Origin: Lysinibacillus sp. 2017
Lineage (GTDB): Bacteria > Bacillota > Bacilli > Bacillales_A > Planococcaceae
Direction of reading: 5' to 3'
NCBI RefSeq assembly: GCF_003073375.1
Contig: NZ_CP029002.1
Coordinates: 792,001 to 856,000, forward strand
Length of the DNA: 64,000 nucleotides
Position numbers and translations under genes: made by a program. Positions 1 through 64,000 of this stretch are shown piece by piece (position 1 is the first letter of the stretch; the number at the start of each line of letters is the position of its first letter). Under the pieces are notes generated by a model. It saw only the letters and a list, made by a program, of their open reading frames with translations, had not been told where the DNA came from and ran no database searches.

Positions 1-103
1 AAAGCATCTGCCGATAGACTAATGAACTTACTTCACATTCGTCATTACATGGTTAGGAACCATCGGGTGTGATAGCATTAATTTGCTTAGCAAGACCTTT
101 GCC
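1..103 (+). promoter_or_regulatory. yybP-ykoY family Mn2+ riboswitch aptamer (5' end outside window)
   Basis: The 3' aptamer signature TTAGCAAGACCTTTGCC lies at 87-103, and the preceding helices fit the family. A 6-bp hairpin ATGGTT/AACCAT is enclosed by TCACA/TGTGA, with the conserved CGTCA and CGGG internal strands, and a short AGCA/TGCT helix follows. The 5' closing strand (expected GGCAAAGG-like) would lie just before base 1. Members of this family sense Mn2+ and commonly sit ahead of TerC-family genes, as here. The strand CCTTTGCC (96-103) can pair either with that missing 5' strand or with the terminator that follows, which is the usual ON-switch arrangement. The family call is based on recalled sequence signatures. 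Confidence 0.85.
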
Positions 104-130
104 TTTTAAAAAGGCAGAGGTCTTTTCTTT
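92..130 (+). terminator. Riboswitch expression-platform terminator
   Basis: AAGACCTTTGCC (92-103) pairs with GGCAGAGGTCTT (113-124) as a 12-bp stem with one G-T wobble, followed by a T-rich tail. Its 5' arm is the 3' strand of the aptamer, so ligand-stabilised aptamer folding should prevent termination and allow transcription of the TerC gene at 220. Confidence 0.8.
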
Positions 131-219
131 TTGGAAAAATTCGGATGTTTATTCAACTAAGTATAAGGTAATTTACCCGCAAATTTGGGTAATAGTACAT
201 CATAAGGAGGAGAACTTTC

Positions 220-987
220 ATGGAAGCAATTTTATTAGAATACGCATGGGTCTTACTGGTTTTAATTTTCCTTGAAGGACTTTTAGCTGCAGATAATGCG
301 GTCGTAATGGCGGTAATGGTAAAACACTTACCGAAAGAACTACAAAAAAAGGCATTGTTTTATGGATTATTTGGAGCGTTTGTATTCCGCTTCATCGCAC
401 TATTCCTAATTACGTATTTAGCGAAATATTGGGAAATTCAAGCTATCGGGGCTGCTTATCTATTATTCATTTCAATAAAACATTTATATGATAATCACTT
501 TAAAAAAGAAGATGAACATGAGGAAGCGGAAACAGTGAAAAAGGGCTCTGGCTTCTGGATGACGGTATTTAAAGTTGAGTTAGCGGATATCGCATTTGCT
601 ATTGACTCAATGCTTGCAGCAGTTGCGATTGCTATGACATTGCCACATTTAAGTGATATGCATATCGGCGGCATTAATGCAGGTCCATTCGCAGTTATGT
701 TCTTAGGTGGATTTATCGGCCTTGTCATTATGCGATTTGCTGCACAAATGTTCGTAAAATTATTAAACGATTACCCAACATTAGAAACAGCTGCATTCTT
801 AATCGTAGGTTGGGTTGGTGTGAAGTTAGCTGTATTAGCTTTAAGTCATGAAAACTTAGCAATTATTGATCCACACTTCCCACATTCGACTGTGTGGAAA
901 GCAATCTTCTGGGTTGTCTTACTAGGCTTAGCAGTGGGCGGTTATGTAGTAAGTGTTGTTAAAAAGAAAAAAGAAAATGCGAATTAA
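220..987 (+). CDS. TerC family integral membrane protein (MeeF/MeeY-like, YceF/YkoY family)
   Basis: A 255-residue polytopic membrane protein of the TerC family. The two conserved acidic motifs are visible: an E-x5-DN motif near residues 19-26 in the first helix, and VELADIAFAIDS near residue 118. About seven hydrophobic segments are interrupted by a charged His/Glu/Lys loop around residues 90-110. Bacillus relatives (YceF/MeeF and YkoY/MeeY) are linked to manganese export and to loading Mn2+ into secreted enzymes. The Mn2+ riboswitch directly upstream supports a manganese role here. The start follows AAGGAGGAG with good spacing. Which of the two Bacillus paralogues it matches cannot be decided by reading. 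Confidence 0.9.
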   Translation: MEAILLEYAWVLLVLIFLEGLLAADNAVVMAVMVKHLPKELQKKALFYGLFGAFVFRFIALFLITYLAKYWEIQAIGAAYLLFISIKHLYDNHFKKEDEHEEAETVKKGSGFWMTVFKVELADIAFAIDSMLAAVAIAMTLPHLSDMHIGGINAGPFAVMFLGGFIGLVIMRFAAQMFVKLLNDYPTLETAAFLIVGWVGVKLAVLALSHENLAIIDPHFPHSTVWKAIFWVVLLGLAVGGYVVSVVKKKKENAN

Positions 988-1107
988 TGAAGCGTAATTC
1001 GTGAAAATTGGGGATTGCTACAAAGAGAACCTTTGAGCAGTTCCTTTTCTTTTAGTTAAAAATTCATTATACTAGGAAAAAATGTTATGAATTAGGGAGG
1101 CGAAGAG

Positions 1108-2457
1108 ATGCCTTTTAAACAGTTAGCGACTCGTAATATTACGCCTTTCCAAATATTACTAACCTTTTATTTTTTTGCGATTTTAATTTCTTACTTATTA
1201 CTTCGCATTCCAGGTGTCCACCTTGAAGGTGTAGAAGTATCACATTTAGACAGCTTATTTACGGCAGTAAGTGCGGTAAGTGTGACTGGTTTAACGACTG
1301 TGATTGTTTCAGAAACATACAGTGGCTTTGGACTTGCAATGATTTTATTGATTTTACAATTTGGCGCCATTGGAATTATGTCGATTGGTACGTTTTTGTG
1401 GCTGTTATTCGGAAAGAAAATTGGGATGCGCGAGCGCCAATTAATCATGATTGACCACAACCAATATAATCTTTCAGGCGTTGTTATGTTAATTAAACAA
1501 ATTGCAAGGTTATTGATTTTGATAGAAAGTATTGGTGCACTTATTTTGACAGTGCATTTTAAACGCTATTTTGATACGTGGGAAGAGTCGGCGATTCAGG
1601 GTGTGTTTGCCTCTGTTTCCGCTACAACGAATGGTGGATTTGATATTACGGGCTTAAGTTTACAGCCATTCCATCATGATTATTTTGTGCAGTTTGTGTG
1701 CATGATTTTAATTTTTTTAGGGGCAATTGGGTTTCCAGTGCTCATAGAAGTAAAAACGTATTTAATGAAAAAGGATTCTACATTTCGTTTTAGTTTGTTT
1801 ACGAAAATCACGACTGTTACGTATGCAGGACTTTTCGCTATCGGAACGTTAATCATTTTACTTTTGGAATCATTTCACTCATTTAAAGGAATGCGATGGC
1901 ATGAAGCGGTTTTTTCTGCGATGTTTCATTCGGCATCGACAAGATCTGCAGGATTGACGACGTATGATGTGACTACTTTTAGTGAAGCTACAGACTTATT
2001 TATGAGTGGACTTATGTTTATCGGAGCTTCTCCAAGTTCAGTAGGTGGGGGAATTCGTACGACGACCTTTGCCATTGTCACGCTATTTTTAATCGCCTTT
2101 TCACGTGGACAGTCTGACATTCAAATTTTTAATCGGGAAATTCATGTCATTGATGTATATCGTTCGTTTGCCGTGCTAATTTTTGCAGTATTTATGGTAC
2201 TCGGTGCCACGATGGCCTTACTAATTACAGAGCCGCACGCAACGATGATTCAAATTATTTTTGAAATCACCTCAGCGTTCGGAACGTGTGGGATGTCACT
2301 TGGAATAACGGAAAACTTATCGACGATAGGGAAATTTATTATTATGGGATTGATGTTTATTGGACGAGTTGGATTAATTTCCTTCCTTTATTCGATTACA
2401 GGTAGACCGACCAAGAAAAAATATCATTATCCGAAAGAACGAGTTATTATTGGATAA
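1108..2457 (+). CDS. ktrB: Ktr potassium uptake system membrane subunit (KtrB/KtrD type)
   Basis: A 449-residue Trk/Ktr/HKT-family channel subunit for K+ uptake, working in the membrane with a cytosolic RCK ring. The four pore-loop filter segments are present: VTGLT near 59-63, TTNGGFD at 173-179, TRSAGLTT at 278-285 and GTCGMS at 392-397. The conserved SVGGGIRTTT after the third repeat is also present. Its length matches Bacillus KtrB/KtrD (about 445-449). No RCK gene is adjacent. The only RCK partner in the window is ktrC at 34,249, so this may be the KtrD of a KtrCD-like pair. The start follows TTAGGGAGGCG. Confidence 0.93.
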   Translation: MPFKQLATRNITPFQILLTFYFFAILISYLLLRIPGVHLEGVEVSHLDSLFTAVSAVSVTGLTTVIVSETYSGFGLAMILLILQFGAIGIMSIGTFLWLLFGKKIGMRERQLIMIDHNQYNLSGVVMLIKQIARLLILIESIGALILTVHFKRYFDTWEESAIQGVFASVSATTNGGFDITGLSLQPFHHDYFVQFVCMILIFLGAIGFPVLIEVKTYLMKKDSTFRFSLFTKITTVTYAGLFAIGTLIILLLESFHSFKGMRWHEAVFSAMFHSASTRSAGLTTYDVTTFSEATDLFMSGLMFIGASPSSVGGGIRTTTFAIVTLFLIAFSRGQSDIQIFNREIHVIDVYRSFAVLIFAVFMVLGATMALLITEPHATMIQIIFEITSAFGTCGMSLGITENLSTIGKFIIMGLMFIGRVGLISFLYSITGRPTKKKYHYPKERVIIG

Positions 2458-2458
2458 G

Positions 2459-2506
2459 AAAAAGTGCTGCACTATCTTAACAATAGATAGTGCAGCGCTT
2501 TTTAAT
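2459..2506 (+). terminator. Rho-independent terminator after ktrB
   Basis: GCTGCACTATCT pairs perfectly with AGATAGTGCAGC around a 7-nt loop, extended by AAAAAG/CTTTTT, and a T-rich tail follows. Confidence 0.92.
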
Positions 2507-2570
2507 TTTAGGAAATTATAAATCCATCGTATTGTGGATAACTTTTAAATAAAGCATATCTCACGTCTAG

Positions 2571-2681
2571 GCTAAAGCGCCAACCCCTCGAGCTTTTCGG
2601 CCCCTCTGTTGATGCGTGATGGAACGTTTACTTTCTTGTCGGGTCCTCCAAAGCTGTTCGGGGCTAAACGGACGCTTTAGC
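2571..2681. repeat. Dispersed Bacillaceae-type intergenic repeat with terminal inverted repeats
   Basis: A 111-bp block bounded by the inverted repeat GCTAAAGCG (2571-2579) and CGCTTTAGC (2673-2681). It contains the internal motifs CCCCTCGAGC and TTCGGGGCT. The block is GC-richer than its surroundings. From memory it resembles a repeat family seen in many Bacillus intergenic regions (CAGCGCCTAGCCCCTCGAG type). The function of that family is not known to me. It sits between two convergent genes. Confidence 0.6.
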
Positions 2682-2691
2682 ACTTTTGTTC

Positions 2692-4425
2692 TTAATTAAA
2701 TGTGTAAAAGTATGGTGTTTGTCCATTACGGAAGTACGTAAATAAGTAACCTGGTTGTTTTTGAGGAGCACCGACTTCATAGCTTTGTAAATCGATATGG
2801 AATGGGATGATTAGTGAGTGTTTGAATAGCTCGCGCTCATTAATATTCATATTCGAAAATTCCTCACCAACAATAGCTGGATTTTCTTTAATACGTCCAT
2901 ACACTTGCTTCATTTGGTCTTCAGAAAGACGATCATCCCACCATAATTTACGTGGTTGGAATTGTTGACCTTTTAAATAATCGTATTTCATCAAGCTAAT
3001 GATGACGTCTAAATCAGCATTTTCAACCGTTTCTAAAAACTCAATTAAACGACGGAATAAATCTTCAAGCTGATGACCTATACGTGACCAGCCTTTTGTT
3101 TCCCAATACGTACCAAAGTTTTGGAAGAAATCAAATGGTGTGTCGAATACTTTTGTTACTAAATATTCAATCGTGTTATCCATACGATGTCCGTTCCAAT
3201 ACTTTTCTAACACGTCTTCTGCATGTTTAATGCGAACGATGTCATCAAATGTTAAAACGTTATTTGAGAAAATTTCATATGGCGAAATATCGACATAGGT
3301 GTATCCATATTTTTCAGCTTCAAGTCGTAAGCCTGTCCCGCGTAATAACTTTAAGAAGCCAAGCTGTAATTCCTCAGGACGCATCGCGAATACATCGTTA
3401 AACGTTCTACGGAATGAAGCGTAATCTTCTTCTGGTAAACCAGCAATTAAATCTAAATGCTGATCGATTTTACCGCCTTCTTTTACCATCATTACAGTAC
3501 GTGTAAGTTTTTCGAAGTTTTGGCGGCGTTTGACTAAATCATTCGTTAAATCATTAGTAGATTGAACGCCAATTTCAAAGCGGAATAATCCCTTTGGTGC
3601 GTTGTCATTTAAAAATTGAATGACTTCAGGACGCATAATGTCCGCTGTAATTTCGAATTGGAACACAACACCTGGCTTATGCTCGTCAATTAAAAATTGG
3701 AACATTTCCATCGCATAACTACGGCTAATATTAAAGGTACGGTCAACGAACTTAATTGTACGTGCACCATTGTCCATAAGGTAGCGAATATCTTCTTTTA
3801 TTTTTTCGCGGTTGAAGTAACGTACACCAACTTCGATACTAGACAAGCAAAACTGACAGCTAAACGGACAGCCGCGGCTTGTTTCAATATATTGAATACG
3901 TTTCCCGATATGTGGTAAATCCTCTTCAAAGCGGAACGGAGTGGCAATTTCACGCAAGTCCACTTTTGGTGGCTGGGCATGAATTTTTAATTTTCCATCT
4001 TCTAGGTAACAAATACCTGGTACTTTTTCTAAAGCAATTTCCCCATTAAAGTAGCGCATCATTTCTTTGAAAGATACTTCGCCCTCTCCCATAATGATGA
4101 AATCAATTTCCTCATGCTTACGAATCCAATCGTGCACATCATAAGAAACTTCTGGACCACCAAGGACGATTTTAACGTTTGGTAAAACCGTTTTTAACAT
4201 GCGGATAACGGCAATGGTTTCGTTAATATTCCAAATATAGCAACTGAAACCAATAACGTCAGGTTTCTTTTGGAATAAATCCGACACAATATTGAATGCA
4301 GGATCTTTAATGGTATATTCAGCTAATTCACAATCGAATTCTGGCAATGCAGCAGCTTTTAAATAGCGAATGGCTAAATTAGTATGGATATATTTCGCGT
4401 TTAATGTACTTAAAACTATTTTCAT
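2692..4425 (-). CDS. B12-binding domain-containing radical SAM protein (DUF4080 type)
   Basis: A 577-residue protein. The N-terminal ~140 residues look like a cobalamin-binding Rossmann domain (VIGFSCYIWN, then VLGGPEVS). A radical SAM core follows with the CxxxCxxC cluster motif at C186, C190 and C193 (SRGCPFSCQFC), which should bind a [4Fe-4S] cluster and SAM. The C-terminal ~170 residues match the helical extension usual in this Firmicute family. The reaction and substrate are unknown. The gene is transcribed alone and convergently with ktrB. The start is ATG behind GAGGAGAAAT. Confidence 0.85.
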   Translation of the reverse strand: MKIVLSTLNAKYIHTNLAIRYLKAAALPEFDCELAEYTIKDPAFNIVSDLFQKKPDVIGFSCYIWNINETIAVIRMLKTVLPNVKIVLGGPEVSYDVHDWIRKHEEIDFIIMGEGEVSFKEMMRYFNGEIALEKVPGICYLEDGKLKIHAQPPKVDLREIATPFRFEEDLPHIGKRIQYIETSRGCPFSCQFCLSSIEVGVRYFNREKIKEDIRYLMDNGARTIKFVDRTFNISRSYAMEMFQFLIDEHKPGVVFQFEITADIMRPEVIQFLNDNAPKGLFRFEIGVQSTNDLTNDLVKRRQNFEKLTRTVMMVKEGGKIDQHLDLIAGLPEEDYASFRRTFNDVFAMRPEELQLGFLKLLRGTGLRLEAEKYGYTYVDISPYEIFSNNVLTFDDIVRIKHAEDVLEKYWNGHRMDNTIEYLVTKVFDTPFDFFQNFGTYWETKGWSRIGHQLEDLFRRLIEFLETVENADLDVIISLMKYDYLKGQQFQPRKLWWDDRLSEDQMKQVYGRIKENPAIVGEEFSNMNINERELFKHSLIIPFHIDLQSYEVGAPQKQPGYLFTYFRNGQTPYFYTFN

Positions 4426-4591
4426 ATTTTATTTCTCCTCTTCATATATACTATTGTACCAGTGTGCGAAGAAGCACACAATTGGTAGGAATTGCCCATT
4501 TTATTACAATTCAAAATATGGAATAATATTACTTGTGAATGAAGATTCAGAATATTCGATAATATGATAGACGGTGGAGGGAATTGAAGCA

Positions 4592-6049
4592 GTGGAAATC
4601 CATTTTGGAAACATGTTAGAAGAATTATTTCAGCAAGCACATGAAAATATTGTTGTTTTAAATCGTTCAAGAAATATCGTGTTTATAAATTTAAAAGCCA
4701 CAAGTGAACTTCAACTGTCAAAATCTGAATCAAATTATTTAAACTTAACAGCACATTCTGAAAAAGAATGGGAAGAATTTATTCGAACAATTGATCAAAA
4801 TATGACAGCGAGCTGTATTGTTACGGTAATCAATGATGCAAATCAAGAACTGTCGCTAAAAATTAGCGGTTATTTGATTGGAGGGGAGCAACTCATATAT
4901 TGCCGACTTCAATTAAACCCACTGCAGTCTTTGACAAAAACTATTCCTTATAGGTCTATTTCATTTCAACAATTAATCAATGGTATGGCACATGGTGTCG
5001 TATTAACTGCTTTGAATGGAAAGATTATTACAGCCAATACCGAAGCACTTCAATTAATGAATCGTGATTATTGGCAAATTGAAAAGAGAAGTTATGACTG
5101 CTTATTTGAAGAATGTACGTATGATTCAGCAGTCATTGTCAATTATTATAAAAAAATCGCTAAAAGTGAATTAGCGAGTGTTGTTGTGCAAACAACAGAT
5201 AAAATAGGAAATCGACGCTACTTAAATTTTTCAAGTAAAATTGATGAGACATTAGGTATTTTAATTACAACGATTACGGATCATACAGAAATAATGGAGT
5301 TATTACAAAAAGTTGAACATCAACAAGTATTATCTTTAATGGGGCAAAATGTGTCGGTTATTGCTCATGAAATTCGCAATCCTATGACATCGATACAAGG
5401 GTTTATTCAAATGATAAAAAATAATAGTGAAGAAAAAGAACATCCGTATTTTCATATTGTCGAAACGGAATTAAAGCGAATGGATGATTTATTATTAGAT
5501 ATGTTGAATTTCTCTAAACCAAAAAAGAGTAGTTTGGTTTATGTGAATTTACAGCATTTGATTGAGGAAGTTATTGAATTTATGCAGCCTAAGATCCAAT
5601 TATCTCAAGCAAAAATATTATTTAATTACGAGGAAAATGAAGTATATCTTTTATATGGAGATGAAAAACGATTGAAACAATTGTTAATCAATTTATTGAA
5701 AAATGCGATTGAATCGATTGAAATGAATACGTCAATTTGTATTCAACTTCGTTATACATCAAAAGATTGTTTACAGTTATCGGTAGGAGATCAGGGACGT
5801 GGCATCGATCAAACACAAGTTGAAAAGGTATTCGACCCATTTTATTCAACAAAAGAAACAGGGACAGGCTTAGGCCTTTTACTCGTTCAGGCCATCGCAA
5901 ACGAACATAATGGAACCATTCAAGTTGAAAGTGAAGTAGGGAAAGGTACAACATTTATTATTGACTTTAAATTAAATCATACTAATTATGACCGTTTAAA
6001 TAATGTTAATAAGTTAGCGAGTGTTCAGACGAAAGTGAACTTCATGTAG
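4592..6049 (+). CDS. PAS-domain sensor histidine kinase (orphan, sporulation-kinase-like)
   Basis: A cytosolic histidine kinase of 485 residues with no obvious transmembrane helix. The order is two PAS-like regions (about 10-110 and 125-240), then HisKA with phosphoacceptor His259 in VIAHEIRNPMTS, then HATPase_c. The ATPase domain shows the N box (NLLKNAIES), the G1 box (GDQGRGID), an F box (FDPFYST) and the G2 box (TGLGLLL). The domain plan resembles Bacillus Kin-type kinases feeding Spo0F. No response regulator is adjacent. A GTG at 4574 opens the frame earlier, but the GGAGGG ribosome site at 4576-4581 lies inside that extension, so GTG 4592 is preferred. The ~20-residue Asn/Lys-rich tail after the kinase domain is unassigned. 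Confidence 0.85.
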   Translation: MEIHFGNMLEELFQQAHENIVVLNRSRNIVFINLKATSELQLSKSESNYLNLTAHSEKEWEEFIRTIDQNMTASCIVTVINDANQELSLKISGYLIGGEQLIYCRLQLNPLQSLTKTIPYRSISFQQLINGMAHGVVLTALNGKIITANTEALQLMNRDYWQIEKRSYDCLFEECTYDSAVIVNYYKKIAKSELASVVVQTTDKIGNRRYLNFSSKIDETLGILITTITDHTEIMELLQKVEHQQVLSLMGQNVSVIAHEIRNPMTSIQGFIQMIKNNSEEKEHPYFHIVETELKRMDDLLLDMLNFSKPKKSSLVYVNLQHLIEEVIEFMQPKIQLSQAKILFNYEENEVYLLYGDEKRLKQLLINLLKNAIESIEMNTSICIQLRYTSKDCLQLSVGDQGRGIDQTQVEKVFDPFYSTKETGTGLGLLLVQAIANEHNGTIQVESEVGKGTTFIIDFKLNHTNYDRLNNVNKLASVQTKVNFM

Positions 6050-6054
6050 TGATT

Positions 6055-6083
6055 TTGACAAAGCTTTCTTTTCATCGCATAAT
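6055..6083 (+). promoter_or_regulatory. SigmaA-type promoter for the marR gene
   Basis: TTGACA (6055-6060), a 17-bp spacer and CATAAT (6078-6083) lie about 35 bp before the MarR start. Confidence 0.7.
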
Positions 6084-6118
6084 AAACCTATTACCAAAAA
6101 TAGAGGATGGTTCTTGTT

Positions 6119-6565
6119 ATGGCTTTGGATGAAGTGAAACAATCGTTAAAGTTATTTATTGTATTATCAAGAGCTCATAAAGCAATTAGTGAGGCGACAA
6201 ACCAATTTATTCAAAAAAGTGGTGTCAATCCGACTGAATTTGCTGTGTTAGAGCTTTTATATCATAAAGGGCGTCAGCCGCTCCAACAGATTGGAAATAA
6301 GATTTTACTAGCAAGTGGTTCGATTACGTATGTTGTCGATAAATTAGAAAAGCGCGGTTTTTTAGCGCGTATTTCATGTCCTAATGATCGTCGCGTTACG
6401 TATGCAGAAATTACAGACGCAGGTTCTGAATTTATGAGTAGCTTATTTCCCGAACATGAAAAGCAAATACATGAACTATTAAATGTACTTTCTGTTGAGG
6501 AAAAGCAAACGGCAATCGAACTATTAAAAAAACTAGGTTTATCCATTAAAGACTTATCTTATTAA
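6119..6565 (+). CDS. MarR family transcriptional regulator
   Basis: A 148-residue winged-helix regulator. A helical dimerisation segment is followed by the winged helix (PTEFAVLELLYHKG, then ILLASGSITYVVDKLEKRG) and the wing motif CPNDRRVTYAEITDAG, typical of MarR/OhrR/MhqR proteins. The single Cys (in ISCPNDRR) is in the wing, not at the OhrR sensing position near the N-terminus, so peroxide sensing of the OhrR kind is not indicated. The ATG at 6107 is embedded in the AGAGG ribosome site, so ATG 6119 is chosen. It has its own promoter and terminator. The target is unknown. Confidence 0.88.
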   Translation: MALDEVKQSLKLFIVLSRAHKAISEATNQFIQKSGVNPTEFAVLELLYHKGRQPLQQIGNKILLASGSITYVVDKLEKRGFLARISCPNDRRVTYAEITDAGSEFMSSLFPEHEKQIHELLNVLSVEEKQTAIELLKKLGLSIKDLSY

Positions 6566-6605
6566 AAAAGCTTATCGGCCCTTATAAGGACTGATAAGCT
6601 TTTTC
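6564..6605 (+). terminator. Rho-independent terminator after marR
   Basis: AAAAAGCTTATC pairs with GATAAGCTTTTT around a GC-containing upper stem and loop. The tail is T-rich. Confidence 0.9.
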
Positions 6606-6687
6606 TATGATTCTCGCAAAATTTGGATTGGTGAAATTAACAGTAGTGGGTCTTGCTCATCAAATCAGCACTGATTGAAAGTTCACT

Positions 6688-7374
6688 TTATTGAATTGTT
6701 AAACCCATTTGTAAAAATGCGTCTGTTAAATCAGCTTCAGCTGTGTCGTAAATTGTTAATGTAACAAGTTTTGTACCTTGTTCCAATGTTACGATTGTTA
6801 CTTTTTCTGAATCGATTACAGTTTCAAAACCACTAATATTTTGAATATCTGAATGAGTTGTTACCACTTTAGAAAAATCGACTTCGTTATAATTGCCTTC
6901 TGATGCAATAGCGGAAATGGATTCTTCAGATGATGCTTTTAAATTATTAAAGCTTGCTTCGCCTGTGCTAGTTACTTTAATTTGCATTGACAATGTATCA
7001 TCATCGTTATAGAAAAGGTGGTCAACACCAGGTTCTTCCGCTTCTAATGTAAAGTTTTCGAAATGTGAAATAGTATAATCTAATTCTTCGCTTGTAGATT
7101 CAGTTACTTTTTCAGTGAAAGCTTTACCGTTTGAAGTATACGTTAATGTTGCCTCTTCTGTTGCAGTAGTATCTGTTGAGGCTGGTTGATTCTTTTGTTC
7201 TTCTTGCTCACTAGATGCTGTAGTTTCTGTTGTGTCTTCAGATGCTACATTTTCAGTTTGTGTAGTAGTATCGCTTGCTGAAGTATTTGCTGGTTCCACT
7301 GTATCCGTATTACAAGCTGCCAGCATAGCTGATAATAATAGGAGTGAGCTAATCATTGTTAAAGATTTTTTCAT
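6688..7374 (-). CDS. Putative lipoprotein of unknown function
   Basis: A 228-residue secreted lipoprotein: a Lys-Lys start, a hydrophobic signal and the lipobox LAAC at about residues 18-21. A low-complexity Thr/Ser/Glu/Ala linker follows (about 25-75), then a folded domain rich in beta-forming residues. The linker probably spaces the domain from the membrane through the cell wall. I do not recognise the domain. It is preceded on its strand by AAAGGGGG. No transporter genes flank it, so a role as a binding protein is unsupported. Confidence 0.7.
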   Translation of the reverse strand: MKKSLTMISSLLLLSAMLAACNTDTVEPANTSASDTTTQTENVASEDTTETTASSEQEEQKNQPASTDTTATEEATLTYTSNGKAFTEKVTESTSEELDYTISHFENFTLEAEEPGVDHLFYNDDDTLSMQIKVTSTGEASFNNLKASSEESISAIASEGNYNEVDFSKVVTTHSDIQNISGFETVIDSEKVTIVTLEQGTKLVTLTIYDTAEADLTDAFLQMGLTIQ

Positions 7375-7438
7375 GGTGAATTCCCCCTTTAGAAGTATAG
7401 ACGACGATTTTTTTCGATAAGTTTCTGCTTATAGTGGA

Positions 7439-8044
7439 TTAAACGAGTGGTAATACTAAAAATAGTAATAAAGTGAACACGACATGGGACACAATGATAA
7501 GAGGTAAACTTTTTTTCCATTCATAAAGTGCTCCCCAAATAAGTCCAACGACAATCGCTGCGATCGCTCCAGGAATAAACCCACTAATTGCTAGTGAAAG
7601 TGAAAATAATAGTGCTGTAATAAATACGGCCCATAATGGAGAAGTAAAGCGTTTTAATTGTTGCTGTACATAACCTCGCCAAAACATTTCCTCACCAATG
7701 GCTACAATAAATATTAATAGGAGGTAGTGGAAAATATTTTGTGGTCCGTAAATTTTTAAAAACTTTGCAATTTCATGTGTCGATGTGGAGCCCATGGATA
7801 GATAACCTAATTTCACAATGCCATATGTTACTGTTCCATAGCCAATACCATACAATAAATATTGCCACGTAGGAATACGATCCTCAAACTTCGCAGCGAC
7901 CAAAGAAACAGCGATTCCAACTAGTAAAGTAAATGCGTATAAATACCAGAAAATCGTTTTTTCATGAAATGTATAAAACATCATACTAAAGATAAAAACC
8001 AATGCCAGAAGGAGAATAATTGTTTGCTTATGTTTTTTCATCAT
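7439..8044 (-). CDS. CPBP family intramembrane metalloprotease-like protein, catalytic set incomplete
   Basis: A 201-residue membrane protein with about six hydrophobic segments. The first CPBP/Abi motif EExxxR is intact (E118, E119, R123 in GEEMFWRGYV). At the second motif, where FxxxH is expected, the sequence reads F147-S-L-S-L151, so the His is missing. The last motif keeps a His (H187) but has Thr where Asn or Asp is usual. The fold is therefore clear but proteolytic activity is doubtful. Family members act in CAAX-type processing or bacteriocin self-immunity. The start follows AGGAGGT on the minus strand. The upstream DNA has three GATAC tandem copies (8056-8073). Confidence 0.75.
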   Translation of the reverse strand: MMKKHKQTIILLLALVFIFSMMFYTFHEKTIFWYLYAFTLLVGIAVSLVAAKFEDRIPTWQYLLYGIGYGTVTYGIVKLGYLSMGSTSTHEIAKFLKIYGPQNIFHYLLLIFIVAIGEEMFWRGYVQQQLKRFTSPLWAVFITALLFSLSLAISGFIPGAIAAIVVGLIWGALYEWKKSLPLIIVSHVVFTLLLFLVLPLV

Positions 8045-8073
8045 TTGTTTTACCTCCTGTATCGTATCGTATC

Positions 8074-8113
8074 AAAAAAAAACCTTTTTATCATCTTGCG
8101 GATGCTAAAAAGG
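8074..8113 (-). terminator. Rho-independent terminator after ykvS (minus strand)
   Basis: Read on the minus strand, CCTTTTTAGCATC pairs with GATGATAAAAAGG (single mismatch) around CGCAA and runs into nine T residues. Confidence 0.85.
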
Positions 8114-8129
8114 GTAATTTGCATTAATC

Positions 8130-8315
8130 TTACTCATGATTAGTTAGAATTTTGTAGCGTTTATGATTAACAACTGTTCGCTCTTCCATTTCAAGGTCTT
8201 GAAAGTTATCCATAATTGTAATATCTACAATTACCGAATTTTCATTTACTTTTTCAACGACACCTTTAAGTCCCTCTTTAAATTCGATAATATTTCCAAC
8301 TTCAGCAATTTTCAT
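8130..8315 (-). CDS. ykvS: YkvS-like small protein (DUF2187 family)
   Basis: A 61-residue protein that begins KIAEVGNIIEFKEGLKGVVE. It has the KOW/SH3-like beta pattern of the DUF2187 family to which B. subtilis YkvS belongs. Function is unknown; the fold suggests nucleic-acid or protein binding. It is monocistronic with a strong terminator and divergent from the small gene at 8491. The ribosome site on its strand is AAGGGACGG. Confidence 0.8.
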   Translation of the reverse strand: MKIAEVGNIIEFKEGLKGVVEKVNENSVIVDITIMDNFQDLEMEERTVVNHKRYKILTNHE

Positions 8316-8490
8316 ACGCAGTCCGTCCCTTCATCGACTAATTTTTAACAGTTTCTTGAGATTATACTATAAATAAAGTTTATTTTGAATATTTATATTA
8401 TATTCCTTCATTTTGTGAATCATTTCATTTCGTAGACGATTTTGGTATATTGAACGATAATAAATGGTTTTGTGGAGAGGGGATTTTACA

Positions 8491-8679
8491 ATGGCAGATT
8501 ATAAAGCGTTATTAGACCAATTAAGAAATAAAGAAATAGAATCAATTTTTATTAAGAAGGAGGAATTCTTACAATTTCGTGAACATTTATTAAAGGACGA
8601 ACAGTTTAAAAATTTTCGTGGCGAAGCAAAGCAAGGCGGGGACGTTGTTTACACGTTTTTAGATGTTCCAAGATCGTAA
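8491..8679 (+). CDS. Small conserved-looking hypothetical protein
   Basis: A 62-residue highly charged soluble protein (Lys/Glu rich, starting MADYKALLDQLRNKEIES). It has a helix-rich N-terminal half and ends VVYTFLDVPRS. An ATG at 8464 precedes the ribosome site, so ATG 8491 behind GAGAGGGG is used. I do not recognise a family. A possible promoter is TAGACG-17-GATAAT at about 8433-8461. The ATG-ribosome site spacing and codon use look genuine. Confidence 0.65.
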   Translation: MADYKALLDQLRNKEIESIFIKKEEFLQFREHLLKDEQFKNFRGEAKQGGDVVYTFLDVPRS

Positions 8680-8708
8680 TTTTTGTCGAAATATGCAATA
8701 GGATTTCT

Positions 8709-8737
8709 TTGGACGTATCCTGTTAATTGAGTATAAT
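8709..8737 (+). promoter_or_regulatory. SigmaA-type promoter for the Spo0E-like gene
   Basis: TTGGAC (8709-8714), a 17-bp spacer and the perfect -10 TATAAT (8732-8737) lie just before the TGAGGAGG ribosome site at 8757-8764. Confidence 0.75.
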
Positions 8738-8771
8738 AATGGTAAATGTTTACGGTTGAGGAGGAAAAATT

Positions 8772-8951
8772 TTGGATAACGTACTATTAAACGAACTTGA
8801 ATTAAAGCGCCAGTTGATGATTAAATCTGGAATTGAAAATGGATTGCAAAGTCACGAAACGCTTCAACTAAGTGAACAAGTAGATCGTTTAATGAATGCT
8901 TTTGAAGAAAGACATTATTATGATTCAGTAACATTATATGGAGAAGATTAA
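8772..8951 (+). CDS. Spo0E family aspartyl-phosphate phosphatase-like small protein
   Basis: A 59-residue protein starting at TTG 8772, seven bases after TGAGGAGG. It shows the Spo0E pattern: a first helix rich in Glu/Leu/Arg, a hinge, and the SxxxD signature in LSEQVDRLMNAF followed by an aromatic/acidic tail. Family members dephosphorylate Spo0A~P and delay sporulation. The catalytic-type motif is complete. The gene has its own promoter. The short length and TTG start make it easy to miss in automated annotation. Confidence 0.8.
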   Translation: MDNVLLNELELKRQLMIKSGIENGLQSHETLQLSEQVDRLMNAFEERHYYDSVTLYGED

Positions 8952-9047
8952 ATAAAATTTTAAACTGTTTTTACTAAACATGTTTATTATTTAGAAATTG
9001 GGGAATATTATTTTTGAACACAGCAACATTCTCATTTCCCCCTTTAA

Positions 9048-9082
9048 GAGTAGAAGCGTAATGCTACTGCTCTCTTTTTTTG
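9048..9082 (+). terminator. Rho-independent terminator after the Spo0E-like gene
   Basis: AGAGTAGAAGC pairs with GCTACTGCTCT (one mismatch, one wobble) and is followed by CTTTTTTT. Confidence 0.75.
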
Positions 9083-9208
9083 ACCAAATTTAACTTTCTC
9101 TTCTCACGTTCATCACAGTAAGTAAAATTTTATAGTAAACCTTTCATCGCATTGTAGTTTAAAAATAATTTGATAAAATGAAATAAAATAGAAAAAGGGG
9201 ACTTGTTA

Positions 9209-10078
9209 ATGGTATCGAAAAAAATTGGCTTCATTGGAACAGGTGTTATGGGAGCTAGCATTGTAAAACACTTACTAAATGCAGGACATAAAGTAACAGT
9301 ATACACACGCACAAAGAGTAAAGCAGATGCACTTATTACGTTAGGAGCAAAATGGGCAAATTCACCAGCTGAAGCGAGTGTAGACCAACAAATTATTTTT
9401 ACAATGGTCGGCTACCCAAAAGATGTTGAGGAAGTATATAACGGTGCTCAGGGGATTTTCTCAGCAGCTAATCCAGGAACAATTATTGTTGATATGACAA
9501 CATCCGAACCGACACTTGCTAAAAAATTATATGAACAGGCAAAAGAGAAGAATATACATAGTTTAGATGCACCCGTTTCAGGTGGCGACATTGGTGCGCA
9601 AAATGGCACATTATCATTAATGGTCGGCGGCGATAAAGATGTGTTTGAAGAAATGAAACTGATTTTTGAAGTATTCGGTCAAAATATTGTATATCAGGGC
9701 GTTGCTGGCTCTGGGCAACATACAAAAATGTGTAATCAAATTGCCATTGCATCAGGAATGATTGGCGTTTGTGAATCGATTGCATACGGTTTAAATGCGG
9801 GCTTAAATTTAGAGGACGTTTTAAAATCGATTACGGCAGGTGCTGCGGGTTCTTGGTCATTGTCAAACTTAGCGCCACGTATGCTTAAAGACGATTTAGA
9901 CCCAGGCTTTTACATTAAGCACATCATTAAAGACATGAAAATTGCGCTTGATGAGGCGGACCGTATGAATTTACAATTACCAGGCTTAAGCTTAGCAAAA
10001 TCAATGTATGATAAGTTGCAAGAAGAAGGTTATGGGGATAATGGGACGCAAGCACTCATTAAATTCTATCAAAAGTAG
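9209..10078 (+). CDS. ykwC: YkwC-like NAD(P)-dependent beta-hydroxyacid dehydrogenase
   Basis: A 289-residue member of the 3-hydroxyisobutyrate dehydrogenase / 6-phosphogluconate dehydrogenase-like family. The N-terminal Rossmann motif is GFIGTGVMG. The substrate-binding signature is DAPVSGGDIGAQNGTL. The catalytic-Lys segment is GSGQHTKMCNQ. The C-terminal all-helical dimer domain is complete. The substrate is unknown. A TTG two codons upstream is possible, but ATG 9209 has the better distance from AAAAAGGGG. Its position before cheV mirrors the B. subtilis ykwC region. Confidence 0.85.
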   Translation: MVSKKIGFIGTGVMGASIVKHLLNAGHKVTVYTRTKSKADALITLGAKWANSPAEASVDQQIIFTMVGYPKDVEEVYNGAQGIFSAANPGTIIVDMTTSEPTLAKKLYEQAKEKNIHSLDAPVSGGDIGAQNGTLSLMVGGDKDVFEEMKLIFEVFGQNIVYQGVAGSGQHTKMCNQIAIASGMIGVCESIAYGLNAGLNLEDVLKSITAGAAGSWSLSNLAPRMLKDDLDPGFYIKHIIKDMKIALDEADRMNLQLPGLSLAKSMYDKLQEEGYGDNGTQALIKFYQK

Positions 10079-10128
10079 TATTCCACATTTAGTTTTCACA
10101 ATCGTTTATAGGAGAATTGAACACCCTA

Positions 10129-10137
10129 TGATACAAT
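10129..10137 (+). promoter_or_regulatory. Possible extended -10 promoter for cheV
   Basis: TGATACAAT (TGn followed by TACAAT at 10132-10137) lies about 43 bp before the cheV start. No convincing -35 is present, as is tolerated for extended -10 promoters. Confidence 0.4.
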
Positions 10138-10179
10138 ATATGTATAGAAAACTTGGGAATTTGGAAGGAGAGGTACACT

Positions 10180-11085
10180 TTGGAAAATCAAAAAGGGATT
10201 TTACTAGAAAGTGGTACAAACGAACTTGAAATCGTTGAATTTGAAGTTGCAAACAATAAATTTGGTATTAATGTAATTAAGGTGAAAGAAATCATTCAAC
10301 CGATTCCAGTAACATTTATTCCACATGTTCATCCTCATGTTGAAGGTATTATTCAATTACGTGGAGAGGTATTGCCAGTGGTTGATATGCTAAAAGTTTT
10401 AGGTATTTCAACAGAAAATCGCAATCCACAGCAAAAGTATATCGTCGCAGAGTTTAACAAACAGCGTGTTGTATTCCACGTAGATAATGTAACACAAATA
10501 CACCGTATCTCATGGGATCAAATAGAAAAACCTTCTGATATGTATCAAGGTGGAACTTCTCAGGTAATCGGTGTCATTAAGCGTAACGAAGAGATGATTT
10601 TATTATTAGATTTCGAAAAAATTATGGTTGATATTAACCCAGAATCTAGTATTAGCGTAGAATCTGTGAAAAAGCTTGGTAAACGTGATCGTTCAGAGAA
10701 ACGCGTTGTTATCGCAGAAGATTCACCATTATTACGTAAATTGTTATTCGACACAATGAATGAAGCTGGCTATGTCAATACGGAGTTCTTTGAAAACGGT
10801 CGTGATGCATATGAATATTTAGAAGCATTAGCGAAGGCAGATAAAGACATTGAAAAGCATGTTCAAATTGTGATTACTGATATTGAAATGCCACAGATGG
10901 ACGGTCACCATCTAACGAAGAAAATTAAAACACATCCTGAACTTCAGAAGCTCCCTGTAATTATTTTCTCAAGCTTAATTACGGACGACTTACGTCATAA
11001 AGGCGATCAAGTTGGTGCTGAAGATCAAATTTCAAAACCAGAAATTGCAGAATTAATTTTACGTATTGATAAATTAATTTTATAA
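10180..11085 (+). CDS. cheV: Chemotaxis coupling protein CheV (CheW-REC fusion)
   Basis: A 301-residue two-domain protein that couples chemoreceptors to CheA and takes part in adaptation. The CheW-like domain spans about 15-155 (EIVEFEVANNKFGINVIKVK, with GIIQLRGEVLPVVD). The receiver domain spans about 175-300, with acidic pocket residues in VVIAEDSPLLRK, the phosphoacceptor Asp in VITDIEMPQMDG and the Lys in QISKPE. The frame opens at TTG 10153, but GGAAGGAGAGG at 10163-10173 points to TTG 10180, which also gives the usual family length. No other chemotaxis genes are nearby. Confidence 0.93.
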   Translation: MENQKGILLESGTNELEIVEFEVANNKFGINVIKVKEIIQPIPVTFIPHVHPHVEGIIQLRGEVLPVVDMLKVLGISTENRNPQQKYIVAEFNKQRVVFHVDNVTQIHRISWDQIEKPSDMYQGGTSQVIGVIKRNEEMILLLDFEKIMVDINPESSISVESVKKLGKRDRSEKRVVIAEDSPLLRKLLFDTMNEAGYVNTEFFENGRDAYEYLEALAKADKDIEKHVQIVITDIEMPQMDGHHLTKKIKTHPELQKLPVIIFSSLITDDLRHKGDQVGAEDQISKPEIAELILRIDKLIL

Positions 11086-11133
11086 AGAATCAATTACAGA
11101 AATTGAACTTACAATTAAATTAAATAAAAAATG

Positions 11134-11172
11134 GAAAGCCGGGTACTTGAAAAAGTAATTCCGGCTTTTTTT
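11134..11172 (+). terminator. Rho-independent terminator after cheV
   Basis: AAAGCCGG and CCGGCTTT enclose an inner TACTT/AAGTA stem. Seven T residues follow. Confidence 0.9.
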
Positions 11173-11224
11173 ACAAACTATCTTTAAATGCGGCGATAAT
11201 CGAGTGAAAAGAAAGAAGTGACAA

Positions 11225-12772
11225 ATGCTTATGAAAAACTGGAAGACAGCGATTATTGACATCGGTTCCAATACAATTCGACTTGTGCTCTATGCCTATA
11301 ATGAAAATGATGGGCTCCATGAATTTGGGAATATTAAAACAGTAGCTCGTTTACGGACGTATCTTTTGCCGAATGGTGAAATGTCTGAAGAAGGTATTCA
11401 ATTATTAGCAGATACATTAAATTCATTTCGAGAAATTTTAGCAGATTATCAAGTAACAGATATCAAGGCAGCTGCAACTGCTGCTGTGCGACAAGCGGTT
11501 AATAATGAAGCAATAATCACTCGTATGGTACAAGAAACGGGTATTAAAATCGACATTCTTTCAGAAGAAGAAGAGGCCTATTATGGGTTTATTGCGGTCG
11601 CTCATTCGATGGACACACCATCTGCAGTTACGATTGATATCGGTGGTGGTTCGACTGAAATTACGCTATTTATAAATAAAAAATTACAAAAAACGTTTAG
11701 TTTCCCTTTTGGTACGGTGTCGTTAAAACAAAAATTTGTACGTAATTCCATTATTAATGATACCGAACGTGAAAAATTACGAGCATTTGTTACAGAACAA
11801 TTTTCTTCATTAGCTTGGATCTTAAACTTGGGCTTGCCGATCATTGCAATCGGAGGGAGTGCGCGTAATATTGCACAAATTCATCAGCAAAAGCAGGACT
11901 ATCCATTGTCCGGGATACATCAATATGAAATGAAGCGTAGCGATTTGGTTGATTTATGCGATCATTTAACAGAATTTACATTCGATCAACTAAAGCAATT
12001 AGACGGCCTGTCTTCAGATCGTGCGGATACTATCGTGCCAGCACTTGAAGTATTTATCTCACTTATGACTGTTGTCGATTCACAATCTTTTCAAATTAGC
12101 AAAAAGGGTTTGCGCGAAGGGTTAATTATTAGTCGTGTTATGCGCGGAAATGCAAAAGCATATGATAAATACAATGTTTTTGATGAAAGTGCACGTAGAT
12201 TAACGAAAGCATACGGACGTACAGAAGAGGAAGTTGAGACACTCGTCCAATTATCTGAACAGCTCTATATGGAATGTTGCCATTTACAGTTTTTTGACTA
12301 TAGTAAGCAAGATTTAGAGCTATTAAAAAAAGCAGCAAACGTATATTCAATCGGTGAGTATATCGAGCTTGATTCATCAAGTCAGCACACATTTTATTTA
12401 ATTGCGAATCAATCAATTGAGGGTCTGTCGCATATGGATCGCGTCAAGGTTGCTTTATTAGCTTCCTATAAAAATCGCGATTATTTTCAACGTTTTGCTC
12501 AACCTTATGAAACGTGGATTTCAAAAGAAGAATTAAAAAAATTACGCGATTTTGGGGCGATTTTGAAATTCGTCTATGCACTAAATATGACGAAGCGCAA
12601 TGTCGTGAAAAAAATTGTTGTTGAAAAAAGTGGGGACGGCATACTAATAGAAATTGTGACTTCAAAGCGAGCAATGGCAGAAATGGCACAAGCTGAAAAA
12701 CAGAAAAAGCATATTGAACGTGTCTTTAAAAAGAATGTTGAATTGATTTTTATTGAAGAAGGGTGGAAATAA
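11225..12772 (+). CDS. ppx: Exopolyphosphatase / guanosine pentaphosphate phosphatase (Ppx/GppA)
   Basis: A 515-residue member of the ASKHA-fold Ppx/GppA family, which releases orthophosphate from polyphosphate ends or converts pppGpp to ppGpp. Phosphate-binding loops are visible: AIIDIGSNTIRLVLY near the N-terminus, VTIDIGGGSTEITL near 137 and AIGGSARNIA near 210. A helical HD-like C-terminal half follows. It lies one base ahead of ppk, so the two form a polyphosphate turnover operon. ATG 11231 is an alternative start, because no strong ribosome site decides. Confidence 0.92.
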   Translation: MLMKNWKTAIIDIGSNTIRLVLYAYNENDGLHEFGNIKTVARLRTYLLPNGEMSEEGIQLLADTLNSFREILADYQVTDIKAAATAAVRQAVNNEAIITRMVQETGIKIDILSEEEEAYYGFIAVAHSMDTPSAVTIDIGGGSTEITLFINKKLQKTFSFPFGTVSLKQKFVRNSIINDTEREKLRAFVTEQFSSLAWILNLGLPIIAIGGSARNIAQIHQQKQDYPLSGIHQYEMKRSDLVDLCDHLTEFTFDQLKQLDGLSSDRADTIVPALEVFISLMTVVDSQSFQISKKGLREGLIISRVMRGNAKAYDKYNVFDESARRLTKAYGRTEEEVETLVQLSEQLYMECCHLQFFDYSKQDLELLKKAANVYSIGEYIELDSSSQHTFYLIANQSIEGLSHMDRVKVALLASYKNRDYFQRFAQPYETWISKEELKKLRDFGAILKFVYALNMTKRNVVKKIVVEKSGDGILIEIVTSKRAMAEMAQAEKQKKHIERVFKKNVELIFIEEGWK

Positions 12773-12773
12773 T

Positions 12774-14945
12774 ATGACAACTAATTTTGAAGTAGATGCT
12801 GTGTTTGAACCGGACGTTGATAACAAAAATCAAATTTCTAAATCACAGGCACAATTGTTAGAAGAAATTGCAAAACCACAATATTACAATAACCGTGAAT
12901 TAAGCTGGTTAGCGTTCAATGAGCGCGTATTAGAAGAGGCCGAAGATATCGATAACCCACTATTGGAGCGATTAAAGTTTTTAGCAATATTTAGCTCTAA
13001 CTTAGATGAGTTTTTCATGGTTCGTGTCGCGGGGTTACAAGATCAAATTCGCGCGGGTTTCCATAAACCAGAAAATAAATCTGGTTTTACACCGAAAGAG
13101 CAATTATCGAAAATTGCGGAGCGTACACAGGCATTAGTACGCCGTCAAACAGAAGTGTATCGTCATTTGGTGCATGATTTATTGCCGAAAGAACATGTTT
13201 ATATGCGCGATTTAAAAATGCTAACACCCGAGCAAAAAAACTATATAAATGAGCTATTTGAAGAAACAATTTTCCCAGTATTAACGCCAGTAGCAGTTGA
13301 TGCATACCGTCCTTTCCCGACATTATTAGGTCGTACATTAAATTTACTTGTTATGCTTGAAAATAGTGGATCAGATAATGAAAACATGGACAAAGTGGCA
13401 ATCGTGCAAGTACCTTCTGTATTAGAGCGCTTTATTAAAGTGCCGTCAAAAAGCGATGAGGCAGTATTTGTATTGTTAGAAGATGTCATTTCTAGTCGTA
13501 TTGACCGATTATTCCTTGGCTACAAAGTGAAATCAACACAAGCGTTCCGTTTAACGCGTAATGCCGATTTAACGATCCATGAAGAAGGTGCCCAAGATTT
13601 ACTTGTAGAAATTGAAAAGGAATTAAAAAAACGTAAATGGGGCGTTGGTTCTCGCTTAGAAGTTCGCGACGGGGAGATGAATGATGACGTTTTAGAATAT
13701 TTATTGGATGAATTTGAAATTGAGGAATCCGATGTATTCAAAATCGATGGACCATTAGATTTGACGACAATGTTTGCCTTTGTTAAAGCGATTTCAACAG
13801 GTCGTGAGCATTTAGAATATGAAAGCTTTATTCCACAGCCACCCCAAGATTTACAATCAGACGAAAATATTTTTGAAAAAGCGTTACTACAGGATTTACT
13901 ATTCCACCATCCATTCGAATCCTTTGTGCCCATTGTTGATTTTATAGCGGAGGCAGCCAAAGATCCAAGTGTACTAGCAATTAAACAGACGTTATACCGT
14001 GTAAGCGGAAATTCACCCATTATTCAAGCGCTGAAGCAAGCGGCTGAAAACGGTAAGCAAGTAACAGTGTTAGTAGAATTAAAAGCGCGTTTTGATGAAG
14101 AAAACAATGTCCACTGGGCAAAACAATTAGAGCAAGCGGGTTGCCTTGTCATCTACGGTATGAATAATCTAAAAACGCATTCGAAAATTACACTTGTTAT
14201 ACGTCGTCGCCAAGGGAAAATTGAACGTTTCGTGCATCTCGGCACAGGAAATTATAACGATGCGACAGCGAAGTTTTATACTGATATGGGGATTATTACG
14301 TCGAATAAAGAATTCGGAATTGATGCGACCAACTTTTTCAACTATTTAAGCGGTTATACAGAAAAGCCGAAATTCCATCATCTTGTTGTGGCTCCATTTG
14401 ATATTCGCGATGAATTTATTCGTCTTATCAACCGTGAAATTGAGTTGCATAAAGAATATGGAAATGGCTTCATTCGTGCGAAAATGAATTCGTTAACGGA
14501 TAAAGATTTAATGATGAAATTATATGAAGCCTCGATTGCAGGTGTGAAAATTGAACTTATTATTCGTGGGATTTGCTGTATTCGCCCAGGAATTCCGGGT
14601 ATCAGTGAAAACATTACGGTAACAAGTATTGTCGGACGCTTCTTAGAGCATTCGCGTATTTTCTGGTTCTACCACAACGGTGAAAATAATTTATACTTAT
14701 CCTCTGCCGATATGATGACGCGAAATATGATTAAGCGTGTTGAAATTTTATTCCCGATTTACTCAACAGAAATTAAAAAGCGGATTCAACGTATTATGGA
14801 AACGCAGCTTGAAGACAATCAAAAAGCACGTGTTCAAGATTCGAATGGTAAGTACCATTACAAAGAGGATCATAATAGTGATGTGCGCATTAACAGTCAA
14901 GAAATGTTCTTAAACGAATCATTGGGAACAATTGTAGAAGAATAA
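12774..14945 (+). CDS. ppk: Polyphosphate kinase 1
   Basis: A 723-residue enzyme that reversibly polymerises the ATP gamma-phosphate into polyphosphate. The N-terminal helical domain starts with the characteristic NRELSWLAFNERVLEE. Two phospholipase-D-like halves carry the active-site histidines: His469 in LKTHSKITLV (autophosphorylated) and His626 in LEHSRIFWF. The tail is acidic and hydrophilic. Length is normal (about 690-730). ATG 12774 is used, behind AAGGGTGG inside the end of ppx; the longer frame from TTG 12753 has no ribosome site. It is followed by the 3.4-kb repeat locus, with no terminator between that I can see. Confidence 0.95.
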   Translation: MTTNFEVDAVFEPDVDNKNQISKSQAQLLEEIAKPQYYNNRELSWLAFNERVLEEAEDIDNPLLERLKFLAIFSSNLDEFFMVRVAGLQDQIRAGFHKPENKSGFTPKEQLSKIAERTQALVRRQTEVYRHLVHDLLPKEHVYMRDLKMLTPEQKNYINELFEETIFPVLTPVAVDAYRPFPTLLGRTLNLLVMLENSGSDNENMDKVAIVQVPSVLERFIKVPSKSDEAVFVLLEDVISSRIDRLFLGYKVKSTQAFRLTRNADLTIHEEGAQDLLVEIEKELKKRKWGVGSRLEVRDGEMNDDVLEYLLDEFEIEESDVFKIDGPLDLTTMFAFVKAISTGREHLEYESFIPQPPQDLQSDENIFEKALLQDLLFHHPFESFVPIVDFIAEAAKDPSVLAIKQTLYRVSGNSPIIQALKQAAENGKQVTVLVELKARFDEENNVHWAKQLEQAGCLVIYGMNNLKTHSKITLVIRRRQGKIERFVHLGTGNYNDATAKFYTDMGIITSNKEFGIDATNFFNYLSGYTEKPKFHHLVVAPFDIRDEFIRLINREIELHKEYGNGFIRAKMNSLTDKDLMMKLYEASIAGVKIELIIRGICCIRPGIPGISENITVTSIVGRFLEHSRIFWFYHNGENNLYLSSADMMTRNMIKRVEILFPIYSTEIKKRIQRIMETQLEDNQKARVQDSNGKYHYKEDHNSDVRINSQEMFLNESLGTIVEE

Positions 14946-14974
14946 TAGGGGAGCTGTCCGATAGGAGTCGGTTT

Positions 14975-16228
14975 TCTAATATAGAGGTTATTCAGGTGTA
15001 GCTTTTTGGCAGGTTCTTCGCACGCAAGCCGCACAGCCATGTTGCACATGTCTGTACGACTCGCCTTTGTGCTTCGTGAAAGACCTGCCAATACTTGGTG
15101 TATCCATTTTCCTTTTGCTTGTATTCACGTGCTGGCGCTTACAGTGGTAGGCGCCAGTCTTTTTATTAGGCGAATCTTTTTATACAGTAGGGTTTATCAT
15201 AGTGAATTCATCCTTTGTTATAGGGGTGATTCGGGTGTTTCGTTTGGACGGGTGCAGCACACATTCACAAAGCCTCTTTCGGTCTTCTAATGAAAAGGTT
15301 ATTCAGGCATAGTCATTTGGCAGGTTCTTCGCACGCAAGCCGCACAGTCATGTTGCACATGTCTGTACGACTCGCCTTTGTGCTTCGTGAAAGACCTGCC
15401 AATATAAGGTGTATCCATTTTCCTTTTACTTATATTCACGTTCTGGCGCTTACAGTGGTAGGCGCCAGTCGGTTTATTAGGCGAATCTTTTTATAAAATC
15501 AGGGAAATCACAGTGAATTCATCCTTTATTAAAGTGGTTATTCAAGCATAGTCATTTGGCAGGTTCTTCGCACGCAAGCCGCACAGCCATGTTGCACATG
15601 TCTGTACGACTCGCCTTTGTGCTTCGTGAAAGACCTGCCAATATTTAGTGTATCCATTTTCCCTTTACTTGTATTCACGTGCTGGCGCTTACAGTGGTAG
15701 GCGCCAGTCTTCTAAATTTATCGAATCTTCCTTCTAAAGTAGCGAAGGATACAGTTCAAGTGAATCTGCCTTTTATTAAAGTGGTTACTCGGGCATAATC
15801 ACTTGGCGGGTTCTTCGCACGCAAGCCGCACAGCCATGTTGCACATGTCTGTACGACTCGTCTTTGTGCTTCGTGAAAGACCCGCCAATATTTAGTGTAT
15901 CCATTTCCCCTTTACTTGTATTCACGTGCTGGCGCTTACAGTGGTAGGCGCCAGTCTTCTAAATTTATCGAATCTTCCTTATAAAGTTGAGAAAGATACA
16001 GTTCAAGTGGATCTGCCTTTTTTAAAGTGGTGATTCGGGTGTTTAGTTTGGGCGGGCGCAGCACACATTAACAAAGCCTCTTTGCAAGAGTCTTTCGCGA
16101 ATGTTCTTTGTGCTGTGTGTAAGGCCCGCCCATTCAAGGTGTATCTATTTTCCCTTTACTCGTATTCACGTACTGGCGCTTACAGTGGTAGGCGCCAGTC
16201 TTTTTATTAGGCGAATCTTTTTATAAAG
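14975..16228 (-). repeat. Left hairpin-repeat array (array A, five units, inverted relative to array B)
   Basis: Five imperfect tandem units of about 240-250 bp; the first interval is 311 bp because of a truncated extra piece at 15242-15290. Each unit has a large hairpin and a small stem-loop. Large hairpins: 15006-15091, 15317-15402, 15556-15641, 15803-15888, 16049-16132. Small CTGGCGC/GCGCCAG stem-loops: 15132-15157, 15443-15468, 15682-15707, 15929-15954, 16173-16198. The first four large hairpins share arms TTGGCAGG/CCTGCCAA (G/C-changed in the fourth) and apical CATGT-TGC-ACATG. The fifth has a different core (CTCTT-TGC-AAGAG) with TGGGCGGGC/GCCCGCCCA arms. The reverse complement aligns with array B, so strand is given as minus. 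No plausible coding gene. Confidence 0.9.
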
Positions 16229-16313
16229 TAGGTGAAATCACAATGTATTTATTTAACATCTAAATACTGTGAACTCATTTATCTAGAGTTTTAGTAGAAA
16301 AGGCAATCCTGCC

Positions 16314-16319
16314 ATTATA
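16314..16319 (-). promoter_or_regulatory. Possible minus-strand -10 element facing array A
   Basis: On the minus strand this reads TATAAT exactly. The -35 is weak (TAGTTG at 17 bp, or TTGTCA at 14 bp). It lies in the unique spacer between the two arrays. Confidence 0.35.
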
Positions 16320-16332
16320 GAAAATGAAGGCA

Positions 16333-16362
16333 TTGACAACTATTGAACCCTATCCGTATATT
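16333..16362 (+). promoter_or_regulatory. SigmaA-type promoter reading into array B
   Basis: TTGACA (16333-16338), an 18-bp spacer and TATATT (16357-16362) lie in the unique centre between the arrays. No ORF follows; the first thing downstream is array B. Confidence 0.55.
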
Positions 16363-16399
16363 CATCCCTTTATAAAAAGAGAATCTGTTTCAGTCCCTT

Positions 16400-18425
16400 T
16401 CACACTTAATTCAACGGACTCGCTTTAAAAGTAAACGGCGCCTTTGCTCGCCAACAGCGCCGCCCCTGAATACATGCAAAAGTAGAATGGATTATCATTT
16501 GATTTGGCAGGCCTAGCATACCGCAACAGTATCAGTAGTAGGGACACGTACCACGTGACCCTGCTGCTGATATGCGGTCGCCTGCCAAAATATGAAACAC
16601 CTTAATAGAATATTTATTAGAATTTGACTAGCTCTGACAATCCCTTCAACCCACCAAATTCAACGGACTCGCTTTAAAAGTAAACGGCGCCTTTGCTCGT
16701 CAACAGCGCCGCCCCTGAATACATGTAAAAGTAGAATGGACTATCCTTTGATTTGGCAGGCCTAGCATACCGCAACAGTATCAGTAGTAGGGACACGTAC
16801 CACGTGACCCTGCTGCTGATATGCGGTCGCCTGCCAAAACCCAATACATTTTCATAACATCTCTATTAGAAGATGACTAGCTATAACAATCCCTTCAACC
16901 CACAAAATTCAACGGACTCACTTTAAAAGTAAACGGCGCCTTTGCTCGCCAACAGCGCCGCCCGTGAATACATGCAAAAGTAGAATGGACTAGCCTTTGA
17001 TTTGGCAGGCCTAGCCTAAGGCGCAAAGAAGAGTCGTACAGATATGTGCAACATATCTTTGCGACTCTGGGCGCCCAGCCTGCCAATACACGATACACTT
17101 TCATTACATCTCTATTAGAAGATGACTAGCTCTGACAATACCTTCAACCCACCAAATTCAACGGACTCGCTTTATAGAAAAACGGCGCCTTTGCTCGTCA
17201 ACAGCGCCGCCCCTGAATACATGCAAAAGTAGAATGGACTAGCCTTTGATTTGGCAGGCCTAGCCCAAGGCGCAAAGAAGAGTCGTACAGATATGTGCAA
17301 CATATCTTTGCGACTCTGGGCGCCCAGCCTGCCAAAACACGATACACTTTCATAACATCTCTATTAGAAGATGACTAGCTCTGACAATCCCTTCAACCCA
17401 ATAAATTCAACGGACTCGCTTTAAAAGTAAACGGCGCCTTTGCTCGCCAACAGCGCCGCCCCTGAATACATGCAAAAGTAGAATGGACTAGCCTTTGATT
17501 TGGCAGGCCTAGCCCAAGGCGCAAAGAAGAGTCGTACAGATATGTGCAACATATCTTTGCGACTCTGGGCGCCCAGCCTGCCAAAACTCAATACACTTTC
17601 ATAACATCTCTATTAGAAGATGACTAGCTCTGACAATACCTTCAACCCACCAAATTCAACGGACTCGCTTTATAGAAAAACGGCGCCTTTGCTCGCCAAC
17701 AGCGCCGCACCCGAATACATGCAAAGGCATAATGGATTACACTTTGATTTGGCTGGCCTAGCCCAAGGCGCAAAGAAGAGTCGTACAGATATGTGCAACA
17801 TATCTTTGCGACTCTGGGCGCCCAGCCTGCCAAAACTCAATACACTTTGATTACATCTCTATTAGAAAATGACTAGCTCTGACAATCCCTTCAACCCACA
17901 AAGTTTAACGGATTCACTTCAGAGAAAAACGGCGCCTTTGCTCGTCAACAGCGCCGCCCCCCGAATTCAAGCAAAAGTAGAATGGATTACACTTTGATTT
18001 GGCAGGCCTAGCCCAAGGCGCAAAGAAGAGTCGTACAGATATGTGCAACATATCTGTACGACTCTGGGCGCCCAGCCTGCCAAAATACGATACACTTTCA
18101 TAACATCTTCATTAGAAAATAACTAGCTTTGACAATCCCTTTTGATCTACCAAATTCAACGGACTCACTTTAAAGAAAATCGGCGCCTTTGCTCGTCAAC
18201 AGCGCCGCCCCCGAATTCAAGCAAAAGTAGAATGTATTACACTTTGATTTGGCAGGCCTAGCCCAAGGCGCAAAGAAGCGTCGTACAGATATGTGCAACA
18301 TATCTTTGCGACTCTGGGCGCCCAGCCTGCCAAAAAACGATACACTTTAATAACATCTCTATTAGAAAATGATTAAGCTCTGACAATCCCCTTGCTCTAC
18401 TAAATTCAAAGGACTCGCTTCAATA
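16400..18425 (+). repeat. Right hairpin-repeat array (array B, eight units of 249-250 bp plus a partial ninth)
   Basis: Eight direct tandem units with near-constant period. Large hairpins: 16503-16589, 16752-16838, 17002-17086, 17250-17336, 17499-17585, 17748-17834, 17998-18084, 18248-18334. Each unit also has a small CGGCGC/GCGCCG stem-loop about 40-65 bp before the large hairpin (first one 16436-16462). Units 1-2 carry a core ending in CACGT-ACC-ACGTG. Units 3-8 carry a core ending in ATATGT-GCA-ACATAT. The frame around both cores is the same, including TTTGGCAGGC/GCCTGCCAAA arms. In unit 7 the upper stem is perfect over 16 bp. A ninth unit start without hairpins ends near 18425. No plausible coding gene. 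Confidence 0.92.
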
Positions 18426-18506
18426 CCGCTCACTTATTAAAATGATATCCATGAACAAAGTAGAAAAATATGTTTATTTCTCCTAATTTATAGTAAAATT
18501 CAAATA

Positions 18507-18524
18507 TGAATGAATATTCATTTT
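18507..18524. promoter_or_regulatory. FadR-type operator before fadH
   Basis: TGAATGAATATTCATTTT contains a perfect 14-bp palindrome (AATGAATATTCATT). It matches the recalled Bacillus FadR box (TGAATGA-N-TATTCATTCA type). It lies between a TAAAAT -10 candidate (18494-18499) and the ribosome site, where binding would block transcription until long-chain acyl-CoA releases FadR. Confidence 0.75.
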
Positions 18525-18547
18525 ATTTCAAAGGGGGAGTTTGAAAG

Positions 18548-19315
18548 ATGTTACAAAATAAAACAATTATTATTACAGGTGGCTCAAGTGGGATGGGACT
18601 TGGGATGGCCAAGCAATTTGTAAAAGAAGGTGCGAATGTTGTTATTACCGGCCGTGATGAAGAACGTTTAGCAAATGCAAAACAAGAAATCTTAGCATTC
18701 GGTTCTACTATTGAAATGTTCCAAATGGACGTACGTGAGCCAGATCATGCACAAGCAATGGTCGAGTTTGCGGTAGGAAAGTTTGGACAAGTAGATAGCT
18801 TAGTGAATAATGCGGCAGGTAACTTTTTAGTACATGCGGAGAAATTATCACCAAATGGCTGGAAAGCAGTCATTGATATCGTACTAAACGGAACATTTTA
18901 TTGTTCATCTGCAGTTGGACGTTATTGGATTGAAAAAGGCATTAAAGGCTCAATGGTCAACATGGTGGCAACATATGCTTGGGGAGCAGGTGCAGGTGTT
19001 GTGCATTCGGCAGCAGCAAAAGCAGGCGTCCTTTCACTTACTCGCACATTAGCTGTAGAGTGGGGCGCACAGTACGGAATTCGCGTAAATGCAATTGCAC
19101 CTGGTCCGATTGAACGCACAGGTGGTGCGGATAAGTTATGGGAGTCCGAGGAACAAGCAAAGCGTACAATTAATTCTGTACCACTACGTCGCTTAGGAAC
19201 ACCAGAAGAAATTGCTGATTTAGCGACATTTATGCTTTCAGATAAAGCTGCTTATATGAATGGGGAATGCATTACATTAGATGGTGGTGCATGGTTAAAC
19301 CAATTCCCGTTTTAA
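18548..19315 (+). CDS. fadH: 2,4-dienoyl-CoA reductase, SDR family (FadH/YkuF)
   Basis: A 255-residue short-chain dehydrogenase. The NADPH-binding TGGSSGMGLGMA lies near residue 11, NNAAGNF near 88, and the catalytic region reads HSAAAKAGVLSLTRTLA. The usual Tyr of YxxxK is replaced by Ser, as expected for dienoyl-CoA reductases rather than typical SDR alcohol dehydrogenases. The enzyme removes double bonds of polyunsaturated acyl-CoA to allow beta-oxidation. The FadR-type operator directly upstream supports this. The start follows AAAGGGGGAG. It opens the cluster that corresponds to ykuF...dapL in B. subtilis. Confidence 0.9.
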   Translation: MLQNKTIIITGGSSGMGLGMAKQFVKEGANVVITGRDEERLANAKQEILAFGSTIEMFQMDVREPDHAQAMVEFAVGKFGQVDSLVNNAAGNFLVHAEKLSPNGWKAVIDIVLNGTFYCSSAVGRYWIEKGIKGSMVNMVATYAWGAGAGVVHSAAAKAGVLSLTRTLAVEWGAQYGIRVNAIAPGPIERTGGADKLWESEEQAKRTINSVPLRRLGTPEEIADLATFMLSDKAAYMNGECITLDGGAWLNQFPF

Positions 19316-19381
19316 TTTCGAATAAAATAAAATAAATTTCACATACTATTGTTAATGCAAAAAGGGGGCGTTGACAATAGT

Positions 19382-19612
19382 ATGTGGCTTTATCCAACAA
19401 TCATCGTATGCGTCGTTATTTGTTTAGTCGGTTACTGGCTTACTGTCCGTGTTGGACATCAAATTGAAGATAGTGGCTCGGAGCGAGATCCATCCGTTCC
19501 AGAAGAAATAGAAAATCACCCGTTTATGTTGAATCCGATTTTACTTGTTTACGCCATTTTCTTTATCTTTACCGGAACCATCATTTTTTATTATTGGGCT
19601 AAGGGATATTAA
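19382..19612 (+). CDS. Small two-helix membrane protein of unknown function
   Basis: A 76-residue protein with two hydrophobic helices (about 2-22 and 50-73) and a short acidic Glu/Pro/Ser linker between them. I recognise no family. The frame can be extended upstream to TTG 19349, but the AAAGGGGGCG ribosome site is inside that stretch, so ATG 19382 is chosen. It lies 66 bp behind fadH and is closed by a terminator, so it may be co-transcribed with fadH. Confidence 0.65.
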   Translation: MWLYPTIIVCVVICLVGYWLTVRVGHQIEDSGSERDPSVPEEIENHPFMLNPILLVYAIFFIFTGTIIFYYWAKGY

Positions 19613-19613
19613 T

Positions 19614-19657
19614 AGTGTAACAAGGCGATGATTAATTCGTTTTGTTACACTTTTTTT
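19614..19657 (+). terminator. Rho-independent terminator of the fadH unit
   Basis: AGTGTAACAA pairs perfectly with TTGTTACACT and is followed by TTTTTTTG. Confidence 0.9.
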
Positions 19658-19847
19658 GTTTTTAGAATGGGCGGCTTTCATGTCATGAAATTGGTTGTTA
19701 TGGTATGATAGTGGTAAGTGAATCGCGCTGCATGAATTGTAAGGGATTGCTAGCGCTTTTTAAGAAGGCTTTGCAATATTCCTATTTGCAATCGTCTTCA
19801 TCATGTTGTACTGCCTGCAAAAAGCGGGATAAAAGGAGTAGAATGTC

Positions 19848-20291
19848 ATGATTTCAACTAACAACAGAGCGTTACTAGACATGCCCATTGAAGATTTTAT
19901 TGTTTCATCTGAAAAGGTAGCCCATGTACAAACTGGAAATAGTGCAGAACATGCATTGCTTGTCTTAACCAAAACAGGTTACTCATCGATTCCAGTATTG
20001 GATATGAAGTACCGATTACAAGGCTTATTAAGTACAAAAATGATCACAGAATCCATTTTAGGTTTAGAAAGAATTGAATATGATAAACTATCAACCATTA
20101 AAGTGGATGAGGTAATGAGTCCTGAAGTGGCGTATTTAAAAATTACCGACACCTTCCAACGAGCACTGGATTTGGTCATTAATCATGCTTTTTTATGTGT
20201 AGTGGACGAAGAAGGTACATTCGTGGGAATTATGACGCGGAGAATTATTTTAAAACAATTAAAGAAATATATTTATCAACATAATGCGTAA
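19848..20291 (+). CDS. darB: CBS-domain c-di-AMP-binding protein DarB/CbpB (YkuL)
   Basis: A 147-residue protein made of two CBS motifs (about 8-70 and 80-140), each ending in the typical beta-strand pattern (GYSSIPVLDMKYRLQGLLST; FLCVVDEEGTFVGIMTRR). B. subtilis DarB binds c-di-AMP. In the nucleotide-free state it contacts the (p)ppGpp synthetase Rel and pyruvate carboxylase, linking potassium status to metabolism. Synteny with ccpC, dapH and dapL matches ykuL. The start is ATG 19848, nine bases after AAGGAG. It is monocistronic with its own terminator. Confidence 0.88.
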   Translation: MISTNNRALLDMPIEDFIVSSEKVAHVQTGNSAEHALLVLTKTGYSSIPVLDMKYRLQGLLSTKMITESILGLERIEYDKLSTIKVDEVMSPEVAYLKITDTFQRALDLVINHAFLCVVDEEGTFVGIMTRRIILKQLKKYIYQHNA

Positions 20292-20298
20292 CTAAAAA

Positions 20299-20337
20299 GA
20301 ATCGGCAAAGTCCAATTAGGATTTTGTCGATTTTTTA
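20299..20337 (+). terminator. Rho-independent terminator after darB
   Basis: AATCGGCAAAGTCC pairs with GGATTTTGTCGATT over 14 bp (two G-T wobbles) and is followed by TTTTTT. Confidence 0.88.
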
Positions 20338-20366
20338 TCTCACACTTAGCAAGAGGAGGCTATACA

Positions 20367-21263
20367 ATGACAGCATCGGAAGCCGAAATCATAAAAATTT
20401 TAGCAGAAGAAAAAAATATGCGTAAAGCAGCGGAACGTTTATTTTTAACGCAGCCAGCCTTATCTCAGCGTCTGCAATCAATCGAGAAGGAATGGGGCGC
20501 ACAGATTTTTATACGTTCACAAAAAGGGTTAACCGCAACACCTGCGGGAGAATTAGTCATTCAGTACTCCAATGAAATGATTATGAAACGTGAGGAAATA
20601 TTTGAAACGATTCAAGCATTAAATTCAAAAGTACATGGCACACTAAAAATTGCTTGTGCATCGATTGTCGGACAGAATTGGTTACCGAAAGTATTGAAAG
20701 ATTACGTCACAAAATATCCTGATACGAAGATTTCATTAATGACGGGTTGGAGTTCAGAAATTGTCAAAGCACTTTATGAGGGAGAGGCACATATTGGGAT
20801 TGTGCGTGGTCAAGCAGATTGGAAGGGCAAAAAAATACATTTATTCCGTGACATGATGTATTTAGTCGACAAAGAAATTCAAGATATGGAAGATATATTG
20901 ACATCTGATCGCCCATTTATTCAATTTAAAAGTGATTCCAATTATTATCAAGAAATTCAACAATGGTGGCAACGTCATTTCAACTGCAATCCAAAGCACC
21001 AAATTCTTGTTGATCAAATTGAAACGTGTAAACAAATGGCTGTTAACGGAATTGGTTATGCGATTTTACCTTCCATCACATTAAATGGGGAAGAAAATGT
21101 CCATAAAATTCCATTAACAAACACCGAAAGTGATCATGGATTAACACGCGATACGTGGTTAATTGGTTATGATTCAGCATTCGAGCTACGCCAAGTAGAA
21201 GCTTTCGTTAATGTCGTACAAGACCATGCACGCTGCCTATATGATTATACGAAAGGTCAATAA
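20367..21263 (+). CDS. ccpC: LysR family regulator CcpC
   Basis: A 298-residue LysR-type regulator. The N-terminal winged helix-turn-helix (RKAAERLFLTQPALSQRLQS) is followed by the two-lobed effector domain. By position between darB and dapH it corresponds to B. subtilis CcpC (YkuM), which represses citrate synthase and aconitase genes and responds to citrate. The first residues, MTASEAEIIKILAEEKNMRK, fit that protein. It is preceded by AGAGGAGG. No divergent target gene is present, so it regulates genes elsewhere. Confidence 0.85.
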   Translation: MTASEAEIIKILAEEKNMRKAAERLFLTQPALSQRLQSIEKEWGAQIFIRSQKGLTATPAGELVIQYSNEMIMKREEIFETIQALNSKVHGTLKIACASIVGQNWLPKVLKDYVTKYPDTKISLMTGWSSEIVKALYEGEAHIGIVRGQADWKGKKIHLFRDMMYLVDKEIQDMEDILTSDRPFIQFKSDSNYYQEIQQWWQRHFNCNPKHQILVDQIETCKQMAVNGIGYAILPSITLNGEENVHKIPLTNTESDHGLTRDTWLIGYDSAFELRQVEAFVNVVQDHARCLYDYTKGQ

Positions 21264-21354
21264 TAACAATATTTTTAAATAATGGTGTAAATTTATCTGA
21301 AAATTTAGTACAATTGTTCGTGTTAAGAAAACTTACATGCGAAGAGGTGTCTAA

Positions 21355-22068
21355 ATGGAAAAGTTAAATGCACAACAAATTATTGATTTTATTTCACAAT
21401 CTAAAAAAGTAACACCTGTAAAAGTTTATGTTAAAGGATCAGGTGTTGCGGATTTATCATATGGTACAGATTCAAAAGTATTCGGTGAAGGAAGCAGTGC
21501 CGTTGTATTTGGAGAATGGGCGCAAGTGGAAGTTGCTTTAAAGGAGCATGCTGAAAAAATTGAAGACTATGTTGTAGAGAGCGATCGCCGTAACTCAGGT
21601 GTACCATTATTAGATACGAAATATGTGAACGCACGTATCGAGCCAGGTGCAATTATCCGTGACCAAGTAACTATAGGGGATAATGCGGTCATTATGATGG
21701 GTGCCATTATTAATATTGGTGCTGAAATTGGCGCGAAAACGATGATTGATATGGGCTGTGTGCTTGGGGGACGTGCAACAGTTGGCGAAAACTGCCATAT
21801 TGGTGCGGGAACGGTGTTAGCAGGTGTTGTTGAACCACCAAGTGCGTTGCCAGTTGTTGTAGAAGATGATGTCGTAATTGGTGCGAATGCCGTGGTATTA
21901 GAAGGCGTTCGTATTGGGCAAGGTGCTGTGGTTGCAGCGGGTGCTATCGTGATCAAAGATGTAGAGCCCTATACCGTTGTAGCAGGTGTCCCAGCTCGAG
22001 AAATTAAAAAGCTTGATGAAAAAACGAAATCAAAAACAGAGATTATCGATTCATTAAGAAATTTATAA
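21355..22068 (+). CDS. dapH: Tetrahydrodipicolinate N-acetyltransferase
   Basis: A 237-residue left-handed beta-helix acyltransferase. A short alpha/beta N-terminal domain precedes at least nine hexapeptide turns (such as [12 protein letters not shown] and [13 protein letters not shown]). The enzyme acetylates tetrahydrodipicolinate in the acetylase branch of lysine/diaminopimelate synthesis, supplying peptidoglycan and, in spore formers, dipicolinate. Length matches the family (236). It is followed 16 bp later by dapL, forming a two-gene unit. The start follows GAAGAGGTG. Confidence 0.94.
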
Positions 22069-22084
22069 GAGGGTGTAGAGCATC

Positions 22085-23203
22085 ATGAATGAGCTTATTC
22101 AAATTCGAAGAGCATTACATCAAATTCCAGAAATCGGCTTTCAAGAATTTAAAACGCAGCGCTATATTTTAACTTTTTTAAAGCAACTACCACAACAACA
22201 TTTACAAATAACAACATGGAAAACAGGGGTTGTCGTATTTATTCAAGGGACAAATCCAACGAAATGTATTGGTTGGCGTACGGATATGGATGGACTGCCT
22301 GTAAAAGAGGAGACTTTCCTCCACTTTTCTTCTCAGCATGAAGGATTTATGCACGCTTGTGGGCATGATTGCCATATGACCATTGCGCTAGGGCTTGTAG
22401 AAGCGTTTGTGCATAAGCAGCCAATGCAAAATGTGGTCTTCTACTTCCAACCAGCTGAAGAGGGTCCTGGAGGTGCTGAGCCAATGCTTAATTGGTTAAG
22501 GCAAGAACAGCCGCATCTGGTAGCAGATGAAATCTATGCATTACATATCGCACCTGAATACCCCGTAGGAACCGTTGCAACGAAGCCTGGTTTACTTTTT
22601 GCTAATACATCTGAATTATTTATCGATTTAAAAGGTGTTGGTGGCCATGCTGCATTCCCTCATAAAACAAGGGATATGACGGTAGCGGCAGCAAATTTAA
22701 TCATGCAGCTACAAACAATCATTAGTCGAAATGTCAATCCACTAGATAGCGCTGTTATTACGATTGGTAAAATGACTTCGGGAACTGTACAAAATGTCAT
22801 TGCGGAAAATGCTCGACTTGAAGGAACGATTCGCACGTTAAATGCAGAAGCAATGGCTGAAGTAAAACGCCGTATCGAAGCAATTTGCACAGGGATTGAA
22901 GCCGCCTTTGAATGCACGGTTACGATTGATTATGGTTCGATGTATTATGAAGTGAACAATGATGAAACCTGCGCAAGACAGCTACTTGAGTTTGCAAATA
23001 GCTTTGAAGGCGCTAGTGCATACGAATGTCCAGCAGCGATGACGGGTGAAGACTTTGGGTACTTTATTAAAGACATTCCAGGTGCAATGTTTTGGTCAGG
23101 TGCCAACTGTGAGTACGGCTTACACCATGCAAAAATAAGTCCAGATGAAGCATTGTTAGCGTTTAATGTAAACTTTGTAGAGCAATTTATTCGTGAATTC
23201 TAA
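22085..23203 (+). CDS. dapL: N-acetyldiaminopimelate deacetylase
   Basis: A 372-residue M20-family metallopeptidase-type deacetylase. Metal ligands are visible in [21 protein letters not shown] and [12 protein letters not shown] (catalytic Glu). The later His lies in [11 protein letters not shown]. The inserted lid/dimer domain covers about 175-290. It removes the acetyl group two steps after DapH. The order dapH-dapL and tight spacing support co-transcription. The symbol follows the B. subtilis YkuR name. Confidence 0.92.
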
Positions 23204-23216
23204 AATAACTGCTATG

Positions 23217-23254
23217 TACCCATTTAACTGTAGAGGTTGAATGGGTATTTTTTT
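23217..23254 (+). terminator. Rho-independent terminator after dapL
   Basis: TACCCATTTAAC pairs with GTTGAATGGGTA over 12 bp (one wobble), followed by TTTTTTT. Confidence 0.9.
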
Positions 23255-23330
23255 ATATAACTTATTTTTTATTGGTTCATCATCGGAAGTTGTGCATGAC
23301 ATCTAGGATTCAAAGTGATTCCTTTTTAAT

Positions 23331-23490
23331 CAAGTCCGTTCTGCTACGCTACGGGGGACGCTTTCCTGGGGGCGTGGCTCCATCTAACTTGTTACTTGCC
23401 TCTACGGCGGCAAGCAACAAGTGGATATTCCGCTCACGCTTAATCCCCCAAGGAGTCGCCCCCTGCGCTTCGCGTCACTCCATTTGACCA
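23331..23490. repeat. Dispersed GC-rich structured repeat, Bacillaceae type
   Basis: A GC-rich 160-bp block. The central inverted repeat is CTTGTT-A-CTTGCC (23388-23400) with GGCAAG-C-AACAAG (23409-23421). An outer pairing joins GGGGGCGTGGCTCC (from 23368) with GGAGTCGCCCCC (23452-23463). It resembles, from memory, a repeat family common between Bacillus genes. It abuts the solitary hairpin copy at 23514. Confidence 0.6.
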
Positions 23491-23513
23491 GGTTAAATGC
23501 ATGACACTTTGAA

Positions 23514-23599
23514 TTGGCGGGCCTTGCATGCGGGCATTAAAGACAGTAGTATGGGCACGTACCACGTGGCCATAATGCGGTCATGCCGTAGCCTGCCAA
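23514..23599 (+). repeat. Solitary copy of the array-type large hairpin
   Basis: An 86-nt hairpin with arms TTGGCGGGC/GCCTGCCAA and apical ATGG-G-CACGT-ACC-ACGTG-G-CCAT. It shares the CACGT-ACC-ACGTG tip with units 1-2 of array B. Its left flank ACACTTTGAATTGGC parallels the array B flank ACACTTTGATTTGGC. It lies more than 5 kb from the arrays, so this is a dispersed element. Confidence 0.85.
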
Positions 23600-23719
23600 T
23601 AGCTAGACAAACTAATAAAGAAAAAATCATCCCCAACTTATAGTGATGAGCCATAAAATGGGATTGAAACTTTATATGGTTGAATTCGTATAATGTTAGA
23701 AAGGGAGGTGGCTTTTATT

Positions 23720-26035
23720 TTGAAAAAAATCATCGCATTTATGGCTGTTTTCTTATTCTTGATCCCTGTAATAACAGCATCTGCGGAAATGAAGATTAAC
23801 GTAGACTATGGTTTAAATGGACAAGGAAAGCAAGACATGCCACTTGGGGTAACGATTACGATTGAAAATGATGAGCAACCGTTTGATGGGGAGCTATTGA
23901 CGACATATCCTAGCAATTATTTATTACAAACGGGTCAAGTCTTTCGATTAAAACTCGAACCACACGAAAAATATTCGGAATTTTTCGTAATTGATAGCTA
24001 TCCCTATCAATTATATAACCAAAAATCGAAATCATTTGTACATGTATATGAGGGGAGTTTAGAAAAAGGGGATAAATATAAAAATTTTCAACTCAAAAAT
24101 TCTGAGCCTAAGCTTTATTCGTATGACACACATGTAGTCGGTATTTTAGGACTAAAGGATGTATCAAAGGCACTTCAAAAATTACGTGTAATAAAAGGGA
24201 ATGCTAATTTAGAAGTTCAATATTTTCCTATGGATACCGTACAAACAATTACCGATGTCCGTCAATTAGCTTTTATTAATACGTTAATTTTAGCAGAGCC
24301 ACTTAAACTTTATGATGAGGAGCAGCTTCAGATTCTTGTCAGTTGGATGAAAAATGGCGGTCAACTAATTGTTGATCAGGATGTAACATTTACACCAATG
24401 AAAGAGTTTGCTGCGTTACAAGCAAGCGAAGGTGCTACAAAGACAACGGTTTCAACTCAAAGTTTAGAACAGTTTTCGCGTGAAGGGACATTTCAGTCTG
24501 ATTTACCACTTGTGAAGAAGGATGCCTTAGAAAATTCGGAGCTGTTTGAAGTAGATGGTCTAATCCTTGCTGCAAAGCGTCCGGTAGGAATGGGTTCGCT
24601 TATACAGACAGCATTTTCTTTAACAGATCCAGTGCTATTAACGTCAGATGGCTATGCTAACTTACTAGCACAAATGATGAATCTTCAAACACCAATGTAT
24701 TCGAATTCAGCAGAAATTGAAATGTCTAATACGGTCGCATCAGTAAATGAGCTCTTTCCTGCTTTTGAATTTTCAATGTGGAAAATTTTAGCCGTGCTCA
24801 TCGTGTATATATTAGTGATTGGTCCAATTTTGTACTTTATTTTAAAGAAAAAAGATAAGCGAGAGTATGCATGGTGGATTATTCCTGCAATAGCTGTTGT
24901 CTTTTCACTTGGGTTATTTTTCATCGGAGCGCGTGATCGTATTGCGCAGCCGCAAATTCAACAAACGGCTGTTATCAAAGTAGGGGAGCAATCGCAGCAA
25001 TACTTTGTTCAGTCCTTACTTTCAAATCGTAGCGGAGATTATGAATTTGAATTTGGAAAAGAGCTCGATGTAACGGTTTACGGCAATGATTTTTCGAATT
25101 TACATGATTTCCAGAATGGTCGATGGAGCTATGTGAAAAATGAGGGTGACAAAAAACAATTACTATTAAAAAATGTCCCGTATTGGGATGTTGAGACGAT
25201 TGTAGGGAAGGGTGCCATCGATGTTGGCCAATTTAACGTTGATTTAACGAATGAAAATAGAACATTAGTTGGTACCATCACAAACAACTTTGATGTCGAT
25301 GTAACGAATGTGCAAATTTGGACGGGTGCGGAGCTAGTAACGATTGGTGATATGAAACGCGGTGAGACGACAACCGTTAATAAGACGATGCAACTTGCTG
25401 TATTATTACCAACTGTACTTCCAAATAACACAATGTACACAACACCAACACCTGAGACAATAGATACAGAACGAAAAAATCGATTAATAGCCCTTGCTCA
25501 AAGTATAATCGCAAGTGAGCAGTCACCAGCAATTATCGCCAATGCCAAAGACATCACGTATGGCGCTACACTAACGAAAAAGGCAACAACAGAATCGACA
25601 ACTTTACTTGTCCAGCCATTTACAGCAACTACTCAATTTACGGGTGAACTGATTTTAACGGAACAAGCCTTCCTCGTTTCACTGAATTCTGAAATGTATG
25701 GTGGGATGAGAGACCAAACCGTAACAAGTTTAAAAGATTGGTATTTTGATCCCGGTGAATATGAAGTGACCTATAAATTGCCACAACAATTAAAAGCAGA
25801 ACCGATGAACTGGTCGGAACTTCACTATGAGGTTGATGAATCATTTATGAAGGCACAAATTTGGAATGTATCAACGAATGAATATGAGCCATTTTCGTCG
25901 CAGTTTTCAACACAAGAGGTATCGAATTATTTGAAACAAGGGGAAATACGCTTCAAATGGACGATTTCAGAAAATATTTATAATCGTACATTTACTTCTC
26001 CAATAATCCAGCTGAAAGGAGCGCATGAATTATGA
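23720..26035 (+). CDS. Large secreted/membrane-anchored protein of an ABC system
   Basis: A 771-residue protein. It has an N-terminal signal sequence (cleavage plausible after ASA near residue 22) and an extracytoplasmic beta-rich region to about 360. Two adjacent transmembrane segments lie at about 368-420, and a second large extracytoplasmic region follows. One motif, NGGQLIVDQDVTF, recalls GATase-like segments in membrane proteins linked to ABC transporters. I cannot name a family. Its last codons overlap the ATPase gene by four bases, so it works with the ABC pair that follows. TTG 23720 is chosen, eight bases behind GGGAGGTGG. The longer frame from 23693 includes that site. Confidence 0.75.
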   Translation: MKKIIAFMAVFLFLIPVITASAEMKINVDYGLNGQGKQDMPLGVTITIENDEQPFDGELLTTYPSNYLLQTGQVFRLKLEPHEKYSEFFVIDSYPYQLYNQKSKSFVHVYEGSLEKGDKYKNFQLKNSEPKLYSYDTHVVGILGLKDVSKALQKLRVIKGNANLEVQYFPMDTVQTITDVRQLAFINTLILAEPLKLYDEEQLQILVSWMKNGGQLIVDQDVTFTPMKEFAALQASEGATKTTVSTQSLEQFSREGTFQSDLPLVKKDALENSELFEVDGLILAAKRPVGMGSLIQTAFSLTDPVLLTSDGYANLLAQMMNLQTPMYSNSAEIEMSNTVASVNELFPAFEFSMWKILAVLIVYILVIGPILYFILKKKDKREYAWWIIPAIAVVFSLGLFFIGARDRIAQPQIQQTAVIKVGEQSQQYFVQSLLSNRSGDYEFEFGKELDVTVYGNDFSNLHDFQNGRWSYVKNEGDKKQLLLKNVPYWDVETIVGKGAIDVGQFNVDLTNENRTLVGTITNNFDVDVTNVQIWTGAELVTIGDMKRGETTTVNKTMQLAVLLPTVLPNNTMYTTPTPETIDTERKNRLIALAQSIIASEQSPAIIANAKDITYGATLTKKATTESTTLLVQPFTATTQFTGELILTEQAFLVSLNSEMYGGMRDQTVTSLKDWYFDPGEYEVTYKLPQQLKAEPMNWSELHYEVDESFMKAQIWNVSTNEYEPFSSQFSTQEVSNYLKQGEIRFKWTISENIYNRTFTSPIIQLKGAHEL

Positions 26036-26973
26036 TTGAATTTCAGCATGTAAAGAAGAGCTACAATACGGTTCAAGCGCTAAAGGATTTAACCTTAACG
26101 ATTAAAAAAGGAACGATTTATGGATTTGTTGGGGCAAACGGTGCAGGTAAATCAACAGCGTTTTCTATTTTAGCCACACTCATTCCACCAACGTCTGGCG
26201 ATGTACTCGTCAACGGGAAAAGTGTTTTAACGAATGCGCATGATGTGCGAGCACTCATTGGTTATATGCCGGATTTTTTTGGAGTATATGATCAACTTAA
26301 AGTAGAAGAGTACTTAGACTTTTACGGTGCGGCCTATGCATTGCCTTCAAGTGTTCGTAAAGAAAAAATCACACAGTTATTAGCACTTGTCAGATTGTCT
26401 GAGAAACGACAGGAATACGTGGACGATTTATCGCGCGGGATGAAGCAAAGACTTTGTTTAGCAAGAACATTAATGCATGACCCTGACGTATTAATCTTAG
26501 ATGAGCCCGCATCAGGTTTAGATCCGAGGGCACGTGTTGAAATGCGTGATATTTTGAAGGATTTAAAAAGACTAGGGAAAACGATTTGCATTAGCTCGCA
26601 TATTTTACCAGAGCTCGCGGAAGTTTGTGATGAAATTGGCGTTTTACATGAAGGAAAATTAATCGCAAGTGGTAATATTTCAGAAATTCAAGCGCAGTTA
26701 CAAGCGGAGAAATGGATCACGTTGCAAACTGTTAGTGACTTACAGCAAGCACAGCAGTTTTTCATGTCACAACCAAATGTGAGCAATGTGTCAATTCAAG
26801 AACTTGGGCAGACGTTAACCTTTGCATTTAGCGGAGGGAACATGGAGCAAGCAAACTTACTAAAGTCGGCCATTGAAGCAACCATTCAAATTACATCATT
26901 TGAAGTGCAAAAGAAAAATTTAGAAGATGTTTTCATGGTAATTACAGAGGAGGTCATGCAGCATGAACAATAA
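26032..26973 (+). CDS. ABC transporter ATP-binding protein
   Basis: A 313-residue nucleotide-binding subunit with Walker A GANGAGKST (about 37), signature LSRGMKQRL, Walker B VLILDEPASGLD and the switch His in SSHILPE. The C-terminal ~80-residue extension is like that of ABC-2 drug/polysaccharide exporters (CcmA/GldA type). Its start overlaps the preceding gene (ATGATTG... within GAATTATGA) and its end overlaps the permease by 11 bp, so the three genes are translationally coupled. The substrate is unknown. Confidence 0.9.
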   Translation: MIEFQHVKKSYNTVQALKDLTLTIKKGTIYGFVGANGAGKSTAFSILATLIPPTSGDVLVNGKSVLTNAHDVRALIGYMPDFFGVYDQLKVEEYLDFYGAAYALPSSVRKEKITQLLALVRLSEKRQEYVDDLSRGMKQRLCLARTLMHDPDVLILDEPASGLDPRARVEMRDILKDLKRLGKTICISSHILPELAEVCDEIGVLHEGKLIASGNISEIQAQLQAEKWITLQTVSDLQQAQQFFMSQPNVSNVSIQELGQTLTFAFSGGNMEQANLLKSAIEATIQITSFEVQKKNLEDVFMVITEEVMQHEQ

Positions 26974-27781
26974 ACCTTTTAATCCTGTATTACTAAAAGA
27001 ACTAAAGCTACGATTCCGTAATGCGAAAAGCTTCTCGAGTTTAGCCTTTTATTTAATCGCGTTAACAATTTTTATAGTGGCCTATTTTATCATCGTGACG
27101 GGCATTATGGGCAATGGGTATATTCAACCTCAAACGAGCTTTATTTTATTTTGTTGCTTAACGATGTTGCAAATGGGGCTATTACTATTTATGGCACCTG
27201 CACTTACGGCGGGTTCGATTAGTACCGAACGTGAAAAACAAACGCTTAATATGTTATTAACGACGACTCAAACGTCGACACAAATCATCATAGGAAAACT
27301 AATGGCATCACTCGCATTTTTAGTGGTGATGTTAATCGCAACTTTACCGATGTATAGTGTGTTGTTTTTATTCGGTGGCGTATCACCCAAAATGCTCGGC
27401 TCGGTATTTTTAATCTTTTTATTAACCGTATTTGCGGTAGGAAGTGTCGGTATTTTGATTTCGACCGTGACGAAAAAGACGATTGTTTCGATGATTTCAA
27501 CGTATGGTGTGACGATCTTTTTAGCCTTATTTACAGCTATCTTTTTTGCGGTAGGCATGGTGAATCATGTAGTAGATCAGTCGGCCAATGTTTCGTATTT
27601 TTGGATTAGCTTAAATCCATTTGCTGTTGCATTAAGCATTATTTCCCCGGATATCGCGATTGGCATTAAAGAAGTAACGCAAGTCGAACTATCACCGATT
27701 TTACTATATTGCATTGCCTATATGTTAATAGGAATTATTAGCTTATGGATTGCGGTAAGGAAATTAAGAGAGACAAAATAA
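26963..27781 (+). CDS. ABC-2 type transporter permease
   Basis: A 272-residue membrane subunit with six predicted helices and the ABC-2 pattern GSISTEREKQTLNMLLTT after the second helix. It overlaps the ATPase gene and should form the transport channel as a dimer. With the upstream 771-residue anchored protein it forms a three-gene operon. The layout recalls gliding-type Gld ABC modules, but no further Gld genes are present, so that comparison is only architectural. The start follows GAGGTCATGCAGC. Confidence 0.87.
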   Translation: MNNKPFNPVLLKELKLRFRNAKSFSSLAFYLIALTIFIVAYFIIVTGIMGNGYIQPQTSFILFCCLTMLQMGLLLFMAPALTAGSISTEREKQTLNMLLTTTQTSTQIIIGKLMASLAFLVVMLIATLPMYSVLFLFGGVSPKMLGSVFLIFLLTVFAVGSVGILISTVTKKTIVSMISTYGVTIFLALFTAIFFAVGMVNHVVDQSANVSYFWISLNPFAVALSIISPDIAIGIKEVTQVELSPILLYCIAYMLIGIISLWIAVRKLRETK

Positions 27782-27820
27782 AAAACTGCGCAATTCGAGT
27801 TAAAGAATTGCGCAGTTTTT
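27780..27820. terminator. Bidirectional terminator between ABC operon and MFS gene
   Basis: AAAAACTGCGCAATTC and GAATTGCGCAGTTTTT are perfect inverted repeats. They end both convergent units. Confidence 0.93.
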
Positions 27821-29001
27821 CACGATGATTTCATTAAATGAGGTGCCTTTTTTGATGTCCAAGTAAAAGCTAAAATGAAGCAACCAACTAATACAACTGT
27901 TCCTAAGATATAAGGGGAGTCGGGATTCCACTCGAATAATATTCCAGCAAGTGCAGGGCCAAACATATTACCTAAACTCATGTAGGCATTGTTCATTCCC
28001 GCTGCAAATCCTTGTTCTTGCCCAGCTAACTTAGAAATGAGTGTATTAACGGCAGGTCGGATAAACGTCGTTGCAATCGAGAATAATGTAGCCACAACTA
28101 AAATAACGAAGAAGCCACTAATATAAATGACACATAGCATCATAACAGCTGCGACTAACAAGTTGACTAAAATCACTTTCATTTCGCCGAATCGTTTAAA
28201 CAATTTATTGACAATAAACATTTGAAGTATGACACCTGCGAAACCACCAACTGTTAAGATGATCGCAATATCTGTCGGTGTGTAGTTAAATTTACCATTT
28301 AGATATAAAGCAAGTGTTGCTTGGAAATTAGCAATTCCGAAGCTAAATGTGAATACAACGATCAAAAAGATAAAATACGAGGTTTTCACAGAACGAGCTA
28401 GCTGTTTGACTATATTTTCGCGTGGTGCAGAAACTTTGTTATTCTTCACATTTGGTAAAAAGATTGCTGAAAGAATAGCTGCAATTAATGCGACAACGCC
28501 AGCTAAATAAAAGGGAAATGTTAAATTAACATTCGCTAAAAAGCCCCCAATACCAGGTCCTATCATAAAGCCTAGAGACATCGCAGCCCCAATCATACCC
28601 ATGCCCTTGCCACGTTCTTCATAGGTTGTAATATCAGCAACGAATGCCATAATCGGTGGCATAATAAAGGCCGCGCCAACACCACTTAAAAATCGAGCTA
28701 AAAATAAAATCCAAACTTCCGATGCCATGCCAAATAAAATTTGGGAACAGCCATAAAGAACGAGCCCATAAACGATAAAGCGTTTACGGCCATGACGGTC
28801 AGATAAATCACCTGCAACGGGGGATAGTAAAAATTGTGCGAGTGCAAAGCTCGCAATTAAAAAGCCAAGCACTTGTCCACCTACGCCGAAAACTTGTAAA
28901 TAAGCAGGCATCACGGGAACAATAATGCCGATACCTCCCATTGTGATAAACATATTAAACATTAATAAGTAAAGTGCAAGCTTGTTTGATTTTTGCTCCA
29001 T
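27820..29001 (-). CDS. MFS drug efflux transporter (DHA1, NorA/Bmr-like)
   Basis: A 393-residue 12-helix major facilitator. Motif A (GDLSDRHGRKR) lies between helices 2 and 3. The antiporter motif C (GAAMSLGFMIGPGIGGF) lies in helix 5 and marks proton-drug exporters. The substrate cannot be read. The frame continues 22 codons upstream, but Met at 29001, behind AAAGG on its strand, starts the family-like sequence MEQKSNKLALYLL. It is monocistronic. Confidence 0.87.
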   Translation of the reverse strand: MEQKSNKLALYLLMFNMFITMGGIGIIVPVMPAYLQVFGVGGQVLGFLIASFALAQFLLSPVAGDLSDRHGRKRFIVYGLVLYGCSQILFGMASEVWILFLARFLSGVGAAFIMPPIMAFVADITTYEERGKGMGMIGAAMSLGFMIGPGIGGFLANVNLTFPFYLAGVVALIAAILSAIFLPNVKNNKVSAPRENIVKQLARSVKTSYFIFLIVVFTFSFGIANFQATLALYLNGKFNYTPTDIAIILTVGGFAGVILQMFIVNKLFKRFGEMKVILVNLLVAAVMMLCVIYISGFFVILVVATLFSIATTFIRPAVNTLISKLAGQEQGFAAGMNNAYMSLGNMFGPALAGILFEWNPDSPYILGTVVLVGCFILAFTWTSKKAPHLMKSS

Positions 29002-29152
29002 ATTCGCCAGCCTTTCAAATGAACGATTTCGATTTTTAAAATGAATATTTTTCCAATAGCATACCATATTGTAACGGCATTATCGATAAAAATCATCCTC
29101 CTATTGACTGATGTTATAAGCATATAATCAAGCATAAAATTAAATTGGCCAT

Positions 29153-29200
29153 AAAAAAACCGATCGTATCTTGTGAAAGAAGAGTGCGATCGGGTTTTTT
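29153..29200 (-). terminator. Terminator of the pot operon (minus strand)
   Basis: CCGATCG/CGATCGG with an inner ATCTT/GAAGA pairing. On the minus strand the stem runs into a T tract. Confidence 0.85.
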
Positions 29201-29202
29201 TA

Positions 29203-30279
29203 TTAACGTAAGCTCATTTTAAATTCTAAGAAGTGTTCGTTGTATTTACCTAACCATTCTAGGCCCAGGTTTTCGTATACTTCTAACTTTTCGCGTTGTT
29301 CATGCGTTGGGTAGAAGCGTTCATCATTGATTACCTCTTCATCTAATAATGCCCATGCTGCTTCGTTTGGCGATGAATAGCCAACATAATCTGCATTTTG
29401 TGCTGCGTTTTCAGGATCTAACATAAAGTTAATGAACTTATGTGCACCAGCTACATTTTTCGATGTTTTCGGAATGACCATGTTATCAAAGAAAATATTT
29501 GAACCTTCATAAGGTGTAGCAAAATCTAGTTCTTCATTTTCCCATAGCATATCGGCTGCTTGACCAGACCAAGTTAGTGCGACAGCAGCTTCGTTTTTGA
29601 CCATAAGTGGTGTAATTTCATCACCGATAATGGCTTTTACGTTTGGTGTTAAAGAAATTAGTTTATCTGTCGCTTCACTTAAAAGCACATCATCTTTCAC
29701 GTTTAATGAATGTCCAATCGAGTTTAAGCCCATCCCGATCACCTCACGAGAGCTGTCTACTAAAAATAGTTTGCCTTTTAATGAAGGGTCCCATAAATCT
29801 TCCCACGACTCGAATGTTAAATGGTCCTCAATTAAGTTTGGATTATAAACAATCCCAACCGTTCCCCAAAAATAAGGGATAGAATATTCATTGCCTTTAT
29901 CGAATGATAAATCTAAAAAGTCTCCATTAATATTAACTAAGTTCGGTACTAACTTATGATCGATTGGAATAAGTAAATCTTTTTCCTTCATCGATTCAAT
30001 TGTATATTCTGAAGGCACGGCGATATCATATGCCGAACCACCTTGCTCAATTTTTGTCATCATTGCTTCATTTGAATCGAATGTTTCATAGGTAACTTTA
30101 ATTCCTGTTTCCTCTTCAAATTTATCGATTAACTCAGGGTCGATATATTCACCCCAGTTAAAAATGGTTAATGTATCTTTGCTACCTGCGCTACCTTTCG
30201 ATTGCATTTGATCTGCTACAACAAATAATAGGGCGCAGACAATGATAATTGCAATGGTAGCTTTAACTAAATCTCTCAT
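29203..30279 (-). CDS. potD: Spermidine/putrescine ABC transporter substrate-binding protein PotD
   Basis: A 358-residue periplasmic-binding-type protein. After an N-terminal hydrophobic segment (about 7-24), the mature part starts with the PotD-like LTIFNWGEYIDPELIDKFEE. Conserved polyamine-site regions follow (AVPSEYTI, YFWGTVGIVYN, ALTWSGQA). No clear lipobox is present; the only early Cys (residue 15) sits inside the hydrophobic stretch, so it may be anchored by an uncleaved signal helix. It is last in potABCD and overlaps potC by four bases. Confidence 0.92.
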   Translation of the reverse strand: MRDLVKATIAIIIVCALLFVVADQMQSKGSAGSKDTLTIFNWGEYIDPELIDKFEEETGIKVTYETFDSNEAMMTKIEQGGSAYDIAVPSEYTIESMKEKDLLIPIDHKLVPNLVNINGDFLDLSFDKGNEYSIPYFWGTVGIVYNPNLIEDHLTFESWEDLWDPSLKGKLFLVDSSREVIGMGLNSIGHSLNVKDDVLLSEATDKLISLTPNVKAIIGDEITPLMVKNEAAVALTWSGQAADMLWENEELDFATPYEGSNIFFDNMVIPKTSKNVAGAHKFINFMLDPENAAQNADYVGYSSPNEAAWALLDEEVINDERFYPTHEQREKLEVYENLGLEWLGKYNEHFLEFKMSLR

Positions 30280-31076
30280 CGTTGTCCCTCCGCAGCATTA
30301 GATTTTGTACGTTTACTAATGAAGTAATACCCGATAACGATTATTAACGTCACCGCGAATACTAAACCAGAAATGGCGTTTACTGTTAAGGAAATACCAG
30401 CACGAGCCATCGAATAAATTTCAACTGATAATGTACTGAAGCCATTACCTGTTACGAAGAATGTCACGGCGAAATCATCTAATGAATACGTTAATGCCAT
30501 GAAGAATCCAGCGAAAATACCTGGTGCAATATACGGTAAAATAACACGTGTTAACACATCACGCTTCGTTGCACCTAAATCGCGTGCTGCATCAAGTAAA
30601 GAAGTGTTCATTTCTAATAATTTTGGCAATACCATTAAAACAACAATGGGCACACTAAATGCCACATGTGATACAAGAACGGATGCAAAGCCTAATTTAA
30701 CTCCAACCATTGTGAATAAAATTAAGAAGCTTGCCCCGATAACAACGTCTGGTGAAACGATTAGTACATTGTTTAAAGAGAGCAATGTATTGCGCATTTT
30801 TTTATCTTTAATCGAAACAATCCCAATGGCACCAAGTGTACCAATAACCGTTGCGATTAATCCTGATAGTAAGGCAACAATAACCGTATTAATTAAAATA
30901 ACAATCAGGCGTGAATCTGCAAATACCGCTTTGTAATGTTCTAATGTGAACGATTCAAAGTTATTCATATTGCCGCCACTATTGAATGAATAAAAAATTA
31001 AATAGAAGATAGGCGCATATAGAATGACGAATATTAAAACTAAATAGGCTTTAGAAGCTGCTGATAATTTTTTCAT
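30276..31076 (-). CDS. potC: Spermidine/putrescine ABC transporter permease PotC
   Basis: A 266-residue binding-protein-dependent permease with six helices. The EAA-type loop is DAARDLGATKRDVLTRVILP (about 165-185), which contacts the ATPase. It begins in the stop codon of potB and overlaps potD, so the operon is tightly coupled. PotC pairs with PotB to form the channel. Confidence 0.93.
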   Translation of the reverse strand: MKKLSAASKAYLVLIFVILYAPIFYLIFYSFNSGGNMNNFESFTLEHYKAVFADSRLIVILINTVIVALLSGLIATVIGTLGAIGIVSIKDKKMRNTLLSLNNVLIVSPDVVIGASFLILFTMVGVKLGFASVLVSHVAFSVPIVVLMVLPKLLEMNTSLLDAARDLGATKRDVLTRVILPYIAPGIFAGFFMALTYSLDDFAVTFFVTGNGFSTLSVEIYSMARAGISLTVNAISGLVFAVTLIIVIGYYFISKRTKSNAAEGQR

Positions 31077-31882
31077 TATGCGCGGCCTCCTTTAGATTTT
31101 TGCTTTGTTACAAGCATTGTTAAAATCATGAATAAAATTAAGAATACCGCAATCGTAGAACCCATACCCCAGTTTTGAGAGACAAGGAATTGTTGCTCAA
31201 TGGCAGTACCTAACGTAATTACTTGGTTACCAGCGATTAAACGCGTAATCATGAATAATGATAATGCCGGAATAAATGTAACTTGAATCCCTGATTTTAC
31301 ACCGTCAATAGTTAATGGAAAAATGACACGACGGAAAGTAGTCCAGCTTGAAGCTCCTAAATCTCGAGCAGCGAAAACAAGTGATGGATTCATTTTATCT
31401 AATGAGTTGAATATTGGAATAATCATAAACGGAATGAAGATGTAGACCGATACGAATACGAAACTGAAATCTGTAAATAAAATTTGCTTAGGATCAAAGC
31501 CGAACACTTTAATCATCGCGTTAATTGGACCACTTAATCCAAAAATTCCAATGAAAGCATAAGTTTTTAATAATAAGTTAATCCAAGACGGGATAATGAT
31601 TAACATTAACCAAAGCTGCTTGTTTTTTGTTTTTGTTAAAAGATAAGCAGTAGGGTAGGCAAATAATAACGTAAAGACCGTAATTAAAAACGCATACCAG
31701 AAACTACTTAACGTCATTTTTAAATAAACGGGCGTGAAGAATTTCACATAGTTGGCAAGTGTGAAGTCACCATTTAAATCTAACACTGAATAGTAAACGA
31801 TTAATGCGATTGGTGCGATTACGAATAAAAGTATCCAGAATAGATAAGGAATTAACGGTCCCTTTGCTGTTTTTTTATTCAT
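31076..31882 (-). CDS. potB: Spermidine/putrescine ABC transporter permease PotB
   Basis: A 268-residue permease with six helices and the EAA loop [20 protein letters not shown]. The open frame also allows starts at 31897 and 31891. The ATG at 31882, inside the last codons of potA, begins the family-like [16 protein letters not shown] and is preferred, though the ribosome site is not decisive. It forms the membrane channel with PotC. Confidence 0.9.
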
Positions 31883-32975
31883 CGTCTTCATCACCATATG
31901 CTTCTAAACGTTTGTCGAAGTCCTCTTCTGTTTCGTTTAAGCGCATGACGTGAATTGCTTCAGGGTCAAAATCTAACCCGATCTCTTCGCCAACGTCAGC
32001 TTTTTTCAGTGAGTGCACTAACCATTCATTGCCGTCTTTATCGTAAGTAGATAACTCATAGTGAACACCGCGGAATAATTGCGTATCCACTGTTACGATT
32101 AATTTCCCTTTATTAGGTGTTGTAATTTCTAAATCTTCTGGACGGATGACGATATCGATTTTTTCGTTTGACTTCATCCCACCATCGACACATTCGAATT
32201 CTTTGCCAGCGAATTTAACTTTATAGTCTTCGATCATAATGCCATCTACGATATTAGATTCACCGATGAAATCTGCAACAAAGCGGTTAATTGGCTCATC
32301 GTAAATATCAACTGGCGTACCTGATTGCTTAATTTCACCATTAGATAGAACGAAAATTTCATCACTCATTGCAAGTGCTTCTTCTTGGTCATGCGTAACG
32401 AATACGAATGTTTTTCCAAGACGTTGTTGTAATTCACGTAACTCATATTGCATTTCCGTACGCAATTTTAAGTCCAAAGCCGATAATGGCTCATCTAGTA
32501 AGATTACTTCCGGGTCATTAACGATGGCACGTGCAATGGCAACACGTTGGCGTTGGCCACCAGACATTTCTGAAATTTCACGGTTGCCATAGCCTGCTAA
32601 GTTTACAAATTTTAATGCTTCTTGGACACGTCGCTGTACTTCTGCTTCTTTTACTTTCTTTATACGTAAACCGAACGCGACATTCTCAAATACATTTAAG
32701 TGAGGGAATAGAGCGTAATCTTGGAATACTGTGTTTACTTGACGTTCATTGGCAGGTACGTCATTAATGCGTCTTCCATCGAAATAAACATCGCCTGTAG
32801 AAGCGTCTGTAAAGCCTGCGATAATACGTAAAATAGTCGTTTTCCCACAACCAGATGGTCCTAGTAATGTATAAAACTTACCACGTTCTAATTCAAAATT
32901 AATATTTTTTAATACAACTGTACCGTCATCATATGATTTTGTGACATTTTCAAAGCGAATAATTGTGTTATCCAT
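31875..32975 (-). CDS. potA: Spermidine/putrescine ABC transporter ATP-binding protein PotA
   Basis: A 366-residue ATPase with Walker [10 protein letters not shown], signature [15 protein letters not shown], Walker [13 protein letters not shown] and switch His in [13 protein letters not shown]-terminal TOBE regulatory domain (about 270-340) and an acidic tail follow. It is the first structural gene after the regulator, in the same order as B. subtilis potABCD. The start follows AGGAGGC on its strand. Confidence 0.95.
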
Positions 32976-32993
32976 ACAAAAGCCTCCTAAGCC

Positions 32994-33536
32994 TTATAAA
33001 TAAGATTGTGTTGCGACTAATAGTAATTTTGTAATTCCATTGTGCGCATTAAAAATTTGATGATTCGAAGATGCTTCGTAATAGACAGCATGACCTTCCC
33101 CTGCGATATATTCGTCATTGCCTAGAACAACACGAATTCTTCCGTTTATAACATAAATGAATGTTTCTGCTAATGATGGAGCAAACTCTTTAAATTCTGC
33201 ATCCTTTTGAAGTGTAATGAAAACAGGTTCCATTTCTTTTTCATTTGATGTTGGAATTAACCATTCGATTTCATATTTTTTTTCATGATCAATAAAGCTT
33301 GTTTGGTCATCTTTCGTAAAAACAATTTTTTCATTTTTCTGTTCATCATCAAAAAAGTCTCGCGGTGAGCACCCGAGAACTTCTAATAAATTGAATAAAG
33401 TTTCAATTGATGGTGAGTTTAGATCTCGTTCAAGTTGAGAAATGTATCCTTTTGTTAAGTCTGTTCGTTCACCAAGTTCTTCTTGGGTTAGCCCTTTTTT
33501 AATGCGAAGGGCCTTGATCTTATTGCCAATTTGCAT
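32994..33536 (-). CDS. XRE-cupin transcriptional regulator of the pot operon (PuuR/YdcN type)
   Basis: A 180-residue regulator. The helix-turn-helix covers about 6-60 (GLTQEELGERTDLTKGYISQ) and a C-terminal cupin domain covers about 110-178 (EFAPSLAETFIYVINGRIRV). This architecture is frequent in polyamine and amino-acid operon regulators, where the cupin is thought to sense the ligand. Being first in the potABCD unit suggests autoregulation. The start is ATG 33536, nine bases behind GTGGAG; five upstream codons in frame contain that site. The name potR has been used for similar genes, but I do not assign it. Confidence 0.85.
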   Translation of the reverse strand: MQIGNKIKALRIKKGLTQEELGERTDLTKGYISQLERDLNSPSIETLFNLLEVLGCSPRDFFDDEQKNEKIVFTKDDQTSFIDHEKKYEIEWLIPTSNEKEMEPVFITLQKDAEFKEFAPSLAETFIYVINGRIRVVLGNDEYIAGEGHAVYYEASSNHQIFNAHNGITKLLLVATQSYL

Positions 33537-33555
33537 ATAATCACGCTCCACTAGT

Positions 33556-33614
33556 AGTTTACTTCTGTTAAACTCTAAGTATGGAAGTTTACTTTAACAA
33601 AACTTTAAGTTTAC
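33556..33614. promoter_or_regulatory. Repeated AGTTTAC motifs, putative operator of the pot operon
   Basis: Three AGTTTAC copies lie at 33556, 33586 and 33608. The first also forms an inverted repeat with GTTAAACT (33567-33574). Further upstream is a palindrome TATACAT-A-ATGTATA near 33630-33645. The copies lie just upstream of the regulator start, where a self-repressor would bind. This is inference from position and repetition. Confidence 0.4.
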
Positions 33615-33759
33615 GAAAACAATAATAATTATACATAATGTATACAGAATTTCAAGTATAATAATGGTATTAAAAAATAAATATTCTTTTAGAAATAAAA
33701 TCATTTGTCATTTCACGGAAATTGAGAGGCATCATATGCTAACTTGAGGAGGAGATAAA

Positions 33760-34188
33760 TTGAAGATTCGAACGCCAATGCCTAGCTTAGATGGAGATGA
33801 GCTAATTATTAATGAAAGGGCATTAACAAAGGATATTTCGAATATAACACTCATTTATTTTTGGTCGATTAGCTGTAATCAATGTGAGACTTCGATTATA
33901 AAACTAAAAGAACTGCAACAATTATTTCAAAATAAACTTACGATTATTGCTATCCATATGCCGAGAAGTGAAGAGGACAAAGATGTAAAGGCAATTAAAT
34001 CAAAATTAAAACAGCTTGCAATTGCATTACCAGTATATGTTGACCAACACTTACGTCTAACGAACGCGTTTGAAAATCGATTTGTACCAGCCTATTATCT
34101 TTTTGACAAAGAGAAAAAGCTACGGTTTTATCAAGCAGGAGTACCATCAAAAAAATTATTACAACAAAAAATTGAACGCTTCATTTAA
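33760..34188 (+). CDS. ykuV: Thioredoxin-like thiol-disulfide oxidoreductase YkuV
   Basis: A 142-residue TlpA/AhpC-like thioredoxin-fold protein with the redox motif CNQC in FWSISCNQCETS (about residues 37-41) and the cis-Pro region RFVPAYYLFD. The sequence closely fits B. subtilis YkuV in pattern, including HMPRSEEDKD. No signal peptide, so it is cytosolic. The start is TTG 33760 behind GAGGAGG. It stands alone before ktrC. Confidence 0.87.
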   Translation: MKIRTPMPSLDGDELIINERALTKDISNITLIYFWSISCNQCETSIIKLKELQQLFQNKLTIIAIHMPRSEEDKDVKAIKSKLKQLAIALPVYVDQHLRLTNAFENRFVPAYYLFDKEKKLRFYQAGVPSKKLLQQKIERFI

Positions 34189-34248
34189 TAGCGGAAGTTA
34201 AGAAATTACGTTAAAATGTTGGCAATGGATAGGTTCGGAGGAGAAACG

Positions 34249-34911
34249 ATGAAAAAAGAATTTGTAGTCATAGGGTTAGGACGTTTTGGCGGTAGCATTG
34301 TCCGTGAATTGGTGAAGCAAGGAGCCAATGTCATGGCAATTGACACCGACAGTGAGCGTGTAGATGAATATTCGAAAATTGCCACACAAGCGATCGTAGC
34401 AGATACCACGGAAGAAGAGGTTATCAAATCTTTAGGCTTATGGAATTTTGAACATGTCATTGTGGCCATTGGTGAAAATATACAATCGAGCATTTTAACG
34501 ACGCTTATTTTAAAAGAACTAGGGGTACCACAAATTACAGTAAAAGCCCAAAACGATTATCATGAAAAAGTATTGCTCAAAATTGGTGCGGATTTTGTAG
34601 TACACCCAGAACGTGATATGGGCATTCGAATTGCCAATAACATGATTTCAAATAGTGTTTTGGATTATTTAGAGTTATCCGCAGAGCACTCCATTATGGA
34701 AATTAAAGCGAGTGAAAATATTGCAGGAAATTCGTTGATTGAGCTTGATATTCGGGCAAAATATGGTGTTAATATTGTCGGGATTACAAGAGGCGATGAA
34801 ATAATGATCTCGCCAGCAGCAACAGAGCGTATTCAGCTTGGAGATGTACTACTCATCATTGGTGCGGACGTCGATATTAATCGCTTTGTGAAAAAAGTTA
34901 TACAACGATAA
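34249..34911 (+). CDS. ktrC: Ktr potassium uptake regulatory subunit KtrC
   Basis: A 220-residue RCK protein. The N-terminal Rossmann domain (VIGLGRFGGSIVREL, with acidic Asp at VMAIDTDSERVD) binds ATP/ADP. The C-terminal RCK_C domain (about 135-218) is the site where related proteins bind c-di-AMP. It gates a KtrB/KtrD channel such as the one at 1108. ATG 34249 follows GGAGGAG; the frame upstream to 34216 contains that site. The order ktrC-rnjA-rpoY matches B. subtilis. Confidence 0.93.
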   Translation: MKKEFVVIGLGRFGGSIVRELVKQGANVMAIDTDSERVDEYSKIATQAIVADTTEEEVIKSLGLWNFEHVIVAIGENIQSSILTTLILKELGVPQITVKAQNDYHEKVLLKIGADFVVHPERDMGIRIANNMISNSVLDYLELSAEHSIMEIKASENIAGNSLIELDIRAKYGVNIVGITRGDEIMISPAATERIQLGDVLLIIGADVDINRFVKKVIQR

Positions 34912-34934
34912 AAATTGAAGTCCTTCAAATTACT

Positions 34935-34979
34935 AAAAAAGAGCTGTTCTGTAAGTTTTGCTTACGGAACAGCTCTTTT
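34935..34979. terminator. Bidirectional terminator between ktrC and rnjA
   Basis: AAAAGAGCTGTTC pairs with GAACAGCTCTTTT, with an inner GTAAG/CTTAC stem. Confidence 0.92.
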
Positions 34980-34989
34980 AAGTATATTT

Positions 34990-36657
34990 CTATACTTCCA
35001 TAATAATTGGTAAAACCATAGGACGACGTTTTGTTTTTTCATATAAGTACGGTCCTAAAATGTCTGTAATTTCATTTTTCAAGTCATTCCATTGTGTATC
35101 TTTTTCTTGGATTGTACTGTTTAAATGTTGGTTTAACATTTTTTGCGCTTCGTTAATCATTGTACCTGATTCACGCATGTAGACGAATCCTCGAGAGATA
35201 ATATCTGGACCTGAAACGATTTTGTTATTTTCCATATCAACACTTACGACAACAATCACTAAACCTTCTTCAGAAAGAATGCGACGATCGCGCAGTACGA
35301 TATTTCCAATATCACCAATACCATTACCATCAATATAAACATCACCTGAAGGGATACGGCCAGCAACATGTGCTTCGTTAGCACTTAATGCCAAAACGTC
35401 ACCATTATCCATAACGAATGTGTTTTCTATTGGAACATCACAAGCTTCTGCTAATTCCGTGTGAATTTTTAACATACGATATTCACCGTGAATTGGCATA
35501 AAGAATTTAGGCTTCATTAAACGAAGCATTAATTTTTGTTCTTGTTGAGAACCGTGACCAGATGTATGGATATTGTTTAATGTGCCGTGAATAACTTCAG
35601 CACCAGCACGGAATAATAAGTTGATAATTTTGTTTACACTCATTGTATTTCCTGGTACAGGAGAAGATGAGAATACAACAGTATCACCAGGCTGGATTTG
35701 AATTTGACGATGTGTACCATTTGCAATACGTGATAATGCAGCCATTGGTTCACCTTGAGAACCTGTACATAAAATCATCACTTCATTTGCTGGTAAACGG
35801 TTTAAGCTTTGTACATCCACAAAAGTTTCCTTTGGTGCTGTAATATAGCCTAATTCTCGTCCAATCGCAATGGCATTGTCCATCGAACGACCGAAAACGG
35901 CAACTTTACGTCCGTATTTTACAGCAGCATCTGTTGCTTGCTGTAAACGGTGAATATTTGATGCGAATGTTGCAAAAATGACTCGTCCATCTACTTTACG
36001 GAAAATTTCATCAATGCTTTTGCCTACTGTGCGCTCAGACATTGTAAATTCAGTCTTTTCAGCGTTTGTACTATCGGAAAGTAAGCACAGTACGCCGTCA
36101 CGACCAATTTCAGCCATTTTAGATAAGTTTGCAGGCTCACCCACTGGCGTAAAGTCGAATTTAAAGTCACCTGTATGCACGATATTCCCTGGTGGTGTTT
36201 TGACAACAATACCGTATGCATCTGGAATACTGTGTGTTGTACGGAAGAAGCTAACCGAAGTTTTACGGAATTTGATAATATCATCTTCTTTGAATTCGAT
36301 TAATTTCGTCGTACGTAATAAGCCGTGTTCGTCGAGCTTGTTACGAAGAAGTCCAAGAGCGAGTTTACCACCATAAACTGGTACATTAACTTGACGCAGT
36401 AAATACGGGATACCGCCAATATGGTCTTCGTGTCCGTGCGTAATGAATAAACCTTTAATTTTGTCGACGTTACGTACTAGATACGTGTAGTCTGGAATGA
36501 CATAGTCAATACCAAGTAAGTCGTCCTCAGGAAATTTAATACCTGCATCAATTAAAATAATTTCATCTTGGAATTGTACTGCGTATGTGTTTTTGCCGAT
36601 TTCGCCCAGTCCGCCGAGTGCGAAAACAGCCGCTTGATCATTCTTAACGAATTTCAT
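34990..36657 (-). CDS. rnjA: Ribonuclease J1
   Basis: A 555-residue metallo-beta-lactamase/beta-CASP nuclease with 5' exonuclease and endonuclease activity in mRNA decay. The zinc motif HGHEDHIGG lies at 74-82. Beta-CASP features include [16 protein letters not shown] and CTGSQGEPM, and the C-terminal metal His motif is [14 protein letters not shown]. Length is canonical (555 in B. subtilis). It follows rpoY by five bases, forming the usual two-gene unit that couples an RNase and an RNA polymerase subunit. Confidence 0.96.
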
Positions 36658-36662
36658 AAATG

Positions 36663-36872
36663 TTAAGCGTTCTCCAATTTGAAGTTCGGGCTGTTTTGTT
36701 CATACTCTAAGTAGTTGCCTTCTAATAGCTGAACAAGTTCGATATTATGATTACGGTCTTTTAAATAGTGACGCACTTCTTGTTCAGACGACGCCTCTAA
36801 ATAAACTGTTTTTGTGTTTTCGCGAACTGGAATCTCAGTGACTGTTTCTTGATAATAAACTTTGTAAATCAT
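36663..36872 (-). CDS. rpoY: RNA polymerase epsilon subunit RpoY (YkzG)
   Basis: A 69-residue acidic protein of the DUF1447 family (MIKVYY-like start [10 protein letters not shown], then [19 protein letters not shown]). RpoY binds the core RNA polymerase of Firmicutes. Position directly before rnjA agrees with synteny. The start follows GGAGAG on its strand. Confidence 0.92.
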
Positions 36873-37013
36873 AGTTACTCTCCTTTAATTACGAACATTA
36901 TTATTGCATTTTCTATTCGTTAGAAAAATACATTTCCTTTATCTTATCATGAGGCTCCTTTAAAATAAAGAAAAGCCCTTCAAATTAATGTACAAGCACA
37001 ATGTTTTATTAGA

Positions 37014-37054
37014 AGAAAAAATGGTACAACCTCACGACTTTTGAGGTGTACCAT
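37014..37054 (-). terminator. Terminator of the small-peptide transcript (minus strand)
   Basis: On the minus strand ATGGTAC-ACCTCA pairs with TGAGGTTGTACCAT and is followed by TTTTTTCTTC. It sits directly after the 23-codon ORF. Confidence 0.8.
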
Positions 37055-37068
37055 CGAAAATATATACA

Positions 37069-37140
37069 TTAGGCGATTAATTTTTTTCCGAGGATGCCAT
37101 TTAATTGTTTGAGCCATTTCTTTTTGAGACGTCGTAACAT
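37069..37140 (-). CDS. Putative 23-residue cationic amphipathic peptide
   Basis: The ORF encodes 23 residues, beginning MLRRLKKKWLKQLNGILG and ending KKLIA. It has eight Lys/Arg and no acidic residues, and the hydrophobic pattern fits an amphipathic helix. It has all parts of a gene: promoter TTTACA-17-TAAAAT (37163-37191), ribosome site GAGGAG (37150-37155) nine bases before ATG, and a strong terminator (37014-37054). It is not part of the rpoY-rnjA unit. No family recognised. It could be a membrane-active peptide, a toxin component, a small regulatory protein, or an sRNA with a fortuitous ORF. Confidence 0.6.
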   Translation of the reverse strand: MLRRLKKKWLKQLNGILGKKLIA

Positions 37141-37162
37141 TGGTCATCACTCCTCAAATGTT

Positions 37163-37191
37163 ATTTTACTAAAAATTCTGACTTTTGTAAA
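37163..37191 (-). promoter_or_regulatory. SigmaA-type promoter for the 23-residue ORF (minus strand)
   Basis: On the minus strand TTTACA, a 17-bp spacer and TAAAAT, with a short leader to the GAGGAG site. Confidence 0.7.
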
Positions 37192-37224
37192 GGGTATAAC
37201 TAAATAGAGAGAAGGAATATTAAT

Positions 37225-37995
37225 ATGAAGAAATTTTTATTTTTCGATGTAGATGGCACACTTTACGATTCCAATAAACAGTTACCAAAATCAGCGAAAG
37301 AGGCAATCTTTAAAGCACGCGAAAATGGACATGAAATTGCAATTGCAACAGGGCGTGCCCCGTTCATGATTCAAAGTTTATTAGATGAATTAAAAATCGA
37401 TACATTCGTCACGTTTAATGGTCAATATGTTGTTTATAAAGGGAAAGTTATTTTCACAGATCAAATTCCTAAGGACACATTACAAAAGATTTTAAATTAT
37501 GGTGAAAAAAATGAACATCCTTTTGTTTTTATTAATGATGTAGAAATGATTGCGACTGCCCCAAATTATACTAGTATTTCGGAAAGTTTGGCTACGCTTC
37601 ATTATCCGTATCCAGCAATTAATGCTTCGTATTATTTGCAAACACCTGTTTATCAAACATTATTATTTGCAAAGCAACAAGAACAACAACATTATGAAAA
37701 GGAATTTCCAACTGTCCAATTTATAAGATGGCATGAAAATTCTTGTGATATGTTACCAGCTGGTGGCTCTAAAGCAAGAGGCATTCAAAAATTAATTGAA
37801 TATATCAATTTCCCAATGGAAGATGTAATAGCATTTGGAGATGGATTAAATGATATCGAAATGTTGAGTTCAGTAGGATTTAGCGTAGCGATGGGGAATG
37901 GTCATGAAAAAGCAAAAGCAGCCGCTTCCTATATTGCAAAGTCTGTTGACGAAGATGGATTAGCAAATGCAATGAAGGATTTGCGATTGATTTAG
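37225..37995 (+). CDS. ykrA: Cof-type HAD family hydrolase YkrA
   Basis: A 256-residue HAD phosphatase of the Cof/YidA type. The nucleophile motif FDVDGTLYDS (Asp8, Asp10) is followed by ATGRAP, the Lys-containing segment AGGSKARGI and the metal motif FGDGLNDIEM. A C2-type cap lies between. It probably acts on sugar phosphates or flavin/pyridoxal phosphates; the substrate is not decidable. Synteny (rpoY-ykrA-def) matches B. subtilis. The ribosome site is AGAAGGA. Confidence 0.87.
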   Translation: MKKFLFFDVDGTLYDSNKQLPKSAKEAIFKARENGHEIAIATGRAPFMIQSLLDELKIDTFVTFNGQYVVYKGKVIFTDQIPKDTLQKILNYGEKNEHPFVFINDVEMIATAPNYTSISESLATLHYPYPAINASYYLQTPVYQTLLFAKQQEQQHYEKEFPTVQFIRWHENSCDMLPAGGSKARGIQKLIEYINFPMEDVIAFGDGLNDIEMLSSVGFSVAMGNGHEKAKAAASYIAKSVDEDGLANAMKDLRLI

Positions 37996-38135
37996 GTTAA
38001 AAGTAACTGCTTAAATGTATAAATATTGTATAAATAGACAAAATGTTCTAATATAATGGTGATAGTTAAATTGACTTATTATTTGATTTGGTTTCGGAAT
38101 GAGGCTTTTATTGCTTTTACAGGAGGGATGTATTC

Positions 38136-38636
38136 ATGATTCGTTTTATAACCATGGTAAGAAAATCTGGTGGGAGTTGTGAAGTTAATATTTCTAATGA
38201 TCACGAATTATATATTGATATTGAGGATACACACAGGAAAGAAGAAGTAAGAAGCATTGTTAAACAAGGTATACATTACGGGTACATAAAAGTGCTGATA
38301 AACGAGGTCGATCCTTTTGTTACATATGAGCGTCAAATTATCCCGTTACAATGGTTGCGCTATATTGAACTATTTGAAGAGTTAGTGGAAAAACAAAATG
38401 TCTGTACAAAAGACCCAAACGATATACATCTTAAAAAGTTAGATCAAGACTTTTTGGAGTTTATAGTACAAGAAAAAGTATTTATTTTATCGTATACAAA
38501 TTTTATTAATGAATTTATTGATTCTGCTAAAAAGTATTTTGAAATATTTACAAAATACGCACAAGATTCCATTTATGAAGATGTGATTGAACATTTAGTG
38601 CAATTAAAAAATAGTTTATATGAAGAAAAGGTGTAG
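38136..38636 (+). CDS. Hypothetical soluble protein
   Basis: A 166-residue Lys/Glu/Ile-rich protein with no signal or membrane segment. An N-terminal beta-rich part contains CEVNISNDHELYIDIED. A mostly helical C-terminal half ends in LVQLKNSLYEEKV. No family recognised. ATG 38136 lies eight bases behind AGGAGGG. Its GTG-TAG end is also the 5' arm of the terminator. It is inserted between ykrA and def, where B. subtilis has no counterpart that I recall. Confidence 0.7.
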   Translation: MIRFITMVRKSGGSCEVNISNDHELYIDIEDTHRKEEVRSIVKQGIHYGYIKVLINEVDPFVTYERQIIPLQWLRYIELFEELVEKQNVCTKDPNDIHLKKLDQDFLEFIVQEKVFILSYTNFINEFIDSAKKYFEIFTKYAQDSIYEDVIEHLVQLKNSLYEEKV

Positions 38637-38659
38637 CCAACAAATGCTACACCTTTTTA
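38626..38659. terminator. Terminator overlapping the stop codon of the 38136 gene, shared with def
   Basis: AAAGGTGTAGC pairs with GCTACACCTTT and has T runs on both strands. The TAG stop is in the stem. Confidence 0.88.
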
Positions 38660-38664
38660 TTTGA

Positions 38665-39222
38665 TTATTGACGGTCAAATGGAACGCTGTTTTCAATTTC
38701 ACCAAACGGATCTTTTTCATTAATACGGTCAAAGAACATTACACCATTTAAATGATCCAGTTCATGTTGGAAACAAATCGCTGGTAATCCGCTTAAGCGC
38801 ATCTTTTTCTCTTCGCCATCGATTGTCATAAATTTTACTGTAATACGTGCGTGGCGAGGGACATAACCAGAAACTGCGCGATCAACTGATAAACAGCCTT
38901 CACCCGCTGTCATATAGGTTTGTTCAACAGAATGACTAACGATTTTTGGGTTAATTGCTACAAAACTTAATAACTCCCCATTTTCATCTTCTAAATGAAG
39001 GGCAAACATGCGTTTTAAACTATTTACTTGGTTGGCAGCTAGACCGATGCCTCCACGTAAATTATACTTTTCAGCCATTTCAGGATCTTGGCTGTTAATT
39101 AAATATTGAAGCATATCCTCTGCTAATGTTTTATCCTCTACAGAGAGGGGAAATGTCACTTCTTCTGCACGTGTGCGTAATGTTGGGTGACCTTCACGAA
39201 TAATATCTTTCATTAAAATCAT
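38665..39222 (-). CDS. def: Peptide deformylase
   Basis: A 185-residue type II deformylase that removes the formyl group from nascent proteins. All three motifs are present: GIGLAANQV, EGCLS (zinc Cys) and QHELDHLNG (zinc His pair and catalytic Glu). The type II insertion and length match B. subtilis DefB (184). The start MILMKDII follows AAAGGAAG on its strand; Met4 is an alternative. B. subtilis ykyA, normally between def and pdhA, is absent here. Confidence 0.95.
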   Translation of the reverse strand: MILMKDIIREGHPTLRTRAEEVTFPLSVEDKTLAEDMLQYLINSQDPEMAEKYNLRGGIGLAANQVNSLKRMFALHLEDENGELLSFVAINPKIVSHSVEQTYMTAGEGCLSVDRAVSGYVPRHARITVKFMTIDGEEKKMRLSGLPAICFQHELDHLNGVMFFDRINEKDPFGEIENSVPFDRQ

Positions 39223-39515
39223 GTGAAACTTCCTTTCAGTTGGAACTTAAATCTTTATGCTTCTAGTATACACAACTCTGTAAAACGTAAGTAGGAAAAA
39301 CTTCTAACTTTGTTGAACACGCAAAAAAAATGATTTAATTTAACGAAATATGGAGATGGATAAAATGGACTGTAAAATTATTGCTGGAAAACTTTCAATA
39401 CGAACATTTTAGTCCTATTATAGTACAGTTTCAATTTATGTGTATAACAGACGTACAAACTGTTGTAGTTTTTAATTTTTATTGAAAAATGATTAAATTA
39501 GATGGTAAACAATGA

Positions 39516-39544
39516 TTGACCGATGGAAATTTATTCATTATACT
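39516..39544 (+). promoter_or_regulatory. SigmaA-type promoter of the pdhABCD operon
   Basis: TTGACC (39516-39521), a 17-bp spacer and TATACT (39539-39544), about 70 bp before pdhA. The remaining ~290 bp back to def show no gene, only AT-rich DNA with small inverted repeats. Confidence 0.75.
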
Positions 39545-39589
39545 CGGGTTAGTAGGAAGTTGTACTAATTGAAAATGATATTTTTTTAA

Positions 39590-40729
<1,140 letters not shown>

Positions 40730-40732
40730 GCC

Positions 40733-41710
40733 ATGGCACAAATGACGATGATTCAAGCAATTACAGATGCATTACGTTGCGAATTGAAAAACGATGAAAA
40801 CGTATTAGTATTCGGGGAAGACGTTGGTGTAAACGGTGGGGTATTCCGTGCAACGGAAGGTCTTCAAAAAGAATTCGGCGTAGATCGTGTATTCGATACG
40901 CCGCTTGCAGAATCAGGTATCGGTGGTTTAGCGATTGGTTTAGCGTTAACAGGTTACCGTCCAGTTCCTGAAATTCAATTTTTCGGCTTCGTTTTCGAAG
41001 TGATGGACTCAATTAGTGGTCAATTAGCTCGTATGAAATACCGTTCTGGTGGAACGTACAATGCACCAGTTACAATTCGTTCTCCATTCGGTGGTGGGGT
41101 TCACACACCTGAAATGCACTCAGACTCTTTAGAAGGGTTAATGGCGCAATCACCAGGTTTAAAAGTAGTTATTCCTTCAACGCCATACGATGCAAAAGGT
41201 TTATTAATCGCCTCTATTCGCGATAATGACCCAGTTATTTTCTTAGAGCACTTAAAATTATATCGTTCATTCCGTGAAGAAGTTCCGGAAGAATCATACA
41301 CAATCGAACTTGGTAAAGCAGATGTGAAACGTGAAGGGAAAGATCTTTCAATCTTTGCATACGGCTTAATGGTTCACGAGTCTTTAAAAGCAGCAGAAGA
41401 ACTTGAAAAAGAAGGATACTCAGTTGAAGTAGTTGACTTACGTACAATTCAACCACTTGATATTGAAACAATTATTGCTTCAGTTGAAAAAACAGGTCGT
41501 GCCATTGTTGTTCAAGAAGCACAAAAACAAGCTGGTATTGCAGCAAATGTTGTGGCAGAAATCACAGAACGTGCGATTCTTTCATTAGAAGCACCAGTAT
41601 TACGTGTTACTGCACCGGATACAATTTATCCGTTCCCACAAGCAGAGGGTGTATGGTTACCAACTTATAAAGATGTAATGGAAACTGCGAAGAAAGTTTT
41701 AACATTCTAA
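40733..41710 (+). CDS. pdhB: Pyruvate dehydrogenase E1 component subunit beta
   Basis: A 325-residue transketolase-like beta subunit. It begins [18 protein letters not shown], and the conserved [18 protein letters not shown] region and C-terminal transketolase domain are complete. It lies three bases after pdhA, so it is co-translated. Length equals that of B. subtilis PdhB (325). Confidence 0.96.
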
Positions 41711-41728
41711 GAATTGAGGGTGAGATAG

Positions 41729-43093
41729 ATGGCATTTACATTTCGTTTACCAGATATCGGTGAAGGTATTCATGAAGGTGAAATCGTTAAATGGTTCGTT
41801 AAACCAGGCGATCAAGTAAAAGAGGATGATATTTTAGCTGAAGTTCAAAATGATAAAGCAGTAGTAGAAATTCCTTCTCCAGTAGATGGAACAGTTGAAG
41901 AAATTTTTGTAGAAGAAGGTACAGTTGCTGTTGTAGGCGATGCATTAATTCGCTTTGATGCGCCAGGCTATGAAGACATGAAACTAAAAGGCGACGATCA
42001 TCACGAATCGAATGAAGCGTCTAAAACAGAAGCACAAGTACAAGCGACGGCTGAAGCTGGTCAAAATGTGGAAAAAGAACAAGTAACTACAGACAAGCAA
42101 GAAGCAAAAAAAGAAGAAGCTGCACCAGTGAAAGAAGTGGATGAAGCGTCTTCAAGCAAGCGTATTATTGCAATGCCTTCTGTTCGTAAATATGCACGTG
42201 AAAAAGGTACGGATATCCAACAAGTTACAGGTACAGGAAAAAATGGTCGTATCTTAAAAGAAGATATTGAAAGCTTCTTAAATGGTGGCCAGGCGTCTGC
42301 TTCTACAGTAGAAGAAACACAAGAAGTTTCGACAACATCTACTTCGACAGACAAAGCAGCACAAGCCGCGCCAGTCGTACTTGAAGGGGAATTCCCTGAA
42401 ACACGTGAAAAAATGAGCGGTATCCGTAAAGCAATTGCAAAAGCGATGGTTCATTCGAAACATACAGCACCACATGTGACATTAATGGATGAAGTAGATG
42501 TAACAGAATTAGTTGCACACCGCAAACAATTCAAAGATATCGCGGCAGAGCAAGGCGTTAAATTAACTTATTTACCGTATGTTGTGAAGGCTTTAATCTC
42601 GACTTTACGTAAATATCCTGAATTCAACCGTTCACTAGATGACGCGACACAAGAAATTATTCAAAAACATTACTATAATATAGGTATTGCTGCTGATACA
42701 GACAAAGGCTTACTAGTTCCAGTACTTAAGCATGCTGATCACAAATCAGTATTTGGCTTATCTGCAGAAATTAATGAACTAGCTGTAAAAGCACGTGATG
42801 GTAAGCTAGCACCGCACGAAATGAAAGGTGCATCAATGTCGATTACAAATATCGGTTCTGCAGGTGGTCAGTGGTTTACACCAGTTATTAACCATCCTGA
42901 AGTAGCGATTTTAGGAATTGGTCGAATTTCAGAGAAACCAGTAATAAAAAATGGTGAAATTGTAGCTGCACATGTGTTAGCATTATCAATGAGCTTTGAT
43001 CATCGTATGATCGATGGTGCGACTGCACAAAACGCTTTAAATCATTTAAAACGTTTATTAAGTGAGCCGCAACTATTATTAATGGAGGCGTAA
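41729..43093 (+). CDS. pdhC: Dihydrolipoamide acetyltransferase (pyruvate dehydrogenase E2)
   Basis: A 454-residue E2 with one lipoyl domain (1-80, lipoylated Lys43 in [11 protein letters not shown]). A long Glu/Ala/Lys/Thr linker follows, then a peripheral-subunit-binding domain (about 145-180, [20 protein letters not shown]) and a second flexible linker. The catalytic domain ends with the active-site His/Asp motif FDHRMIDGA. It is the structural core of the PDH complex. Confidence 0.96.
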
Positions 43094-43097
43094 AAAA

Positions 43098-44510
43098 ATG
43101 GTAGTAGGAGATTTTCCAATCGAATTAGATACTCTTGTAGTAGGGTCAGGTCCTGGGGGTTACGTTGCAGCGATTCGCGCAGCACAAACAGGTCAAAAAG
43201 TAACAGTCGTTGAGCGTGGCGCATTAGGGGGCGTATGCTTAAACGTAGGTTGTATCCCATCAAAAGCTTTAATCTCTGTTGGTCACCGCTTCGAGCATGC
43301 TCAACATTCAGATGATATGGGTGTTGTAGCTTCAGAAGTTAAACTTGACTGGTCTAAAGCACAAGCGTTCAAAGACAGCGTTGTTAAAAAATTAGTAGGC
43401 GGCGTTGAAGGCTTATTAAAAGGTAACAAAGTTGATGTTGTTAAAGGTGAAGCTTACTTCGTAGACGGTAACACTGTACGTGTAATCGATGGCGAAAAAG
43501 CACAAACTTATACATTCAAAAACTGTATCTTAGCAACAGGATCTCGTCCAATTGAAATTCCAACATTCAAATTTACTAAGCGTGTAGTTAGTTCAACTGG
43601 TGCATTATCATTCCCTGAAGTACCAGGTAAATTAGTTGTTATCGGTGGCGGTTATATCGGTACTGAGCTAGGTTCTGCATATGCTAACTTAGGTTCTCAA
43701 GTAACGATTATCGAAGGCGGTAAAGACATCTTAGCTGGTTTCGAAAAACAAATGACTCAAATTGTTAAAAAAGGCCTTAAAAAGAAAGGCGTTGAAGTAG
43801 TAGTAGGCGCATCTGCTAAAGGTGTTGAAGAAACTGAGTCAGGCGTAGTTGTTACTTATGAAGCTGACGGTCAAGAAAAAACGGTTGAAGCGGATTATGT
43901 ATTAGTAACTGTAGGTCGTCGTCCAAATACTGATGAATTAGGCTTAGAACAAATCGGTATTAAATATGCTGAGCGCGGTTTATTAGAAGTAGACAAACAA
44001 GGTCGTACTTCAGTACCTAGCATCTTTGCTATCGGTGATATTGTTTCAGGTCCACAACTTGCACACAAAGCTTCTTATGAAGGTAAAGTTGCTGCAGAAG
44101 CAATCGCTGGTGAACCATCAGTAGTTGACTACTTAGCAATTCCAGCAGTATGCTTCACAGATCCAGAAATGGCTACTGTAGGTTACTCAGAAGAGCAAGC
44201 TAAAGCGGAAGGTCTTGAAGTGAAAGCTGCAAAATTCCCATTCGCTGCAAACGGCCGTGCATTAGCACTTAACGCAACAGAAGGTTTCGTGAAACTAGTA
44301 GCTCGTAAAGAAGATGGTCTATTAGTAGGTGCTCAAATCGTTGGTGTTGGTGCTTCTGATATGATCGCTGAAATGGCTACTGCTATCGAAGCGGGTATGA
44401 CTGCGGAAGATATCGCATTAACTATCCATGCTCACCCAACTTTAGGTGAAATTACGATGGAAGCTGCTGAAGTATTATTAGGCAACCCAATCCATATCGT
44501 TACTAAATAA
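43098..44510 (+). CDS. pdhD: Dihydrolipoamide dehydrogenase (E3)
   Basis: A 470-residue flavoprotein disulfide oxidoreductase. FAD motif [12 protein letters not shown], redox-active disulfide [16 protein letters not shown]-binding [13 protein letters not shown] and the C-terminal His-Glu pair in HAHPTLGE are all present. It reoxidises E2 lipoamide and serves other complexes. It is followed by the operon terminator, which is split by a group II intron. Confidence 0.97.
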
Positions 44511-44523
44511 TTTTAAATTTTTG

Positions 44524-44561
44524 AAGGCTACGTAGTATGCTCAATACTGCGTAGCCTTTTT
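44524..44561 (+). terminator. pdh operon terminator, interrupted by a group II intron in its T tract
   Basis: AAGGCTACG-T-AGTAT pairs with ATACT-G-CGTAGCCTT, followed by T residues up to 44561. The intron begins at GTGTG in the T tract, and T residues resume at 46422. Confidence 0.9.
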
Positions 44562-46421
44562 GTGTGCCGGGCATGTCTGTCAACTAGGTGATGAAAGTTC
44601 ACTGTGGGCGTCAGGATATGCGAACCACTAGCTGAAAACAAGGGTGTCCGTGGTGACGCGGAATCTGAAGGAAGTTCGAGGCAAAATCTTGGTCTGAGGA
44701 ACACGAATCGCATGAGGTTGTCTCATCTGGATAAGGTTGCAAAACAAACTGAAGTCCAAAATATCCTCGGAAAGATGAGGCGATAAATGCGGCAGATGGA
44801 TGAGAGGAAAGTGGGCAGACTTACCCCGGGAGATCTGATGAATAACCCATAGAGGGAACCTGTACAGCGATGTACAACTGAATCATTAGAAGTCAGCAGA
44901 AGCCATAGTACCAGTAATGGGAAGGGCTGAACGAAAGGAGTGAACGTGTATAAGGGTATTACATGCGAATGATGACACAGAACTGAAAAGTCTATCCTAC
45001 AGTAAGGTACGGAATACCCCAGGAGTAGGAATAGCGTGGAATTCTGCATGTGCATTCCTTACCCACACGCGAACATATGGATGGATTAATCAACGTTATA
45101 GTAAACAGAGATAATTTGAATGATGCTTTTGAGAAAGTGCGTAAAAACAAAGGTGCAGCCGGTGTCGATGCGAAAGATATAGAGGCAACCCGCCAATACT
45201 TAAAAGAAAATAAAGTCCAAATTATCGAAGCAATTCGAGCAGGAAAATACAAACCTCAACCAGTTAGAAGGGTGGAAATCCCAAAACCTGATGGAGGAAA
45301 ACGACTTCTAGGAATCCCGACGGTTACAGACCGTGTCATTCAACAAGCAGTCGTGCAAGTATTAACCCCAATACTAGACCCAAAGTTTAGTAATTTTAGT
45401 TATGGATTTCGTCCGAACAAAAGCGCTCATCAAGCAATCGAACAAGCAAGAAACTATATTGAAGAAGGCTATACGTATGTCGTAGACATAGACCTAGAGA
45501 AATTCTTTGATAAAGTTCAACATGATAAGCTGATGTCACTTATGGCGAAATATATTTTATGTAAACCAACCTTGAAATTAATAAGAAGCTTCTTAAATGC
45601 AGGAACCATGATAGATGGAACGTTTATTTACGCAAAAGAAGGAACACCACAGGGTGGACCATTAAGTCCACTATTGAGTAATGTGATTCTTCATGAACTG
45701 GATAAAGAGCTAGAGAAACGCCAACATAAATTCGTGCGCTACGCAGATGACTGCAACATCTACGTCAAAAGCGTAAAAGCGGGAGAACGAGTTAAGGAAG
45801 GCGTCACATCATTTATCGAAAAGAAACTTAAATTAAAAGTAAATGAAGAGAAATCAGCAGTGGGAAAGCCGAGAGCACGTATATTTTTGGGTGTGAGCTT
45901 CTATAAATACAGAGGTGAAATCAAGGTATACGTGCCAAAGAAATCAAAGAAGCGTTTCGAAGAAAAGCTGAAGGACATTACGAACCGTAATTACTCAATT
46001 GATATGGAATCGCGCATTCAGAAAATTAACTACTTAATTCAAGGATGGGGAAACTATTTCAAAGTTGCCGACATACAGTCTTACGCTAACAAAATAGATA
46101 GCCATATTCGAAGAAGATTAAGGGCATGTCGATGGAAAGAATGGAAAAGAACCATATCAAAATATAGAAACCTCAAAAGATTAGGAATCAGCCATAACGA
46201 TGCCTATAAAATGGCCAATACCCGCAAAGGGTACTGGCGCTCCTCGAACAATCCAATCGTCAATCGAGCATTAGACAATAAATATTGGTTAAAACTCAAG
46301 TTGAAGAACCTCGCTACAATCATAAATCCAACATAAAACTTTTGAACCGCCGTATACGGAACCGTACGTACGGTGGTGTGAGAGGTCGACTAGCCAATTA
46401 ATGGCTAGTCTCCTACTCGAT
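44562..46421 (+). mobile_element. Group II intron, bacterial class C, complete
   Basis: About 1,860 bp from 5' GTGTG (44562) to the 3' end near CTCGAT (46421). Domain V is clear at about 46345-46377 (ACCGCCGTA/TACGGTGGT with upper TACGG/CCGTA). Domain VI follows, with GACTAGCC/GGCTAGTC and the branch-side CTCCTACTCGAT. An encoded reverse transcriptase sits in domain IV. Insertion directly after a terminator stem, in the T run, is the known habit of class C introns. Both boundaries are inferred by sequence pattern and could be off by a few bases. Confidence 0.88.
45077..46336 (+). CDS. ltrA: Group II intron reverse transcriptase/maturase (class C)
   Basis: A 419-residue intron-encoded protein. 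RT blocks include KNKGAAGVD, PKPDGGKRLLGIPTV, SYGFRPNKSAHQAI, DIDLEKFFD and GTPQGGPLSPLLSN, plus the catalytic RYADD. A maturase (X) domain with INYLIQGWGNYFKVAD follows. There is no C-terminal HNH endonuclease domain, as is normal for class C. It appears intact, so splicing and retromobility are plausible. The frame is open from GTG 45050; ATG 45077 is chosen because RT block 0 begins soon after, but neither start has a strong ribosome site. ltrA is a generic symbol. Confidence 0.9.
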   Translation: MDGLINVIVNRDNLNDAFEKVRKNKGAAGVDAKDIEATRQYLKENKVQIIEAIRAGKYKPQPVRRVEIPKPDGGKRLLGIPTVTDRVIQQAVVQVLTPILDPKFSNFSYGFRPNKSAHQAIEQARNYIEEGYTYVVDIDLEKFFDKVQHDKLMSLMAKYILCKPTLKLIRSFLNAGTMIDGTFIYAKEGTPQGGPLSPLLSNVILHELDKELEKRQHKFVRYADDCNIYVKSVKAGERVKEGVTSFIEKKLKLKVNEEKSAVGKPRARIFLGVSFYKYRGEIKVYVPKKSKKRFEEKLKDITNRNYSIDMESRIQKINYLIQGWGNYFKVADIQSYANKIDSHIRRRLRACRWKEWKRTISKYRNLKRLGISHNDAYKMANTRKGYWRSSNNPIVNRALDNKYWLKLKLKNLATIINPT

Positions 46422-46503
46422 TTTGTCAAAAACTAAATAATACGCTGGCCCCCTTGGAATATCATTCAATATAAATGACCTAAACTTAAATATAGTATCA
46501 AAT

Positions 46504-46537
46504 AGAGGTATTGCTTAAATGGCGATATCTCTTTTTG
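46504..46537 (+). terminator. Terminator-like hairpin downstream of the intron
   Basis: AGAGGTATTGC pairs with GCGATATCTCT (two wobbles) and runs into TTTTTG. The rest of 46,422-46,730 has no gene. A GAGTTAT/ATAACTC hairpin lies at about 46654-46668, before the lrgA ribosome site. Confidence 0.65.
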
Positions 46538-46730
46538 TTTGAAACCTCCGTTGATTTTATCGAAAAAGCATAAATTTTGTAAATTATTTTTAGAAACAAA
46601 ATAGACATAATTTTTGGGTAGGCGTAAAATAAAGTGAACCTTAATTCAGAGGGGAGTTATCATAACTCTGTAGCTTCAAATAAAGTAACTCACATTATAG
46701 CGGGATAAATACGTATACGAGGAGGTACAC

Positions 46731-47144
46731 ATGAATATCATTCGCACGATCGCACAAATCGGAATTATTTATTGTTTTTATTTGCTTGGAGATTGGATAG
46801 TAAAATTAACTGGGATCATTATTCCTGGTAGTATTATTGGGCTTGTATTATTGTGGCTCGCCTTATTTTTTAAAGTTTTAAAAGTTACATACATACAGCA
46901 AGGGGCTAGTTTTTTATTAGCGTTTTTAACATTATTCTTCATCCCTTCGACAGTGGCTGTCATTAATTATCCTGAGCTCTTATCTAATTCAGGGGCACTA
47001 TTAATTTTGGCGGTTATTGTGAGTACAGTTTTTTCACTCATTGTAACGGGAAAAGTGAGTCAATTTGTAGAGAAAAAAGAACTGAAAAAAAAGGAGGAGA
47101 AAACGAACCATGCATCTACTGCAAATTCTCTTCATCATCATTAG
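46731..47144 (+). CDS. LrgA/CidA family holin-like membrane protein (possible pyruvate transporter subunit)
   Basis: A 137-residue protein with four hydrophobic helices and the LrgA/CidA pattern (KLTGIIIPGSIIGLVLLWLA). It ends in a Lys/Glu-rich tail. Such proteins pair with LrgB partners and have been described as holin-like or, in B. subtilis PftAB (YsbAB), as facilitated pyruvate transporters. It overlaps the following LrgB gene by 35 bp and lies right after pdhABCD. That context makes pyruvate uptake an attractive guess, but it is not shown by sequence. The start follows GAGGAGG. Confidence 0.87.
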   Translation: MNIIRTIAQIGIIYCFYLLGDWIVKLTGIIIPGSIIGLVLLWLALFFKVLKVTYIQQGASFLLAFLTLFFIPSTVAVINYPELLSNSGALLILAVIVSTVFSLIVTGKVSQFVEKKELKKKEEKTNHASTANSLHHH

Positions 47145-47796
47145 TACGGTTGTATTATTTGTTGTAATGAATAAATTGTATTTAAAAGTTGGAAATCCAT
47201 TTTTACTGCCAATTTTAACAGTAACGATCATTACGGCTGTTATTTTAGTTGTATTTCATATTCCGTATGAGACATATATGGAAGGTGGACAATGGATTTC
47301 TAAAATGCTTGGACCGGCTGTTGTTGCGCTTGCCTTTCCTTTATATAACCAACGTCATCTTATTTTTAAATATAAATATTCAATATTAATCAGTGTTGTT
47401 GTCGCTATGGTGGCTGGTTTAATTAGTGTGATTGTGTTATTAATTCTTTTTGGTGCAAGTAATACATTTTTACTAACAGCGTTGCCGAAATCATTAACGA
47501 CGCCTGTAGCTATGCAAGTAAGTGATTCGGTTAATGGAATTGCGCCGTTAACAGCGGTCCTTGTTATGGTAGCGGGATTTACAGGAGCACTACTGGGTCC
47601 AACTATATTTAAACTATTTAAAATAGATACGGCCATTAGTCGTGGCGTTGCTATGGGGAGTGCCTCACATGGAGTTGGGCTGACAAGACTAAAAGAATAT
47701 AGTGAAAAAGATTTATCAATGGGGTCACTTTCAATGGGGTTAAGCGCAGTAATAGGTGCATTTATCATTCCATTTGTGGCAATGTTATTTTTATAA
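47110..47796 (+). CDS. LrgB family membrane protein (possible pyruvate transporter subunit)
   Basis: A 228-residue LrgB-type protein with six to seven helices and conserved segments KSLTTPVAMQVSDSVNGIAP and GVAMGSASHGVGLTRLKE. It should form a complex with the LrgA protein encoded upstream. AAGGAGGAG inside the end of that gene gives start ATG 47110, so the two are translationally coupled. Confidence 0.9.
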   Translation: MHLLQILFIIISTVVLFVVMNKLYLKVGNPFLLPILTVTIITAVILVVFHIPYETYMEGGQWISKMLGPAVVALAFPLYNQRHLIFKYKYSILISVVVAMVAGLISVIVLLILFGASNTFLLTALPKSLTTPVAMQVSDSVNGIAPLTAVLVMVAGFTGALLGPTIFKLFKIDTAISRGVAMGSASHGVGLTRLKEYSEKDLSMGSLSMGLSAVIGAFIIPFVAMLFL

Positions 47797-47800
47797 ATGA

Positions 47801-47841
47801 GAAAGACAGAAATGCTGGAATCCAACATTTCTGTCTTTTTT
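47801..47841. terminator. Bidirectional terminator between lrgB and speA
   Basis: AAAGACAGAAATG pairs with CATTTCTGTCTTT. T runs are present for both strands. Confidence 0.9.
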
Positions 47842-49309
47842 AATAAATTGCTTTGCGTTCTTTAATGACACGAATATTTTGTAATGTATCATCTTCAGGG
47901 CCTTGTACAGGAAGACCTGCTTCGATATTCATTTTAATGAAATCGATATTGCTTTGCGTAATTATTTCCCCGGGAATAAAAATTGGAATTCCTGGCGGAT
48001 AAACCATTATGAATTCAGCACAAATATAGCCTTCAGCGTCTCGTAATGGCATGCTTTCGGTTTGAGCATAAAACGCATCCCGAGGCGTCATTGCTAATGC
48101 TGGGATTTCAGGTATATTAACATTCGTCTCCGTTACGGTCGCTTCAGAATCAAATGCTTTTGACATACGTTTTAGTACGTTTACCAATAAGTTGATTTCT
48201 TTTTTTGTATCGGCAATCGTCACTAAACATAAAATATTGTATAAATCGGACAATTCTACTTCTAGATTCGCATTGTGACGAAGCCATTCTTCTGCGACAT
48301 GCCCTGTAATGCCGAGATCCTTCACGCTAATTAATAGTTTTAAAGGATCCATGTCATAGGTTGCAGAAGAGCCTAGTTTTTCACGCCCAACACAATGTAA
48401 GTGCGGAATCGCTGAGATGCGTTTACGAGCATCTCTGGCAAGACGAATCGCCTCATCGAGTAAATCCTCCCCGTGGACCGCAAGCTGACGACGTGCCGTA
48501 TCTAGAGAGGCTAACATTGGATATGAAGTAGATGTTGTTGTTAACATCGAAAATACAGCCTGCACACGCTTTGCAGATACAAGTCCTTCCTTTACATTCA
48601 AAACAGAGCTACCCGTCATTGAACCACCTAGTTTATGAATACTTGTAGCAGCCATATCTGCCCCAGCTTGCATTGCAGAAATCGGTAAGTCCTCATGGAA
48701 TTTAATATGAACACCATGAGCTTCATCGACAATCACCGGAATATTATGGCCGTGAACGATATCAACAATGCGTTTTAAATCTGCAGCAAAGCCAAAATAC
48801 GTTGGATTAATAACAAGTACAGCTTTTGCATCTGGATATTTTGCTAAAGCACGTTCCACTGATTCAGGTGAAATCCCATGGGAAATGCCAAGTTCTCGAT
48901 CTACTTCAGGATGAACAAAAATAGGAATTGCACCAGCAAATACGATAGCGGACATGATGGATTTATGTACATTCCGCGGTACTATGATTTTATCGCCTGG
49001 ACCGACGACGGTCAGAATCATCGTCATTATGGCGCCACTAGTACCCTGTACGGAAAAAAATGTATGGTCAGCACCAAAGGCTTTGGCCGCAAGATCTTGC
49101 GCTTCTTTTATAACGCCTTTAGGAGCATGTAAATCATCTAGTGGAGCAATATTAATTAAATCTATTGATAAAACGTTGTCGCCTACGAATTCACGGTAAG
49201 CTGGATCCATTCCTTGTCCTTTCTTATGACCTGGAATATGGAACTGAATAGGATGTCTGTTACGATGCTTGAGTAATGCATCAAACAAAGGAGTCTCTAA
49301 TTGTGACAA
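47840..49309 (-). CDS. speA: Arginine decarboxylase SpeA (Orn/Lys/Arg decarboxylase, fold III)
   Basis: A 489-residue PLP enzyme of the SpeA/YaaO group. The N-terminus MSQLETPLFDALLKHRNRHP and QFHIPGHKKG match B. subtilis SpeA closely. The PLP Lys lies in TSIHKLGGSMTGSS, and Asp/His ligands in VIVDEAHGVH. It makes agmatine from arginine, the first step to putrescine and spermidine. TTG 49309, eight bases behind GAGGTGG, is chosen over GTG 49321, which overlaps that site. It ties in with potABCD as polyamine synthesis versus uptake. Confidence 0.93.
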   Translation of the reverse strand: MSQLETPLFDALLKHRNRHPIQFHIPGHKKGQGMDPAYREFVGDNVLSIDLINIAPLDDLHAPKGVIKEAQDLAAKAFGADHTFFSVQGTSGAIMTMILTVVGPGDKIIVPRNVHKSIMSAIVFAGAIPIFVHPEVDRELGISHGISPESVERALAKYPDAKAVLVINPTYFGFAADLKRIVDIVHGHNIPVIVDEAHGVHIKFHEDLPISAMQAGADMAATSIHKLGGSMTGSSVLNVKEGLVSAKRVQAVFSMLTTTSTSYPMLASLDTARRQLAVHGEDLLDEAIRLARDARKRISAIPHLHCVGREKLGSSATYDMDPLKLLISVKDLGITGHVAEEWLRHNANLEVELSDLYNILCLVTIADTKKEINLLVNVLKRMSKAFDSEATVTETNVNIPEIPALAMTPRDAFYAQTESMPLRDAEGYICAEFIMVYPPGIPIFIPGEIITQSNIDFIKMNIEAGLPVQGPEDDTLQNIRVIKERKAIY

Positions 49310-49350
49310 CGCAGGTACCACCTCACTATTTAGTATTTTTTTAAAACAAG

Positions 49351-49362
49351 TGAATTATAGCA
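49351..49362 (-). promoter_or_regulatory. Extended -10 promoter of speA (minus strand)
   Basis: On the minus strand TGC-TATAAT, with TAGTCA 17 bp upstream of the -10 hexamer (hexamer at plus-strand 49354-49359). Confidence 0.6.
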
Positions 49363-49513
49363 TCGATTGAAGTTGCTGACTATACAAAATTTTTAAATAA
49401 TTAATATTATATTACAAGTTGGTGAATAATTATTTGATGTATTGAAAAATTGTACAACGACTGTTATTCCGTATAAAATGAGAAAAGATTTAAATAAAGG
49501 TAGGGAAAAAATT

Positions 49514-49786
49514 ATGGAATACTCATATCCGTTATCTACAGATTGGACAACACAAGAAATGGTGGATGTCGTTCACTTTTTCGAAGTGATTGAATTAGCA
49601 TATGAAAAAGGCGCAAAACGAGAACTTGTAATGGAACGTTATAAACGTTTTAAAGAAGTTGTCCCATCACAAGCTGAGGAAAAAACGATTTGCCGTGAAT
49701 TTGAACAGGCAAGCAGCTATGTAGCATTCCGAGTTGTTAAATTAGCCAAGGAATTAGCGGACGGTCAAATCGTTCGAATGAAATAA
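49514..49786 (+). CDS. yktA: UPF0223 family protein YktA
   Basis: A 90-residue soluble helical protein that begins MEYSYPLSTDWTTQEMVDVV and contains KRFKEVVPSQAEEKTICREF. This matches the UPF0223 (YktA) family pattern. Function is unknown. ATG 49514 follows AAAGGTAGGG; the frame extends 24 codons upstream without a site of its own. Its position next to speA matches B. subtilis. Confidence 0.88.
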   Translation: MEYSYPLSTDWTTQEMVDVVHFFEVIELAYEKGAKRELVMERYKRFKEVVPSQAEEKTICREFEQASSYVAFRVVKLAKELADGQIVRMK

Positions 49787-49792
49787 TAGCGT

Positions 49793-49830
49793 ACTAGTAG
49801 CATGAATTGAATTGTGCTACTAGTTTTTTT
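49793..49830 (+). terminator. Rho-independent terminator after yktA
   Basis: ACTAGTAGCA and TGCTACTAGT pair perfectly. TTTTTTT follows. Confidence 0.9.
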
Positions 49831-49840
49831 ATAGGTAAGA

Positions 49841-49898
49841 AAGTATAAAATTTCCATTGGAATTTATATAGGAAAAGACATGATTTCGCGCTATTTGG
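49841..49898 (+). repeat. Short dispersed repeat, copy 1
   Basis: An AT-rich ~58-bp sequence containing AAAGACATGATTTCGCGC, similar over its length to 54668-54724. Both copies lie directly behind a terminator. Confidence 0.55.
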
Positions 49899-49916
49899 TG
49901 TGAAATCTATTTTTAT

Positions 49917-49946
49917 GAAAAAAAAGCAAAGGGGCATACCCTTTGC
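49917..49946 (-). terminator. Terminator after yktB (minus strand)
   Basis: GCAAAGGG/CCCTTTGC hairpin. On the minus strand it runs into a T tract. Confidence 0.85.
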
Positions 49947-49975
49947 AAAATGGTCATATGAATAAGTAATGAATA

Positions 49976-50602
49976 TTATTTACCAACAATAATATTATAA
50001 ATCGGAACTAAGTCGTCGAATGTTTTTTCGGCAAGCTCCATGAACTGTTCTGAAGTATATCCAATGGCCTCTTGTACTTGTATGTGACGACCTACAAGAA
50101 ATTCTCCTTTTTTTACATCATGCAGACGTGTTACAAGTTGCTGTAATTTTTCATCTCGAGCTTCTTGAAGTGTAATGGCATCTGGGGACATATGATCACC
50201 AGAAACTACGTAATCATCTGATAAATTTTTAAGTATATCCATGTTTTGAGATAAGCGATTCGCAAAATCTTGCTTATTTGGTGCCTCGTAAATAATTGCT
50301 AGTACGATAAATAAGTGACTACCCCATAAGCCGATTTGAAAATGAGGTAAAGATTTATAACCGCGTTTATAAGGGGCAAAGGCTACCCAAGAATCTTTTG
50401 GAGGATTAACGGTTCTGCGTGCATGTTTGGCTACATGAGCAAAAAATTCATCTCCAGTTGCTGCGCTAAAATAGGATGAAAAGTATTCGCCAAGCTCATT
50501 GAACTTTGGACGTATGATCGTTGTTAATGCCTCCATACGTTCTTCTAGGCCGTCAATTTGAAAAACTTGAAAATCTTCTGAAGTCCAATTTAGATTACTC
50601 AT
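49976..50602 (-). CDS. yktB: UPF0637 family protein YktB
   Basis: A 208-residue soluble protein of the UPF0637 family (motifs NWTSEDFQVFQIDGLEERM and WVAFAPYKRGYKSLPHFQIG). The structure of a relative is known, but no function is established to my knowledge. ATG 50602 gives the family N-terminus. A TTG at 50614 abuts the AAAGGA site too closely. It is divergent from ykzI, as in B. subtilis. Confidence 0.88.
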   Translation of the reverse strand: MSNLNWTSEDFQVFQIDGLEERMEALTTIIRPKFNELGEYFSSYFSAATGDEFFAHVAKHARRTVNPPKDSWVAFAPYKRGYKSLPHFQIGLWGSHLFIVLAIIYEAPNKQDFANRLSQNMDILKNLSDDYVVSGDHMSPDAITLQEARDEKLQQLVTRLHDVKKGEFLVGRHIQVQEAIGYTSEQFMELAEKTFDDLVPIYNIIVGK

Positions 50603-50793
50603 ATTTTTTATCAATTCCTTTCGATAAGATGTTTATTTTATTAATTTTATGGGAAAAAATCTGTTAATAGAAACTTTTTATCATGAGGATTTAGAAATAG
50701 TGAAATTTTAGTAATAAGTAACTATTCGCTAATATAAAAGTACTGTTAATCCAAATGTGAAAAGTTCATAAATATGACGAGGATGTGATTGGT

Positions 50794-50991
50794 ATGAAAC
50801 AGATGATTAAAATTATACGCAAAGTGGATATTGAAAAGCAATATGAAGAGATTTTAATGTTGGAGATGGACTATGAGCTAGCAACACTGTATGCAGCTAT
50901 GAATGAAAATAATCAATCAGAAATCGATAAATCAAAAAAACGATTAGTTGAAATCCAAGAAGAATTAAATGGCTTACATGCATATGCTTAA
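50794..50991 (+). CDS. YkzI-like small protein
   Basis: A 65-residue charged, almost wholly helical protein (IIRKVDIEKQYEEILMLEMD, then KSKKRLVEIQEELNG). It probably forms a short coiled coil. Its position between yktB and yktC corresponds to B. subtilis ykzI; sequence-level identity is not certain. ATG 50794 lies behind ACGAGGATG; GTG 50785 is too near that site. Confidence 0.65.
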   Translation: MKQMIKIIRKVDIEKQYEEILMLEMDYELATLYAAMNENNQSEIDKSKKRLVEIQEELNGLHAYA

Positions 50992-51012
50992 TAAAAAAAC
51001 ATATCCAAACTA

Positions 51013-51052
51013 AAAAATCACTTGCTGAATGAAAGAAAGCAAGTGATTTTTT
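51013..51052 (+). terminator. Rho-independent terminator after the ykzI-like gene
   Basis: AAAAAATCACTTGCT pairs with AGCAAGTGATTTTTT over 15 bp. Confidence 0.92.
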
Positions 51053-51135
51053 GTTATAATAAGAATATTCAAAGAAATTAAATTGGCTTGAAGATGTGAA
51101 ATGATGCTTATTAGTAGGTGGAAGGTGGATGCAGG

Positions 51136-51927
51136 ATGGATGTAAAAAAACTTGATCAATTCGCGAAAGAGATTATTGTTGAAGCAGGAGAAAGAATTCG
51201 AAAGGCATTTTCTTATGATATCGAAATTGAAACCAAATCAAATGCCAACGATCTTGTGACAAATATTGACCGTGAAACGGAACTTTTCTTCATTGAAAAA
51301 ATTAAAGCCTTTGACCCTACGTATCGAATTTTAGGAGAAGAAGGTATGGGCGAGAAGGTTGAAAGCCTAGAAGGAATTGTTTGGATTATCGATCCAATCG
51401 ACGGTACGATGAATTTTGTAAAGCAACATCGTCATTTTATGATATCGGTAGGTGTGTATATCGATGGTGTTGGTATTTTAGGGTACATATTTGATGTGAT
51501 GCGTGAAGATTTATTTTATGCAATTGCGGGTAAGGGCGCTTGGTATAACGATTCACCAATGCGTAAACTAGAGCCGTTAAAAATAGAAGAAGCTGTTATT
51601 GGCATAAATGCAAACTGGGTTACCCCAAATAATCGGATTAATCACGAAAAAATTATTGAGCTTGTTCGTACGGTTCGCGGTACACGTTCTTATGGATCTG
51701 CGGCGATGGAAATTGCATTTGTTGTGAGTGGCAAATTAGATGCTTATATTTCAATGCGATTAGCACCTTGGGATATCGGTGGGGGTGTAGTCATTGCAAA
51801 AGAAGTGGGTGCAGTTGCGACGAATTTTAACGGAGAGCATTTCGATTTTTTGACGACTGATACATTTATAATTGCTAATCCATCTATTCATCAACTTATT
51901 TTAGAAAATTATATCGAAGAAAAATAA
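51136..51927 (+). CDS. yktC: Inositol monophosphatase family protein YktC (SuhB-like)
   Basis: A 263-residue Mg2+-dependent sugar phosphatase. The metal-site motifs are ILGEEGMGE, WIIDPIDGTMNFV (two Asp ligands) and APWDIGGGVVIAKEVG. Acts on inositol-1-phosphate and possibly other small phosphates, including NADP-type substrates in some relatives. ATG 51136 follows GGAAGGTGG by seven bases. The longer frame from 51118 has no independent site. Confidence 0.9.
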   Translation: MDVKKLDQFAKEIIVEAGERIRKAFSYDIEIETKSNANDLVTNIDRETELFFIEKIKAFDPTYRILGEEGMGEKVESLEGIVWIIDPIDGTMNFVKQHRHFMISVGVYIDGVGILGYIFDVMREDLFYAIAGKGAWYNDSPMRKLEPLKIEEAVIGINANWVTPNNRINHEKIIELVRTVRGTRSYGSAAMEIAFVVSGKLDAYISMRLAPWDIGGGVVIAKEVGAVATNFNGEHFDFLTTDTFIIANPSIHQLILENYIEEK

Positions 51928-51970
51928 AAAAGCATTCTTGTATATTATTCGTATACAAGAATGCTTTCTT
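51926..51970. terminator. Bidirectional terminator between yktC and ylaF
   Basis: AAAGCATTCTTGTATA pairs with TATACAAGAATGCTTT over 16 bp. Confidence 0.92.
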
Positions 51971-51975
51971 TATTT

Positions 51976-52191
51976 CTATAATAAGCCTTGTTCTCTGAAT
52001 TTGCGTTTTGTTTTAAAGGCAAAATCAAAGATAGCGCACATCACTACAAAACCAACGATAGTACTAATAAAACCAGTTGTTTCGTATTTATCACCTGTCA
52101 TGAAAATTAATGAAACTGAAATTCCCATGCTCAGCATTGATAAAATGGCTGCTAGTGCAAAAAAGAACATAACCACTTTTGCTTTATTCAT
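51976..52191 (-). CDS. ylaF: YlaF-like small membrane protein (DUF5325)
   Basis: A 71-residue protein with two transmembrane helices (about 7-30 and 38-58) and a basic tail (FKTKRKFREQGLL). The pattern and the position divergent from typA match B. subtilis YlaF. Function is unknown. Confidence 0.8.
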   Translation of the reverse strand: MNKAKVVMFFFALAAILSMLSMGISVSLIFMTGDKYETTGFISTIVGFVVMCAIFDFAFKTKRKFREQGLL

Positions 52192-52270
52192 AATTTGACC
52201 TCCATATTACTTTTTATATGTGACTAAAAGATAATCGTAAATTTTCTAAAAAGACATTTAATCTTTCATG

Positions 52271-52279
52271 TGCTATAAT
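52271..52279 (+). promoter_or_regulatory. Extended -10 promoter of typA
   Basis: TGCTATAAT (perfect -10 at 52274-52279) with AAGACA 17 bp upstream (52251-52256). Confidence 0.7.
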
Positions 52280-52320
52280 ATCACAGTTGAACATCTGATA
52301 AAAGAATATGGAGTGGAAAA

Positions 52321-54168
52321 ATGACAAATTTACGTCAAGACTTACGCAATATCGCAATTATCGCCCACGTTGACCATGGTAAAACAACCCTAGTTGACCA
52401 ATTATTAAAACAATCTGGTACTTTCCGTACTAATGAGCATGTAGATGAACGTGCAATGGATTCAAATGATATCGAGCGTGAGCGCGGTATTACAATTTTA
52501 GCTAAAAACACTGCTGTTAACTACGAGGGTACTCGTATTAACATTTTAGATACACCAGGACATGCTGACTTCGGTGGTGAAGTTGAGCGTATCTTAAAAA
52601 TGGTAGATGGCGTTCTTTTAGTAGTAGATGCTTATGAAGGCTGTATGCCACAAACGCGTTTCGTATTAAAAAAAGCGTTAGAACAAAAATTAATACCAAT
52701 CGTTGTAGTTAACAAAGTCGACAAAGATTCAGCTCGTCCTGATGAAGTTGTAGACGAAGTAATCGACTTATTAATCGAATTAGGTGCTAATGAAGATCAA
52801 TTAGACTTCCCAGTAGTATTTGCTTCTGGTGTAAATGGTACAGCTTCATTAAGCTCAAACCCAGCAGACCAAGAAGAAAATATGAAATGCTTATTCGAAT
52901 CAGTAATCGAGCATATCCCAGCACCAGCTGATACTCGCGATCAACCACTACAATTCCAAGTAGCTTTACTTGACTATAGTGACTTCGTAGGTCGTATCGG
53001 TATCGGTCGTGTAATGCGCGGTACAATCGCTGTAGGTCAACAAGTTTCTGTAATGAAATTAGATGGCGCAGTGAAAAACTTCCGTGTTACAAAATTATTC
53101 GGTTTCTTCGGTTTAAAACGTGTTGAAATTGAAGAAGCATATGCAGGTGATTTAATCGCCGTATCTGGTATGGAAGAAATCAACGTTGGTGAAACAGTTT
53201 GTCCAACTGATCACTTAGAAGCACTTCCTCCAATGCGTATCGATGAGCCAACTTTACAAATGACTTTCTTAGTAAACAACTCACCATTCGCAGGTCGTGA
53301 AGGTAAATGGATGACTTCTCGTAAAGTAGAAGAACGTTTACGCTCTCAATTACAAACAGACGTATCATTACGTGTAGAAGATACTGAATCTCCAGATGCA
53401 TGGTTAGTTTCTGGTCGTGGTGAGCTTCACTTATCAATCTTAGTAGAAAATATGCGTCGTGAAGGTTATGAATTACAAGTTTCTAAACCAAAAGTAATCA
53501 TCCGTGAAATCGATGGTAAAAAACACGAACCAGTTGAACGCGTACAAATCGACGTTCCAGAAGATTGCGTAGGTTCAATCATCGAATCATTAGGTAACCG
53601 TAAAGGTGAAATGTTAGATATGGTCAATGAAGGTAACGGACAAGTTCGTTTAGTATTCATGGTACCTGCACGTGGATTAATCGGTTATACAACTGAATTC
53701 ATGTCTTTAACAAAAGGTTTCGGTATTATCAACCACACATTCGACTCTTACCAACCATTAGTAGCTGGTAAAGTTGGCGGCCGTCACCAAGGTGCTTTAG
53801 TTTCAATGGAAACAGGTAAAGCAACTACTTACGGTATGATGGGCGTTGAAGACCGTGGTACATTATTCGTAGAGCCAGGTGCTGAAATTTACGAAGGTAT
53901 GATCGTTGGTCAAAACACACGTGATGGTGATATCACTGTAAACATTTGTAAAATGAAACAAAAAACAAACGTTCGTTCAGCAAATAAAGACCAAACAAAC
54001 GTTATTAAAACTCCTAAAATCATGTCTCTAGAAGAAGCATTAGAATTCTTAGATGATGACGAGTATTTAGAAGTTACACCTGTATCAATCCGTTTACGTA
54101 AACAGATTTTAGAAAAAGGCGAACGTGAACGTGTTACTAAAAAGAAAAAAAGCGCTGATCAAGAATAA
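52321..54168 (+). CDS. typA: Ribosome-associated translational GTPase TypA/BipA
   Basis: A 615-residue translation-factor GTPase. G1 is [13 protein letters not shown], then [15 protein letters not shown] (G3) and [12 protein letters not shown] (G4). Domain 2, EF-G-like domains III and V, and the BipA-specific C-terminal domain follow, ending in a Lys-rich tail. It acts on ribosomes in subunit assembly and stress or cold adaptation. Codon use is strongly biased to a few codons, consistent with high expression. The start follows TATGGAGTGG. Confidence 0.96.
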
Positions 54169-54198
54169 TTCATAATGAGCGCTTTATGGGAAGGATGA

Positions 54199-54609
54199 AT
54201 GATGTTGAATATGATGGCTGTGATAAGTAGCTATTTAAATTTAGTATTAGCATCTGCAAATTTAGCATCAATGAATGAACAAGAATACGTTTTTAGTCGT
54301 ATGTCTGGTGTTACTAGATATTTATACGAAAATTTACCAAGTTATGATATCGCTGGCTATGCAACATTTATTCTTGTGTTCCTTTTGTCAGCATTCGTCT
54401 ATAAATTAGGCTTTGCAAAAAAACTATCAATTGGTCAAAACATTGTGATTTATGCATTCCTTTTAATAGGATGTTTAATCTTAACGTTTTTAGCGCTATT
54501 TTTACCAATGGTAGAAGGTTTGATAGTTGCAGCTTTAATTTTAATCGTTTATAAATCTCGCTTATGGCGTGAAAAACGAGAAGAGGCAAAGGCTGCAAGA
54601 CAAGCCTAA
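54199..54609 (+). CDS. ylaH: YlaH-like membrane protein
   Basis: A 136-residue protein with an N-terminal ~50-residue region and three transmembrane helices (YATFILVFLLSAFVYKLGFA; then IVIYAFLLIGCLILTFLALF and a third). It ends in a charged Lys/Arg/Glu tail. The pattern fits the YlaH-like family, which follows typA in Bacillus. ATG 54202 is an equally good start. Function is unknown. Confidence 0.78.
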   Translation: MMLNMMAVISSYLNLVLASANLASMNEQEYVFSRMSGVTRYLYENLPSYDIAGYATFILVFLLSAFVYKLGFAKKLSIGQNIVIYAFLLIGCLILTFLALFLPMVEGLIVAALILIVYKSRLWREKREEAKAARQA

Positions 54610-54612
54610 ATT

Positions 54613-54653
54613 AAAAGGTGTGGAAAAACATTCCGTTTTTCCACACCTTTTTT
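54613..54653 (+). terminator. Rho-independent terminator after ylaH
   Basis: AAAAGGTGTGGAAAAAC pairs perfectly with GTTTTTCCACACCTTTT. Confidence 0.93.
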
Positions 54654-54667
54654 CTTGTTGAATAAAA

Positions 54668-54724
54668 CGTATAAATTTTTAATGGAATCCACATAATGAA
54701 AGACATAATTTCGTGCTATTTTGG
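54668..54724 (+). repeat. Short dispersed repeat, copy 2
   Basis: Resembles 49841-49898 throughout, with AAAGACATAATTTCGTGC matching AAAGACATGATTTCGCGC. Directly behind a terminator, as is copy 1. Confidence 0.55.
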
Positions 54725-54826
54725 CCAATTTAGGTCTTCTAACTAGTGCGTTTAATTGTGAAAAGGGATTCTAAAACAGTATAATTTATAGTTGAGATTG
54801 AAATAAAGTAAATGGAGTAGAGGAAA

Positions 54827-55465
54827 ATGCATTTTACAAAAAAACAAGTTATTATCAGTGTGGGATTAGCACTGGTTATTATTAGTTGTATCATTTTTGT
54901 CCCAGCAATATTAACGGCTAAAAATGAAGACAAAGCAGCAGCAGAATTAAGTGAAATTTATAATGATCAATTTGTCGTTACAAAATCAACAGTTGGCGCG
55001 GTTAATGATGATTTTGACATTACTGTTCAGTCTGAGAAATCGAAAATTGTGTATGATTTTATTTCAAAAGATCGTGACTATTCAGGGGAATACTATGCTG
55101 AAAATGTAAATGCCAAAGTAAATGAATTAGTTCAACCAATTGTTGGCGAAGAAACAATGGTCATGTCCAATGTTTTCCAAGATGGATTACAAGAAGAGAT
55201 TGCACTAGAAGATGCAAAGGTTGAAAAAGCAGCCGTTCATTTATTAGTGGAGCAAGATTTAACAGAAGAAATGGCACAACAAATTGCACATACATTAAAG
55301 GCGCAATTTGGGGAAATTCCTGTTGCAATTGAAGCGTATGTAGTAGATGAGGAAGGCATTTTTGATGGAATCAAAACAGAAGTGCGAAACTTCTTCCAAC
55401 TAAGCAAAATTGATGCAGATAGCTTTATCAAATTTAAATTCCATGAACAAAAATTTGATCTTTAA
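54827..55465 (+). CDS. Membrane-anchored hypothetical protein
   Basis: A 212-residue protein with one N-terminal helix (about 8-30, VIISVGLALVIISCIIF) and a ~180-residue outside domain with many Glu, Asp and Val. No lipobox is credible, since the Cys lies within the helix. I recognise no family. It occupies a place in the yla cluster between ylaH and ylaI. It has its own terminator. The start follows GGAGTAGAGG. Confidence 0.68.
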   Translation: MHFTKKQVIISVGLALVIISCIIFVPAILTAKNEDKAAAELSEIYNDQFVVTKSTVGAVNDDFDITVQSEKSKIVYDFISKDRDYSGEYYAENVNAKVNELVQPIVGEETMVMSNVFQDGLQEEIALEDAKVEKAAVHLLVEQDLTEEMAQQIAHTLKAQFGEIPVAIEAYVVDEEGIFDGIKTEVRNFFQLSKIDADSFIKFKFHEQKFDL

Positions 55466-55472
55466 TAAAAAT

Positions 55473-55512
55473 GAAAAGCGACGAGCCCAATTCGAAGGGT
55501 TCGTCGCTTTTT
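55473..55512. terminator. Bidirectional terminator between the 54827 gene and ylaI
   Basis: AAAAGCGACGAGCCC pairs with GGGTTCGTCGCTTTT (one wobble). Confidence 0.92.
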
Positions 55513-55519
55513 GGTTCAA

Positions 55520-55723
55520 TTAAAATTCTTCATCAATTTTAGAAGACGTTTTAAAAAATCGGAATTTTCCTGTATCCAAACGTTTTTCTGTGTTTTCCGA
55601 GATGCGTTGTGAGCAAGACGGGCACATAAATGTGTGAATCGGACGATTACGCAATTTTTTTGCTAAAGGTAAATCATTGGGTAAATCATGTATTGTATCA
55701 CAAATAACACATTTTACTCGCAT
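55520..55723 (-). CDS. ylaI: YlaI-like zinc-ribbon protein (DUF2197)
   Basis: A 67-residue protein with two Cys pairs, CVIC near residue 5 and CPSC near residue 34, which should bind one zinc ion. The pattern matches the DUF2197/YlaI family. It lies 11 bp behind the 55735 gene on the same strand, so they are co-transcribed. Function is unknown. Confidence 0.85.
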   Translation of the reverse strand: MRVKCVICDTIHDLPNDLPLAKKLRNRPIHTFMCPSCSQRISENTEKRLDTGKFRFFKTSSKIDEEF

Positions 55724-55734
55724 GAAACAACCTC

Positions 55735-56235
55735 CTATTGAATGCGAATTGCACGAATGTTTTTAATTGGATTTTCGATATTAGAGCCATCACCGAATAA
55801 TAAGTAAACAGGACCATCCTCTGATAGAGGTTTACCATCTTGACAAAATTTAAAAATAAAGTTTGTTGCTTCTTCTAATGGAAAAACAACTTCTTCGTCA
55901 GTTGTGCATTCAAACACTACTTCTGTTGCATCTGCATTAATAACGGCATTTTTTAAGAATGGTTTAATTTCCATTCCAAATGTGCCTGTCATCATACCTT
56001 TACGGTCAAATTTACGCTCCGTTTTTAATGTTGGAGGGAATACAGCGCCTTCCATAATTTCACGTGACCAATGTTTCCCCATATCACGTAAATACTTTTC
56101 GTTATCTTCTTCTACTTTTTCTGTATGGAAATATGTAGTCAAATCTAGTTTACGATCATCAAAAATCCATACTGTTGGATCTAATGTCAACTGGTATTTG
56201 ACTGCACCTTTAATTGGAATAATTGTTTCGACCAT
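55735..56235 (-). CDS. Conserved-looking soluble protein upstream of ylaI
   Basis: A 166-residue beta-rich acidic protein (MVETIIPIKGAVKYQLTLDP, later VYLLFGDGSN). It has no signal or membrane segment. I recall similar proteins carrying vague names in related genomes but cannot support a function. It shares a transcript with ylaI. The start follows AAGGGGGAC on its strand. Confidence 0.7.
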   Translation of the reverse strand: MVETIIPIKGAVKYQLTLDPTVWIFDDRKLDLTTYFHTEKVEEDNEKYLRDMGKHWSREIMEGAVFPPTLKTERKFDRKGMMTGTFGMEIKPFLKNAVINADATEVVFECTTDEEVVFPLEEATNFIFKFCQDGKPLSEDGPVYLLFGDGSNIENPIKNIRAIRIQ

Positions 56236-56331
56236 GAGTAAGTCCCCCTTAGCTTTTATCCTTTCTTATTATAGCGCGATTCAATTGAGAAAGAAATATA
56301 ATTGAATTGAATGTAAAACATACAAAGACGC

Positions 56332-56360
56332 TTGCAATTTTTAGTGTAAAAAGATACACT
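56332..56360 (+). promoter_or_regulatory. SigmaA-type promoter of ylaN
   Basis: TTGCAA (56332-56337), a 17-bp spacer and TACACT (56355-56360). Confidence 0.55.
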
Positions 56361-56405
56361 TTATTAAGATAGAATCGAAGAAATATCATAGATGGGGGCG
56401 TCCTC

Positions 56406-56687
56406 ATGGATACGAAAGCACAAGCTTCCTTTCAGGAAAAAGCATTAGAGCTATTAATTGCGGATGCAGAAAAAATTGCTCAATTAATTCGCGTACAAAT
56501 GGATAATTTGACAATGCCATCTTGTCCATTATATGAAGAAGTTTTAGATACACAAATGTTTGGTTTATCACGTGAAATTGAATTTGCAGTGAAGCTAGGC
56601 TTAATTGAACGTGAGCAAGGAAAAGAAATTCTAGACTCACTAGAGAAAGAACTTTCTTTATTACATGATGCGTATACAGAGAAATAA
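56406..56687 (+). CDS. ylaN: YlaN, iron-linked Fur partner (UPF0358)
   Basis: A 93-residue all-helical protein. The core [20 protein letters not shown] followed by [15 protein letters not shown] is diagnostic of UPF0358/YlaN. Recent work links YlaN in B. subtilis and S. aureus to iron homeostasis through the Fur repressor. It is conserved and located before ftsW as in Bacillus. The start follows a GGGGGCG site. Confidence 0.93.
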
Positions 56688-56689
56688 AA

Positions 56690-56728
56690 GAAAACTCAAA
56701 CCGCAATTATGCGTTTGAGTTTTTTTTT
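56690..56728 (+). terminator. Rho-independent terminator after ylaN
   Basis: AAAACTCAAAC and GTTTGAGTTTT with an inner CGC/GCG stem, followed by eight T residues. Confidence 0.9.
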
Positions 56729-56747
56729 CAAAAATGAGGTTTGTTTA

Positions 56748-57926
56748 ATGAAACTATATTTTAAAAATTATTTTCGGAATTTTGATTATGGCTTGCTGAT
56801 TGTATACATTTTCTTAATGTTATTTGGGCTGGTTATGATTTATAGTTCGAGCATTTGGGTGGCGATTGTTTATAAAGGTGCCGAACCAAATTACTATTAT
56901 AATAAACAAGTAATTAATATTTTCCTAGCATTGATTGTTTTTGTGATGGCTGTTATTATGCCCTATCGAAATTTGAAAAGCAAAAAGCTATTATTACCGT
57001 TAATGGTCATGATGATTGTATTAGAATTATGGGTAACTTTTGCAGGGCATGGTAAAGCTGAAACGGGTTCTCAAAGTTGGATTAGTTTATTTGGAATAAT
57101 GAACTTCCAACCTTCAGAGTTTGCTAAATTATTTATTATTATATTCTTTGCGGGTACTTTTTATCGTAAAGGTGTAAATAAAGGTACAATGCAGCAATTA
57201 AAGTTTGATGACATTTCTTTTCCACTAGGAATGTGGTTATTTATTTTGGGCTGTGTTGCAATAGAAACCGACTTAGGGGCTTTAATGATACTCTTTGTTA
57301 TTGCGATGGCGGTCGTACTTTCTAGTGGATTAAAGGGCAAAACATTGTTAAGGATTTTTGGTTTACTTAGTGGCTTAGGTTTTGTTTTAGTTGGTGCATT
57401 ATTAGTTGTGAAATGGGACTCCATTTCAACAGTAGGTCGTATGGGCCGATTTACTTCATACCTAGATCCGTTCGCTTATGCAAAAGGTGCAGGATATCAA
57501 GTTGTAAATGGTTATTATGCAATCGGTTCTGGTGGATTAGAAGGCAAAGGACTTGGCCAATCCATTCAAAAACTTGGCTATATTCCAGAGCCACAAACCG
57601 ACTTTATTATGGCGATTATTGCTGAAGAATTAGGATTGTTAGGGGTATCAATTGTAATTTTAGGATTAGGCTTTATTGTCATGCGAGGGTTTTATGTGGC
57701 AATGGCAACAAAAGATCCGTTAGCACGTATGCTTGCAACGGGCATTTCTACTTGGATAGGATTACAAACTTTTATTAATTTAGGTGGTCTATCGGGAATT
57801 ATCCCGTTAACCGGAGTAACGCTACCTTTTATTAGCTATGGCGGTACTTCTATATTATTGCTTTCAGTAGCAATGGGGATATTAATTAATGTCTCAACAC
57901 ATCACAAATTAGAAAAAAGAAAGTAA
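56748..57926 (+). CDS. ftsW: FtsW/RodA/SpoVE family peptidoglycan glycosyltransferase FtsW
   Basis: A 392-residue SEDS-family protein with about ten helices. It polymerises lipid II at the division septum with a class B PBP. Conserved segments include FGLVMIYSSS, NFQPSEFAKL, PEPQTDFIMAIIAEELG (catalytic-loop Asp) and PLTGVTLPFISYGGTS. ATG 56748 behind TGAGGTTTG is chosen. The frame extends back to 56709, but that part lies in the ylaN terminator. Position before pyc corresponds to B. subtilis ylaO/ftsW. Confidence 0.93.
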   Translation: MKLYFKNYFRNFDYGLLIVYIFLMLFGLVMIYSSSIWVAIVYKGAEPNYYYNKQVINIFLALIVFVMAVIMPYRNLKSKKLLLPLMVMMIVLELWVTFAGHGKAETGSQSWISLFGIMNFQPSEFAKLFIIIFFAGTFYRKGVNKGTMQQLKFDDISFPLGMWLFILGCVAIETDLGALMILFVIAMAVVLSSGLKGKTLLRIFGLLSGLGFVLVGALLVVKWDSISTVGRMGRFTSYLDPFAYAKGAGYQVVNGYYAIGSGGLEGKGLGQSIQKLGYIPEPQTDFIMAIIAEELGLLGVSIVILGLGFIVMRGFYVAMATKDPLARMLATGISTWIGLQTFINLGGLSGIIPLTGVTLPFISYGGTSILLLSVAMGILINVSTHHKLEKRK

Positions 57927-57942
57927 TGGGGGTTGGGGAGAA

Positions 57943-60900
57943 ATGAAATCGATCAAAAAGATTTTAGTGGCAAACCGTGGGGAAATTGCAATTCGTATTT
58001 TACGTGCATGTAATGAGTTACATATTAATACGGTTGCCATCTATTCTCGTGAAGATAGTGGCTCTTATCACCGCTATAAAGCGGATGAAGCTTATATTGT
58101 AGGGGTTGGAAAAAAACCAATCGATGCTTATTTAGATATTGAGGGAATCATTAAAATTGCGAAAGAAGCAAATGTTGATGCGATTCACCCTGGATATGGT
58201 TTTTTATCTGAAAATTTAATGTTTGCGCGTCGTTGTGAAGAAGAAGGAATCCAGTTTATCGGGCCAACTTCAGCACATTTAGATATGTTTGGCGATAAAG
58301 TGAAGGCGCGTAAACAAGCTATAGCAGCAGACATTCCTGTTATTCCAGGAACAGATGGTCCAGTGGATAGCTTGGATGAAGTAAAAGACTTTGCGAATAA
58401 TTACGGCTATCCAGTCATGATTAAAGCCTCTCTTGGTGGCGGTGGTCGTGGAATGCGCCTTGTTCAAACAGAAGGAGAATTAGCCTCTTCTTATGAGCGT
58501 GCAAAATCAGAAGCAAAAGCAGCATTTGGCTCTGATGAGGTGTATGTCGAAAAAGCGATTATTAAGCCGAAGCATATTGAAGTTCAAATTATCGGTGATA
58601 CGCACGGAAACATCATACATTTATATGAACGCGATTGTTCGATTCAACGTCGTCACCAAAAAGTAGTAGAGATTGCACCTTCTAATTCCATTTCTGAACA
58701 ATTACGCAACCGTATTTGTGATGCGGCTGTTAAGTTAATGAAAAATGTTGCGTATATTAATGCGGGAACAGTGGAATTTTTAGTAGCGGGGGAAGAGTTT
58801 TATTTCATCGAAGTTAATCCGCGTATTCAAGTGGAGCATACGATTACAGAAATGATCACAGGAATTGATATTGTCCATGCACAGATTAAAGTAGCACAAG
58901 GACTCGATATTCATTCAAAAGAGGTTGGGATTCCAGCACAGGATAAAATTCCGTTATTCGGTTATGCGATTCAATCGCGTGTAACGACAGAAGATGCAGC
59001 AAATGACTTCATGCCGGATACAGGAAAATTAATGGTTTACCGTTCAAGTGGTGGTTTTGGGGTTCGTTTAGATGCAGGGAATGGCTTCCAAGGCGCTGTG
59101 GTAACACCCTATTATGATTCACTGTTAGTAAAAATTTCGACATGGGGCATGACCTTTGCAGAAGCTGCTGCCAAAATGGACCGAAATTTACGTGAATTCC
59201 GTATTCGTGGTGTGAAAACGAATATCCCATTTTTAGGGAATGTTGTAGTGCATGAGAATTTTTTAACTGGCGCATTTGATACAAGCTTTATTGATACGAC
59301 ACCTGAATTATTCGATTTCATGGAGCGTAAAGACCGTGGGACAAAGTTATTAAATTATATTGGAAATGTTACATTAAATGGTTTCCCAGGCGTAGAAAAT
59401 CGCGCGAAGCCCATTTTTGTGCAACCAGAAAAGCCAAAAGTGGATATCCTTGTTCCACCATTAAATGGGACAAAACAAATTTTAGATACACAAGGTGCAG
59501 ACGGGTTAGTGAAATGGATTAAAGAGCAAAAAGATGTTCTTTTAACGGACACAACTTTCCGCGATGCACATCAATCACTACTTGCTACACGTGTTCGTTC
59601 CCAAGATATGTATCAAATTGCCGATGAGACAGCGCGATTAATGCATAACTATTTCTCACTTGAAATGTGGGGAGGGGCGACATTTGATGTGGCGTACCGT
59701 TTCTTAAAAGAAGATCCGTGGGCACGTCTTGAAAAATTACGTAAGCAAGTGCCGAATGTATTATTCCAAATGTTATTACGCGGTGCGAATGCGGTAGGTT
59801 ATACGAATTATCCAGATAACTTAATCCGTGAGTTCATTCAAGAATCGGCTTCATCAGGTGTCGATGTCTTCCGTATTTTTGATTCACTTAACTGGATTAA
59901 AGGGATGGAAGTAGCAATTGATGAAGTTCGTAACAGTGGGAAGGTTGCAGAGGCATCTATCTGTTATACAGGGGATATTTTAGATGATTCGCGTGCAAAA
60001 TATACCGTGCAATATTATAAAGATATGGCACGTGAGTTAGAAGCTACAGGTGCACATATTTTAGCAATTAAAGATATGGCCGGGTTACTTAAGCCACAAG
60101 CAGCCTATCGTTTAATTTCTGAGTTAAAAGAAGCGACAAGTTTACCGATTCACTTACACACGCATGATACAAGTGGTAATGGGATTTACTTATATGCAAA
60201 AGCGATTGAAGCAGGTGTCGATATTATTGATACTGCTCTAGGTTCAATGGCCGGGTTAACTTCACAACCGAGTGCCAACTCTCTGTATTATGCGATGAAA
60301 AATTCTGAGCGTGAAATACGTGCGGATATTGATAGTTTAGAAAAACTTTCTTATTACTGGGAAGATGTTCGTAAGTATTATATTGACTTTGAAAGTGGCA
60401 TGAACGCACCACATTCTGAAATTTATGTTCATGAAATGCCAGGTGGTCAGTATAGTAACTTACAACAACAAGCAAAGGCAGTTGGATTAGGTGACCGCTG
60501 GGATGAAGTGAAAACAATGTATTCCCGTGTGAATTTAATGTTTGGCGATATTGTTAAAGTAACACCGTCATCAAAAGTTGTTGGCGATATGGCGCTATTT
60601 ATGGTGCAAAATGATTTAACTGAAGATAATATTGTCGATCGCGGTCGAGCAATTGATTTCCCTGAATCAGTTATAGAATTTTTCCAAGGCTATTTAGGTC
60701 AGCCACATGGGGGATTCCCGAAAGAAATTCAAGATGTTGTGTTAAAAGAACGCACACCTATTACGGTGCGTCCTGGAGAGTTACTAGCACCCGTTAATTT
60801 TGAACAATTAGCAGTAGAGCTAGAAGAAAAGATAGGTCGAACACCAACGAAAAAGGATTTACTAGCGTATGCGCTCTATCCAAAAGTGTTTGAACAATAT

Positions 60901-61377
60901 GCGCAAACTGCCGAATCTTTCGGCGATATATCTGTACTAGATACACCGACATTCTTATATGGGCTAAAGCTTGGAGAAGAGGTCGAAGTGGAAATCGAAA
61001 AAGGTAAAACGCTGATTATTAAACTCGTATCGATTGGAGAACCTCAACATGATGGTACACGTGTCCTTTACTTTGAAATGAACGGTCAGTCGCGTGAATT
61101 GGTCATTCAGGATTTAACAGTGGATGTAGACGGTAGTATCGCCTTAAAAGCAGATCCATCGAATCCTAATCAAATTGGGGCAACGATGCCAGGTACTGTG
61201 CTAAAAGTGGTTGTGAACAAAGGCAGTTCTGTTAAACGAGGTGACCATTTATTAATTACTGAAGCTATGAAAATGGAAACGACAGTGCAAGCACCTAAAG
61301 ATGGTATTGTGAAAGAAGTATACGCCTCTGCGGGTGATCCGATATCAACAGGTGATTTACTTATCGAATTAGAATAA
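57943..61377 (+). CDS. pyc: Pyruvate carboxylase
   Basis: A 1,144-residue biotin enzyme that makes oxaloacetate from pyruvate and bicarbonate. The biotin carboxylase domain (1-450) has KRGEIAIR-like LVANRGEIAIRI and the ATP loop KASLGGGGRGMR. The carboxyltransferase domain (about 530-820) has LLTDTTFRDAHQSLLATRVR. An allosteric/tetramerisation region follows, and the C-terminal BCCP domain carries the biotin Lys in EAMKMET. Length is canonical (1,148 in B. subtilis). It lies 16 bp behind ftsW and may be co-transcribed. DarB, encoded at 19848, regulates this enzyme in B. subtilis. Confidence 0.97.
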   Translation: MKSIKKILVANRGEIAIRILRACNELHINTVAIYSREDSGSYHRYKADEAYIVGVGKKPIDAYLDIEGIIKIAKEANVDAIHPGYGFLSENLMFARRCEEEGIQFIGPTSAHLDMFGDKVKARKQAIAADIPVIPGTDGPVDSLDEVKDFANNYGYPVMIKASLGGGGRGMRLVQTEGELASSYERAKSEAKAAFGSDEVYVEKAIIKPKHIEVQIIGDTHGNIIHLYERDCSIQRRHQKVVEIAPSNSISEQLRNRICDAAVKLMKNVAYINAGTVEFLVAGEEFYFIEVNPRIQVEHTITEMITGIDIVHAQIKVAQGLDIHSKEVGIPAQDKIPLFGYAIQSRVTTEDAANDFMPDTGKLMVYRSSGGFGVRLDAGNGFQGAVVTPYYDSLLVKISTWGMTFAEAAAKMDRNLREFRIRGVKTNIPFLGNVVVHENFLTGAFDTSFIDTTPELFDFMERKDRGTKLLNYIGNVTLNGFPGVENRAKPIFVQPEKPKVDILVPPLNGTKQILDTQGADGLVKWIKEQKDVLLTDTTFRDAHQSLLATRVRSQDMYQIADETARLMHNYFSLEMWGGATFDVAYRFLKEDPWARLEKLRKQVPNVLFQMLLRGANAVGYTNYPDNLIREFIQESASSGVDVFRIFDSLNWIKGMEVAIDEVRNSGKVAEASICYTGDILDDSRAKYTVQYYKDMARELEATGAHILAIKDMAGLLKPQAAYRLISELKEATSLPIHLHTHDTSGNGIYLYAKAIEAGVDIIDTALGSMAGLTSQPSANSLYYAMKNSEREIRADIDSLEKLSYYWEDVRKYYIDFESGMNAPHSEIYVHEMPGGQYSNLQQQAKAVGLGDRWDEVKTMYSRVNLMFGDIVKVTPSSKVVGDMALFMVQNDLTEDNIVDRGRAIDFPESVIEFFQGYLGQPHGGFPKEIQDVVLKERTPITVRPGELLAPVNFEQLAVELEEKIGRTPTKKDLLAYALYPKVFEQYAQTAESFGDISVLDTPTFLYGLKLGEEVEVEIEKGKTLIIKLVSIGEPQHDGTRVLYFEMNGQSRELVIQDLTVDVDGSIALKADPSNPNQIGATMPGTVLKVVVNKGSSVKRGDHLLITEAMKMETTVQAPKDGIVKEVYASAGDPISTGDLLIELE

Positions 61378-61382
61378 AGACC

Positions 61383-61425
61383 AAAAAAGAACGGCTGCAC
61401 ATGAATGCAACCGTTCTTTTTTTAT
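61383..61425. terminator. Terminator between pyc and ctaA
   Basis: AAGAACGG-C-TGCA pairs with TGCA-A-CCGTTCTT, with T runs on both strands. Its 3' side overlaps the ctaA stop codon. Confidence 0.9.
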
Positions 61426-62333
61426 TTGCTTCGTGAAACGAGCAAAATCATATAACATAATAACCCAAATAATAATGTAATTAATAATGAATGTAATAAA
61501 GAAACTAATAAATATAATTTTAATAAAACAACTAACATACCCGCTAGAACTTGCATGACAACAATGATACTTGCAATGATCCAACCCCAATAAATGACAC
61601 GTTGTTTTTTATAATTTTTAATAACATAAATCGTAATGTAAGCAATCCAAAGGACGAAAAGTAATACCGCAAATCGGTGACCCATTTGAACCCATTCGTA
61701 CATATTGAAAGGAAGGGCGAATGGTTGATTATTACGGCAGAAAGGCCAGTCTGGACAAACTAAGCTTGCATCAGTATGACGAACTAATGCACCAGTATAA
61801 ACAACTACATAGGAATATAAAGTTACGCTAATCGTATGTATTTTTAGCTTTTTACTCATATAAATTTTATCTGCATCAAATTTCTGATCTACTTCAAATA
61901 CGATAAATGTGAGTAATAAGACAGCTGCAAATGAGATTAATGATATACCGAAATGTAGAGCGAGAATAAAATCGCCTTGCCCCCATAATACTTGAGCAGC
62001 TCCGATTAAAGCCTGTAAAATTAAGAAAAATAATGCCATGAACCCTAAGAATTTCACTTCACGAATATGTCCAAGTGCACGCCATGTCCATACAACTAAT
62101 ACAAGAATAAAGATGGAAACAGCACCTGTAATAAGGCGGTGTGAGAATTCAATTAAAACTTCGGATGTAATTTCTTTAGGAATTAAAGATCCGTTACAGT
62201 CTGGCCAATTTCGACCACAACCCAGTCCACTGTCTGTTTTTGTAACGAGAGCCCCACCCTGAAGAATAAGTAACATACCAAGCGTTGCCGCAACAGCAAA
62301 CCATTTTAAATATTTGTAATATTTTTGTTGCAT
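61422..62333 (-). CDS. ctaA: Heme A synthase CtaA
   Basis: A 303-residue membrane enzyme with eight helices that oxidises heme O to heme A for cytochrome c oxidase. The conserved heme-ligand His residues appear in EFSHRL, LALHFGI and WVQMGHRFA. The Cys pair in LVCPDWPFC is also conserved. Length matches B. subtilis CtaA (306). Transcribed away from ctaC. The start follows GTGGGTTCACTTC, with a weak ribosome site. Confidence 0.94.
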   Translation of the reverse strand: MQQKYYKYLKWFAVAATLGMLLILQGGALVTKTDSGLGCGRNWPDCNGSLIPKEITSEVLIEFSHRLITGAVSIFILVLVVWTWRALGHIREVKFLGFMALFFLILQALIGAAQVLWGQGDFILALHFGISLISFAAVLLLTFIVFEVDQKFDADKIYMSKKLKIHTISVTLYSYVVVYTGALVRHTDASLVCPDWPFCRNNQPFALPFNMYEWVQMGHRFAVLLFVLWIAYITIYVIKNYKKQRVIYWGWIIASIIVVMQVLAGMLVVLLKLYLLVSLLHSLLITLLFGLLCYMILLVSRSK

Positions 62334-63336
62334 GAAGTGAACCCACCTACTTTAATAGTCAACATCGCTTATAAAAGCGTCTCTAGTTTAAGATGATAGC
62401 GAAAAAATGGTAAAAAAACAACTTATAACAATATTTACCCATATTCATTACCCAGTTTTTCACAAATTGTTCATAAATTCGTCTCCTATCCTTCACAAAT
62501 ATTGTAAGAAAATGCATTACTATATATATGTTGTTTTAGATTTCTGAACGCTTCGTCACATTTCAGATGTTGAATGTTGAAATTTCACGAAACGTATAGA
62601 AATTCGATCCAAATTTAGATATAGTTAATGGTAGCGGAATATGCTTACAAATTTGAAAGGAGAAGTTAATTTTAATCATGTATGGTTTGTAATGAATTAA
62701 TTGGTTCATTACATGACTGAATTTTTGTAATATTTTCTTGCACTCATAAAGATTGGAAATTCAATTCAAACTTAATGGAAACTTACAAAATATAGTCATC
62801 AATTTGCTCTAATGAATATTTTTTTAATATTAATTGGAAAAGATAAACTCTTAGGGAGAGGATTGAAAGCATAGTTACATGACGAAATAGAGACTCCTTA
62901 ATAACGTAAGCGAAATTTTGTAACTAATGGCATCGTTCGCTGCCAACATGTGGGGACACGCATTTAGATTAGTTAACATTTTTTTATCAGAAGGAAAGTA
63001 GCAATCTATCCGTTCGAATAGATTTCTAGCACTAATCCACTTTAAGTTGATATGGTGGATTGTTACATCGTTTTCTTTTGTGTTTTTCTAGTATGAATAT
63101 TGTGTGAATAATATTCCGATGCTACTAATACCTGTTGGTTGTATAGAATGCTATTACTAACTGTACATTCCATACACAATACGAATCAATGTGAACTAAT
63201 CTGAAAGCAATACGTAGCATTTATACAACGGAATTCTTTCTTTCGTAGTGCAAACTGCATAAGAATTCATATACAACATAACGTAGTCCTAGTTACACAT
63301 GGAAAATACAACAAAGAAAGAGGGGTTTATTAAGCT
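62334..63336. other. 1-kb gene-free interval between ctaA and ctaC; ctaB not present
   Basis: No ORF of useful length or RNA signature is visible on either strand. The interval is AT-rich. It has two small inverted repeats: GTAATGAA/TTCATTAC (62689-62712) and AATCCAC/GTGGATT (about 63035-63061). A GAAAGGAGAAG ribosome-like site (62655-62665) leads only to a 4-codon ORF at 62678. In B. subtilis ctaB (heme O synthase) lies between ctaA and ctaC; here it is missing from that place. The region probably holds long leaders and control sites for the oxidase genes. Confidence 0.7.
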
Positions 63337-64000
63337 ATGATGAAAGGGCTTAAAAAATGGCGTTTATTCTCGCTATTAACAGTAATGACAGTTTTCCTTT
63401 CAGCATGTGGTGAAGATTATCTTTCAACACTTCGCCCATCAGGTCCAGTAGGTAAAGAGCAATTAAACATTTTATTATTATCTATTGTGATTATGGCATT
63501 AGTAGTAATCGTAGTATCTACTATCTACTTAGTTGCATTCTTAAAGTTCCGCCGATCAAAAGTTGGCGAGAACCATATGCCAAAGCAAGTGGAAGGAAGC
63601 CACACATTAGAAGTGATTTGGACAGTTATTCCGATTGTATTATTACTAATCTTAGCTGTACCGACTTTAAACTCTACTTATAAATTTGCAGATGTTGCTG
63701 CAATGGATGAAGTAGATGAAAACGGCAACAAAACAGCACTTACAGTAAATGTAACGGCAAAATTATATTGGTGGGAATTTGAGTATCCAGAGCAAGGTAT
63801 TATTACTGCGCAAGAATTAGTAGTACCAACTGGTGAAAAAGTATACTTCAATTTAATCGCAGCTGACGTAAAACATTCATTCTGGATTCCATCAGTAGGT
63901 GGTAAGATGGATACAAACGTTGACGGTATTAACAAATTCTACTTACAGTTTGACAAAGAATCATCTGATTTAAATGATGGTGAAGGCGTATTCTACGGTA
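63337..64000 (+). CDS. ctaC: Cytochrome c oxidase subunit II, CtaC (3' end beyond window)
   Basis: The first 221 residues of subunit II of caa3-type cytochrome oxidase. The lipoprotein signal has lipobox LSAC near residue 25. Two transmembrane helices lie at about 43-68 and 89-110. The cupredoxin domain begins with the conserved KLYWWEFEYP and continues with KHSFWIPSVGGKMD. The CuA ligands and the usual C-terminal cytochrome c domain lie past the window end. ATG 63337 or 63340 may start, behind AGAAAGAGGGG. Confidence 0.93.
   Translation, partial: MMKGLKKWRLFSLLTVMTVFLSACGEDYLSTLRPSGPVGKEQLNILLLSIVIMALVVIVVSTIYLVAFLKFRRSKVGENHMPKQVEGSHTLEVIWTVIPIVLLLILAVPTLNSTYKFADVAAMDEVDENGNKTALTVNVTAKLYWWEFEYPEQGIITAQELVVPTGEKVYFNLIAADVKHSFWIPSVGGKMDTNVDGINKFYLQFDKESSDLNDGEGVFYG

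Follow-up and report, generated by a model that had tools for sequence, protein, structure and literature searches.

Head-to-head arrays of a two-hairpin repeat in Lysinibacillus: a candidate structured RNA element with relatives in a few genera of one family

In Lysinibacillus sp. 2017, the gap between the genes for polyphosphate kinase (ppk) and 2,4-dienoyl-CoA reductase is filled by two tandem arrays of a hairpin-bearing repeat, five left units on the minus strand and eight right units on the plus strand, arranged head to head. We give about an even chance to the reading that these arrays are a structured RNA element that spread as a non-autonomous repeat and was amplified in place, a candidate interpretation built on sequence comparisons. 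A preliminary description of the locus had offered three options: a tandem structured RNA, a REP/BIME-like DNA scaffold, or hairpins moved by a transposase acting in trans. The first fits best because compensated changes occur in four genera, G-U pairs exceed A-C mismatches on one strand, and the element is conserved in place in five species, whereas a strict REP/BIME identity fails where it was tested.

The window (the whole stretch analyzed, 64,000 nucleotides, positions 792,001 to 856,000 of contig NZ_CP029002.1) carries the arrays between neighbors that pass the NCBIfam cut-offs for polyphosphate kinase and 2,4-dienoyl-CoA reductase. On the right side, Tandem Repeats Finder reported a 249-bp array of 8.1 copies with 90% matches (16408-18420), and a direct-repeat search placed eight copies at a spacing of 249-250 bp, in agreement with the period first given for this side. 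On the left side, a 247-bp array of 3.8 copies (15297-16231) was reported, and five direct copies were spaced by 311, 239, 247, and 244 bp, with units of ~240-250 bp. The 311-bp step contains an extra fragment resembling part of the innermost left unit (direct-repeat family D4, 15212-15279); it coincides with a partial match to the L profile on the minus strand, between left units 1 and 2 (15206..15279; genome 807198-807278). Within the locus, a covariance model of the hairpin recovered five large hairpins on the minus strand (15005-16133) and eight on the plus strand (16503-18334). The repeat searches, the hairpin model, and the NCBIfam matches together confirmed the inverted arrays of five and eight units originally described between ppk and the reductase gene. 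The claim of a gene-free locus has to be qualified in that open reading frames overlap the arrays, none of them longer than 94 amino acids.

Outward from the center, the order within a unit is a GC-rich small hairpin (SL1), a linker of ~40 nt (usually ~35-45), a hairpin of ~85 nt (SL2), and a spacer. Every unit was matched by both its profile (the L profile in the case of the outermost left unit) and the covariance model. The left units, all on the minus strand and numbered from the outermost, are unit 1 at 14960..15200 (SL2 at 15005-15092), unit 2 at 15271..15512 (15316-15403), unit 3 at 15508..15752 (15555-15642), unit 4 at 15753..15999 (15802-15889), and the innermost unit 5 at 16000..16242, whose SL2 (16048-16133) is of another sequence type. 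A center to which no strand is assigned (16243..16407) separates them from the right units, all on the plus strand and numbered outward. These are unit 1 at 16408..16655 (SL2 at 16503-16589) and unit 2 at 16657..16904 (16752-16838), both with an alternative inner hairpin in SL2, followed by unit 3 at 16906..17153 (17001-17087), unit 4 at 17155..17401 (17250-17336), unit 5 at 17404..17651 (17499-17585), unit 6 at 17653..17899 (17748-17834), unit 7 at 17903..18146 (17998-18084), and the outermost unit 8 at 18153..18400 (18248-18334). The notion of a hairpin in every unit thus stands for the SL1 and SL2 layout but has to be amended for right units 1 and 2, which retain the outer stem of SL2 around a different inner hairpin. 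Arms of the type TTGGCAGG/CCTGCCAA had been ascribed to all units, and this is contradicted by the innermost left unit (TGGGCGGG/CCCGCCCA), by one left unit with TTGGCGGG/CCCGCCAA, and by right unit 6, with a mismatched TTGGCTGG. An assembly artifact is an unlikely account of the arrays, because many loci, and other genera too, show this layout; the copy numbers given here are those of the assembly.

Other features of the window were recorded alongside. A weak solo hairpin (44.5 bits; 23513-23600, plus strand) lies ~5 kb to the right of the array. A group II intron with Rfam matches occupies 44647-46421 on the plus strand and includes a reverse transcriptase/maturase open reading frame of 428 amino acids (45050-46336) that scores above the NCBIfam cut-off. 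Sites of the type TATTAGAA are enriched in the window (18 versus 5.0 expected), with 8 of the 18 inside the array region. Their interpretation as a shared protein site was rejected; ATATTAGAACA clusters between ppk and the reductase gene in relatives appear to be a repeat of a different kind. Inspection by eye of that gap in genomes G004, G006, G009, and G001 revealed several direct ATATTAGAACA-like motifs ~20 bp apart.

Far from being a single odd locus, the arrays at ppk are one of at least 28 loci counted in this genome (a single contig of 3.74 Mb), a count in which a locus split by an insertion sequence (IS) is taken once and the weak solo hairpin is excluded. One right unit used as a BLAST query returned at least 148 matches, and two loci beyond the BLAST set emerged when the SL2 model, left units, and an old-type unit served as queries. 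Profile mapping of the fetched segments resolved 28 groups, 24 of them with both unit types, and all 24 point outward; one of these, at 460 kb, has its R unit present as a fragment only. With the covariance model, 158 hairpins were found in the 20 segments searched (163 matches less five opposite-strand shadows). The center, previously regarded as unique, is so only within the 64-kb window: of 23 centers extracted from the genome, 15 are homologous to that of the window (itself and 14 others) and 8 are not. IS genes were seen at some arrays, where two integrase/HTH transposase open reading frames split the locus at 291-293 kb (291.5-293.0 kb) and an IstB frame lies at 615 kb (615.1 kb); by eye, a frame beside or inside the array at 775.6 kb seems to be this IstB again.

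Covariance models were also run on relatives, as the preliminary description had suggested. With model R1 (SL2 only), the element was detected in at least 15 of the 16 genomes of the genus and, in a family survey, in at least 16 of 121 genomes (4 of 19 genera). Model R2 (SL1, linker, and SL2) detected it in at least 27 of 261 genomes in an order survey (again 4 of 19 genera) and in at least 1 of 398 in a class survey, namely that of the window; carrier counts from surveys of more than 40 genomes are lower bounds given the stricter filters applied and the small number of candidates taken per genome. In these surveys, carriers were restricted to a few genera within a single family of Bacilli. 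A pattern scan added Lysinibacillus composti, L. antri, and L. endophyticus to the carriers; the last has tandem arrays with a 243-250 bp period and an identical unit layout, running in one direction only. In genome G003, the copies are mostly solo and, among the matches listed, scattered round the chromosome; the element there is ~330 bp long, geneless, and bounded by inverted ends. The SL1-SL2 core is common to shells with different ends. Near solo units, Bacillaceae-1 RNA (RF01690) was found above its gathering score at locus L053 of G010 (2617-2683, minus strand) and at locus L047 of G003 (1061-1127, minus strand).

The alignment shows that the predicted two-hairpin fold is maintained via compensated changes across genera. 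In 24 diverse sequences from four genera, two-sided changes that compensate each other are seen at 22 of the 36 pairs, and the SL1 stem is maintained while its sequence changes in several ways. The named structure has 95.9% of its cells paired and a covariation score of 0.452; neither value was reached in 500 shuffles, and registers slid along the alignment scored at most 0.090. The sequences were collected with a related model and hence lean towards the structure, and the number of further pair types is unremarkable, being reached by 24 of the 500 shuffles.

It is important to consider which strand folds. In a double-stranded or neutral palindrome, G-U and A-C mismatches are expected to be equal. 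On the outward strand of this genome, the best 150 of 163 matches (97 distinct hairpins) gave 190 G-U versus 65 A-C cells, and 152 versus 3 in the central helix; the totals include 46 A-C cells that sit in two pair columns, apparently misaligned for one subclass. Across genera, the outward strand has 41 G-U versus 10 A-C cells, and one pair is U-G in 18 of the 24 sequences, C-G in 4, and U-A in 2. This excess argues that one single strand folds, with the caveat that the structure was predicted with G-U pairs allowed. The outward strand is the better-pairing one in the aligned helices. Replication-strand bias is no simple explanation, because, at any one locus, the left array occupies one strand and the right array the other. 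Two earlier mismatch counts made with a crude aligner had given more A-C than G-U for R units (126 versus 56 among distinct R units); these were judged to reflect register errors and were replaced by the alignment-based counts. Whole-unit folding energy points against folding of the outward strand: for 90 of the 94 R units and 37 of the 60 L units, the inward strand reaches the lower value. This measure was dropped as a strand test, the inward advantage being attributed to composition from the shuffles of one unit (z-scores of -3.2 inward and -4.2 outward). The G-U bias would fit RNA and single-stranded DNA alike, and the two cannot be told apart by it.

Conservation in place is clearest in one gene gap that holds the element in five species (G001, G006, G008, G009, and G012), with flanking synteny present. 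The gap has three R-side hairpins in G001, two in G006, and one in each of the others, and an inverted left partner that was matched by the model in G006, G008, and G012, by a weak profile match in G001, and by alignment only in G009. Across the eight R units of the five species, which were located by SL2, invariant columns amount to 21 of 26 in SL1, 22 of 41 in the linker, 75 of 86 in SL2 (56 of 60 in its inner part), and 8 of 28 in the 3' spacer; with one unit per species, the counts are 23, 22, 78, 57, and 12, respectively. Gene conversion from other copies is unlikely, because G008, G009, and G012 have one or two element matches per genome, among the matches listed. In the left (minus-strand) unit of the same gap, the inner SL2 of G001 and G009 is wholly different from that of G006, G008, and G012, as if one palindrome had replaced another.

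Because the hairpins persist at their site even in species with no more than one or two copies, the folded strand may well be RNA. The element would have spread as a non-autonomous repeat, and in this species single or paired units may have grown in place into head-to-head arrays through unequal recombination and gene conversion. Such arrays could supply a putative protein or RNA partner with more hairpin RNA or more binding sites. Transcription is the weakest step of the RNA reading. A conserved promoter was not found (4 promoter-like sites versus 6.4 expected), and solo copies have no clear strand preference relative to their neighbor genes (both co-directional in 18 cases, both opposite in 13, and mixed in 13). 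A promoter in the center was considered and rejected, the sole good match having a different spacing at other loci.

Flank and gap comparisons with relatives suggest that some loci grew in place and others were gained. Both flanks were present in the examined segments of this genome for 6 of 56 units of G003 and G010. Three of the six are single units that coincide exactly with an array gap of this genome and share the strand of its R array, and three fall in gaps that are empty here, a 3:3 ratio that says little because the segments were mostly picked around arrays. No hairpin was present in the ppk-reductase gap of the 14 relatives examined, nor, in 15 relatives, in the 1.5 kb that follow prfB, where this genome has an array; G011 has one unit immediately before prfB.

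Those hairpin-free ppk-reductase gaps would also be expected of a purely selfish hairpin, that is, a mobile but non-autonomous repeat that a trans-acting transposase recognizes by its single-stranded DNA hairpins, the arrays being by-products of transposition and recombination with no host function. We regard this explanation as tentative and rather doubtful. Copies are intergenic in 57 of 58 groups, and the G-U bias is compatible with folded single-stranded DNA. Moreover, TATATANGTTNAAC-like ends occur on both sides of 18 of 32 units in G003 (1 of 640 shuffles) and 2 of 22 in G010 (2 of 440 shuffles), and GAGGCTGGGACA-like ends, which differ in sequence from those of G003, on both sides of 7 of 12 copies in G266 (0 of 600 shuffles). 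The G003 element resembles MITEs in its ~330-bp length, inverted ends, and lack of genes, and its ends would fit a selfish element too; since these ends are TATATA, a TA target-site duplication is unreadable. In contrast with MITEs, the arrays of this genome have no such ends around them as judged by eye, and the interior is a conserved fold common to different shells. The idea of hairpins mobilized in trans gains from the matching ends of the G003 copies, but the mobilizing enzyme was not found. The Y1 transposase domain PF01797 has no match in this genome and at least one in 9 of the 16 genomes of the genus. Sites with TATATANGTTNAAC-type ends number 24 in G003 (0 in the control), and at the six away from known units, no transposase was recognized by eye and a hairpin was present at four. 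An autonomous transposon was rejected in view of these six sites and of convergent G003 units ~3 kb apart, which flank ordinary genes. The retention of SL2 at its site where a species has no more than one or two copies and the identical SL1-SL2 core in shells with different ends also stand against a selfish hairpin.

A DNA scaffold, in which arrays of REP/BIME-like palindromes would offer gyrase or a nucleoid protein double-stranded or cruciform binding sites and so give the chromosome's origin half its shape, seems unlikely. It draws on the position of the loci: the contig starts at dnaA, and the counted loci are all confined to the origin half (273-949 kb and 2.93-3.26 Mb), leaving an empty arc of 1.99 Mb (53% of the chromosome) that none of 200,000 random placements matched (analytic value, 1.8e-4 after merging neighbors to 16 points), although this bias is a post hoc observation in one genome. 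Furthermore, 22 of the 28 mapped groups are no more than 150 bp away from the 3' end of a gene, and REP325 of Escherichia coli encodes naRNA4 and, in the part of the source available, matters for nucleoid condensation (PMC6907758). Against a scaffold, an excess of G-U over A-C on one strand is unexpected for a double-stranded site, and the solo copies of G003 are, among the matches listed, spread round the chromosome.

Bidirectional terminators or 3' insulators between genes are a reading that we consider very improbable. In its favor are the 8 terminator-like sites found versus 3.8 expected (sd 2.0), 7 of them SL1 read inward, and the proximity of 22 of the 28 groups to gene 3' ends. Against it stand a T-run after SL1 that is absent by eye in several other species, a strand bias that favors the outward strand, and a 250-bp unit with a conserved SL2 that termination does not require.

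The label of an undescribed element holds against Rfam 15, in which no gathering-score match fell on the element (array region, six related loci, and whole window) and low-scoring miRNA matches were apparent hairpin noise. It also holds against a literature search that recognized no paper describing the element, a search that covered subscription papers in part and is not proof of its being unpublished. From the portions of the sources available, bcr elements and BIMEs come closest among repeat families. The repeats bcr1-bcr18 of the Bacillus cereus group share with the present element an intergenic position, a high copy number, and confinement to one group within the Bacilli; secondary structure is conserved in bcr10 and bcr18, bcr1-bcr3 resemble MITEs, and transcripts were found to include about half of the copies (PMC3446304). 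Compared by description only, the accessible part of that source has no head-to-head arrays of 250-bp units. As far as the available sections go, BIMEs consist of regularly spaced REPs in alternating orientation, and REPs with RAYT, like the present element, are palindromes that lie between genes, singly and in clusters, and show complementary changes (PMC2817692); such REPs have a GTAG or CGTC tag beside a 20-40-nt palindrome (PMC3733652). The element differs in being made of direct repeats of ~250 bp with one inversion point and an ~85-nt hairpin, in a genome without PF01797. A strict REP/BIME was rejected on the lack of a Y1 transposase and because the 24 two-type loci are two one-directional outward blocks rather than alternating units.

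For the combination of array and RNA, the nearest analog appears to be REP325, a hairpin-repeat array that, in the part of the source seen, yields the structured RNA naRNA4, able to connect DNA with cruciforms (PMC6907758). We offer it as a possible working mode and not as membership; its host is E. coli rather than a Gram-positive bacterium, and the present element is known here from DNA alone. By this analogy, a chromosome organizer of the naRNA kind could exist in a Gram-positive host, in which outward SL1-SL2 RNAs would bind the same hairpins extruded as cruciforms at the ~28 origin-half loci, and the amplified arrays would anchor this half together, a speculation to which we assign a low probability.

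Related species keep the folded shape, often with few copies, which hints at a candidate undescribed structured RNA. That the arrays are confined to the chromosome's origin half is a testable feature of this genome. The structured repeat family, for which a working covariance model is at hand, is represented in related species by a near-single conserved copy, MITE-like solos, and large head-to-head arrays. Whether hairpin repeats between genes represent selfish DNA or genes for RNA can be asked directly with this copy series, as can the way in which bacterial palindromic arrays grow.
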